Source: a virus
Virus record (IMG/VR): IMGVR_UViG_3300046534_000405
Location: 1 to 35,925 of that record
Length of the DNA stretch: 35,925 bases
Reading direction: 5' to 3' (one strand)
Below the pieces are notes generated by a model. It was given only the letters and a program-made list of their open reading frames with translations. It ran no database searches and was not told the origin of the DNA. A program made the position numbers and the translations under genes. Shown in pieces: positions 1 to 35,925 of this stretch. How positions within the stretch are numbered: position 1 is the first letter of the stretch; each line of letters opens with the position of its first letter.

Positions 1-1338
1 CAAGATTTTATAACTGTACAGGTAGGATTTCCACCCGAAACTTATAAACAAGCTCAATTAGCATTATCGCCCACTTTTGAACATTATTGGACATTTCAAA
101 ATACATACGTTGATGAAATGGGTAGTGCTCCTGCAAATGGTGGAAATAGTGGTGGTGCTCCGACCTTTGAAACTGTCCCTATTGTAAAGGGTGACACTCA
201 TAGCTTTCTAATAAACGTCACAACAGAATATGTATCTGCTAGTGACCAATCTGATATGAATACCTCCAGTATAGCGACCAGAAGAATGATGAGTGGTTGG
301 ATAATGCTAGATAGCATTTCTCAGTCAGTAATAGTTGTCTGGGAAGAAGGAGCGCAGGTAAATAACTACGCTTGGCTTGTAGGATTCGGAAACAGTCTAA
401 TGATCCAGTTTGCCGATGATGGCGGGGATTATGTTCAAATATATTTTCCAGTAAAACTTACCCCTAATCGACCGTATCATGTTTATATGGAGTTCAATGC
501 ATCGGGGGTTAACGGCGGCGTTTGTAGAGGTTTATTAGATGGAGTACCTAACATTTTATCTAACGGTAATCCTTGGACGGTTTCTGCATTTCCTTCCCAC
601 TCAGGTAATATTTCTTGGGGACATGAAGGAACAGAGCAGCTTCAGGTAGGCGACTCTCGTGGTGTTGATAACGTAGATATTGCTTTTGCTTCACCAACAT
701 CTTGTTACTACGCCCATTTTATATCTATGCAGCAAGAAGAGTACACAACTGAGCAGATAAGAGTTCAGATGTTTGAAAAAGGGGCATTACAGCAAGTAAC
801 CATTGAAGCTGACACACAAGTCAATATGCAGACAGCAATTGATGCTGAGTCAGATACGTTATTCCCTGACTCCCCTTGTTCGATTGAAATAGAATTATGC
901 AGTGACGGTGATTTTTCCCTCACGCTGGACAACATCACTTTTGACGATCGGGTATCTATACCTATACGCTATATCGGTCAAGATACCCTGACTCTAATAC
1001 TGACCAACGGAAGTGATCTAGATGACAGTAAACTAAGTACGCCTTACGGTGGAACGATTGTTGTTCAGCGACCAGCAACATTTACCATAGAAAACGCTAT
1101 AAATGGGGCTGAAATACGAATCTACGATAATGATGTGGGTGGTAACGACTTCGGCACTGAATTATCGGGCGCAGAAACCAACACAGGAACTACATATATA
1201 TACTCACATGATGGTGTAACAAATGACATTATAGTCCAACATATGGCAAACGGGTATGAAGAGATTAAAGAGTTTTTCCAACTTAACTCTACTAACCAAA
1301 CATTAACATTAGACCCAGAGGTAGAAAACAACACATGA
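1..1338 (+). CDS. Tail-fibre/adhesin-like structural protein (5' end outside window)
   Basis: The reading frame is open from base 1, with no stop before the ATG at 118, so the gene almost certainly starts upstream and only the last 445 residues or so are visible. I see no recognised enzyme motif. The protein is rich in G, N, T, S and D with alternating beta-type stretches; residues around FISMQQEEYTTEQIRVQ look like the end of a concanavalin/LamG-like sandwich, followed by repetitive beta-rich domains. That composition is typical of phage tail fibres and other surface proteins. The C-terminus (PEVENNT) resembles the end of the 483-aa protein two genes downstream (PAVENNA). The stop overlaps the next start as ATGA, so the genes are translationally coupled. 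The role in host binding is inferred from composition and neighbours only. Confidence 0.6.
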   Translation, partial: QDFITVQVGFPPETYKQAQLALSPTFEHYWTFQNTYVDEMGSAPANGGNSGGAPTFETVPIVKGDTHSFLINVTTEYVSASDQSDMNTSSIATRRMMSGWIMLDSISQSVIVVWEEGAQVNNYAWLVGFGNSLMIQFADDGGDYVQIYFPVKLTPNRPYHVYMEFNASGVNGGVCRGLLDGVPNILSNGNPWTVSAFPSHSGNISWGHEGTEQLQVGDSRGVDNVDIAFASPTSCYYAHFISMQQEEYTTEQIRVQMFEKGALQQVTIEADTQVNMQTAIDAESDTLFPDSPCSIEIELCSDGDFSLTLDNITFDDRVSIPIRYIGQDTLTLILTNGSDLDDSKLSTPYGGTIVVQRPATFTIENAINGAEIRIYDNDVGGNDFGTELSGAETNTGTTYIYSHDGVTNDIIVQHMANGYEEIKEFFQLNSTNQTLTLDPEVENNT

Positions 1339-1655
1339 TCGATATAAGTAAAGCTCAAGCAGGGCAAAGTACGACCGGAAGCGATAAAGGTGACTGGGTC
1401 GTAACGCTGGGGGTTGATGAACTTTACAGGTTGCCACCCCACTTTACGGTACAAGAAACTTTCTTAGTGCGTGATATCATAGGAAAGATGATGGATCGAT
1501 CAGCTGAGGAAATGAAAGAAATGCAAGAACAACTTTGCCTAGTGAAGCTCCAGCACGTCACTAGTAGAGGTACTGCTCAATTGGACGCTCTCAAACGTGA
1601 GAATGAACGATTAGCTGACGTGCTGGAACAACACTTAAACCGAGAGGAAAATTAA
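1335..1655 (+). CDS. Small coiled-coil protein of the distal structural module
   Basis: A 106-aa protein starting in an ATGA overlap with the upstream structural gene and ending directly before the next ATG (TAAATG). The first 45 residues are globular (DWVVTLGVDEL, LPPHFTVQETFLV). Residues from about 55 to 104 are highly charged and helical with heptad-like spacing (MDRSAEEMKEMQEQL, LKRENERLADVLEQHL), consistent with a coiled coil. I do not recognise a family. Its position between two large structural proteins and the tight coupling suggest a virion component or an assembly chaperone for a fibre-like protein. This is inference. Confidence 0.6.
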   Translation: MIDISKAQAGQSTTGSDKGDWVVTLGVDELYRLPPHFTVQETFLVRDIIGKMMDRSAEEMKEMQEQLCLVKLQHVTSRGTAQLDALKRENERLADVLEQHLNREEN

Positions 1656-3107
1656 ATGGCGACTATCGACCTATCCAACTACACAACTAGCCTTTATAGA
1701 GCCAGTTCCGCAGCATTTACCGATGGTAATGCTTTTTTCGATATATCAGCAGGTACATTAGAAATAACTGATGCGACCACTACACCGACACTCAACTTGA
1801 CCACTCATGGTGGTGGAGCTAGTGACCCTAACCCAGTAATTAACTTGGATGGCGTAAGGTTGGAAGCGGGTTATGCTTTTGAAAACCAAGAACGCAGAAA
1901 CTCCGCAGGTGTACTCCGTGGACAAGACAGATTCATTCAAGGTACGTTTAAGTTTGGTGGAGCATATGAATTTGTAAACGGACGTACTCCTGCTAATGAT
2001 GCTACCCGCAAGTTGTTTCGTGGTTCTGGGTGGAGAGAGCTGACAGGTGCAGTTGTTAACCGTATCTACTTTGGACCTAAAGGTCTTGGTGCTATTGTTG
2101 GGACTTCAATCCCGTCTTACCAGCCCAGCCAATATGGTTCTTCTGTTGACTTTACCAAGTTAGGTAACATTGACGAAGCCATACAGGTGTTTGGTGATGC
2201 CGCTAACGGAAACTTTGATAACACCTTATCGTCTCACTATTTTTCTATCCGTACCTACGGTAAGAATTATGACCGTATTGATACATTAGGTACATTGGGT
2301 ATCACTGAATTAGGTGGTTATTCATCTGGTGCGGCGTTAAGTGAGTCTGATCACTTAACCACTTCTGAAGGTGCTTACGCTCTTGCAGACGTGTATGGTG
2401 GTAGCCAAATAGCTCCTTGGGATGGTATGACCCTAGAAAAATTAAGTTCCGCTCAAGTAGAGACTGGTTTTGCTGGGGCAGATGGCAATTTCACTTGGAC
2501 ACTTAATAATACAGGCGCTGGTAGTCTGTTTGAATGTGTAGCTTATCTAGACGCAATTGCTCAAGCTGATGCGGTAGTGACAACAGGTACTGCTTCCCTT
2601 AATGGTAAAGACTATGATGTATGGTATGACTATACAGCAACAGGTAAGATTCGGCCTATTACAGGTGCCGATGACGGACTTGGGGTTTTCATTGAAGGAT
2701 TAACAGGCGCAGACAAGCAGTTGGTATCTTATCTAGATAATGGAGATGTTATCTGTGTCTATCCAGTATTTACGGCAGTATCTATAGAGTTTGGACAAGG
2801 CGCAATTGATGACCCTCTGGCATGGTTCAACTTATTTACAGCGTCTACCTACAATACAGCAACCCCTGTAGATTATGATGACGCATTAACTGTCCCAGTC
2901 AAGGGCGATGTATCTAATACATCTGTCTTTATTACTGGTGCTAACACCTTTGCATCATTCGAGCATGACTTCACAACTGACGGATCGGTTAACGTAATCA
3001 TTATATGTGAGGGTGACGGCGGTGTAACCCAACAGAAGACGGCTGTTACATTATCTGATAGCACCGTATCAGCGTCTTGTGTTCCTGCTGTAGAAAATAA
3101 CGCTTAG
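1656..3107 (+). CDS. Large virion structural protein, probably distal tail
   Basis: A 483-aa protein with a strong ribosome site (AGAGGA) upstream and no gap to the previous gene. Composition is beta-rich and high in G, A, T, D and N, with few charged helices and no signal peptide. Motifs such as LDGVRLEAGYAFENQERRNSAGVLRGQDRFIQGTF and a long middle section with many aromatic residues look like phage structural proteins from marine phages, but I cannot tie it to a named T4 gene. The C-terminal end PAVENNA resembles PEVENNT of the first gene in this window. It lies in a co-oriented set of four that looks like one functional module. Tail fibre, baseplate or decoration are all possible. Confidence 0.6.
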   Translation: MATIDLSNYTTSLYRASSAAFTDGNAFFDISAGTLEITDATTTPTLNLTTHGGGASDPNPVINLDGVRLEAGYAFENQERRNSAGVLRGQDRFIQGTFKFGGAYEFVNGRTPANDATRKLFRGSGWRELTGAVVNRIYFGPKGLGAIVGTSIPSYQPSQYGSSVDFTKLGNIDEAIQVFGDAANGNFDNTLSSHYFSIRTYGKNYDRIDTLGTLGITELGGYSSGAALSESDHLTTSEGAYALADVYGGSQIAPWDGMTLEKLSSAQVETGFAGADGNFTWTLNNTGAGSLFECVAYLDAIAQADAVVTTGTASLNGKDYDVWYDYTATGKIRPITGADDGLGVFIEGLTGADKQLVSYLDNGDVICVYPVFTAVSIEFGQGAIDDPLAWFNLFTASTYNTATPVDYDDALTVPVKGDVSNTSVFITGANTFASFEHDFTTDGSVNVIIICEGDGGVTQQKTAVTLSDSTVSASCVPAVENNA

Positions 3108-3118
3108 GGGCTTAAGAT

Positions 3119-3655
3119 ATGGCTGTTATCGATATCATTGATCCTGTAAATAGGTTAATCTATCTTCATGCAGATACTGTCGGGGTCGATTTAGACCCCA
3201 TGGAAATCTACTATGAAATGCGTACTTTAAGACGTAATGGTAACGAAGCTATGCGCGGCCAAGATGTTTTCTTAACAGGCGAGGGTAATGTGCCTACCGT
3301 ACCCGGAAAAGGTACGGAGCGTTTCGTTATATGTGTTGGAGGTACAAGGATAGTACCTTTTGATGTGAATCAAAATCTAAGTGTGATAGGTAAGATTATA
3401 ACGGATGATGGCTTTGAGGGCAGAGGTTGTTTTGATAGGAGTTTGTTGAGCGTAACCACAGAAGTTAATATTGACTACACCCCGCCTCAAGTAGAGACCA
3501 TAACAATAGCAACAGGAGGGTCAGTAATAGACCTTTCTGCTATAGCGGACGCGGTATGGGACAAAGATTTGGCCGACCATACGACTTCTGGTACATTTGG
3601 AAACTTTGTACAAAAGAAACTATTAACACTTGGTAAGTTCTTAGGTCTTTCCTAA
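3119..3655 (+). CDS. Small structural protein of the distal module
   Basis: A 178-aa protein preceded by AGGGG. The N-terminal two thirds (IYLHADTVGVDLDPMEIY, MRTLRRNGNEAMRGQDVF, ERFVICVGGTRIVPFD, GKIITDDGFEGRGCFDRS) form a compact domain that I recall as a common conserved phage virion or tail-associated protein in environmental phages; no biochemical function is known to me. Residues from about 120 (IDYTPPQVETI) lead to a short C-terminal section (ADAVWDKDLADHTTSGTFGNFVQKKLLTLGKFLGL), a motif frequently found at the ends of phage structural proteins. The gene ends with tandem stops TAA TAA. The following 50 bases carry a late promoter for the next transcription unit. Confidence 0.6.
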   Translation: MAVIDIIDPVNRLIYLHADTVGVDLDPMEIYYEMRTLRRNGNEAMRGQDVFLTGEGNVPTVPGKGTERFVICVGGTRIVPFDVNQNLSVIGKIITDDGFEGRGCFDRSLLSVTTEVNIDYTPPQVETITIATGGSVIDLSAIADAVWDKDLADHTTSGTFGNFVQKKLLTLGKFLGLS

Positions 3656-3676
3656 TAATCACCAATGTAAAACTAT

Positions 3677-3684
3677 TATAAATA
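3677..3684 (+). promoter_or_regulatory. T4-type late promoter (TATAAATA)
   Basis: An exact match to the T4 late promoter octamer TATAAATA, recognised in T4 by RNA polymerase carrying gp55. It lies 25 bases before the ATG of the 155-aa gene at 3709, in a short intergenic gap. It would drive the head genes downstream. Confidence 0.75.
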
Positions 3685-3708
3685 AAACCATATTCAAGGA
3701 ATAAAACA

Positions 3709-4176
3709 ATGTACATCATACCATTAAACACCGAAGTCGATGCACCAACAACTCGGGCCACTGTTACTGACGTAGAACGAGCGTCGGTCGTTCGTATTGT
3801 AAACACAATTACAACCGCGTCACTATTAAGTTTCGTAAAGATCATAACACAAAATACATCTGCAAACAACTTTCCAGCGGTAGATACCCTTACAATGGAC
3901 AGTGTTGATGGAATTGAAGTTGGTGATGTTGCAACTGCAGCAGGAATCACAGCAGGAACTACAGTCATATCTATTGTTGGTCTTGTTGTCACATTAAGTG
4001 CTGTACTTGTAAGCGGAATTAACGCACCTGATACACCTATTCAATTTGATAGTATCACCGCAACTACAAGTCTTGCTCCAAGTGAAGTGCTTGTAATTGA
4101 GAAAGCCCCTGCTAATGCGCTATTTGCAGGCGCTGCAACAGTTAAATTTACAAAAATCGCATATCCTAAGGGATAG
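3709..4176 (+). CDS. Unknown virion-associated protein upstream of head genes
   Basis: A 155-aa protein with start supported by CAAGGAA ten bases upstream and a late promoter at 3677. It is rich in T, V, A and I with almost no charged helices; segments such as VDTLTMDSVDGIEVGDVATAAGITAGTTVISI and VVTLSAVLVSGI resemble beta-stranded Ig-like or beta-sandwich domains of capsid decoration and fibre proteins. I do not recognise the family. Expression with head genes from a late promoter suggests a virion protein, for example head decoration. That is inference. It sits where T4 would have the gp20/gp67 region. Confidence 0.55.
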   Translation: MYIIPLNTEVDAPTTRATVTDVERASVVRIVNTITTASLLSFVKIITQNTSANNFPAVDTLTMDSVDGIEVGDVATAAGITAGTTVISIVGLVVTLSAVLVSGINAPDTPIQFDSITATTSLAPSEVLVIEKAPANALFAGAATVKFTKIAYPKG

Positions 4177-4198
4177 GCTCTACATTAGGAATGAAATT

Positions 4199-4360
4199 AT
4201 GTCAATAGAAACAATGATCGATGCACTTGCCGCTGGTAAGAATGCAGAAGCAAGCACAATGTTCAAGCAGGAAATTGGTTCACGCATTTCAGATGCAATC
4301 GAATCCAAGAAAGTCGAAATTGGTGCTTCAATATACAACAAGGCAGAACAGGAAGATTAA
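4199..4360 (+). CDS. Small prohead core protein (gp67-like position)
   Basis: A 53-aa protein (begins MSIETMIDALAAGKNAEA, ends NKAEQED) starting at the ATG at 4199, which has AGGA upstream; a longer open frame from 4097 overlaps the previous gene and lacks support. It is small, charged and helical. Its stop overlaps the gp21 start (TAATG). In T4 the order is 20-67-68-21-22-23, and gp67 and gp68 are small acidic prohead-core proteins, so position and character suggest a gp67/gp68 counterpart. The sequence match itself is weak, so the assignment rests mainly on synteny. Confidence 0.6.
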   Translation: MSIETMIDALAAGKNAEASTMFKQEIGSRISDAIESKKVEIGASIYNKAEQED

Positions 4361-5010
4361 TGAAGCTTATATGCGAAGATTTCGAGCAACAACTCGAGTA
4401 CATTACAGAGTCTGAGGGGCAGAAGAAGAGTACTTTTATTCAAGGTATCTTTATGCAATCAGAAAAGACTAATCGAAATGGCCGCATATATCCAAAGAAG
4501 ATCATGGAAAAGGCTGTTGGTAAATATACGACAGAACAGATCAAAGCAGGCCGTTCAGTTGGTGAATTGAATCATCCCGAAGGTCCTACCATTAACCTCG
4601 ACAAAGTATCTCATCTTATTACTGACCTAGCATGGGAAGGGAATAACGTTATCGGAAAGGCAAAATTGCTTGATACTCCGATGGGTATGATCGCGAAAGG
4701 TTTAATCGAAGGTGGAGTTCAACTTGGCGTATCGTCTCGTGGTATGGGTTCGCTCGTAACCAAGAATGGTGTCAATATGGTCGGGGAAGACTTCATGCTG
4801 AACACAGTTGATATCGTGCAAGACCCAAGTGCTCATGAAGCATTTGTAAATGGTATCATGGAAGGTGCTGAATGGTTGTACGATGAAAAGCATGGCGTAT
4901 ACGCCATGGAAAAGATAGAAGAGCAACGGAAAGTGCTTGACAAGACATATAAGACGATTGATACAGATCAATCGATCAAGTTGTTCAAGGACTTTTTAAA
5001 TACAATATAA
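4360..5010 (+). CDS. 21: Prohead core protease gp21
   Basis: A 216-aa prohead maturation serine protease of the T4 gp21 (S77) type. Its role is to cleave scaffold, core proteins and the N-terminus of the major capsid protein once the prohead is complete. Visible motifs: NRNGRIYPKKIM near residues 38-49, the catalytic His in GELNHPEG (His72), the serine region GVSSRGMG (residues 123-130), and the downstream VDIVQDPSAHEAFV region (150-163). Length matches T4 gp21. The start overlaps the upstream stop (TAATG) and has AGGAAG upstream. It sits directly before scaffold gp22 and capsid gp23, as in T4. Assignment is secure from motifs plus synteny. Confidence 0.92.
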   Translation: MKLICEDFEQQLEYITESEGQKKSTFIQGIFMQSEKTNRNGRIYPKKIMEKAVGKYTTEQIKAGRSVGELNHPEGPTINLDKVSHLITDLAWEGNNVIGKAKLLDTPMGMIAKGLIEGGVQLGVSSRGMGSLVTKNGVNMVGEDFMLNTVDIVQDPSAHEAFVNGIMEGAEWLYDEKHGVYAMEKIEEQRKVLDKTYKTIDTDQSIKLFKDFLNTI

Positions 5011-5012
5011 TC

Positions 5013-5032
5013 CAATCCAGAGGATTGTTTTT
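5013..5032 (+). terminator. Rho-independent terminator after gp21
   Basis: CAATCC (5013-5018) pairs with GGATTG (5022-5027) around a 3-nt loop and is followed by TTTTT. It lies three bases after the gp21 stop and just before a late promoter, so it separates the 155-aa/core protein/gp21 unit from gp22-gp23. Confidence 0.7.
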
Positions 5033-5033
5033 G

Positions 5034-5041
5034 TATAAATA
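5034..5041 (+). promoter_or_regulatory. T4-type late promoter for gp22-gp23
   Basis: An exact TATAAATA octamer immediately after the terminator T-tract and 118 bases before the gp22 start. The long leader in between (5042-5158) is AT-rich and contains no gene. It would drive scaffold and capsid genes late in infection. Confidence 0.75.
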
Positions 5042-5158
5042 TAATTAATGATTTATAAAATCATTTTTTAATACATTATGGGTATATTGATTAAGTGGGA
5101 CTGAAGTTACATTATGTGATTTCCTCTCAATACTTTAACATTTTAGGAGTAACTGTAC

Positions 5159-6142
5159 ATGAGAAAGTACAAACAAGAGAAAGACCTCCAAGATGAACTC
5201 GTTGAAGACATTGAAGAGTTTGATGAGGATATCGAAGGCGTTTTGGAAAAAGACGAAGACGACGATGACAAAACCGACGTTGAAGATGACGACGAAGAAG
5301 ACGAAGAAGATATGGATGAATCTGTAGAAGATGACGGCCTTGCGGCTGCAGAAGCTACGGTTGCAGCCATTAAGGCGTCAGCAAAGAAGAAGCAAAAGGA
5401 ACCTAAAACATCTGCAAGTGATGCAAAGGCGAAAATGGAAGCCGCGTTCAAAGATGACCTTGATGCGTTGGTTGAATCTGAAGCTACTCTTTCTGAAGGT
5501 TTTCGTGCAAAGGCTTCTGTAATTTTCGAAGCGGCACTTACTTCAAAGATCAGCGAAACTGTTGATCGTCTAGAAGCTGAATATGCTGATGCGTTGACAG
5601 AAGAAACTGCATCTATCAAAGAAGATTTGGTAGAAAAGGTTGATGGTTATTTAAACTACGTTGTTGAAACGTGGATGGAAGATAACACACTCGAAGTTGA
5701 GAAAGGTATTCGTACTGAAATCGCGGAATCATTCATTGATTCACTACAAGTTGTATTTAAAGAACATTATGTTGAAGTTCCAGAAGGCAAGGTTGACCTT
5801 GTTGACGAACTTTCTAATAAGGTTGGTGCACTTGAAGAAGATTACAATGCAGAAATCGCTCGAAGCATCGTGCTCAAGGAAGAAAACGCAAAACTTGTTA
5901 AAGAGCAAGTTATCCGCGAATCATCTATCGGATTGTCTGAATCTGAAATAGAAAAACTTAAATCTTTAGTCGAAGATGTTGCTTTTGATAACGCCGAAGC
6001 CTTTGTAACAAAAGTCCAAACGTTGAAAGAATCATACTTCAAAACCACTATCGTATCAAATGACGAAGAAGAACTCAACGAGGCATCAGTCGATGTTTCA
6101 GGTTCTATGTCTCGTTATGTTGCTGCACTAAAAACTAAATAA
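5159..6142 (+). CDS. 22: Prohead scaffold protein gp22
   Basis: A 327-aa, very acidic, almost wholly helical protein located exactly between gp21 and gp23, where T4 encodes the main scaffold protein gp22. Residues about 12-60 are a dense run of D and E (EDIEEFDEDIEG, DEDDDDKTDVEDDD). This is followed by an alanine/lysine-rich helix and a long coiled coil to about residue 270; the C-terminal end is DVSGSMSRYVAALKTK. T4 gp22 shows the same acidic, helical, low-complexity character, and sequence identity is generally low in this family. The scaffold assembles inside the prohead and is degraded by gp21. The start has AGGAGT nine bases upstream. A long opposite-strand open frame here is only the shadow of the acidic codons. 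Confidence 0.85.
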   Translation: MRKYKQEKDLQDELVEDIEEFDEDIEGVLEKDEDDDDKTDVEDDDEEDEEDMDESVEDDGLAAAEATVAAIKASAKKKQKEPKTSASDAKAKMEAAFKDDLDALVESEATLSEGFRAKASVIFEAALTSKISETVDRLEAEYADALTEETASIKEDLVEKVDGYLNYVVETWMEDNTLEVEKGIRTEIAESFIDSLQVVFKEHYVEVPEGKVDLVDELSNKVGALEEDYNAEIARSIVLKEENAKLVKEQVIRESSIGLSESEIEKLKSLVEDVAFDNAEAFVTKVQTLKESYFKTTIVSNDEEELNEASVDVSGSMSRYVAALKTK

Positions 6143-6159
6143 CCCGGAGTTATTAAAAA

Positions 6160-7521
6160 ATGCTTAACCAAAAACAAATAGTCGAAAAATGGGCACCTAT
6201 GCTCGACGCCGAAGGCGTTGAACCTATTGTAAATGCTCAAAAACGTGCTGTAACTGCTGTTGCTCTTGAGAACACTGAACGTGCTCTTACAGAAGAACGT
6301 GGTCAGTCTTCTTTCCTTTCGGAAGCACCAACAAACTCAATGGGTGCATCAAGCTCAACTGCAGGTGCTGGCGCAATTGATACTTGGGACCCAATCCTAA
6401 TTTCTCTTGTTCGTCGTTCAATGCCTAACCTTATCGCTTATGATATGGCTGGTGTTCAACCAATGACTGGTCCTACTGGTCTTATCTTCGCGATGAAGTC
6501 AACTTATGTTGATCAAAGTGGTGCTGAAGCATTATTTAACGAAGCGAATGCTGGTTTCTCTGGTAACAATGCTGCTGCTAACGCAACTGCGGTTGCTGGT
6601 TCAAGCGAAGCAATGGGTGCGGATTCATCTTCACTTGGTGGTACTGACACAACTCCTGCTGACACTGTAAATGACGCATTCGGAATTGGTACTGGCATGA
6701 CTCGTGCTGCTGCTGAAGCACTTGGTACTGACGGCGGCGAATTCGCTGAAATGTCTTTCACCATCGACAAGACTACTGTTACTGCTAGAAGTCGTGCTCT
6801 TAAAGCTGAATACACAATGGAATTGGCGCAAGATCTTAAAGCTGTACATGGTCTTGATGCAGAATCAGAATTGGCTAATATCCTTTCTGGTGAAATTCTT
6901 GCTGAAGTTAACCGCGAAGTTCTTCGTACTGTTAACAGTCGTGCTCGTCTTGGCGCACAACAAACTGGTCTTACTACTGCTGGTACTTTTGACCTTTCTA
7001 CTGATGCTGATGGCCGTTGGGCTGTTGAAAAAATCAAGATGCTTTTGTTACACATCCAACGCGAAGCAAACCAAATCGCTGTGTTGACTCGTCGTGGAAA
7101 AGGTAACTTCGTTGTTGTTTCTTCTGACATTGCTGCTTCTTTGAATGCTGCTGGTGTCCTTGATTACACCGCTCCTTTGAATGGTCTTTCTGTTGATTCT
7201 GACCCTGTCGGTCCTACTGTTGTAGGAACAATCGGTGGAAACATGAAAGTTATCCTTGACCCATACGCTACAGTCGATTATTGTACTGTTGGTTATAAGG
7301 GTTCTAATGCATATGACGCTGGTATGTTCTACTGCCCATATGTTCCATTAACAATGGTTCGTGCTGTTGGTGAAAATTCTTTCCAACCTAAAATTGGTTT
7401 TAAGACTCGCTACGGTATGGTTGCTAATCCTTTCGTTGATAATACAAACGAAGTTGGTGCGGTTCGTACTAATGATTACTACCGCATCTTCGCAGTTGCA
7501 AACGTAATCAACTCTGCTTAA
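6160..7521 (+). CDS. 23: Major capsid protein gp23
   Basis: A 453-aa major head protein of the T4 gp23 family (HK97 fold), forming the hexamers of the head shell. Diagnostic stretches include SLVRRSMPNLIAYDMAGVQPM, TGPTGLIFAMKS, the ELANILSGEILAEVNREVL helix and YVPLTMVRAVGENSFQPKIGF. The N-terminal region contains SSFLSEAPTN: the LSE/A bond after Glu55 fits the L-x-E cleavage consensus of gp21 and corresponds to the T4 gp23 processing site (FLTEAE), so the mature protein probably begins at Ala56. The gene is followed by a strong terminator. It shares the late promoter at 5034 with gp22; the leader has GGAG 11 bases before ATG. Confidence 0.96.
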   Translation: MLNQKQIVEKWAPMLDAEGVEPIVNAQKRAVTAVALENTERALTEERGQSSFLSEAPTNSMGASSSTAGAGAIDTWDPILISLVRRSMPNLIAYDMAGVQPMTGPTGLIFAMKSTYVDQSGAEALFNEANAGFSGNNAAANATAVAGSSEAMGADSSSLGGTDTTPADTVNDAFGIGTGMTRAAAEALGTDGGEFAEMSFTIDKTTVTARSRALKAEYTMELAQDLKAVHGLDAESELANILSGEILAEVNREVLRTVNSRARLGAQQTGLTTAGTFDLSTDADGRWAVEKIKMLLLHIQREANQIAVLTRRGKGNFVVVSSDIAASLNAAGVLDYTAPLNGLSVDSDPVGPTVVGTIGGNMKVILDPYATVDYCTVGYKGSNAYDAGMFYCPYVPLTMVRAVGENSFQPKIGFKTRYGMVANPFVDNTNEVGAVRTNDYYRIFAVANVINSA

Positions 7522-7540
7522 TCATTTAGCAGAATGATAG

Positions 7541-7567
7541 AAAAGGAGACTTCGGTCTCCTTTTTTT
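7541..7567 (+). terminator. Strong terminator after gp23
   Basis: GGAGAC (7545-7550), a TTCG tetraloop and GTCTCC (7555-7560) make a compact hairpin flanked by AAAA and seven T. This is a classic intrinsic terminator closing the capsid transcription unit. Confidence 0.93.
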
Positions 7568-7587
7568 ATGGGCGCTCGCCAAGATGT

Positions 7588-7595
7588 TATAAATA
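7588..7595 (+). promoter_or_regulatory. T4-type late promoter for tail-tube-like gene
   Basis: An exact TATAAATA octamer 22 bases before the ATG at 7617, directly after the gp23 terminator. Confidence 0.75.
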
Positions 7596-7616
7596 CTATT
7601 ATAATGAGGACAAATC

Positions 7617-8126
7617 ATGCCATATAACATAGACACCAACATAACAGAGCAATTAGGACCTGATCTTATAGACGATATAACGTTTTTAGCGCCTACAGGA
7701 TTCCATTTGTTGATCGACAATCTGAAGTTCAAGAACTCTCAGTTCCTTGTTCAGCTTGCATCTTTACCGACTATTTCACTGCCACCTGCTAACTTCTCAA
7801 CACCACTTCGTAACCTAGGTCTGCATGGTGATAAAATAGAATATGCCCCGTTTGAATGTACATTTCTTATTGACGAAGGTTTGATCAATTACAAAGAGAT
7901 TCATGATTGGATTCTAGCGCAAGTAGTCGAAGATGACACCAAGAAGAAAACCAAGGATATGACGTTATCGATACTATCTTCATCAAATAATGTAATTAAG
8001 CAAATTCAATTTGTCGATGCATTCCCTATTGATCTGACTTCAATTCCTTTCGATGCGACAGCAACTGATGTTGAATATATGACTGCAAGTGTTACATTCC
8101 AATATTCTTACTACAAGCTATTATAA
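7617..8126 (+). CDS. Tail tube-like protein (gp19/gp54-type fold)
   Basis: A 169-aa protein with start backed by GAGGA and a late promoter at 7588. The layout resembles T4 gp19 and related tube proteins: an N-terminal strand entering FHLLIDNLKF, a central segment GDKIEYAPFECTFLIDEGLINYKEIHDWI (T4 gp19 has a comparable TVTVMNDE...FVDW segment), and a C-terminal half SILSSSNNVIKQIQFVDAFPIDLTSIPFD...TASVTFQYSYYKL like gp19's late IKGLWPTNVGEL...FEVTLALDYWE. It could be the tube protein gp19 or the tube-initiator gp54, since both share the fold. The stop codon lies inside the next late promoter. Confidence 0.6.
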   Translation: MPYNIDTNITEQLGPDLIDDITFLAPTGFHLLIDNLKFKNSQFLVQLASLPTISLPPANFSTPLRNLGLHGDKIEYAPFECTFLIDEGLINYKEIHDWILAQVVEDDTKKKTKDMTLSILSSSNNVIKQIQFVDAFPIDLTSIPFDATATDVEYMTASVTFQYSYYKLL

Positions 8127-8129
8127 ATA
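8122..8129 (+). promoter_or_regulatory. T4-type late promoter for uvsY
   Basis: An exact TATAAATA octamer that overlaps the stop codon of the tail-tube-like gene (stop 8124-8126) and lies 34 bases before uvsY. In T4, uvsY likewise has late transcription in addition to earlier expression. Confidence 0.7.
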
Positions 8130-8162
8130 CATATGTAAACTAATATATGATAGGACTTTGTT

Positions 8163-8609
8163 ATGTTATCCCTAGACGCAATCTACGCAATGTGGAAAGT
8201 CGATTCACCAATTGACGAAAATAATCTCGATGCCGCTTCAATTCAATCGGCAAAACTCCATTCTAAGTACATCGAAATTTGGTCGATGTACAAACTCCAA
8301 GTCAAGAAGCGAGATATGGAGTTTCAAGTACTCCTGAAAAACAAGTATCTTTGGTACAATGGCAAAATGACGAAAGATCAAATGGATGATCTTGGTTGGG
8401 AATACGATGCTCTTGACGGCCTTAAAATCATGAAAGGAGAGATGCACTACTTTTATGATTCTGATAGACACATTCAAGAAGCATTGGCAAAAATAGAATA
8501 TCTAAAAAACACCGTTGATGTACTCAAAGAGATACTTGAGAACATAAAATGGAGACATCAAAGTATAGGCAATGCCATAAAATGGCGACAATTCGTGAGT
8601 GGCGTATGA
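8163..8609 (+). CDS. uvsY: UvsY recombination mediator
   Basis: A 148-aa protein resembling T4 UvsY (137 aa), the mediator that helps load the recombinase UvsX onto single-stranded DNA coated by the phage SSB. The pattern matches along the length: an N-terminal section with DENNLDAASIQSAKLHSKYIEIW, a central basic segment with KNKYLWYNGKMT (T4 has ARLDYYSGRG), and a C-terminal helix LENIKWRHQSIGNAIKWRQFVSGV (T4 has ALDAIKSRGFAIKHIQDMRAFEAG). AGGA precedes the start. It overlaps uvsW by ATGA, and uvsX, its partner, is at 32855. Confidence 0.88.
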   Translation: MLSLDAIYAMWKVDSPIDENNLDAASIQSAKLHSKYIEIWSMYKLQVKKRDMEFQVLLKNKYLWYNGKMTKDQMDDLGWEYDALDGLKIMKGEMHYFYDSDRHIQEALAKIEYLKNTVDVLKEILENIKWRHQSIGNAIKWRQFVSGV

Positions 8610-10114
8610 TGGAAAGCAACACATTAGCAATAACAAAGAAGAACCAGGCATTCGTTGCAATCGATGCAGAACCAAGCATCCTGAATGAGTTGACTGACTT
8701 CTTTGCTTTCCGTCCTGACGGATATCAATTCATGCCAAGTTTTCGGAACAAGATTTGGGACGGTTATGTTAGAATCTTCGACAGCAGATCGAAGCAACTC
8801 CCTATTGGCCTGTATGATTACATTAAGGAATTCGCAGAGTCAAGACAGTATCGTATCGACCTAAAGCATAATAATTATTATGGACTCCCTGGGACAGAGC
8901 ATATGTATGATATGGATTTCATTGATGATTGTACATTTACGTCTCGTGGTAACCCTATTAAGCATCACGACTATCAATTATCCGCGGTAGAGCATTGTCT
9001 GGAGAAACGCAATTCACTTGTGATTTCCCCGACCGCTTCCGGTAAGTCATTCATCATATACTCAATATTAAGATATTATCTTGACAATCATGATAAAGAT
9101 GTTTTGATTGTAGTACCTACCACGTCACTTGTTAAGCAGATGAATAGTGATTTCGCTGATTATTCTCAATTCGATGATGGATTTGTATCGGATGATCTTT
9201 GCCATGTAATCTATTCAGGGCAGGATAAGAACACCAAGAAGCGCATTACAATTACAACGTGGCAGTCTATATACAAGCTACAGCGACCTTGGTTCGAAAG
9301 GTATGGTTGCGTAATAGTTGACGAAGCTCATCTTGCCACCGCAAAGTCACTGACCTCTATCATGGGAAAATTGACAGAAGCGGAATATCGATTTGGCACC
9401 ACAGGAACAATCAAGGATGGTGGGAGTAAATCTCATCGACTACAACTCGAAGGGCATTTTGGTAAGGCTCATTATGTGACGACTACCAAGAAATTGATTG
9501 ACGATGGTACTCTTGCTGGTTTGAATATCAATCTATTGTTGTTGAAGTTTCCAGACGAGGAATGTAAGTTAGTCAAGAAAATGGATTATCAAGCAGAGAT
9601 TGATTATATCGTTCGCCATGAAAAACGGAATAACTTTATTAAGAACCTTGCACTCGATATGGATGGCAACACTCTGATCTTATTCCAATTTGTTGATAAA
9701 CATGGCGTACCGCTTCATGCATTGATTGAAAAGCATGCTCATGAGAGACGAAAGATATTTTACGTTTCAGGTAAGACAGATGCAGACACCCGTGAAGATA
9801 TACGGAAATTGACTGAATCGCAAAAGAACGCCATCATTGTAGCAAGTTTAGGTGTATTCAGTACAGGTATCAATATCAGAAATCTACACAATATCATCTT
9901 TGCATCACCGTCCAAGAGTCAAATCAAAATACTACAGTCTATTGGCCGGGGATTACGCAAATCAGATGATGGTCGTGTTACCACTGTATATGATATAGTC
10001 GATGATCTTCATTGGAAGTCTTATAAGAACTATGCATTGAAACATGCCGCGGAAAGAATCCAGATATACTCACATCAGGAATTCGATTATAAGATTCATC
10101 AAGTGCCGTTGTAG
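8606..10114 (+). CDS. uvsW: UvsW superfamily 2 helicase
   Basis: An ATP-dependent DNA/RNA helicase that in T4 unwinds R-loops and branched recombination intermediates and so helps switch from origin to recombination-dependent replication. From the ATG at 8606, which overlaps the uvsY stop as ATGA, the protein is 502 aa, the same as T4 UvsW. An N-terminal DNA-binding module (AVDAEPSIL region, FFAFRPDGYQFMPSFRNKIWDGYVR) precedes the helicase core: Walker A SPTASGKS (Lys147), DEAH box VIVDEAH, motif III GTTGT and motif VI QSIGRGLRK. A longer open frame starts at 8549, but the extra residues lie inside uvsY and do not match T4 UvsW. Confidence 0.94.
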   Translation: MMESNTLAITKKNQAFVAIDAEPSILNELTDFFAFRPDGYQFMPSFRNKIWDGYVRIFDSRSKQLPIGLYDYIKEFAESRQYRIDLKHNNYYGLPGTEHMYDMDFIDDCTFTSRGNPIKHHDYQLSAVEHCLEKRNSLVISPTASGKSFIIYSILRYYLDNHDKDVLIVVPTTSLVKQMNSDFADYSQFDDGFVSDDLCHVIYSGQDKNTKKRITITTWQSIYKLQRPWFERYGCVIVDEAHLATAKSLTSIMGKLTEAEYRFGTTGTIKDGGSKSHRLQLEGHFGKAHYVTTTKKLIDDGTLAGLNINLLLLKFPDEECKLVKKMDYQAEIDYIVRHEKRNNFIKNLALDMDGNTLILFQFVDKHGVPLHALIEKHAHERRKIFYVSGKTDADTREDIRKLTESQKNAIIVASLGVFSTGINIRNLHNIIFASPSKSQIKILQSIGRGLRKSDDGRVTTVYDIVDDLHWKSYKNYALKHAAERIQIYSHQEFDYKIHQVPL

Positions 10115-10116
10115 TG

Positions 10117-10141
10117 TCGGGTGGTAAAACCACCCGATTTT
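10117..10141 (+). terminator. Terminator after uvsW
   Basis: TCGGGTGG (10117-10124), loop TAAAA and CCACCCGA (10130-10137), followed by TTTT. A perfect 8-bp stem starting two bases after the uvsW stop. Confidence 0.88.
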
Positions 10142-10146
10142 AAACA

Positions 10147-10154
10147 TATAAATA
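10147..10154 (+). promoter_or_regulatory. T4-type late promoter for Sm-like gene
   Basis: An exact TATAAATA octamer directly after the uvsW terminator and 35 bases before the ATG at 10189. Confidence 0.7.
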
Positions 10155-10188
10155 TAGGTATGCATTAAAACATAATTGAGGAAGCGCC

Positions 10189-10533
10189 ATGAGCAATGAT
10201 TCGACCATATTATATCTAAAACTAACCACAGGTGAAGATGTCGTTGGTTATATGATATACTCCGACGACTTCACCATACATATTCAAGATGCCCTACAGG
10301 TTGTAAAGAACCACATAAAGGATGATCGTTATTCCTATTTTATGAAAGAATGGATGGCCTTTGCAGATGACAACATAGTTACTATCAGTAGATGCAACAT
10401 CGTTGCCCAATCAAATGGTAGTGATGACTTACTTCGGTTCTATTTCTCTGCATTACGTGAGATTGTACATCAGGAGTTAAAGGAAGCAACAACACCACAT
10501 GAAACCATACCCGAAGGGATGGTTAAGCATTAG
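10189..10533 (+). CDS. Small Sm-like (LSm-fold) protein, copy 1
   Basis: A 114-aa protein beginning with ILYLKLTTGEDVVGYMIYSDD, a pattern seen in Sm-like small beta-barrels. It aligns by eye with the 96-aa protein at 23648 (IVRLTTGEELVCEVTEF): both have the LTTGE turn, a second strand (IHIQDALQVV versus VQLSDVAIII), an aromatic-rich middle and a final strand before a short helix (NIVTISRCNIVAQSNGSDDLLRFYFSAL versus GIVIDASHVMWATTPNEELAARWKTMF). Similar uncharacterised proteins occur in T4-like phages of marine bacteria. RNA binding is possible for this fold but unproven. GAGGAAG precedes the start. Copy 1 has a late promoter, whereas copy 2 sits in the replication block. Confidence 0.6.
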   Translation: MSNDSTILYLKLTTGEDVVGYMIYSDDFTIHIQDALQVVKNHIKDDRYSYFMKEWMAFADDNIVTISRCNIVAQSNGSDDLLRFYFSALREIVHQELKEATTPHETIPEGMVKH

Positions 10534-10573
10534 TTATATAGTGTATACCAACCTGCCCCGGCACGACTTAGTT

Positions 10574-10602
10574 ATTATAACACAACTACACAGTCTTGTC
10601 AA
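10574..10602 (-). promoter_or_regulatory. Perfect minus-strand sigma70 promoter
   Basis: On the minus strand TTGACA (plus coordinates 10597-10602), a 17-base spacer and TATAAT (10574-10579) give a consensus promoter reading leftwards, back to back with the gp55 promoter at 10638. Predicted start is near 10567. No minus-strand gene lies downstream, so the product would be antisense to the Sm-like gene at 10189-10533. Confidence 0.6.
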
Positions 10603-10637
10603 CCATTTTCGTAAATAGATTGAAATTAAATTAACCA

Positions 10638-10666
10638 TTGACAAATGCACCTAGATGGTGTATAAT
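10638..10666 (+). promoter_or_regulatory. Sigma70-type promoter of gp55
   Basis: TTGACA (10638-10643), 17 bases and TATAAT (10661-10666). The predicted start near 10673 is just upstream of the ribosome site AAGAGA and the gp55 ATG at 10688. This rules out the in-frame ATG at 10655, which lies before the -10 box. Confidence 0.85.
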
Positions 10667-10687
10667 ACATTACAAGAGAAAGAAATA

Positions 10688-11308
10688 ATGAATGAAATTG
10701 AGGTAAAACCTGTTAAAAAGCTGAAACCTAAGGAAAAACCCCATTATGTTAATAATCGGGACTTCTCACAGGCTGTATGCGATTATGTACAATTATCAAA
10801 TGACGCAAGGGATAACGATAAACCTATACCAATCGTTCCAGAATACATAGCACACTGTTTTCTAAAGATATCCGAGGGATTGTCATATAAATCGAATTTC
10901 ATTCGCTACACCTATCGTGAAGAAATGGTGATGGATGCAGTCGAGAACAACCTACGGGCTATAAAGAATTACAATATAGAAGCGGCAACACGTACTGGAA
11001 ACCCAAACGCATTTTCATATTTCACTCAAATCAGTTATTTTGCCTTTCTACGCAGAATAGCCAAGGAAAAGAAACAACAGGATATCAAATTTAAGTTCAT
11101 TGAGAAGTCAGGAATAGAAGATTTCATGGCATTGAATGAAGATGAGATGAATCATCTAGAAGGCATTGATCATTCGTTTGTTGATGAGTTAAGATCACGA
11201 ATTCAACGAGTAAAGGATGATGATGGCTTCTTAAAGAATAAGATAAAAGAAGAAAAGAAGATCGAAAAGGAACGTAAAAGAGAAGGATTGGAATTGTTTA
11301 CTAGCTAA
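10688..11308 (+). CDS. 55: Late-transcription sigma factor gp55
   Basis: The phage sigma factor that replaces sigma70 on host RNA polymerase and recognises TATAAATA late promoters, working with the gp45 clamp. From the ATG at 10688 it is 206 aa (T4 gp55 is 185). Matches to T4 include HYVNNRDFSQAVCDY (T4 NYVNNKELLQAIIDW), ISEGLSYKSNFIRYTYREEMVMDAVENNLRAIKNYN (T4 [38 protein letters not shown]) and AFSYFTQISYFAFLRRIAKEKKQ (T4 [21 protein letters not shown]). The C-terminus is a lysine/glutamate-rich helix ending EGLELFTS, a plausible clamp-binding tail. It is transcribed from its own sigma70-type promoter, as expected for a gene needed before late expression. Confidence 0.93.
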   Translation: MNEIEVKPVKKLKPKEKPHYVNNRDFSQAVCDYVQLSNDARDNDKPIPIVPEYIAHCFLKISEGLSYKSNFIRYTYREEMVMDAVENNLRAIKNYNIEAATRTGNPNAFSYFTQISYFAFLRRIAKEKKQQDIKFKFIEKSGIEDFMALNEDEMNHLEGIDHSFVDELRSRIQRVKDDDGFLKNKIKEEKKIEKERKREGLELFTS

Positions 11309-11319
11309 TAGGTAATGTT

Positions 11320-11481
11320 ATGTTGTTCACGCCCCAAGATAATGAGAAGTTGACCAAAATTGTATTTATTGAAACTGGTACAAAGCATAAAACAGAATTG
11401 GTTGATACCGAATATATGGAATATTTGAATCAAATGCGGGACAGATCGGAAACTGAATACTTTGAAGGTCTTAATATTTGA
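11320..11481 (+). CDS. Small unknown protein (53 aa) upstream of gp47
   Basis: An ORF of 53 codons beginning MLFTPQDNEKLTKIVFIETG and ending RSETEYFEGLNI. It follows gp55 by 11 bases, with AGGTAA before the ATG. Charge and hydrophobic patterning look like a small folded protein, with a strand pair followed by an acidic helix. It overlaps the next small ORF by TTGA, and that ORF overlaps gp47 by ATGA, so the three would be translationally coupled. I know no family. In T4 this neighbourhood also carries tiny genes of unknown function. Confidence 0.55.
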   Translation: MLFTPQDNEKLTKIVFIETGTKHKTELVDTEYMEYLNQMRDRSETEYFEGLNI

Positions 11482-11648
11482 AATATCATGAGCTGTATCG
11501 CGGCTATTATATCGCGGAAATTGAATCCGATGGAACCTATGATGTATTGGATGAATTCTACGATTTAGAAGATGGCACGTTTAAAACAAAAGAAGAAGCC
11601 AAAAAATGCATTGATGGCTATTATGAAGGGCTCGACACACAATTATGA
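11478..11648 (+). CDS. Small unknown protein (56 aa, TTG start) coupled to gp47
   Basis: An ORF of 56 codons whose best start is the TTG at 11478, overlapping the previous stop (TTGA); its own stop overlaps the gp47 start (ATGA). The sequence begins KYHELYRGYYIAEIESDGTY and ends with DGTFKTKEEAKKCIDGYYEGLDTQL. This is a pattern I recall from many tiny phage proteins: a beta hairpin of the type Y-x-G-Y-x-I, then F-K-T-x-E-E-A-K as the start of an amphipathic helix. There is no ATG in a suitable place in this frame, so the start is uncertain, but the coupling at both ends makes the gene credible. Confidence 0.55.
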   Translation: MKYHELYRGYYIAEIESDGTYDVLDEFYDLEDGTFKTKEEAKKCIDGYYEGLDTQL

Positions 11649-12706
11649 AAATCGCATTTCTAAACGACACCCACTGTGGCATACGAAACAGTTCTGATAT
11701 CTTTATTGATTACCAGGCTAAGTTTTACGAAACCGTCTTCTTTCCTTATCTGATTGCAAATGGAATCAAAACGATAATTCATCTGGGTGATTATTATGAT
11801 CATCGGAAGTTTATTAACTTCAAGGCGTTGAATGAAAATCGAAAGCATTTCCTGTCACTTCTAAAGGAATATGGAATTACCATGGACATAATCCCTGGTA
11901 ACCACGATGTTTATTACAAGAATGATAATGATCTTTGTGCCTTGAAAGAGTTGCTTGGTCATTACATGAATGAAGTTAATATCGTTATGGAGCCGAGAGT
12001 GATGGATTATGACGGTTGTAAAATAGCACTAGTGCCATGGATTAACAACTATAATTATAAGGAAAGTATGAATTTCATACAGACTTGTAAAGCGGATTTC
12101 ATAGGCGCGCATCTCGAATTGGTTGGCTTTGAAATGATGAAAGGAATCAAGAATGTCCACGGTATGGGACAGGAATCGTTTAAGCGCTTCGAACAGGTTT
12201 GGTCTGGTCACTTCCATACTAAATCGTCTCAAGGTAATATCACTTACCTCGGTTCGCAGTTAGAATTCACATGGGCTGATGCACATGACCCCAAGTATTT
12301 TCATGTATTCGATACAGAAACAAGGGTGATGACTCCAGTAGTTAATCCGATTACTCTATTCGAAAAGATAGTTTATGACGATAAGAATGTAGACTACTCG
12401 AAAGTGAAAGTGAAACAGTATGCAAACAAGTTCGTCAAGATTGTAGTTGTCAATAAGTCAGACCCATATTCGTTCGATAAGTTCATCGATAGAATAAACG
12501 ATGTTGGAGTTCATGATCTTAAAATAGCAGAATCGTTTGATGAATTTGCTGGTATGAATACGTCCGACAATAACATCACGATAGAAGATACAACGAAGTT
12601 ATTGGATGGGTATGTTGAAAACGTGGAAACGGACTTGAATAAGGACCGTATCAAAATGCTAATGCAAGAAGTATATGTTGAAGCATTAAATCATGAGGTA
12701 GTTTAA
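11645..12706 (+). CDS. 47: Recombination nuclease subunit gp47 (SbcD/Mre11-like)
   Basis: The metallophosphoesterase subunit of the phage Mre11/Rad50-type complex, which resects DNA ends for recombination-dependent replication and degrades host DNA. At 353 aa it is close to T4 gp47 (339). All phosphoesterase motifs are visible: FLNDTHCGIRN (first Asp and His), HLGDYYDHRKF (GDxxD), IPGNHDVYY (GNHD), and VWSGHFHTKS (GHxH). The start overlaps the upstream stop (ATGA). Its partner gp46 follows after one intervening gene, and the three probably form one operon ending at the terminator at 14934. Confidence 0.94.
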   Translation: MKIAFLNDTHCGIRNSSDIFIDYQAKFYETVFFPYLIANGIKTIIHLGDYYDHRKFINFKALNENRKHFLSLLKEYGITMDIIPGNHDVYYKNDNDLCALKELLGHYMNEVNIVMEPRVMDYDGCKIALVPWINNYNYKESMNFIQTCKADFIGAHLELVGFEMMKGIKNVHGMGQESFKRFEQVWSGHFHTKSSQGNITYLGSQLEFTWADAHDPKYFHVFDTETRVMTPVVNPITLFEKIVYDDKNVDYSKVKVKQYANKFVKIVVVNKSDPYSFDKFIDRINDVGVHDLKIAESFDEFAGMNTSDNNITIEDTTKLLDGYVENVETDLNKDRIKMLMQEVYVEALNHEVV

Positions 12707-12708
12707 TT

Positions 12709-13203
12709 ATGTTTAACCAAGAAGAAATCGAAGAAATAAAAGAGTTCCTTGTGAACGTAGAAGAAGATACTAAGATTTATTTAGGATGTGATAGCGTGAA
12801 GTATAAGAAAGGTGGTACTTGGTACGCCCGTTATACGACCGTGATCATTGTCCATTTGGGCGGCCGTCACGGTTCGCGAGTGTTTGGTTATACCGAGTCT
12901 GAACGCGATTATGACCCAAACAAAACCAAGCCTCGAATGCGTTTGATGAATGAATCTTACAAGGTTGTTGGTTTGTATATGGAACTTGCAGAAGAGTTGG
13001 AAGACTTTGAGTGTGAAATTCACCTTGACATAAACTCCAACCCAGAACACAACTCAAATCTTGTTATTAAAGAGGCGGTTGGTTATGTTATGGGAATGAC
13101 AGGAATAGACGCAAAGTCTAAGCCAGAAGCATTCGCGGCGAGTCATTGTGCGGACTGGATGGTAAAACATAAAGGTCACCAAAACGTAACTTGGAAGCAC
13201 TAA
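12709..13203 (+). CDS. RNase H-like nuclease of the YkuK/DUF458 family
   Basis: A 164-aa protein with the DUF458 (YkuK) pattern of an RNase H-like fold. A first strand carries an Asp (KIYLGCDSVKYKKGG, Asp28), followed by TVIIVHLGGRHGSRVFGY, an acidic position in RLMNESYKVVGLYMELAEEL (Glu82), a second-strand Asp in EIHLDINSNPEHNSN (Asp107), and a late Asp in AASHCADWMV (Asp149). These four acidic residues fit a two-metal nuclease site, although activity has not been shown for this family as far as I know. It is inserted between gp47 and gp46 with only short gaps, with GAGGTAG before its start, which suggests a job in DNA-end or RNA-DNA hybrid processing alongside them. Confidence 0.75.
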   Translation: MFNQEEIEEIKEFLVNVEEDTKIYLGCDSVKYKKGGTWYARYTTVIIVHLGGRHGSRVFGYTESERDYDPNKTKPRMRLMNESYKVVGLYMELAEELEDFECEIHLDINSNPEHNSNLVIKEAVGYVMGMTGIDAKSKPEAFAASHCADWMVKHKGHQNVTWKH

Positions 13204-14919
13204 ATGTTAATCTTTCGAAAGCTAAGATACAAGAACTTTCTCAGTACGGGCGATTCCTTCACTGAGATTGCTCTTGATAGATCACAAACAACATTAGTCG
13301 TAGGTAAGAACGGCGCAGGCAAGTCGACCATGACTGATGCCTTGTCGTTCGCCTTGTTTGGTAAACCTCATAGAAACATCACTAAACCGCAGCTAATCAA
13401 TTCTATAAACGGAAAAGGTTGTGTGGCAGAAGTGGAGTTTGATATTGGAAAGCAGGAATTCCGAATTGTCCGTGGTATAAAGCCTGTACGATTCGAGATA
13501 TATCAAAATGGAACTATGATCAATCAGGAATCTAATGCTCGTGATTATCAGAAGTTCCTCGAACTGAATATAATTAAGATGAACCACAAATCGTTTCATC
13601 AAATAGTCGTATTGGGTTCTAGTTCATTCATTCCTTTCATGCAGCTTCCCGCCAATCACAGACGTGAAGTTATAGAAGACTTATTGGATATTAATATCTT
13701 TTCCAAGATGAATACGATAATGAAAGATCGTCTTGCCAAGAATAAGGAACATCTAAAAGACGTTATATACCAGAATGATTTAATCAAAGAAAAGATTGAT
13801 TTACAACAGAGCCATATAACAAAGGTTACTAAACTTAATCAGTTTGCACTTGATGACATTAACACCGAAATTGAAGATATTGAATCTGAAATCGATACAT
13901 ATAAGTCTGAAAATGAAGTATTGACATTGGTCATTGATAAGCATTTTATGGATACTCAGGAAAGATTATCAAAGGAAAATGATATCAATATCAAACTTGT
14001 ACAATATGCCGCACAGTTTAAACAACAGATGAATGTCATTGTAAAGGATGCAAAGTTCTATACGGATAATGACGATTGCCCATCTTGTGGTGTTGAAATC
14101 GATGAACATACCAAAAATCATAATATTAAATCTTGCGAAAATAAAGCGGCCGAATTGTCGGAAGCGATGAGTTCTCTCGATATCAAGAGTAATGATCTAC
14201 AAAAGACAATCGAAAAGTTGCAACTCGAAATGAGTGATATGAAGGATGACCGAGTAACTATTCGTACCAACAACTTGACTATTTTGAACTTAGAGAAAAA
14301 AGTCAAGTTGAAACGCGGAAGTGCTGCAAAAATGAATAGTCAAGATTCAGACGTGAGTGCGGCTACAACAGCGCTTAACGATTTAATATCGGTCAGAGAA
14401 ACTATTATAGAATCTAAGTCTACTTTGAGTGAAGAACAGACCTATTTCAATGCTTGTAATGAAATGCTTAAAGATACAGGAATCAAAACAAAGATCATAA
14501 AGGAATATCTTCCTGTCATGAATACAATAGTAAACAAGTACTTGCAGATTCTAGACTTCTTTGTTGATTTCAATATTGATGAAAACTTCAACGAGACAAT
14601 TCGATCTCGATATCGTGATGCATTTAGTTATAGTTCATTCAGTGAAGGTGAGAAGATGAAGATTGATATTTCCCTACTGTTTGCGTGGCGTCAAATCGCC
14701 AAACTAAAGAACAGTGCAGCCACTAATCTCTTAATTCTCGATGAAACCTTCGATTCCAGCCTCGACCAAGATTCTGTCGATAATCTCATGAAGATCATGG
14801 ACACTCTGGGAACTGACACGAATACCTTCGTTATCAGCCATAAAGGTGATATGTTGATGGACAAATTCCGATCAAAGATCGAATTCACGAAATCCCGTAA
14901 CTTCTCGGTCATAAAGTAA
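13204..14919 (+). CDS. 46: Recombination nuclease ATPase subunit gp46 (SbcC/Rad50-like)
   Basis: The SMC-like ATPase partner of gp47. At 571 aa it is close to T4 gp46 (560). Walker A is VVGKNGAGKST (Lys40) and a QIVVLGSSSFIPFMQLP Q-loop region follows at about residues 138-155. Long coiled-coil arms run from about 170 to 450, interrupted by a zinc-hook motif CPSCG (Cys292, Cys295). The C-terminal lobe has the signature FSEGEKMKIDISLLFAWRQI and Walker B/D-loop LLILDETFDSSLD. The start follows the previous stop directly (TAAATG) with GGAAG upstream. It is followed by a terminator. Confidence 0.95.
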   Translation: MLIFRKLRYKNFLSTGDSFTEIALDRSQTTLVVGKNGAGKSTMTDALSFALFGKPHRNITKPQLINSINGKGCVAEVEFDIGKQEFRIVRGIKPVRFEIYQNGTMINQESNARDYQKFLELNIIKMNHKSFHQIVVLGSSSFIPFMQLPANHRREVIEDLLDINIFSKMNTIMKDRLAKNKEHLKDVIYQNDLIKEKIDLQQSHITKVTKLNQFALDDINTEIEDIESEIDTYKSENEVLTLVIDKHFMDTQERLSKENDINIKLVQYAAQFKQQMNVIVKDAKFYTDNDDCPSCGVEIDEHTKNHNIKSCENKAAELSEAMSSLDIKSNDLQKTIEKLQLEMSDMKDDRVTIRTNNLTILNLEKKVKLKRGSAAKMNSQDSDVSAATTALNDLISVRETIIESKSTLSEEQTYFNACNEMLKDTGIKTKIIKEYLPVMNTIVNKYLQILDFFVDFNIDENFNETIRSRYRDAFSYSSFSEGEKMKIDISLLFAWRQIAKLKNSAATNLLILDETFDSSLDQDSVDNLMKIMDTLGTDTNTFVISHKGDMLMDKFRSKIEFTKSRNFSVIK

Positions 14920-14933
14920 CCATAAACTAAGTT

Positions 14934-14962
14934 AATGCCCCTATAAAATGGGGCATTATTTT
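14934..14962 (+). terminator. Terminator after gp46
   Basis: AATGCCCC (14934-14941), loop TATAAAAT and GGGGCATT (14950-14957), followed by ATTTT. A perfect 8-bp stem that closes the gp55-gp47-gp46 block. Confidence 0.88.
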
Positions 14963-14967
14963 GCGCT

Positions 14968-14985
14968 GAGTACGCTGCATGCTTT
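14968..14985 (+). repeat. Direct repeat shared with the dyad at 17613
   Basis: GAGTACGCTGCATGCTTT at 14968-14985 is identical to 17613-17630, on the far side of the vWA gene. At 17613 it is the left arm of a large perfect dyad. Here the matching right arm is degraded: the following 15 to 40 bases keep a GGGT-CGTA-ACCC hairpin and a GAAATCA segment like the other copy, but not the closing arm. This looks like a decayed copy of the same element. Confidence 0.75.
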
Positions 14986-15036
14986 AAAACTCGTGGGTCG
15001 TAACCCCGCCGAAATCAAGCTAAGTAACCAATATAA

Positions 15037-15063
15037 TGTCGCAAACTGATCACTTTATGTCGC
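15037..15063 (+). repeat. TGTCGC pair, 21-bp period (site 1)
   Basis: TGTCGC at 15037-15042 and again at 15058-15063, starts 21 bp apart, just upstream of the -35 box at 15093. Same layout as sites at 15180 and 17674. A candidate operator made of direct half-sites on one face of the helix. Confidence 0.6.
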
Positions 15064-15092
15064 GGCTTGAACATAATATATGAAATCAGTTG

Positions 15093-15121
15093 TTGACAAA
15101 TGGGTAATAACCATGTAAAAT
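15093..15121 (+). promoter_or_regulatory. Sigma70-type promoter P1 of the vWA gene
   Basis: TTGACA (15093-15098), 17 bases and TAAAAT (15116-15121). The upstream bases GAAATCAGTTG are repeated before the promoter at 17839, and the downstream bases ATGAATTGGAAAAC are repeated after the promoter at 17719. Confidence 0.8.
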
Positions 15122-15127
15122 GGTCGT

Positions 15128-15241
15128 ATGAATTGGAAAACACCTGTATTACGTCAAAACCCCCACAATATGTCGGCTATGTCACATATTGAATGGTTTG
15201 TGTCGCATCCAGAACATTTATTGTCTGGGAGTGTGATATAA
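15128..15241 (+). CDS. Possible leader peptide (37 aa), doubtful
   Basis: An ATG seven bases after the -10 box of P1 opens a 37-codon frame (MNWKTPVLRQNPHN... ending HPEHLLSGSVI). The initial MNWKT is shared with a 42-codon frame at 17754 in the other control region, but the two peptides then diverge completely. The second runs across a hairpin and a promoter. The conservation is therefore more likely that of a transcribed leader sequence than of a peptide. There is no room for a ribosome site if transcription starts at the usual distance. Confidence 0.2.
   Translation: MNWKTPVLRQNPHNMSAMSHIEWFVSHPEHLLSGSVI
15180..15206 (+). repeat. TGTCRC pair, 21-bp period (site 2)
   Basis: TGTCAC at 15180-15185 and TGTCGC at 15201-15206, starts 21 bp apart. 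The spacer ATATTGAATGGTTTG differs from that of the 17674 site (GTATTGAATGATTTG) at only two positions, so the whole 27-bp unit is duplicated across the vWA gene. Confidence 0.7.
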
Positions 15242-15250
15242 TACATGTAT
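15232..15250 (+). promoter_or_regulatory. Extended -10 promoter P2 of the vWA gene
   Basis: TGATATAAT with TATAAT at 15237-15242 and the palindrome ATACATGTAT at 15241-15250. The TATAAT box plus palindrome and flanking bases match the promoters at 26532 and 30013 exactly. No good -35 box is present 17 bases upstream (bases 15214-15219 read ACATTT), so it would depend on the extended -10 or an activator, possibly at the TGTCGC sites just upstream. Confidence 0.6.
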
Positions 15251-15273
15251 AAATTGATCGGACCTACTATATT

Positions 15274-17604
15274 ATGAATAAATTACTTGTTAACCTCCTT
15301 GCCAAAGAAAACATCACTGTTCAGGTCGGTAATTATAAGACTGCATGGTTTGCCCCTGCTGCTCGCATATTGGGACTTCCTTTGTGGTCTTCATCATCTA
15401 AACATCTCAATGATATGTTGGTCGGGCATGAAGTCGGGCATGCATTGTTTACCCCAGTTCAAGGGTGGCATGATTGTAAGACTGATATCCCAGGCATTCC
15501 TCGCTCTTTCGTTAATATCATTGAAGATATTCGTATCGAAAAACTAGTTATCAGAATGTACCCAGGTCTTGTCGTTTGTTTCAAAAGAGGTTATATGGAA
15601 TTGATCGATCAAGACTTCTTCGGTATTGCAGGAAAGGACGTTAACGGCCTTCACTTTCTTGATCGATTGAACATCAAGGCGAAAGTTCGTGATTTAATGG
15701 AAGTCGAATTTACGGAAAAAGAACAACCCTATTTAAAGGCGGCAATGGCCGTTGAAACTTGGGAAGATACGATTGCGGTTTGTTTGATGCTTAAAGAATA
15801 TGCCGACGAATTGAAAAATCAACCAAAACCCGAAACACCTGAAGTTCCTCAAATTCCTGAATCGGATGATTCGGAAGCTGAAGAGCCCATGATCGACCCA
15901 AGTAGCCCTGATGATTCTGGTTCAGATGATTCAGATGATGATTCTGATGATTCAGATGATGATTCTGGTACCTCGACCGATGGTGATTCAGATGAAGATT
16001 CAGATGATTCCGATGAAGATGGTTCGTCAACCGATGATGATTCAGATGATGATTCAGATGATGATTCAGATGATGATTCAGATGCCGGTGGTTCGTCGGA
16101 TGATGTAGACGATGAAGACGATGATGAAGACTTCGGTGATCTTCCCGCTGACGGTATGTCAACTCCAGGCAATGATGTTACCGAACACGCCGAGGACCCA
16201 ATCACAGATGATAACTTCCGCAAAAATGAAGAAGATGGAAATCTTCTTGATAAAGGCGAAGGTAATACTTCGAAGTCGACGTATTACATTAATGCCGTCT
16301 CTAAAGAAACTACCAAGGAAGTGGTTGTTGGTTATAAAGAAGTCATTCAAATTAGAGATACCAATCGTGATGTGACAATCGCCGCTGGTGGTGTTATGAA
16401 GACGTTAAAGACGTGGCAACAAACTGAAGTTGATGAATTCCACAAGACAACCAAAAGTACGGTATCTTTGATGGTTAAGGAGTTCGAACTTAAGAAACAT
16501 GCTTTTCAATTCACTCGCGCAACCACTGCTACAAGGGGTGTGCTTGATGTAAACAAAATTCACCAATACAAATATGATGATAATATCTTTAAAGCGGTTA
16601 CATCACTTGCAGACGCCAAGAGCCATGGAATGGTTATGTTTATTGACTTCTCTGGTTCAATGGGTGGAATACTTAAAAATGTTCTGAAACAGACATTGAT
16701 AATGACTGCATTCTGTAAACGAGTGGGAATACCCTTTGATGTTTATACTTTCTGCTCTAAAGCTCACAAGGCCCGAGCCGATGAAGTCAAAGCTACAATG
16801 AAGGATTTTGATGTTGACTGTTCGTATTCTGTCGTTCGCCAAATACTTAGTTCTAAGATGACTAAAGTTGAATATAATCGTTGTGTTGATGATCTGTTAA
16901 TCATGGCGATTGATGGAATGTATGGCGCTACAACTCGCTATAATTATACAAGGGACGATTGTGAATTAGGTGGTACTCCTTTGGTTGAAACTGCAATGAT
17001 GGCTCGACACATACTTCGAGAATTCAAAACCAAAAATGCAGTTCAGAAAGTTACTGCGATATTCCTAACTGATGGTGATGGTATTTCGCCACACCATTAC
17101 ATGGACCGATCAATCAATCCAAGTCTTCGTGCTGATGCGACTTATGCTGGAACTTACCATAAGGCAAGCGACTGCAGGATTCAAATCAATATGGATGGAA
17201 AACATTTAAATTACGCCAACTCACGAGACATGGCTTTTAAATGTCAGTCCGATGTTCTGAATTATCTAAGAGCTGAATTCAATGTTGTGGGTTATTTCAT
17301 TGCAGACCGTCGTTCAACTTATAACTATAAATTGGAAGGTATCAGACTTAAAAATGATGTCAATATGAAAAAGACGCCATTGAACAAAAGCTATAGTAAA
17401 ATGAAATATGTTTCGATTGACGGAGTAGAAGGTTATGACCGTTTGTTCCTGATTGATGGCGGTGCACTTGATACGACTGCTACGGAATTCGAAGTTAAAG
17501 ACAAGGCTTCAATTGGTGAGGTTCGTACGGCATTTAAGAAACATGCCGGTGGTAAGAAAAGTAAACGACTTTTCGCCGCGGAATTCATTGAAATGGTGGC
17601 ATAA
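15274..17604 (+). CDS. CobT-like vWA protein with N-terminal HExxH metallopeptidase-like domain
   Basis: A 776-aa three-part protein. Residues 1-180: a gluzincin-like domain with GHEVGHALFTP (His52-Glu53-x-x-His56, the HExxH zinc motif) and a downstream FVNIIEDIRIEK with Glu84, the arrangement of a third metal ligand. Residues about 190-300: an extremely acidic linker of Asp-Ser repeats. Residues about 310-776: a globular C-terminal half whose vWA domain has a MIDAS motif MFIDFSGSM (Asp458, Ser460, Ser462). CobT of cobalt chelatase has an acidic linker plus vWA and works with the AAA+ protein CobS. The next gene here is CobS/MoxR-like, so the two should form a remodelling machine. No cobalamin gene is present, so a chelatase role is not supported. 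Peptidase activity is inferred from the motif. Confidence 0.8.
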   Translation: MNKLLVNLLAKENITVQVGNYKTAWFAPAARILGLPLWSSSSKHLNDMLVGHEVGHALFTPVQGWHDCKTDIPGIPRSFVNIIEDIRIEKLVIRMYPGLVVCFKRGYMELIDQDFFGIAGKDVNGLHFLDRLNIKAKVRDLMEVEFTEKEQPYLKAAMAVETWEDTIAVCLMLKEYADELKNQPKPETPEVPQIPESDDSEAEEPMIDPSSPDDSGSDDSDDDSDDSDDDSGTSTDGDSDEDSDDSDEDGSSTDDDSDDDSDDDSDDDSDAGGSSDDVDDEDDDEDFGDLPADGMSTPGNDVTEHAEDPITDDNFRKNEEDGNLLDKGEGNTSKSTYYINAVSKETTKEVVVGYKEVIQIRDTNRDVTIAAGGVMKTLKTWQQTEVDEFHKTTKSTVSLMVKEFELKKHAFQFTRATTATRGVLDVNKIHQYKYDDNIFKAVTSLADAKSHGMVMFIDFSGSMGGILKNVLKQTLIMTAFCKRVGIPFDVYTFCSKAHKARADEVKATMKDFDVDCSYSVVRQILSSKMTKVEYNRCVDDLLIMAIDGMYGATTRYNYTRDDCELGGTPLVETAMMARHILREFKTKNAVQKVTAIFLTDGDGISPHHYMDRSINPSLRADATYAGTYHKASDCRIQINMDGKHLNYANSRDMAFKCQSDVLNYLRAEFNVVGYFIADRRSTYNYKLEGIRLKNDVNMKKTPLNKSYSKMKYVSIDGVEGYDRLFLIDGGALDTTATEFEVKDKASIGEVRTAFKKHAGGKKSKRLFAAEFIEMVA
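15910..16092 (+). repeat. Asp-Ser low-complexity repeat inside the vWA gene
   Basis: Short repeats built from GATTCAGATGAT units (9 to 18 bases, partly perfect) encode runs of DSDDDSDD within the acidic linker of the vWA protein. Open frames on the other strand in this stretch are artefacts of the repeat. Such repeats change length readily. Confidence 0.85.
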
Positions 17605-17609
17605 CGTGA

Positions 17610-17674
17610 ACCGAGTACGCTGCATGCTTTCCAGGCTTGAAGGGGTTAACCCTGCTGGAATCAGCGTACTCGGT
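17610..17674 (+). repeat. Large 13-bp dyad with nested hairpins
   Basis: Starting six bases after the vWA stop, ACCGAGTACGCTG (17610-17622) is perfectly complementary to CAGCGTACTCGGT (17662-17674). Inside it TTCCAG (17629-17634) pairs with CTGGAA (17655-17660), and inside that GGG-TTAA-CCC (17643-17652). As RNA it would be one long three-tier stem; as DNA it could extrude a cruciform. No T-run follows, so it is not an ordinary terminator. Its left arm is repeated at 14968. Confidence 0.85.
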
Positions 17675-17700
17675 GTCGCGTATTGAATGATTTGTGTCGC
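17674..17700 (+). repeat. TGTCGC pair, 21-bp period (site 3)
   Basis: TGTCGC at 17674-17679 and 17695-17700, starts 21 bp apart, overlapping the last base of the large dyad and lying just before the -35 box at 17719. The spacer closely matches that of the 15180 site. Confidence 0.7.
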
Positions 17701-17718
17701 GATATGATAAGAAAAAGG

Positions 17719-17747
17719 TTGACAAATAACCCAAAACCCTGTAAAAT
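17719..17747 (+). promoter_or_regulatory. Sigma70-type promoter P1 of the AAA+ gene
   Basis: TTGACA (17719-17724), 17 bases and TAAAAT (17742-17747). It is followed by ATGAATTGGAAAAC (17754), the same leader start as after the vWA promoter at 15093. Confidence 0.8.
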
Positions 17748-17788
17748 GGCATTATGAATTGGAAAACGTTACAGCTAATACCCCTCCG

Positions 17789-17811
17789 CGATATAACTAA
17801 AAGTTATATCG
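17789..17811 (+). repeat. Perfect 10-bp inverted repeat between two promoters
   Basis: CGATATAACT (17789-17798), AAA, AGTTATATCG (17802-17811), with a further direct copy GATATAACT at 17811-17819. It lies between promoters P1 and P2 of the AAA+ gene. No T-run follows, so it is better explained as an operator or leader hairpin than as a terminator. Confidence 0.75.
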
Positions 17812-17838
17812 ATATAACTCGGAAGTTGAAATCAGTTG

Positions 17839-17867
17839 TTGACATTTGCCCGCGCGCCATGTATAAT
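17839..17867 (+). promoter_or_regulatory. Sigma70-type promoter P2 of the AAA+ gene
   Basis: TTGACA (17839-17844), 17 bases and TATAAT (17862-17867), preceded by GAAATCAGTTG as at 15083. Predicted start near 17874, which excludes the open frame's TTG at 17879 as a useful start and supports the ATG at 17906. Confidence 0.85.
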
Positions 17868-17905
17868 GGTCGTATAAATTGAAAAACATTGAGAAAACCT
17901 ATATT

Positions 17906-19207
17906 ATGAAAAACTTATATCAGAACGTGACCAACCTATTTGACGCCCGTATGGCTGCAATGGTCAAACCTACAATCAAAATCAACGAAGCTAACGTCAA
18001 TAAGATCGTTGCTATCGTCAGTGCTACCATGGCACAATATCCATCGGTCACCGAATTTAAGGCTGACCAAGTGTCAGATGTTGCACGAGACATGGGTTAT
18101 TCACGTAACTTCGGTCGACAGATTGCGGTGGCTCAACCTAAATTAGAAAATGGTCTTTATGATCTTTCTGATGTGGTCGCTACATTTGCGGGTGAGACAG
18201 TCCAGATCGCCGCTCCTGCTGTTCCTGTCGTTCAAAACGTTGTACCTATGATCGCACCTGTTGCTGTCGCGCCTGTTGCTGTCGCGCCTGTTGCTGTCGC
18301 GCCTGTTGCAACTCCGGCTGCAACAGTTCAATCAACAGTCTCAAAACAGACTTTCATTCCTAAAGTTCTCGATACCTACGTAGCATGGGGTCATTTCGCC
18401 GACGTGGTTAAAATCGTCAAATCCGAAATGTTCTACCCAATGTTTATTTGTGGTTTATCAGGAAACGGAAAAACCTTGATGGTCGATCAAGTCTGTGCAA
18501 AACTGAAACGCTCGATGATTCGTGTTCAAATCTCACCAGAAACAGATGAAGATGATCTGCTTGGTGGATTCCGACTTGTCGGTGGTGAAACGGTTTTCCA
18601 GAAAGGGCCTGTTATTCAGGCAATGGAAAACGGTGAATTGTTGCTTCTTGATGAAATCGACCGCGGCACTAACAAGATTATGTGTCTTCAGGGCGTACTT
18701 GAAGGTAAGCCGATTCTTCTTAAAAAGACAGGTGAAGTGATCACTCCTGCTCCGGGCTTCAATGTGATTGCAACTGCAAACACTAAGGGTAAAGGTTCAG
18801 ATGACGGTCGTTTTGCCGCTGCTACCATTATCGATGAGGCTTTCCTTGAACGCTTCACTATCACAATGGAACAACCTTATCCTTCAGCCTCGGTTGAAAA
18901 GAAGATTGTTATGAAACATATGGAATTGTACTCAGGTACAACCGACAGCGAATTCGCTACTCATTTGACCAATTGGTCTAAAACTATTCGCGATACTTTC
19001 GCGATGGATGCAATCGATGAGATTGTTTCTACCCGACGTTTGTGCCACATTGTACAAACCCATGCAATCTTCAATGATAAAATGAAGGCGGTCCAATTAT
19101 GTGTCAACCGATTCGATGAAGAAACCAAAGAAGCTTTCATTGATCTTTACACCAAGGTTGATGTTGAAGCCGCAATTGCTGAAGAGTCCAAAGAAGTTGC
19201 AATATAG
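17906..19207 (+). CDS. MoxR/CobS-type AAA+ ATPase
   Basis: A 433-aa AAA+ protein from the ATG at 17906. N-terminal residues 1-100 include a small domain (VTEFKADQVSDVARDMGYSRNFGRQIAVAQ) resembling a DNA/protein-binding helix set. A Val-Ala-Pro linker follows at about 105-145, then the ATPase: Walker A ICGLSGNGKTLM (Lys189), Walker B LLLLDEIDRG, sensor 1 NVIATANTKG, and arginine-finger region AFLERFTI. Proteins of this type in cyanophages and other T4-like phages are often labelled CobS. It pairs with the vWA protein upstream, as in MoxR-vWA and CobS-CobT systems, where the ATPase drives remodelling of a substrate held by the vWA partner. The substrate here is unknown. Confidence 0.85.
   Translation: MKNLYQNVTNLFDARMAAMVKPTIKINEANVNKIVAIVSATMAQYPSVTEFKADQVSDVARDMGYSRNFGRQIAVAQPKLENGLYDLSDVVATFAGETVQIAAPAVPVVQNVVPMIAPVAVAPVAVAPVAVAPVATPAATVQSTVSKQTFIPKVLDTYVAWGHFADVVKIVKSEMFYPMFICGLSGNGKTLMVDQVCAKLKRSMIRVQISPETDEDDLLGGFRLVGGETVFQKGPVIQAMENGELLLLDEIDRGTNKIMCLQGVLEGKPILLKKTGEVITPAPGFNVIATANTKGKGSDDGRFAAATIIDEAFLERFTITMEQPYPSASVEKKIVMKHMELYSGTTDSEFATHLTNWSKTIRDTFAMDAIDEIVSTRRLCHIVQTHAIFNDKMKAVQLCVNRFDEETKEAFIDLYTKVDVEAAIAEESKEVAI
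18257..18301 (+). repeat. 15-bp tandem repeat encoding a Val-Ala-Pro linker
   Basis: Three perfect copies of CCTGTTGCTGTCGCG, with partial copies either side, encode PVAVA repeats that join the N-terminal domain to the ATPase core. Repeat number could vary without breaking the frame. Confidence 0.9.
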
Positions 19208-19238
19208 CCCTTCTAAACCAACCACAGGAAAATAAAAT

Positions 19239-19781
19239 ATGACAAAGCATTTTGATGGTGAATATCAGTTGGCACCTCAAACAAAAACCGATGCCACCGA
19301 TGTGATTGAGACTAACTTTAATGGTCGGACAATTGATGAACTGACGACTGATCTAAAAGATAAAGTCGTCGGATGGACTGATAAGGGTCTTGATCGCAGA
19401 GCTACTATTACTGCGACTCACGACCCTTTCGGAACTATACCCGAATACTATGTTCCCAGTGGAGGAATTGAGAATCCTCAAGTCGAGGAATTGCCGGCTA
19501 TAGACTATAAGTTTCGCGAAAATGAACTCATTGCTGAATTCAAAGCATACATCGATTCAACTTATCAGGGGCATTATGCCCAAAACAAACTGCAATCCGC
19601 CGAGGTGATAATTGATCGCGGTCATGGGCTTGGGTTCTTTCAGGGAAATGTCGATAAGTACAATGCTCGATATGGCTTGAAAGGTAGTGCAGCAGATTAT
19701 CGTAAGGATATGGTGAAGGTACTGCATTATGCATTGCTTACATTATACGAGCATGATCGTATTCATTCAGATAAAGATTGA
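19239..19781 (+). CDS. DUF3310-type protein
   Basis: A 180-aa protein. The C-terminal third (IDRGHGLGFFQGNVDKYNARYGLKGSAADYRKDMVKVLHYALLTLYEHD) matches the DUF3310 pattern common in phages, in which a G-L-x-F-x-x-G-N-x-x-K-Y motif leads to a K/R-rich segment and a long helix; some members are annotated as nucleotide-kinase-like, without firm proof. The N-terminal 100 residues are not recognisable. AGGAAA precedes the start. Its stop codon (TGA, 19779-19781) lies inside the -35 box of the gp45 promoter. Expression probably continues from the AAA+ gene upstream. Confidence 0.7.
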   Translation: MTKHFDGEYQLAPQTKTDATDVIETNFNGRTIDELTTDLKDKVVGWTDKGLDRRATITATHDPFGTIPEYYVPSGGIENPQVEELPAIDYKFRENELIAEFKAYIDSTYQGHYAQNKLQSAEVIIDRGHGLGFFQGNVDKYNARYGLKGSAADYRKDMVKVLHYALLTLYEHDRIHSDKD

Positions 19782-19806
19782 CAAATCGCGCCATTTGTGA
19801 TATAAT
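19778..19806 (+). promoter_or_regulatory. Sigma70-type promoter of gp45 with embedded dyad
   Basis: TTGACA (19778-19783), 17 bases, extended -10 TGATATAAT with TATAAT at 19801-19806. GCGCCATT (19788-19795) and AATGGTGC (19804-19811) form an inverted repeat with 7 of 8 pairs plus one G:T, centred on the end of the spacer. The same design recurs at gp44 and gp43. Confidence 0.85.
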
Positions 19807-19845
19807 GGTGCTACACCAAATTTAACATAACTGAGAAAAACTCAT

Positions 19846-20529
19846 ATGAAACTAAGTAACGACACAACCGCAATTTTAAAGAATCTTGCGTCCATTAACT
19901 CAAATATCGTTCTCGATATCGGGTCGACAATTCGGACTATTTCCGAAGGTAAGAATATTCTTGCCAAAGCAACCATCAGTGAGGCATTCGACCAATCATT
20001 TGGTATCTATGATCTCAATGAATTCCTTGGTGTGAATGGAATGTTCACCGACCCCGATATGACTATTAGTGATGATGCGAATTATGCCACTATAAAAAGC
20101 GGCCGTCAATCAGTTAAATACTTCTTCTCAGATGCGTCTTTCCTGACCAAACCTGAAAAAGATGTGAACATGCCCAAAATCGATCTCGAGTTTGCAATTT
20201 CAGATGAAAACCTTAATACACTCCGTAAGGCATCTGCAACTCTTGGCTCAACCGATATGACAATCTCTGGTGATGCCGATGGTGCAATTACCGTAGTTAT
20301 TGGCGAAACTAAGAACAACACCGCCAACTCTTTTTCTGTCGATATCACAGAAGACACAACTACGCGTCCTGATTGTGCCTTCTCTTTCGTGTTCAATATC
20401 GGAAACTTCAAGTTTATGTCTGGTGACTACGTGGTATCTATTTCCTCGAAGTTGATCTCACATTTTGTGAATGATTCTGGCGTAATTGAATACTGGGTTG
20501 CTCTCGAAAAAGATTCATCTTTCGGTTAA
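19846..20529 (+). CDS. 45: Sliding clamp gp45
   Basis: The trimeric DNA polymerase processivity clamp, also the mobile co-activator of late transcription with gp55. At 227 aa it matches T4 gp45 (228). Typical features: N-terminal LSNDTTAILKNLASINSNIVLDIGSTIRTISEGKNILAKATI, the central FGIYDLNEFLGVNGMF strand, a KYFFSDASFLTKP element and the C-terminal SGDYVVSISSKLISHFVNDSGVIEYWVALEKDSSF. It has its own promoter and a leader of the form GAGAAAAACTCAT before the ATG, similar to leaders at 17906 and 30051. It is followed by dsbA and gp44. Confidence 0.95.
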   Translation: MKLSNDTTAILKNLASINSNIVLDIGSTIRTISEGKNILAKATISEAFDQSFGIYDLNEFLGVNGMFTDPDMTISDDANYATIKSGRQSVKYFFSDASFLTKPEKDVNMPKIDLEFAISDENLNTLRKASATLGSTDMTISGDADGAITVVIGETKNNTANSFSVDITEDTTTRPDCAFSFVFNIGNFKFMSGDYVVSISSKLISHFVNDSGVIEYWVALEKDSSFG

Positions 20530-20564
20530 TCAAACACTCTCTCAAACCATAAAGGAAAGCTAAA

Positions 20565-20813
20565 ATGCTAACTAATCCACAAGATATCAAGAAGCTGAAA
20601 GGCGCCGTAACTGAAATTTCTAATTCAATGACTCGTACTGATGCCGAAAAAGACTTCCAGAAAGAAGCTGTCGCCGCAATCGCGGATGAACTTCAACTCG
20701 ATAAGAAGTCAGTGAAGAAGATTGCTGCCATTTACCACAAGCAAAACTTCACCGAAGTGCAAGCGGAAAATGACGACATTGTTGGTCTTTACGAAACCAT
20801 TACCGGCGCTTAA
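20565..20813 (+). CDS. dsbA: DsbA-like double-stranded DNA-binding protein
   Basis: An 82-aa protein that aligns with T4 DsbA (89 aa), a small dsDNA-binding protein that binds near late promoters and aids late transcription. The match is clearest in the C-terminal half: ADELQLDKKSVKKIAAIYHKQNFTEVQAENDDIVGLYETI versus T4 KDELGVDGKMFNRLLALYHKDNRDVFEAETEEVVELYDTV. The start has AAGGAAA upstream. Position between gp45 and gp44 differs from T4 and links it to the clamp, which also acts in late transcription. Confidence 0.85.
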   Translation: MLTNPQDIKKLKGAVTEISNSMTRTDAEKDFQKEAVAAIADELQLDKKSVKKIAAIYHKQNFTEVQAENDDIVGLYETITGA

Positions 20814-20818
20814 TTCGA

Positions 20819-20855
20819 TTGACAAGAGGGACCATTTGTGATATAATGGTCCCTC
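20819..20855 (+). promoter_or_regulatory. Sigma70-type promoter of gp44 with perfect 11-bp dyad
   Basis: TTGACA (20819-20824), 17 bases, extended -10 with TATAAT at 20842-20847. GAGGGACCATT (20826-20836) is perfectly complementary to AATGGTCCCTC (20845-20855), with an 8-nt loop holding TGTGATAT. The right arm covers the end of the -10 box and runs to the expected start site. Confidence 0.88.
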
Positions 20856-20878
20856 ATTTACATTATGGAAACAAATTT

Positions 20879-21814
20879 ATGAGTGAATATCTTTGGGTGG
20901 AAAAGTACCGCCCGGCAACAATTGAAGACACTGTATTATCTAAGGAACTTAAAAAGACATTTGCTGAAATCGTAAAGTCTGGTGAAGTTCCCAATATGCT
21001 ATTTGCAGGTACTGCCGGTGTTGGAAAGACTACTGTCGCGAAAGCAATCTGTAACGAACTTGATCTAGATTTTATAATCATAAACGGTTCGGAAAATGGA
21101 AACATCGATACACTTCGAACTACTATCAAGCAATTTGCTTCTACAGTCTCCCTTCAAGGTGGATATAAAGTCGTTATTCTCGATGAAGCAGATTATCTTA
21201 ACCCACAATCAACTCAACCAGCGCTTCGCGGATTCATTGAAGAGTTCTCTAGCAATTGCCGCTTCATTCTAACCTGTAACTTCCGCAATCGTATTATCGA
21301 GCCTCTACACTCTAGATGTTCTGTATATGATTTCTCGATTCCTGCTGCACAAAAGCCAACTATCGCTGCTGGCATCTTCAAACGTACTGTTACTATATTA
21401 GACACTGAAAATATAGAATACGACAAAAATGTACTTGCACAACTAGTGCAAAGATACTTCCCTGATTTTCGCCGCGTACTAAATGAATGCCAACGATACT
21501 CAATATCAGGCAAAATTGACACTGGAATTCTAGTAAATCTTGGTGATGAAAGCTTTAACAATCTTCTCGCCTATTTGAAGGGAAAGGACTTCAAATCAAT
21601 GCGTAAATGGGTCGCGGAAAATATCGATACAGAGTCGCAAGTCATCTTTAGACGTATATATGACTCTATGTCTGATGCAATCGCGCCTCAATCAATACCA
21701 ACAGTCGTGTTGATCATTGCTGATTACGGTTACAAAGATAGTTTTGTTGCTGATAAAGAGATCAATATTGTTGCTTGTATGGTCGAATTAATGTCCAACG
21801 CTGAATTTAAATAA
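20879..21814 (+). CDS. 44: Clamp loader ATPase subunit gp44
   Basis: The AAA+ subunit that, with gp62, loads the gp45 clamp. From the ATG at 20879 (GGAAAC upstream) it is 311 aa, near T4 gp44 (319); the open frame's earlier start at 20819 lies in the -35 box and can be excluded. Motifs: LWVEKYRP at the N-terminus, Walker A GTAGVGKTT (Lys50), Walker B VVILDEAD (102-105), an NGSENGNIDTLR segment and the arginine-finger SRC motif in LHSRCSVYDF. It is transcribed from its own promoter and followed closely by dexA and gp62. Confidence 0.96.
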   Translation: MSEYLWVEKYRPATIEDTVLSKELKKTFAEIVKSGEVPNMLFAGTAGVGKTTVAKAICNELDLDFIIINGSENGNIDTLRTTIKQFASTVSLQGGYKVVILDEADYLNPQSTQPALRGFIEEFSSNCRFILTCNFRNRIIEPLHSRCSVYDFSIPAAQKPTIAAGIFKRTVTILDTENIEYDKNVLAQLVQRYFPDFRRVLNECQRYSISGKIDTGILVNLGDESFNNLLAYLKGKDFKSMRKWVAENIDTESQVIFRRIYDSMSDAIAPQSIPTVVLIIADYGYKDSFVADKEINIVACMVELMSNAEFK

Positions 21815-21828
21815 AGGAAAACTATAGT

Positions 21829-22416
21829 ATGACAAATCTTGTTTATGATTACGAAACCCTAAGTACTGATGTTACGGAAGCGCCAGTGCTTTCCCTTGCC
21901 TGCTTACGCTATGATGAATCGCGATTCGCATCTGATAAGCCATATTCTTTTGATGAATTGTTGAATGCTACTAGATTCTACAAGTTTAGCATCGCAGCAC
22001 AAATCACCAAATATGGTCGAGTTATTAATAAAGATACTCTGGCATGGTGGGGTTCGCTTCCAATAGCACTACGCGAAGCACAAATGTCACCAATGGAAAG
22101 TGATTTATCTATCACTGAACTTCCAGATATACTAAAGGAAGATGCCAAGGGTACTGACCGCATCTTCACTCGCGGTAACACTTTCGACCCGATGATCACC
22201 ACAAGCCTTTGTAAAACCTTAGGTGTTGCCGAGCCATATCAATGGTGGAATATTCGCGACACAAGATCTTACATCGAAGGTTTGTCCTACGGTGCGGAAA
22301 TCAAGAACAGCTTCATGCCTGAAGGTTTGGAAGGTAAGTTTGTCATGCATGACCCACAACATGATATTGTGGTCGATGTTCTGCGAATGCAGGAATTGAT
22401 TAAGTTTATCTCGTAA
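21829..22416 (+). CDS. dexA: DexA-like 3'-5' exonuclease
   Basis: A 195-aa DEDDh-type exonuclease resembling T4 DexA (227 aa). Visible catalytic residues: Asp7 and Glu9 in VYDYETL, Asp120 in RGNTFDPMI, His174 and Asp179 in MHDPQHDIVVD. The segment WWNIRDTRSYIEGLSYGAEI parallels T4 WNQRDIRTRIEALL, and KDTLAWWGSLPIALREAQMSP parallels T4 STIEFWKNQSPEARKNIAPS. T4 DexA degrades single-stranded DNA 3' to 5'. The gene lies between gp44 and gp62, which is not the T4 order, and overlaps gp62 by TAATG. Confidence 0.9.
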   Translation: MTNLVYDYETLSTDVTEAPVLSLACLRYDESRFASDKPYSFDELLNATRFYKFSIAAQITKYGRVINKDTLAWWGSLPIALREAQMSPMESDLSITELPDILKEDAKGTDRIFTRGNTFDPMITTSLCKTLGVAEPYQWWNIRDTRSYIEGLSYGAEIKNSFMPEGLEGKFVMHDPQHDIVVDVLRMQELIKFIS

Positions 22417-22820
22417 TGGCAGCACTATCTCCATTCGATTATCTTAACTCGATAAACGCGACAAAAACTGATATCATGGTTGACGATATAGCGGAGAAAG
22501 CATATACTCCGTTTATGGTCAATCGTGGGTTATCCTATTTCGAAGACAGCATCATTTTTGCCAATGAGATGAATAAATCGTATAATCTTGATAATCGTTT
22601 GCAATACGACTTTTATATAAATACTCTTAGGAAACGTAAAAGATTCTCTAAGTGGTTTAAAGCCGAGGAATCAATCGATGTTGATGTGATCAAGACATAT
22701 TATGGCTATAGTACGGAAAAGGCTCGCCAAGTTTTGAAAATATTATCTAATGAACAAGTGAATGAATTATCAAAAAAGGTGAGTAAAGGTGGAACAGGAA
22801 AACGAAAACGTAGTAATTGA
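22416..22820 (+). CDS. 62: Clamp loader small subunit gp62
   Basis: A 134-aa protein matching the gp62 family: FDYLNSINATKTDIMVD, AYTPFMVNRGLSYFEDSIIFANEMN, LQYDFYINTLRKRKRFSKW and VIKTYYGYSTEKARQVLKILS. gp62 joins four gp44 subunits to make the clamp loader and is shorter here than in T4 (187 aa), as usual in non-enteric T4-like phages. It overlaps the dexA stop by TAATG and is followed by regA, as in T4 (62-regA-43 order). An internal TATAAATA occurs at 22616-22623. Confidence 0.9.
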   Translation: MAALSPFDYLNSINATKTDIMVDDIAEKAYTPFMVNRGLSYFEDSIIFANEMNKSYNLDNRLQYDFYINTLRKRKRFSKWFKAEESIDVDVIKTYYGYSTEKARQVLKILSNEQVNELSKKVSKGGTGKRKRSN

Positions 22821-22833
22821 GTGGATTCCGGCG

Positions 22834-23214
22834 ATGATGCTTGAAGTGTCAATTCGAGAACCCGACGATTTCTTAAAGATACGAGAAACATTGACCCGTA
22901 TGGGTGTAGCATCGAAACATGAAAACAAGTTGTTTCAATCGTGCCACATATTACATAAACAAGGTCACTATTTCATTGTACACTTCAAAGAACTATTCCT
23001 GCTTGATGGTAAGAATTCCAACCTATTCGAAAATGATATCGAACGCCGAAATAGCATCACGACACTATTGTCTGATTGGGGTCTACTTTCAATCATCGAT
23101 GAATCCCAAGCTACTAAGGTAGCACCGTTAAGACAAATCAAAATCATCCCTCATAAAGAAAAGATGAATTGGGAACTTGTACCTAAATATAACATTGGTA
23201 TGGGCGCGAAATGA
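22834..23214 (+). CDS. regA: Translational repressor RegA
   Basis: The RNA-binding protein that in T4 blocks translation initiation of many early mRNAs, including its own. From the ATG at 22834 it is 126 aa (T4 122): MMLEVSIREPDDFLKIRETLTRMGVASKHENKLFQSCHILHK aligns almost residue for residue with T4 MIEITLKKPEDFLKVKETLTRMGIANNKDKVLYQSCHILQK, and the end LVPKYNIGMG matches T4 LVPKYTIGN. A longer frame from the GTG at 22789 adds 15 residues overlapping gp62 and not found in T4; it cannot be fully excluded because AAAGGTGAG precedes it. Confidence 0.93.
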   Translation: MMLEVSIREPDDFLKIRETLTRMGVASKHENKLFQSCHILHKQGHYFIVHFKELFLLDGKNSNLFENDIERRNSITTLLSDWGLLSIIDESQATKVAPLRQIKIIPHKEKMNWELVPKYNIGMGAK

Positions 23215-23639
23215 TAAAGCTGCATCTGTATAAACCTAATTCATGGATTGGTTATGGTATTTGTATAGTGACATTTTCAAAATACTGTCACGCCGCAATT
23301 GAGTACAAAGGAAAATTATACGATGCATCTGAGAGTCGAGGACGCTTTGGTAAAGCGTCTCTTCATACAATTAACAGACCGTCTTCTCAACACTTAATAA
23401 GTGTTGACGATGATACAATTATTGATGGTTGGTTATCGCGGAACATGAACCGCAAATACGACTACAAAGGAGTCATTGGTTGGATTTTCAAAGTCAATGA
23501 CCACAACAGATTTTATTGTTTTGAAGCACTCTACGACATACTCTTAACAGTAAAAGTAATAGAAAAACCTATGCCGAAACGAGTCAGTGCTAGAACATTG
23601 ATATCAGTTCTTGGTGATTATTATAAACGAAACTACTGA
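23211..23639 (+). CDS. Permuted papain-like (NlpC/P60-type) hydrolase
   Basis: A 142-aa protein with the order of a circularly permuted papain-like fold: a catalytic-type His early (YCHAAIEYKGKLYDASESRG, His27), a KYDYKGVIGWIF strand, and a Cys late (RFYCFEALYDI, Cys103). Families of this type (YiiX-like and NlpC/P60-related) include amidases and deacylases acting on cell-wall peptides or lipids. There is no signal peptide or membrane segment. The start overlaps the regA stop (ATGA). The enzymatic target is unknown; lysis, cell-wall remodelling or host-protein cleavage are all possible. Confidence 0.65.
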   Translation: MIKLHLYKPNSWIGYGICIVTFSKYCHAAIEYKGKLYDASESRGRFGKASLHTINRPSSQHLISVDDDTIIDGWLSRNMNRKYDYKGVIGWIFKVNDHNRFYCFEALYDILLTVKVIEKPMPKRVSARTLISVLGDYYKRNY

Positions 23640-23647
23640 GATACATT

Positions 23648-23938
23648 ATGAAAAAAGAATTACAAATTGTACGATTAACCACAGGCGAAGAACTTGTTTG
23701 TGAAGTTACTGAATTTCCAGAGCATCAGGTCCAACTGTCTGACGTTGCCATCATTATTCCAACCGAAGGCGGTATCGGTATGATGTACTTCATGCCTTAT
23801 GCAGATTTAGGTGAAGGCATTGTTATAGATGCAAGTCATGTTATGTGGGCAACTACTCCTAATGAAGAACTTGCGGCACGTTGGAAGACTATGTTTAAAA
23901 AGATCCTGACACCGACAACAACAAAAATCATCATTTAA
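23648..23938 (+). CDS. Small Sm-like (LSm-fold) protein, copy 2
   Basis: A 96-aa protein beginning MKKELQIVRLTTGEELVCEVTEF, paralogous in pattern to the 114-aa protein at 10189. Predicted strands are short and evenly spaced, with GGIGMMYFMPYADLGEGIVIDASHVMWATTPNEEL in the second half, consistent with a small Sm-like barrel plus a C-terminal helix. It lies between regA and the DNA polymerase gene. RNA binding would fit next to RegA but is not shown. Followed four bases later by the polymerase promoter. Confidence 0.6.
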   Translation: MKKELQIVRLTTGEELVCEVTEFPEHQVQLSDVAIIIPTEGGIGMMYFMPYADLGEGIVIDASHVMWATTPNEELAARWKTMFKKILTPTTTKIII

Positions 23939-23941
23939 AGA

Positions 23942-23978
23942 TTGACAAGCACCCATTGTTGTGATATAATGGGTGCTT
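23942..23978 (+). promoter_or_regulatory. Sigma70-type promoter of gp43 with perfect 11-bp dyad
   Basis: TTGACA (23942-23947), 17 bases, extended -10 with TATAAT at 23965-23970. AAGCACCCATT (23947-23957) is perfectly complementary to AATGGGTGCTT (23968-23978), with a 10-nt loop. Its outer arm bases differ completely from those at gp44, but the pairing is kept. Confidence 0.88.
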
Positions 23979-23998
23979 AACCCTAATTATGGATTCTA

Positions 23999-26500
23999 AT
24001 GAAGTATTACACGAATGTTGCCCGATACGGAAACTCCCTCCTTTATCGCGGTTATAAAGACGGTCATCGAGACCAGAAACGAGTAAAGTTCAAACCCACC
24101 CTATTCATTCCCAGCAGTGAAGGTGAATTCAAATCTCTTCACGGTGTCGATGTTGCACCTGTAAAATTCGACGCAATGAGTGAAGCAAAGGAATTTATTA
24201 ACCAATATGATGACGTACCGAATTTCGAGGTGTACGGCAATCAGAATTATGTAGTACAATATCTACAAGATGAATACCCTGGCAAAATTCCATTCAATCG
24301 AGACGAAATCAATATAGCTTCAATCGATATTGAAACCGAATATGATAATGGTTGGTCGCCACCTGAGAAAGCCGATAACAGAATATTGTCTATTGCTCTT
24401 TGGCAGAAAGATCGCTATTATGTTTGGGGCATGAAGCCGTACGACAATCGACGTACAGATGTCGAATATCATCAATGTCCTGACGAAGCAACTATGTTGA
24501 TGAGATTCATCCAACATTGGTCTTCCCCTATTAATACTCCGGACGTTATCACTGGTTGGAACACTCGATTTTTCGATATTCCATACATGATCAACCGAAT
24601 GATCAAAGTTATTGGCGAATCGTTTGCCAAGAAGATGTCGCCATGGAATCTAATATCTCCAAGAGACATTAACATATTTGGTAAGAAGCAACAAACTTGG
24701 GAAATCACTGGCGTTTCCTCGCTTGATTATCTCGAACTCTTCAAGAAGTTCACCGCGAACACTCTTGGCGCGCAAGAATCTTACAAATTAGATCATATTG
24801 CTCATGTGGTGCTTGGTGATCGAAAGATATCATACGATGAATATAAAGGTCTTCATGGATTATATAATGAAAACTTTCAGATGTTTATCGACTATAACAT
24901 TAAAGACGTTGAGTTGGTTAACCGACTTGAAGAAGAGCTAGGTTTAATCACACTTGCAATGACTATGGCTTATCGTGGTGGAGTGAACTATCAGGATACT
25001 ATGGGAACAACTGCTATTTGGGATGCTATCATATACCGAAATCTGCACGACCAAGACATTGTTTTGCAACCTAATGTCCAACGAGCCAAGATACCATTTG
25101 TTGGCGGTTATGTTAAACCGGTTCAGGTCGGCTTACATAGATGGGTTTTGTCGTTCGATTTGGCTTCACTATACCCGCATCTTATAATGCAGTACAATAT
25201 GTCACCCGAAACTATAATTGATGTGATGACCCGCGACTGTACAGTCAATTCATTCCTCGATGAAAATCAACCAGCAAACATTCATCCAAACACGGCAATG
25301 GCTGTAAACGGAACTCATTACACTAAAGAAAAACGTGGCGTGATTCCTGCTATCATCGATGAACTATATTCCCAGCGAAAGGGTATCAAAAAATCGATGC
25401 TTCATGCTGAACAACTATTACAGGACGTTGACCCTGAAAATACAGTAGAAAAGCTTAAGTTGAAACAGCGAATCTCGTTACTTAATAATCAGCAAATGTC
25501 TATCAAGATACTCATGAACTCACTTTATGGTGCTATGGGTAATCGATTTTTCCGGCATTACGATATTAGAATCGCCGAAGCTATTACGTTGTCTGGTCAG
25601 CTTGCAGTCCGTTGGGCCGATAAGGCTTTCAACGAATTTATGAATAAGATTGTGGAAACTGAAGATGTTGATTATGTAATTGCTGCCGATACAGATTCCA
25701 ACTATGTTAGCTTCGATACTCTTGTCGAGAAGTTTGGCAATGGTGAGGATAAACTTGCCACCGTAGAGTTACTAGATAAGATCTCCAAAGATCAATTTGA
25801 ACCTATGATTCAAAGAGCATATGCTCGCATGGCCAAGAATTCAGACGCATATGAAAATAAGATGGTGATGGAACGTGAAGCGATAGCCGACATTGGTATA
25901 TGGACTGCAAAGAAGCGTTACATATTGAACGTCTATAATAATGAAGGTGTTCAGTACGCAGAACCTAAAATGAAAATCATAGGCATTGAAGCAATCAAAT
26001 CTAGTACGCCAGGCGTTTGTCGTGAAGCACTTAAATCGATGTTCAAGGTAATCATATCTGGCTCTGAGGAAAAGACTCAGAATGCTATTGCTGAATTCAA
26101 AGATCACTTCTACACACTTCCTATCGAAGACATTTCATTCCCTCGCGGAATTAGTGATCTTGGTAAGTGGAAAGATAACGAAAAGATATACAGCAAGGGC
26201 ACTCCAATTCACGTCCGTGGTTCGTTGCTATATAATTGGCACGTAAATGATCGTGGTCTGAATGAGTATGATTTGATTAAGAACGGCGAGAAGATTAAGT
26301 TCTGCTATCTTAAAGTACCAAATCCTATTCGGGAAAATATCATAGCATATCCTGACTATTTGCCACCCGAGCTTCAACTTAATCGACACATCGACTATAA
26401 TAAGCAATTCGAAAAGGCGTTTATTGCCCCAATTGTTCCAATATTGGATGCAATCGGTTGGCAGGTCGAAACGAGCACCAGTTTAGAGGACTTTATGTGA
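23999..26500 (+). CDS. 43: DNA polymerase gp43 (family B)
   Basis: The replicative polymerase with 3'-5' proofreading; 833 aa against 898 in T4. Exonuclease motifs: Exo I ASIDIETEYDNG, Exo II VITGWNTRFFDIPYMINR, Exo III FIDYNIKDVELVNRLEE. Polymerase motifs: A LSFDLASLYPHLIMQYNMSPETI, B QMSIKILMNSLYGAMGNRFF, C IAADTDSNYV with the DTDS catalytic core. The C-terminal end (TSTSLEDFM) is the usual short clamp-binding tail. The promoter with dyad lies at 23942, and the leader is about 20 nt. No intein or intron interrupts the conserved motifs. Confidence 0.97.
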   Translation: MKYYTNVARYGNSLLYRGYKDGHRDQKRVKFKPTLFIPSSEGEFKSLHGVDVAPVKFDAMSEAKEFINQYDDVPNFEVYGNQNYVVQYLQDEYPGKIPFNRDEINIASIDIETEYDNGWSPPEKADNRILSIALWQKDRYYVWGMKPYDNRRTDVEYHQCPDEATMLMRFIQHWSSPINTPDVITGWNTRFFDIPYMINRMIKVIGESFAKKMSPWNLISPRDINIFGKKQQTWEITGVSSLDYLELFKKFTANTLGAQESYKLDHIAHVVLGDRKISYDEYKGLHGLYNENFQMFIDYNIKDVELVNRLEEELGLITLAMTMAYRGGVNYQDTMGTTAIWDAIIYRNLHDQDIVLQPNVQRAKIPFVGGYVKPVQVGLHRWVLSFDLASLYPHLIMQYNMSPETIIDVMTRDCTVNSFLDENQPANIHPNTAMAVNGTHYTKEKRGVIPAIIDELYSQRKGIKKSMLHAEQLLQDVDPENTVEKLKLKQRISLLNNQQMSIKILMNSLYGAMGNRFFRHYDIRIAEAITLSGQLAVRWADKAFNEFMNKIVETEDVDYVIAADTDSNYVSFDTLVEKFGNGEDKLATVELLDKISKDQFEPMIQRAYARMAKNSDAYENKMVMEREAIADIGIWTAKKRYILNVYNNEGVQYAEPKMKIIGIEAIKSSTPGVCREALKSMFKVIISGSEEKTQNAIAEFKDHFYTLPIEDISFPRGISDLGKWKDNEKIYSKGTPIHVRGSLLYNWHVNDRGLNEYDLIKNGEKIKFCYLKVPNPIRENIIAYPDYLPPELQLNRHIDYNKQFEKAFIAPIVPILDAIGWQVETSTSLEDFM

Positions 26501-26508
26501 AATAAAGG

Positions 26509-26537
26509 TTGACAAACGAATAAAACTGTGATATAAT
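26509..26537 (+). promoter_or_regulatory. Sigma70-type promoter of the MazG-like gene
   Basis: TTGACA (26509-26514), 17 bases, extended -10 with TATAAT at 26532-26537, followed by the palindrome ATACATGTAT (26536-26545). It drives the operon from mazG-like through the primase-like gene. Confidence 0.88.
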
Positions 26538-26564
26538 ACATGTATAAACAAATTGAGGTAAATT

Positions 26565-26951
26565 ATGAGTAATTTTGAAGAAGTAGCATATTTCATGAAA
26601 ACCTTCGGCCAAGAGGTCGTTACAAGTCCAACATTCCCTTCTAAGGAAATCGCGCAGCTGCGCGTTGAATTAATTGAAGAAGAACTCCAAGAACTTAAAG
26701 ATGCAATCGCCGATGGTGACATGGTTGAGATTGCAGATGCATTGACAGACATTCTATATGTCACCTATGGTGCAGGGCATTCCTACGGCCTTCCTTTGGA
26801 TAAATGCTTCATGGAAGTGCAGCGATCAAATATGTCCAAGGCAGATGAAAATGGAAATCCTATCTATCGTGAAGATGGCAAGATCATGAAAGGAGTTAAT
26901 TACTCCGAACCTGATCTTCTACCTTTACTTATTGGAAAAGATATTTCATGA
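26565..26951 (+). CDS. MazG-like nucleotide pyrophosphohydrolase
   Basis: A 128-aa all-alpha NTP-PPase. The metal-binding pattern EExxE...ExxD is present: LIEEELQELKDAIADGDMVEIADALTDILYVTYG. The sequence continues with HSYGLPLDKCFMEVQRSNMSKADENGNPIYREDGKIMKG, typical of the dUTPase-like/MazG-related branch rather than the double-domain bacterial MazG. Such enzymes hydrolyse NTPs or dNTPs to monophosphates. In phages they may clean the nucleotide pool or alter signalling, but the substrate is not readable from sequence. GAGG precedes the start. It overlaps the glycosyltransferase by ATGA. Confidence 0.85.
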   Translation: MSNFEEVAYFMKTFGQEVVTSPTFPSKEIAQLRVELIEEELQELKDAIADGDMVEIADALTDILYVTYGAGHSYGLPLDKCFMEVQRSNMSKADENGNPIYREDGKIMKGVNYSEPDLLPLLIGKDIS

Positions 26952-27805
26952 ATCCGCAATTTCCGGTTTACATCATATCGAAGGGTCGCTGGGAGTCACG
27001 ACAAACCGCGGATGCACTTGAGGCAATGAATATGCCTTATCGCATTGTAGTCGAGCCGCAGGAATATGCTGAATATGCCAAGGTTATAAGTCCAGAAAAG
27101 ATATTGCAATTGCCATTTAGTAATCTTGGTCAAGGCAGTATTCCTGCTCGCAACTGGGTTTGGGACCATTCAATGAGTGAAGGGCATAAACGCCATTGGA
27201 TTCTAGACGACAATATTAAATGCTTCTATCGTTTCAATAATAACAAACGGGTACGAGTAACGTCTGGGACTATATTCAAGGCAGCAGAAGACTTCGTTGA
27301 ACGATACGAAAATGTTAAAATCGCGGGCATGCAATACTTCTATTTCATCCCAAAACGATCTACAACTCGCCCTGCATATCTTGCAAACACTCGAGTGTAC
27401 AGTTGCTTATTAATTGAAAATGATACGAAGCACCGTTGGAGAGGCAAATACAATGAAGACACAGACTTAAGTCTTCGCGTACTCAAGGACGGTGATTGTA
27501 CTATTCTGTTTAATGCTTTCCTTTGTGGTAAGTCAGGAACATTAAGTATGAAAGGTGGAAACACCGAGGAAGTCTACGGTGCCGATCAAGACAACAGATA
27601 CAAGTTCGCGAAGTCATTATATGATCAACACCCAGATGTAGTTGAGATTGTTAAGAAATACGACCGATGGCATCACCATGTTGATTATCGACCATTTGAA
27701 AATAATCGATTGATCAAAAAAGAAGGTCTAAATATTAAGAAGGGTGTCGATAACTACGGCATGGAATTAACTCAAATTGAGGCAAGTGAAGACGATGGCG
27801 ATTAA
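26948..27805 (+). CDS. TAGT-type glycosyltransferase (GT-A fold)
   Basis: A 285-aa GT-A glycosyltransferase resembling the TET-associated glycosyltransferase (TAGT) group. Features: N-terminal VYIISKGRWESRQTADAL, YRIVVEPQEYAEY, a donor-binding GQGSIPARNWVWD, and the metal/nucleotide-sugar motif RHWILDDNIKCFYR (Asp87-Asp88). A later NEDTDLSLRVLKDG segment supplies an acidic catalytic candidate. TAGT proteins have been proposed to glycosylate modified bases (hydroxymethylcytosine-like) in phage DNA. The nucleotide-sugar SDR two genes downstream could supply the donor. A base-hydroxylating enzyme is not seen in this window, so DNA as the acceptor is inference; a virion glycan is an alternative. 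Confidence 0.7.
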   Translation: MNPQFPVYIISKGRWESRQTADALEAMNMPYRIVVEPQEYAEYAKVISPEKILQLPFSNLGQGSIPARNWVWDHSMSEGHKRHWILDDNIKCFYRFNNNKRVRVTSGTIFKAAEDFVERYENVKIAGMQYFYFIPKRSTTRPAYLANTRVYSCLLIENDTKHRWRGKYNEDTDLSLRVLKDGDCTILFNAFLCGKSGTLSMKGGNTEEVYGADQDNRYKFAKSLYDQHPDVVEIVKKYDRWHHHVDYRPFENNRLIKKEGLNIKKGVDNYGMELTQIEASEDDGD

Positions 27806-28103
27806 ACGACCAGTAGAAAATAGCATATTTGTTGCGACAGGACAGGACGAAGTATCAACTCCATTAGATTGGGACGGCATGCCTGAATACGTCCATGAAG
27901 CAGGCGGTAAACGTGATGAAGCAGGCGTTCATCGAATCGTCCGAGTACGATTCCGCAATGAAGAAGATTATCAATTGTTTGCGAAGTTGATGGACCAACC
28001 AATGACACATAAAACTAAGTCCATTTGGTACCCACAACTTGATCGTTTCGAAGATACGTTGCTACGATACGTTGATACAGACGAGGGAACAGAAAATGTC
28101 TAG
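27795..28103 (+). CDS. Small unknown protein in the sugar cassette
   Basis: A 102-aa protein from the ATG at 27795, overlapping the glycosyltransferase end by 11 bases and the next gene start by 8; a longer frame from a TTG at 27777 is less likely. The second half reads [35 protein letters not shown]. The K-T-K-S-I-W-Y-P motif is something I recall from short phage domains of uncertain function, sometimes next to DNA-modification genes, but I cannot assign a role. Translational coupling at both ends ties it to the glycosyltransferase and nucleotide-sugar enzyme. Confidence 0.6.
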
Positions 28104-29040
28104 AGTATTAGTAACAGGTGGTGCGGGTTTTCTTGGTTCGCACTTATGTCAACGATTATTGGATAATGGCCATGAAGTCATTTGTCTTGATAACTTCTCG
28201 ACAGGTCGACTAGTAAACATTTCAAACATGATAGACTATAAAAGATTCAAATTGGTAGAACATGACGTAATCGAGCCATTCATGCCATACGGGTTGCAAG
28301 TCGATCAGATTTTTAATTTAGCATGCCCTGCATCTCCGCCTGCTTATCAGTTGAATGCAATCGATACAATGAAGACTAATGTCTATGGCATGGTTAATAT
28401 GTTAGACATTGCAAGATTAAATGGCGCAACTATATTGCAGGCATCGACAAGCGAAGTTTACGGCGACCCTCTTGTGTCTCCTCAACCCGAAACCTATTGG
28501 GGTAACGTGAACCCAAATGGCATTCGTAGTTGTTATGACGAAGGTAAACGAGCCGCGGAATCTCTTTGTTTCGATTATAAGCGCCAACATGGAGTTGATG
28601 TTAAGGTTGCAAGAATATTCAACACATACGGCCCACAAATGGACCCCGCTGATGGTCGAGTCGTTTCGAACTTTATCATGCAAGCTCTACAAGGTAAAGA
28701 TATTACAATTTATGGTGATGGTTCACAGACTAGATCATTTCAATATGTCACCGATCTTATCGATGGGTTTATGGCTTTAATGTATAAAACCGACCTGTCG
28801 CTTGATGCACCGGTCAACCTTGGCAATCCTGTCGAGTTTACTATATTGGAACTTGCCCAGAAAGTAATTGATATGACAGATTCAGATTCAGATTTGGTAT
28901 TCCATGATTTGCCTGGTGATGACCCAAAACAGAGATGCCCTGATACTCGCCGAGCAGAAGTTCTTCTGCCATGGAATCCAAGAACTCCATTATCTGTTGG
29001 CCTTGTAAAAACTATCGAGTACTTCGAGCAATATGTCTAA
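28096..29040 (+). CDS. UDP-glucuronate decarboxylase-like SDR (nucleotide-sugar enzyme)
   Basis: A 314-aa extended SDR from the ATG at 28096 (GAGGGA upstream). The NAD site is [15 protein letters not shown]. Catalytic residues are in [10 protein letters not shown] (Thr/Ser) and [11 protein letters not shown] (Tyr-x-x-x-Lys). Stretches [35 protein letters not shown] and [23 protein letters not shown] match UDP-xylose synthase (UDP-glucuronate decarboxylase) very closely. The likely reaction is UDP-glucuronate to UDP-xylose, though dTDP-glucose dehydratase or epimerase activity in related SDRs cannot be excluded. Such genes are frequent in marine T4-like phages. It may supply the sugar used by the upstream glycosyltransferase. 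Confidence 0.88.
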
Positions 29041-29974
29041 AGCATCGCTGACAATATTCAAATCAATATATGATAACAAAACTCACAAGCGAAACGATTT
29101 TGAGTCGTTTGCCGAGTTGGAAAACTTATTGTATGTATTGTCACGGGTGCCTATGGCAAGCAAGAAAGAGGCAATGTTGATTTCGCCCGCTACTTATGTG
29201 GAAGGTACAACTCGCGCAAATAAAAACGTAACAGGATGGGCAGGATGGGCCGCACTTGATATTGATGATCATGAATGTAAAGGTGATTTGAAAGATGAAC
29301 TGTATGAACGTTTTGGCAAGTATTATTACATTTGTTATAGCACAGCCAGTAGCAAACTAGAAATGCCGAAGTTTAGACTTGTATTTCCAACAACGACTGA
29401 TGTGAGCACTGAACGAATTAGAGAATTCTGGTACGCACTCAATACTTCGTTTGGTTCGATGGGTGATCAACAAGTAAAAGACTTTAGCAGAATGTATTAT
29501 GTGCCTGCCACATACGCAAATGCAAACAATTTCATATTTACTAACGCAGGCGAAGTGCTTGATTGTGAGGAACTTATCAAGGAATGCCCGATGCCGCCTA
29601 CCGAACGCAAAGTGGGCGGCAACTTGTTTGATAGATTACCTAATGATATGCAAGCCATGATTGTTCAGCAAAGGAAGGATAAGCAGGAAAAAACAGGTGT
29701 GACTTGGACTTCTTACCACGATTGTCGGTTTGTTCGTCAATACATGATTGATCAATACAATGATATTGCAGGAACTGGTTGGTATCACAAGATGTATCAA
29801 CTCATGGTCAGTATAGCGGCGAATGCTGTACGGATGGAATATCCGATCACGTCCTATGAAATCGGTCAGTTATGTCGGGAGATCGATCTAGAGACAGGGA
29901 ACTGGTACGATGATCGACCCCTCGAGCTTGAGGCCGAGAGGGCAATTGAGTACGTATATCGTAATAACTTTTAA
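29033..29974 (+). CDS. Primase-like (AEP-type) protein
   Basis: A 313-aa protein whose first half looks like an archaeo-eukaryotic primase (PrimPol) domain: [11 protein letters not shown] gives the Asp-x-Asp metal motif (Asp76, Asp78), [24 protein letters not shown] corresponds to the second motif and strand, and [12 protein letters not shown] supplies the third acidic region (Asp150). In active relatives the second motif normally contains a His (S-T-H type); here it is STA, so activity may be altered. The second half is helical ([32 protein letters not shown]), like a primase C-terminal helical domain. It overlaps the SDR gene by 8 bases. No gp61-type primase is seen in this window. Confidence 0.65.
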
Positions 29975-29989
29975 TTATAACGAAATGTG

Positions 29990-30018
29990 TTGACATACAC
30001 CATAACCTGTGATATAAT
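29990..30018 (+). promoter_or_regulatory. Sigma70-type promoter of the HAD gene
   Basis: TTGACA (29990-29995), 17 bases, extended -10 with TATAAT at 30013-30018, then palindrome ATACATGTAT (30017-30026). The leader ATTGAGAAGTCTATATT before the ATG resembles those of the AAA+ and gp45 genes. Confidence 0.88.
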
Positions 30019-30050
30019 ACATGTATAAATTGAATTGAGAAGTCTATATT

Positions 30051-30536
30051 ATGATAAAGCCTATTATCTATTTTGATCTTGACGGTGTTCTCGCTGACTT
30101 TGCGAAGGGTGTCTTTACGAAGACAGGCGTTTCCATCGTCGGCCCTGATTCGTTCGCCGACAAGAAACTCAAGGATAGTATCTTCGCCGACCCAAATTTC
30201 TTCCTTGGGTTGGAATTGTTGCCTGGCGCTCATGATATGATTGAGTTCGCTCGTATCTTCGGAACAGTTAAGATTCTAAGTGCGACCGGATATTCATATG
30301 AATCATTGGTTGCAAGACAAAAACGAGCTTGGGTCGCGGAACATTTCGGTTCTGATATCGAAGTTCATCTAGTCCCGAAATCAGGTGACAAGGCGAAGTT
30401 TGCATGGCCTGACGTTGTTCTGATTGATGATAGACTTGAAAAATCTGTTATGCCTTTCAGAGATAAGGGCGGCCTTGCCATTCACCACACAGACCCTGAA
30501 TTGACTAAATCTGAATTGAGAGTAATGTTTAAATGA
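30051..30536 (+). CDS. HAD-superfamily phosphatase (5'-nucleotidase-like)
   Basis: A 161-aa HAD hydrolase with motif I IIYFDLDGVLADF (Asp9, Asp11), motif II region VKILSATGYS, a Lys in LVPKSGDKAKF and motif IV in VVLIDDRLEKSV. The size and DLDGVLADF motif fit the deoxyribonucleotidase (NT5C-like) group, which dephosphorylates deoxynucleoside monophosphates. Phages use such enzymes for nucleotide-pool control. The substrate is inferred from subgroup only. Overlaps the next start by ATGA. Confidence 0.8.
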   Translation: MIKPIIYFDLDGVLADFAKGVFTKTGVSIVGPDSFADKKLKDSIFADPNFFLGLELLPGAHDMIEFARIFGTVKILSATGYSYESLVARQKRAWVAEHFGSDIEVHLVPKSGDKAKFAWPDVVLIDDRLEKSVMPFRDKGGLAIHHTDPELTKSELRVMFK

Positions 30537-31075
30537 GCAATTCTAAGAAAAGTGGACCGCGACCTGTGAAACTTACTAAACGACAAATGGTAGAGCAAAA
30601 TGATATCGCTCTTATTAAATATGGGGCGATTATCAAATCACCGTTGATTTATCAACAGATCAGTCATGCCGATTATGGTGTTGATGAGCTGACAGGTGAA
30701 ATTTATTCCATTAAACGCGGTTCGTGGGTTCCATTGTCTATACAATATCCAAAAAAGAACAGAAATGGTGGCCTGTACCCTACATTCGTTGTTAGTAGCC
30801 CTCTTTTCACTTCAGCATTCAAGGCGAAGGTCATGCTCGTACATGTGGCAGCCCATGAAACTCTAAATCCACGTCTACCAATACCAGATGGAATTACAAA
30901 AATCGTCTGGCTAAATACTGACCCATCTGTGAAGGCGCTATGTCGTGGGTTGTGGCAGGTTAATCATATAGATCATGATCGGCTCAACTTTCACCCCAGT
31001 AATTTAGAATGGGTGTCGGCTTCTACTAATATACAAAAATATGGAGATCACCTTAAGTTAAAAAATATCGCATAA
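30533..31075 (+). CDS. HNH endonuclease (probably homing type)
   Basis: A 180-aa protein. The C-terminal segment GLWQVNHIDHDRLNFHPSNLEWVSASTNIQKYG has the HNH_3-like pattern: V-N-H-I-D (His145, Asp147), then N-L-E-W-V and an Asn (Asn166). The N-terminus is basic (KKSGPRPVKLTKRQMVEQN) and probably binds DNA. Free-standing HNH genes are frequent mobile intruders between T4-like phage genes. Here the gene overlaps the HAD stop by ATGA and ends six bases before a promoter, so it has inserted without breaking a neighbour. Confidence 0.78.
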   Translation: MSNSKKSGPRPVKLTKRQMVEQNDIALIKYGAIIKSPLIYQQISHADYGVDELTGEIYSIKRGSWVPLSIQYPKKNRNGGLYPTFVVSSPLFTSAFKAKVMLVHVAAHETLNPRLPIPDGITKIVWLNTDPSVKALCRGLWQVNHIDHDRLNFHPSNLEWVSASTNIQKYGDHLKLKNIA

Positions 31076-31080
31076 ACTGG

Positions 31081-31109
31081 TTGACAAGTCAGACTAGTTG
31101 TGATATAAT
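31081..31109 (+). promoter_or_regulatory. Sigma70-type promoter of the DUF2828/TROVE-like gene
   Basis: TTGACA (31081-31086), 17 bases, extended -10 TGATATAAT with TATAAT at 31104-31109. Predicted start near 31116, giving a leader of about 235 nt, far longer than any other in the window. Confidence 0.88.
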
Positions 31110-31122
31110 ATATACATATTAA

Positions 31123-31148
31123 GAATTTGGATAGGTACAGCAACACAA
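31123..31148 (+). repeat. 26-nt direct repeat, copy 1
   Basis: GAATTTGG, five variable bases, then TACAGCAACACAA. Matches 31274-31299 at 23 of 26 positions. It lies at the very beginning of the predicted transcript. Confidence 0.85.
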
Positions 31149-31273
31149 CTCTAACATGTAGGAGGCGCGGGAAAACAGTACCGCCGCATGAGATAATGCC
31201 ATATTGAGTGTATTATCTCTTAACTCCGCAATCAGTTGGAAGAACTGTTAAAACATTCCGCAACTATCCAGTT

Positions 31274-31299
31274 GAATTTGGCTCGTTACAGCAACACAA
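31274..31299 (+). repeat. 26-nt direct repeat, copy 2
   Basis: Second copy of GAATTTGG-N5-TACAGCAACACAA, 151 bases downstream of copy 1. The two copies bracket the hairpin-forming part of the leader, so the structured part may have been gained by duplication or insertion. Confidence 0.85.
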
Positions 31300-31349
31300 A
31301 ACTTATACTTGAAAATAAACGCCGAAAGGCACGAACCAGGAAATACATA

Positions 31350-32765
31350 ATGAATTTCAAAGAAGCAGTTTTAGATACAACAGTCCCTGCCCGTACTGCA
31401 AACGGGATGGCAACATTCGAATCAAGTCTGTCGGCTTGTGTCGATCTTTTCTTTAACATCGGTGCAAGCCGTGGCAGAGATGTTCGATCACAGTTCGAAA
31501 GAGCATTCGCTCAAGACCCAGAAATCGCATTGAAAATCCTATTATGGGTTCGTGATGTGCGCGGTGGAGCTGGTGAACGTCAACTATTCCGCGATTTGCT
31601 AGTCAATCTTGAGGAATTCCATTTTCCATTATTGAAGAATATCCTTGATAAAGTACCTGAGTTAGGTCGATGGGATGATTTGCTTGTTCTTAAAACCACC
31701 GCTGGCAGACAAATAGCGTTTAATATCATCCAAGAAGCATTGCGTGATGGAAATGGATTGGCTGCTAAATGGATGCCTCGTAAAGGTCCGAATTCTGTCT
31801 TACTTCGTAAGCATATGGCTATGTCTCCAAAGCAATATCGCAAGACTCTTGTAGGCTTGACAGCTGTTGTGGAAACTCAAATGTGTGCCAAGGAATGGGA
31901 AGAAATTAATTTCAGCCACGTACCATCGGTAGCATCTTCACGATACATGACCGCGTTTCACCGCAATGCACCAGTTGCATATACCGCTTACAAGGAAGCA
32001 TTAACTAAGAATGACGGAACAGCAAAGGTAAATGCGGGCGCGGTATATCCGTATGATATATTGAAACTTCTCAAGGAATGGTCTTGGCATGATAAGCATG
32101 ATAGGCAATTGCCAGTCATAAAGGCTCAGTGGGAAGCATTACCAAATTACATCGGTGATGATCTTGTATTGCCAATGGTGGACGTTTCAGGTTCTATGGG
32201 ATGCCCTGTTGGTGGTGGTGGTTCTTTGACTTGTATGGACATTGCTTTAAGTCTCGGGCTTTACCTTGCAGACAAGAATACAGGTCCTTATAAGGATATG
32301 TTCCTCACCTTCTCTAAGAAAAGTAAAATTGAAGTATTGAAGGGTGATATCATCCAGAAGTACAATCAATTGGTTCGAGCGGATTGGGATATGGACACAA
32401 ATCTTCATGCGGCTTTTGAAGAAATCTTGCGAGTTGCAACGGCTCAATCTTTGAAGGATTCAGATATGCCAAAATACATGTTGATCTTGTCTGATATGGA
32501 ATTCAATTCTTGTGTGGAACACGACGACCGCGCAATGCGAATGATCGAACGAAGATTCGAAGCGGCAGGGTACACCGTACCTAAAATTGTATTCTGGAAC
32601 ATTCGAGCGTCAGGTAAAGCACCTGTTCGTTTCGATCAAGAAGGTACTGCACTTGTAAGTGGATTCTCACCTGCAATCATGACCTCTATTCTGGCAGCAG
32701 AAAATTTCACCCCTACTGGGATTATGATGGAAACATTATCATCTCCTCGGTACGACCTATCCTAA
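31350..32765 (+). CDS. DUF2828/TROVE-like vWA protein (Ro60-related architecture)
   Basis: A 471-aa protein from the ATG at 31350. The N-terminal two thirds have DUF2828 hallmarks: ILLWVRDVRGGAGERQLFRDLL (residues about 63-84), VPELGRWDDLLVL, AAKWMPRKGPNS, MAMSPKQYRKTLVGLTAVVETQMCAKEWEEINFSHVPSVA and AVYPYDILKLL. These helical repeats resemble the TROVE domain of Ro60. The C-terminal third is a vWA domain with MIDAS motif PMVDVSGSM (Asp278, Ser280, Ser282). Ro60-type proteins bind Y RNAs and misfolded RNA. DUF2828 function is less well defined, and RNA binding here is inference. It ends in a strong terminator, so it is its own transcription unit. Confidence 0.78.
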   Translation: MNFKEAVLDTTVPARTANGMATFESSLSACVDLFFNIGASRGRDVRSQFERAFAQDPEIALKILLWVRDVRGGAGERQLFRDLLVNLEEFHFPLLKNILDKVPELGRWDDLLVLKTTAGRQIAFNIIQEALRDGNGLAAKWMPRKGPNSVLLRKHMAMSPKQYRKTLVGLTAVVETQMCAKEWEEINFSHVPSVASSRYMTAFHRNAPVAYTAYKEALTKNDGTAKVNAGAVYPYDILKLLKEWSWHDKHDRQLPVIKAQWEALPNYIGDDLVLPMVDVSGSMGCPVGGGGSLTCMDIALSLGLYLADKNTGPYKDMFLTFSKKSKIEVLKGDIIQKYNQLVRADWDMDTNLHAAFEEILRVATAQSLKDSDMPKYMLILSDMEFNSCVEHDDRAMRMIERRFEAAGYTVPKIVFWNIRASGKAPVRFDQEGTALVSGFSPAIMTSILAAENFTPTGIMMETLSSPRYDLS

Positions 32766-32777
32766 TGTAACATTAAT

Positions 32778-32817
32778 GGTACATAACTGTCATAATACGC
32801 AGTTATGTACCTTTTTT
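32778..32817 (+). terminator. Strong terminator after the DUF2828/TROVE-like gene
   Basis: GGTACATAACTG (32778-32789), a 10-nt loop TCATAATACG, and CAGTTATGTACC (32800-32811), followed by TTTTTT. The loop holds a -10-like CATAAT with a TG one base upstream (TGTCATAAT), so this hairpin may also contribute to uvsX transcription. Confidence 0.93.
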
Positions 32818-32854
32818 AATACATAAACAACAACCCAACAACAGGTAACAATCT

Positions 32855-33904
32855 ATGTCCGTGATGGATAAACTAAAAAAGAATTCCAAGGTTAAGCAGG
32901 CCGATATTCTTTCAGATTCAAAACTATTTAGCAACATCGAAACAATTATGACTGATGTGCCCATGATTAATGTGGCATTGTCAGGGCGACTCGACGGTGG
33001 TTTGACCGCAGGACTTACAGTTCTTGCTGGCCCATCTAAACACTTCAAAACTTCATTTGCATTGCTAATGGCAGCAGCATATCTAAAGAAGCATGACGAT
33101 GCAGTTATGTTATTCTATGATAGTGAATTTGGTTCACCCCAGGCATATTTTGAAACGTTTGGAATTGATACCAGCCGTGTTCTACATACGCCAATTACTA
33201 ATGTTGAGGAACTTAAGTTCGATATCGTTAGTCAACTCGAAGAAATCGAAGTGAAAGATAAGGTCATTATAGTTATCGATTCAATTGGTAACCTTGCAAG
33301 CAAGAAAGAAGTTGATGATGCTATCAATGAAAAATCGGTTGCGGATATGACAAGAGCGAAGGCACTGAAAGGTTTATTCCGTATGTGTACTCCCTATCTT
33401 GCAATGAAAGGTATCCCGATGCTCGCAATCAACCACACCTATCAAGAAATCGGCTTGTTTCCTAAAGCTATCGTTTCTGGTGGAACAGGTATCTATTACA
33501 GCGCGAATACTATTTGGATTATCGGCCGTCGTCAAACTAAAACTGGTACCGAAGTAACTGGATATGATTTCGTTGTTAATGTTGAGAAATCACGATTCGT
33601 CAAAGAGAAATCTAAGATTCCTGTCAGTGTATCATGGGAAGGCGGTATTGAAAAATACAGTGGGTTGCTTGAAGTTGCGATGGAATCAGGTCATGTTGTC
33701 AAGCCTAAGAATGGTTGGTATGCTCCTGTTAACCAAGAAACTGGCGAAATTGGTGGCAACAAACGACTCAAGGATATCATGAACTCCGAGTTCTGGAATC
33801 CTATACTTGAAGATGAAGTCTTCCGCAAGTTCGTTGAGAATCAGTATACAATCGGTGCTGCCGCTGTATGGTCTGATGAGTTCATGGATGACATGTCCGA
33901 ATAA
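32855..33904 (+). CDS. uvsX: UvsX recombinase
   Basis: The RecA-like strand-exchange protein for recombination-dependent replication and repair; 349 aa (T4 UvsX 391). Walker A is the T4-type variant AGPSKHFKTSFA (Lys65, Thr66). LFYDSEFGSPQAYFETFGID and Walker B VIIVIDSIGNLASKKE follow, then AINHTYQEIGLFPKAIVSGGTG (loop L2 region) and YDFVVNVEKSRFVKEKSKIPVSVSWEGGI. Its mediator UvsY is at 8163 and helicase gp41 is close downstream, as in T4 (uvsX-40-41). CAGGTAA precedes the start; no clear consensus promoter lies just upstream apart from the element in the terminator loop. Confidence 0.95.
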   Translation: MSVMDKLKKNSKVKQADILSDSKLFSNIETIMTDVPMINVALSGRLDGGLTAGLTVLAGPSKHFKTSFALLMAAAYLKKHDDAVMLFYDSEFGSPQAYFETFGIDTSRVLHTPITNVEELKFDIVSQLEEIEVKDKVIIVIDSIGNLASKKEVDDAINEKSVADMTRAKALKGLFRMCTPYLAMKGIPMLAINHTYQEIGLFPKAIVSGGTGIYYSANTIWIIGRRQTKTGTEVTGYDFVVNVEKSRFVKEKSKIPVSVSWEGGIEKYSGLLEVAMESGHVVKPKNGWYAPVNQETGEIGGNKRLKDIMNSEFWNPILEDEVFRKFVENQYTIGAAAVWSDEFMDDMSE

Positions 33905-33908
33905 TATG

Positions 33909-33937
33909 TTGACAAATGAGGCTAGATGATGTATAAT
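33909..33937 (+). promoter_or_regulatory. Sigma70-type promoter overlapping a start codon
   Basis: TTGACA (33909-33914), 17 bases and TATAAT (33932-33937). The ribosome site GAGG (33918-33921) and the ATGs at 33926 and 33929 of the next gene lie inside the spacer, so transcripts from here would lack that start and would mainly serve gp41. Confidence 0.75.
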
Positions 33938-34264
33938 ATAACCAATGATGATTTTAAATTTGTAGAACGCCCAGAAGATGACTTCTATACAATCCATCTC
34001 CTTACCGGTGAATGGGTTGAAACGAAGTTCCAATTTGGTCAAGTTCAAGTCCATGAAGAAGATAATGATGGCGGGTTAAGAGTCGCCTTCGATTGGACCC
34101 TAATCGAAGGCGATAAAACCTTAAAAAATAATGTCGAATTTCAGAATTACATTGGTGACGTTTTGACCCATGTAATTACTGACTCACTTGAAGCGAAAAT
34201 TGGAGAAATGCCGAATGACAGCACCGTCGATACAGACAACGATTCTGAGGAATCTGCTAAGTAA
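33929..34264 (+). CDS. Small conserved protein between uvsX and gp41
   Basis: An 111-aa acidic protein. The ATG at 33929 is seven bases after GAGG; the adjacent ATG at 33926 is the alternative. It reads MYNITNDDFKFVERPEDDFYTIHLLTGEWVETKFQFGQVQVHE, then a beta-rich section and helix (YIGDVLTHVITDSLEAKIGEM) and a disordered acidic tail (DSTVDTDNDSEESAK). It occupies the place of T4 gene 40 but does not resemble that membrane-associated head protein. I recall similar small proteins next to gp41 in marine T4-like phages; function unknown. Its last 50 bases overlap the gp41 start. Confidence 0.65.
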   Translation: MYNITNDDFKFVERPEDDFYTIHLLTGEWVETKFQFGQVQVHEEDNDGGLRVAFDWTLIEGDKTLKNNVEFQNYIGDVLTHVITDSLEAKIGEMPNDSTVDTDNDSEESAK

Positions 34265-35606
34265 TGATGTATACACAAGAAAGGTTATCCCCTTTCTAAA
34301 GAAGGATTATTTTGAAGGCATACACCGAGCTATCTTTGAAGAGGTAGTCTCGTTTGTCGGGAAATATAATAACTTACCTAATGCTGAGGCTCTTTCAATA
34401 GAGCTTCAGAACTCCGAAATAACCGAAATGCAATTCACAGATGCAGCGGTTGTTTTAAATGAATTGGCCAAACCAGAAGATATAAATGAAGACTGGTTAT
34501 ATGAACATACGGAAAAGTGGTGTCAGGATAGATCAATCTATCTTGCCATCATGGAATCTATTAGCATCATCGATGGCAGTCATGAAACTCTAAGTAAAAA
34601 TGCACTCCCTAGTTTACTGTCTGATGCACTTGCTGTAACATTCGATGCTAGCGTCGGCCACGACTATTTTGAAAATGCGTCTGATCGATATGAATTCTAT
34701 CACCAGAAAGAAGTTAGAATTCCATGGGACCTTGATTATTTCAATAGAATCACCAAGGGTGGTTTACCAAATAAAACTCTCAATGTAATACTTGCAAGTA
34801 CAGGTGTTGGTAAGAGTTTGTTTATGTGTCACCAAGCCGCGGCGATATTAGCACAGAATAAGAATGTGCTATATATCACAATGGAAATGGCAGAAGAAAG
34901 GATTGCTGAACGTATCGACGCAAACTTGTTTAATGTTCCTCTAGATCAAATCACCAATCTATCGTCTGATATGTACATGACCAAAGTCGACAAGCTCATG
35001 GCGAAGACTAATGGTAAGTTGATTATCAAGGAATATCCAACAGGTGCTGCTCATGCTGGTCACTTCCGAGCATTGCTTGACGAACTTAAATTGAAAAAGA
35101 ACTTTGTGCCGGATATTATTTTCATTGATTATCTAAACATCTGTTCATCGTCGCGCATGAAAGGAATTGGTGGTAGCATTAACAGTTACACCCTGATCAA
35201 ATCTATTGCTGAGGAACTACGTGGTCTTGCAGTCGAGAATAATCTTCCAATTGTAACCGCGACTCAATCGAATCGTGACGGTGCTAATAACTCCGATGTT
35301 GATCTTACAAACACAAGTGAATCATGGGGATTGCCTGCAACAGCCGATTTTATGTTTGCACTCATAACCAATGACGAACTTGAAAAACTTAATCAAATAA
35401 TGGTTAAACAACTTAAGAATCGATATGCCGACATTGCCACTTACAAACGTTTCGTGATTGGTGTTGATAGACCAAAAATGAAGTTGTATGATGTGGAAGA
35501 TTCAGCACAAACTTTGATTGAAACTGCGCCAACGTCTAATGATACAGGCCCAATAAACACTTTCGGTGATCGCGACAAGAAAGAATACACCGACTTTAAA
35601 ATGTAA
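34215..35606 (+). CDS. 41: Replicative DNA helicase gp41 (DnaB-like)
   Basis: The 5'-3' replication-fork helicase. From the ATG at 34215 (GGAG nine bases upstream) it is 463 aa, like T4 gp41 (475); the open frame starts earlier, but those residues do not match T4. The N-terminal domain reads LSNDVYTRKVIPFLKKDYFEGIHRAIFEEVVSFVGKYNNLPNAEALSIELQNS. The RecA-like core has Walker A LASTGVGKSLFM (Lys200), YITMEMAEERIAERIDANLFNV, Walker B PDIIFIDYLNIC and SESWGLPATADFMFAL. It overlaps the upstream gene by 50 bases. A primase partner gp61 is not seen in this window. Confidence 0.95.
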   Translation: MTAPSIQTTILRNLLSNDVYTRKVIPFLKKDYFEGIHRAIFEEVVSFVGKYNNLPNAEALSIELQNSEITEMQFTDAAVVLNELAKPEDINEDWLYEHTEKWCQDRSIYLAIMESISIIDGSHETLSKNALPSLLSDALAVTFDASVGHDYFENASDRYEFYHQKEVRIPWDLDYFNRITKGGLPNKTLNVILASTGVGKSLFMCHQAAAILAQNKNVLYITMEMAEERIAERIDANLFNVPLDQITNLSSDMYMTKVDKLMAKTNGKLIIKEYPTGAAHAGHFRALLDELKLKKNFVPDIIFIDYLNICSSSRMKGIGGSINSYTLIKSIAEELRGLAVENNLPIVTATQSNRDGANNSDVDLTNTSESWGLPATADFMFALITNDELEKLNQIMVKQLKNRYADIATYKRFVIGVDRPKMKLYDVEDSAQTLIETAPTSNDTGPINTFGDRDKKEYTDFKM

Positions 35607-35618
35607 TGAGTAACTAAT

Positions 35619-35804
35619 ATGAGTAAACATGTAGATATGTGGGCAAGAGATACAGCGATTAATAACGCGGCGTGTTTGTCGCATTTGATGGAAACCTTGG
35701 CTGGGACTTTTCCTGGCATGTCTCGTGATATCCAATGGATACACAAAGAGTGGGCAAGAGTTCAAGTTGATATTGATAATGAAAATACAGAGAGAATGAA
35801 ATGA
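35619..35804 (+). CDS. Small unknown protein (61 aa)
   Basis: A 61-aa helical protein (MSKHVDMWARDTAINNAACLSHLMETLAGTFPGM... ending ENTERMK) between gp41 and thyX, 12 bases after the gp41 stop and overlapping the thyX start by ATGA. No family recognised. The coupling to thyX and correct reading direction support it as a gene. Confidence 0.55.
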   Translation: MSKHVDMWARDTAINNAACLSHLMETLAGTFPGMSRDIQWIHKEWARVQVDIDNENTERMK

Positions 35805-35925
35805 AAGCAAAGTTAATTGCCGCAACGAAACAAGTAAGTCATCATGGAAATGATGGTGACATGTCCATGATCGATTTGATCGCGTATTGTACTCGGGTAT
35901 CGAATCCTGCAGGTCAAATGAATAA
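35801..35925 (+). CDS. thyX: Flavin-dependent thymidylate synthase ThyX (3' end outside window)
   Basis: Only the first 41 residues are visible: MKAKLIAATKQVSHHGNDGD, then MSMIDLIAYCTRVSNPAGQMN. The start of ThyX proteins has this pattern: a short strand with KLI-type residues, then L-I-x-Y-x-x-R-V-S-N-P. ThyX makes dTMP from dUMP using FAD and methylene-tetrahydrofolate and is frequent in marine T4-like phages in place of the T4 td enzyme. GAGAG precedes the ATG. The catalytic RHRxxS region lies beyond the window, so the call rests on the N-terminus. Confidence 0.75.
   Translation, partial: MKAKLIAATKQVSHHGNDGDMSMIDLIAYCTRVSNPAGQMN

What the first reader, a model, noticed from the sequence alone, without database searches (positions are those of the whole stretch)
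15274..19207. Phage-encoded vWA-metallopeptidase and MoxR/CobS ATPase pair
The 776-aa protein joins an N-terminal HExxH site (His52, Glu53, His56, with Glu84 downstream) to an Asp-Ser linker and a MIDAS-bearing vWA domain, and is followed by a MoxR/CobS-type AAA+ ATPase with its own promoters. The usual CobS/CobT label implies cobalt chelation, but no cobalamin gene is nearby and the zincin-like domain is not part of classical CobT as I know it. A two-part protein-remodelling or proteolysis machine aimed at a host or phage complex is a better working idea. What is seen: the motifs and adjacency. What is inferred: joint function.
Basis: partly seen in the sequence, partly recalled or inferred. 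Interest (0 to 1): 0.72.

Follow-up and report, generated by a model that had tools for sequence, protein, structure and literature searches.

The report
Phage protease–vWA and MoxR ATPase pair
Many marine T4-like phages carry, inside their DNA-replication gene block, a two-gene ATP-driven machine whose partner protein has a strictly conserved zinc-protease site; databases label it vitamin-B12 "CobS" and "peptidase", but the evidence points to protein processing or remodelling rather than B12 synthesis.

Summary
Observation confirmed. ORF 15274-17604 (776 aa) has an N-terminal HExxH domain, an acidic Asp/Ser linker and a MIDAS-bearing vWA domain. A MoxR/CobS-type AAA+ ORF follows at 17906-19207. 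HExGH plus NxxEDxRIE are invariant in 18/18 diverse relatives, and the N-domain is the best-conserved part. Its predicted structure (pLDDT 89.9) matches gluzincins best. The vWA part matches NorD bound to NorQ best (Z 16.4).

The pair is not peculiar to this phage. 463 phage records encode the first protein, mostly marine T4-like phages, where it lies next to the ATPase and typically between gp47/gp46 and gp45/gp44. Active-site relatives, also paired with an AAA+, sit on conjugative plasmids beside ssb/bet/exo.

Iyer et al. 2021 (PMC7824862) already described a phage MoxR + metallopeptidase-vWA pair, so the kind is known; they proposed virion assembly. A rival literature claim is cobalt chelation (PMC8651126). 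Family cut-offs, a tree and genomes without CobN argue against it. Perfect sigma-70 promoters and replication-cluster synteny favour early, DNA-linked use over virion maturation.

Proteolysis, zinc binding, complex formation and substrate remain untested.

The parts
15274..15828 (+). N-terminal gluzincin-like metallopeptidase domain (residues 1-185; HEVGH 52-56, NIIEDIRIE 81-89)
   Evidence: Invariant motifs in 18/18 relatives; AlphaFold2 pLDDT 89.9; top structural matches are zincins; the most conserved part of the protein (75% vs 49% identity to the L168 orthologue)
15829..16173 (+). Acidic Asp/Ser-rich disordered linker (residues 186-300)
   Evidence: 49% D+E, no K/R; acidic character kept, sequence not kept, in relatives
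16174..17604 (+). Helical pre-domain, finger-like beta-hairpin and vWA domain with MIDAS D458xSGS-T568-D600
   Evidence: Invariant D458/S460/S462/T568/D600; best structural match NorD vWA bound to NorQ, Z 16.4, 260 residues; PHROG 459 over the whole protein, E 3.5e-159
17906..19207 (+). MoxR/CobS-type AAA+ ATPase (433 aa from ATG 17906; TTG 17879 is an unlikely start)
   Evidence: AAA_5 E 2.1e-19; phrog_249 E 6.2e-108; PDB relatives Midasin, CobS, NorQ, CbbQ
15093..15121 (+). Sigma-70-like promoter upstream of the peptidase-vWA gene (11/12), part of a repeated 50-nt element
17719..17747 (+). Sigma-70-like promoter upstream of the ATPase gene (11/12)
17839..17867 (+). Perfect sigma-70-like promoter (TTGACA-17-TATAAT) upstream of the ATPase gene

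Best explanation
The two genes encode an early-expressed ATP-driven protein-processing machine used during phage DNA replication and recombination. The MoxR-type ATPase forms a hexamer whose pore receives a finger of the vWA protein. MIDAS and linker capture a protein target, ATP hydrolysis twists or stretches it, and the N-terminal gluzincin domain, tethered by the acidic linker, cuts it. Shown here: conserved motifs, zincin-like and NorD-like predicted folds, near-obligate pairing, placement between gp46 and gp45, sigma-70-type promoters, strong conservation of the N-domain. Inferred: zinc binding, proteolysis, hexamer and complex formation (by analogy with NorQD, PMC13036017), timing, and the substrate class (replication- or DNA-bound host or phage protein).
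For: HExGH and NxxEDxRIE invariant in 18/18. N-domain model pLDDT 89.9; the highest VIA rows are dominated by zincins (ZMPSTE24 Z 7.2, BepA 6.4, ArdC 6.4, abylysin 6.2, IrrE 5.7). The vWA part matches NorD in the NorQ complex best. Pair together in 60 of 62 loci with the ATPase; the two exceptions are contig ends. gp46 upstream in 37 and gp45 downstream in 41 of 60 pairs, both in 29, with many contigs ending too early to tell; the same order in Syn9, HTVC008M and P-SSM2. Perfect sigma-70 promoters precede the ATPase, gp45, clamp loader and DNA polymerase genes, while T4-late TATAAATA boxes precede head genes. Relatives with HExxH on conjugative plasmids sit with an AAA+ gene and ssb-bet-exo.
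Against: No biochemical data. Active-site geometry was not measured. Structural Z of 5-7 is moderate, and Foldseek alone gave no PDB match below E 0.03. Synteny and promoters are indirect; Syn9 timing data (ismej.2015.210) were not held. No member was shown to bind a replication protein.
Confidence: 0.5

Rival explanations
1. Virion assembly and maturation chaperone-protease: the pair remodels and cuts structural proteins during head or tail assembly, as proposed by Iyer et al. 2021 for group 2.2 jumbo phages.
For: The same architecture was described there, with an archaeal-virus precedent for MoxR-vWA in tail assembly (PMC7824862). The S-SM1 virion proteome lists 41 proteins, but a catalytic assembly factor need not be packaged (PMC3037559).
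Against: The pair lies in the replication/recombination block, not among head and tail genes. Sigma-70-type rather than T4-late promoters precede it. This phage already encodes a gp21-type head protease. The paper names only two cyanophage-core proteins (T4-GC15, 190) as virion proteins, and cobS is not one of them. Plasmid relatives have no virion.
Confidence: 0.2
2. Cobaltochelatase subunits: phage CobS/CobT work with host CobN to raise cobalamin synthesis (Liu et al. 2021; the usual cyanophage 'cobS' auxiliary-gene reading).
For: Distant homology to CobS (TIGR01650 E 3.6e-18) and, via mobile-element relatives, to CobT in both domains. The control genome Synechococcus elongatus has CobN but no CobS or CobT match, so a phage could supply them.
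Against: CobS model score 65.8 bits against a cut-off of 558.55. The window CobT-like protein hits neither PF06213 nor PF11775. The phage ATPases form their own clade apart from CobS. Two genomes carrying the pair lack CobN, Nonlabens and Desulfallas. Pelagibacter phages have the pair although Pelagibacter is thought not to make cobalamin (indirect; own knowledge). Invariant HExxH has no known role in chelation and is lost in true CobT.
Confidence: 0.1
3. Metal-dependent but non-proteolytic chaperone: the N-domain binds metal or substrate through its zincin fold, and the MoxR/vWA motor inserts a cofactor or opens a complex without cutting.
For: NorQD, CbbQO and RavA-ViaA remodel without cutting (PMC13036017, PMC9976466). 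The related CobT has lost HExxH yet keeps the domain, so the fold has a non-catalytic role in at least one branch.
Against: All catalytic residues, including the general base Glu53, are invariant over divergent phages, which a purely structural role would not require.
Confidence: 0.15

Closest known systems
Phage MoxR AAA+ / metallopeptidase-vWA pair (Iyer et al. 2021, PMC7824862; e.g. ASV44729.1-ASV44728.2)
   Same: vWA protein fused to an N-terminal metallopeptidase domain next to a MoxR AAA+ gene, in tailed phages.
   Different: Reported there for group 2.2 jumbo phages and tied to virion assembly; here it is a T4-like phage with the genes in the replication block behind sigma-70-type promoters.
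phrog_459 'peptidase' / phrog_249 'porphyrin biosynthesis, CobS' of marine T4-like phages (Syn9 gp150/gp153, P-SSM2, HTVC008M)
   Same: Full-length homologues, same gene pair, same gp47-gp46-[pair]-gp45-gp44 setting.
   Different: Only about 30-35% identical in the first protein; long Asp/Ser linker; Ala-Pro-Val repeat in the ATPase N-terminus.
NorQ/NorD and CbbQ/CbbO MoxR-vWA chaperones
   Same: MoxR AAA+ plus vWA with MIDAS, flexible linker and N-domain; predicted vWA structure closest to NorD in the NorQ complex.
   Different: NorD and CbbO are not described as metallopeptidases; NorQD inserts iron into nitric oxide reductase.
Aerobic cobaltochelatase CobS/CobT
   Same: AAA+ plus vWA pair, acidic linker, homologous N-domain by a transitive profile link.
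   Different: CobT has lost HExxH, phage ATPases lie outside the CobS clade, no CobN found here.
AAA+ / DUF3150 / HExxH-vWA module on conjugative plasmids (R16a IncC, pTHAF38_a, p1160-VIM)
   Same: HExxH + NxxEDxRIE-like N-domain (hhalign probability 99.4%), acidic linker, vWA, AAA+ partner.
   Different: Carries an extra DUF3150 gene, is linked to ssb-bet-exo in two of three plasmids read, and the ATPase lies outside the phage clade.

Membership tests
Phage MoxR / metallopeptidase-vWA pair (Iyer 2021) | vWA protein with N-terminal metallopeptidase domain, adjacent to a MoxR AAA+ gene | tested here: met
Phage MoxR / metallopeptidase-vWA pair (Iyer 2021) | Proposed role in virion assembly | tested here: inconclusive
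   Only indirect: promoters and synteny point away; no experiment
Gluzincin metallopeptidase | HExxH plus downstream Glu ligand, conserved | tested here: met
   H52, E53, H56, E84 invariant in 18/18
Gluzincin metallopeptidase | Zincin fold | tested here: met
   Model pLDDT 89.9; top VIA rows are M48, ArdC, abylysin/selecase and IrrE, Z 5-7.2; moderate scores
Gluzincin metallopeptidase | Clustered zinc ligands, zinc binding, peptidase activity | not testable with these tools
   No coordinates and no biochemistry
MoxR AAA+ / vWA pair | AAA+ of the MoxR/chelatase clade with Walker A/B and sensor 1 | tested here: met
   groups with CobS and mobile AAA+ apart from a MoxR outgroup
MoxR AAA+ / vWA pair | vWA with intact MIDAS (DxSxS-T-D) | tested here: met
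   D458, S460, S462, T568, D600 invariant
MoxR AAA+ / vWA pair | Helix-2 insert and physical complex | not tested
   Insert not examined; complex needs experiment
Cobaltochelatase CobS (TIGR01650) | Score above curated cut-off | tested here: not met
   65.8 bits against 558.55
Cobaltochelatase CobS (TIGR01650) | Falls inside the CobS clade | tested here: not met
   Phage clade 95/98 and CobS clade 100/99 are separate; CobS sampled from one bacterial class only
Cobaltochelatase CobT (PF06213/PF11775) | Score above curated cut-off in either domain | tested here: not met
   No CobT or CobT_C hit for the window protein
Cobaltochelatase | CobN or other cobalamin genes nearby | tested here: inconclusive
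   The neighbours and other large ORFs scanned are DNA-replication, head or unassigned; several ORFs were not scanned, and the window is only part of the genome

The most novel reading that the evidence does not exclude
The widely reported cyanophage vitamin-B12 gene 'cobS' and its 'peptidase' partner are an energy-driven, DNA-replication-linked protease shared by phages and conjugative plasmids, acting for example to clear or mature proteins on replicating DNA. The cobalt chelatase subunit CobT is a derived branch whose protease site has died.
Probability: 0.25. Interest if true: 0.75.

Novelty: new member of a known kind. Interest (0 to 1): 0.5.

Why it matters
cobS is counted as a core auxiliary metabolic gene of marine T4-like cyanophages and is even used as a community marker (PMC3037559, PMC9983427). 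If the pair is a protease machine rather than a chelatase, a widely repeated claim that phages boost host vitamin B12 needs revision, and a conserved core function of some of the most abundant viruses in the sea becomes testable. The link to active-site relatives on conjugative plasmids, and to a degenerate site in CobT, gives an evolutionary frame that a few experiments could settle.

Tried and rejected
Pfam and NCBIfam do not recognise the peptidase-vWA protein above cut-off. Sequence search of PDB with the N-domain profile gave only a chance match. Foldseek alone was weak (ArdC E 0.03); VIA-align was needed. Direct profile comparison of the phage N-domain with CobT was not significant (probability 1%), and pooling phage with mobile sequences gave only 22%; the link rests on mobile element against CobT (89-90%, shuffled controls under 1%) and phage against mobile (99%). 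Solved CobT structures exist (9uka, 21vu) but did not appear among the fold matches; the fold library ends in April 2026, so nothing follows from that. Defence-system libraries gave only a weak IetA match to the ATPase. Rfam and tRNA scans of the window were empty. Syn9 transcriptome paper not held. One apparent HExxH in a CobT locus (L104) lies in an N-terminal extension of an over-long open frame and was rejected. The antisense ORFs over the linker are products of its GAT/TCA repeats.
Full report
What is there. The window is part of a T4-like phage (gp21 protease, scaffold, gp23, late sigma factor, gp47, gp46, gp45, clamp loader, RegA, DNA polymerase, helicase). Between gp46 (13204-14919) and gp45 (19846-20529) lie the two genes of the finding. 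The first (15274-17604) encodes 776 aa with His52, Glu53, His56, Glu84, Asp85, an acidic linker (residues 186-300: 49% D+E, no K/R) and MIDAS D458-x-S-G-S, T568, D600. The second encodes an AAA+ ATPase with Walker A, Walker B and sensor 1. Its likely start is ATG 17906, because TTG 17879 lies about 12 bases after the -10 box of a perfect sigma-70-type promoter.

Is it more than chance? Full-length relatives were taken from viral contigs, most by way of the neighbouring ATPase. Over 18 diverse sequences (36-56% identical in this domain) HExGH and N-x-x-E-D-x-R-I-E are invariant, and the N-domain (mean column identity 50%) is far better conserved than the vWA part (33%). Against a nearer orthologue (L168) the N-domain is 75% identical, the linker 31% and the vWA part 49% (synonymous sites are saturated, so dN/dS is only indicative).

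Fold. AlphaFold2 on the 18-row alignment gave pLDDT 89.9 for residues 1-185. The HExxH helix is 43-59 and the E84/E89 helix 77-95. VIA-align's best matches are ZMPSTE24 (Z 7.2), BepA, ArdC, abylysin/selecase and IrrE, nearly all zincins. Z of 5-7 is moderate, but the list is homogeneous. Residues 300-776 (pLDDT 74.6) match NorD's vWA domain bound to NorQ best (9qh6, Z 16.4, 260 residues). In NorQD a vWA finger enters the AAA+ pore and a linker is twisted (PMC13036017). The phage protein has a predicted strand-helix-strand insertion just before the MIDAS that could be such a finger (inference).

Distribution. 463 phage records encode the first protein and 581 an ATPase relative; the counts for Synechococcus, Prochlorococcus, 'Cyanophage' and Pelagibacter phages are identical in both searches. 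In the fetched set, 60 of 62 loci with the ATPase also have the first protein (the two exceptions are contig ends). Order is T-S in 53, S-T in 6, divergent in 1. gp46 precedes 37 and gp45 follows 41 of the 60 pairs, both in 29; many contigs end too soon to tell. Syn9, HTVC008M and P-SSM2 have the same order.

Relatives outside phages. Proteins with the same HExxH + NIIEDIRIE N-domain, acidic linker and vWA occur in bacterial genomes (L069-L083) and on over a thousand plasmids by tblastn, most predicted conjugative (that count includes weak, partial vWA matches). On an IncC plasmid and a Microbulbifer plasmid they lie with an AAA+ gene, DUF3150, ssb, bet/recT and exo. An IncP-type Pseudomonas plasmid has AAA+, DUF3150 and vWA.

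Relation to CobT. Profile comparison gives phage against mobile N-domain 99.4% (E 1.4e-21, 176 columns) and mobile against classical CobT N-domain 90.5% (E 1.3e-6, 191 columns), with reversed and shuffled controls below 1%. Pfam's CobT model hits two mobile proteins above cut-off. In CobT the HExxH stretch reads like G-D-S-M-A-L-R and EDxRIE reads EQARVE; none of the 30 CobT loci has HExxH there. The direct phage-CobT comparison is not significant, so this link is transitive. One genome (G001, Pseudovibrio) has both a genuine CobST and a separate mobile pair.

Why not a chelatase. The ATPase scores 65.8 bits against CobS's cut-off of 558.55. A maximum-likelihood tree puts 25 phage ATPases in one clade (95/98) apart from CobS (100/99), with the mobile ATPases nearer CobS (long branches and Alphaproteobacteria-only CobS are caveats). 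Nonlabens and Desulfallas genomes with the pair lack CobN; the Nonlabens copy may itself be phage. Pelagibacter phages carry it. The contrary argument (Liu et al., PMC8651126) is that the phage supplies CobST to a host that has only CobN; S. elongatus does have CobN without CobST.

When. Perfect sigma-70-type promoters precede the late sigma gene, the ATPase, gp45, the clamp loader, the DNA polymerase and further early-type genes. T4-late boxes TATAAATA precede head genes, and none precedes this pair. TATAAATA occurs 6 times against 2.5 expected, so single boxes are weak evidence. Early use is inferred.

Prior art and verdict. Iyer et al. 2021 (PMC7824862) already described a MoxR AAA+ with a metallopeptidase-vWA partner in group 2.2 jumbo phages and suggested virion assembly. 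This window is a new member of that kind. Function remains inference.

Noticed in passing
window 17610-17675 and 14967-14985: A strong RNA hairpin (z -4.1) lies between the two genes; its 18-nt GAGTACGCTGCATGCTTT also occurs after gp46, and in related phages (L168-L171) between gp46 and the peptidase gene. Function unknown.
   Followed up: partly
window 10638, 17839, 19778, 20819, 23942, 26509, 29990, 31081, 33909 versus 3677, 5034, 7588, 8122, 10147: Perfect sigma-70-type promoters before early and replication-type genes, T4-late boxes TATAAATA before head-type genes: a clean promoter split along the window.
   Followed up: partly
window 12709-13203: 164-aa ORF between gp47 and gp46 with an RNaseH_like domain (PF04308, E 2.7e-20; phrog_11311 of unknown function); also present in L168, L170 and L171.
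   Followed up: no
window 26948-29040: A glucosyl-HMC-glucosyltransferase-like gene and a nucleotide-sugar epimerase-like gene next to a primase: possible DNA base or sugar modification.
   Followed up: no
window 18252-18324: 15-nt tandem repeat encoding a Val-Ala-Pro-Val-Ala linker in the N-terminal part of the ATPase.
   Followed up: no
L084, L085, L086: On conjugative plasmids the AAA+ and HExxH-vWA genes are accompanied by a DUF3150 gene, a possible third component not seen among the phage window genes that were scanned.
   Followed up: partly
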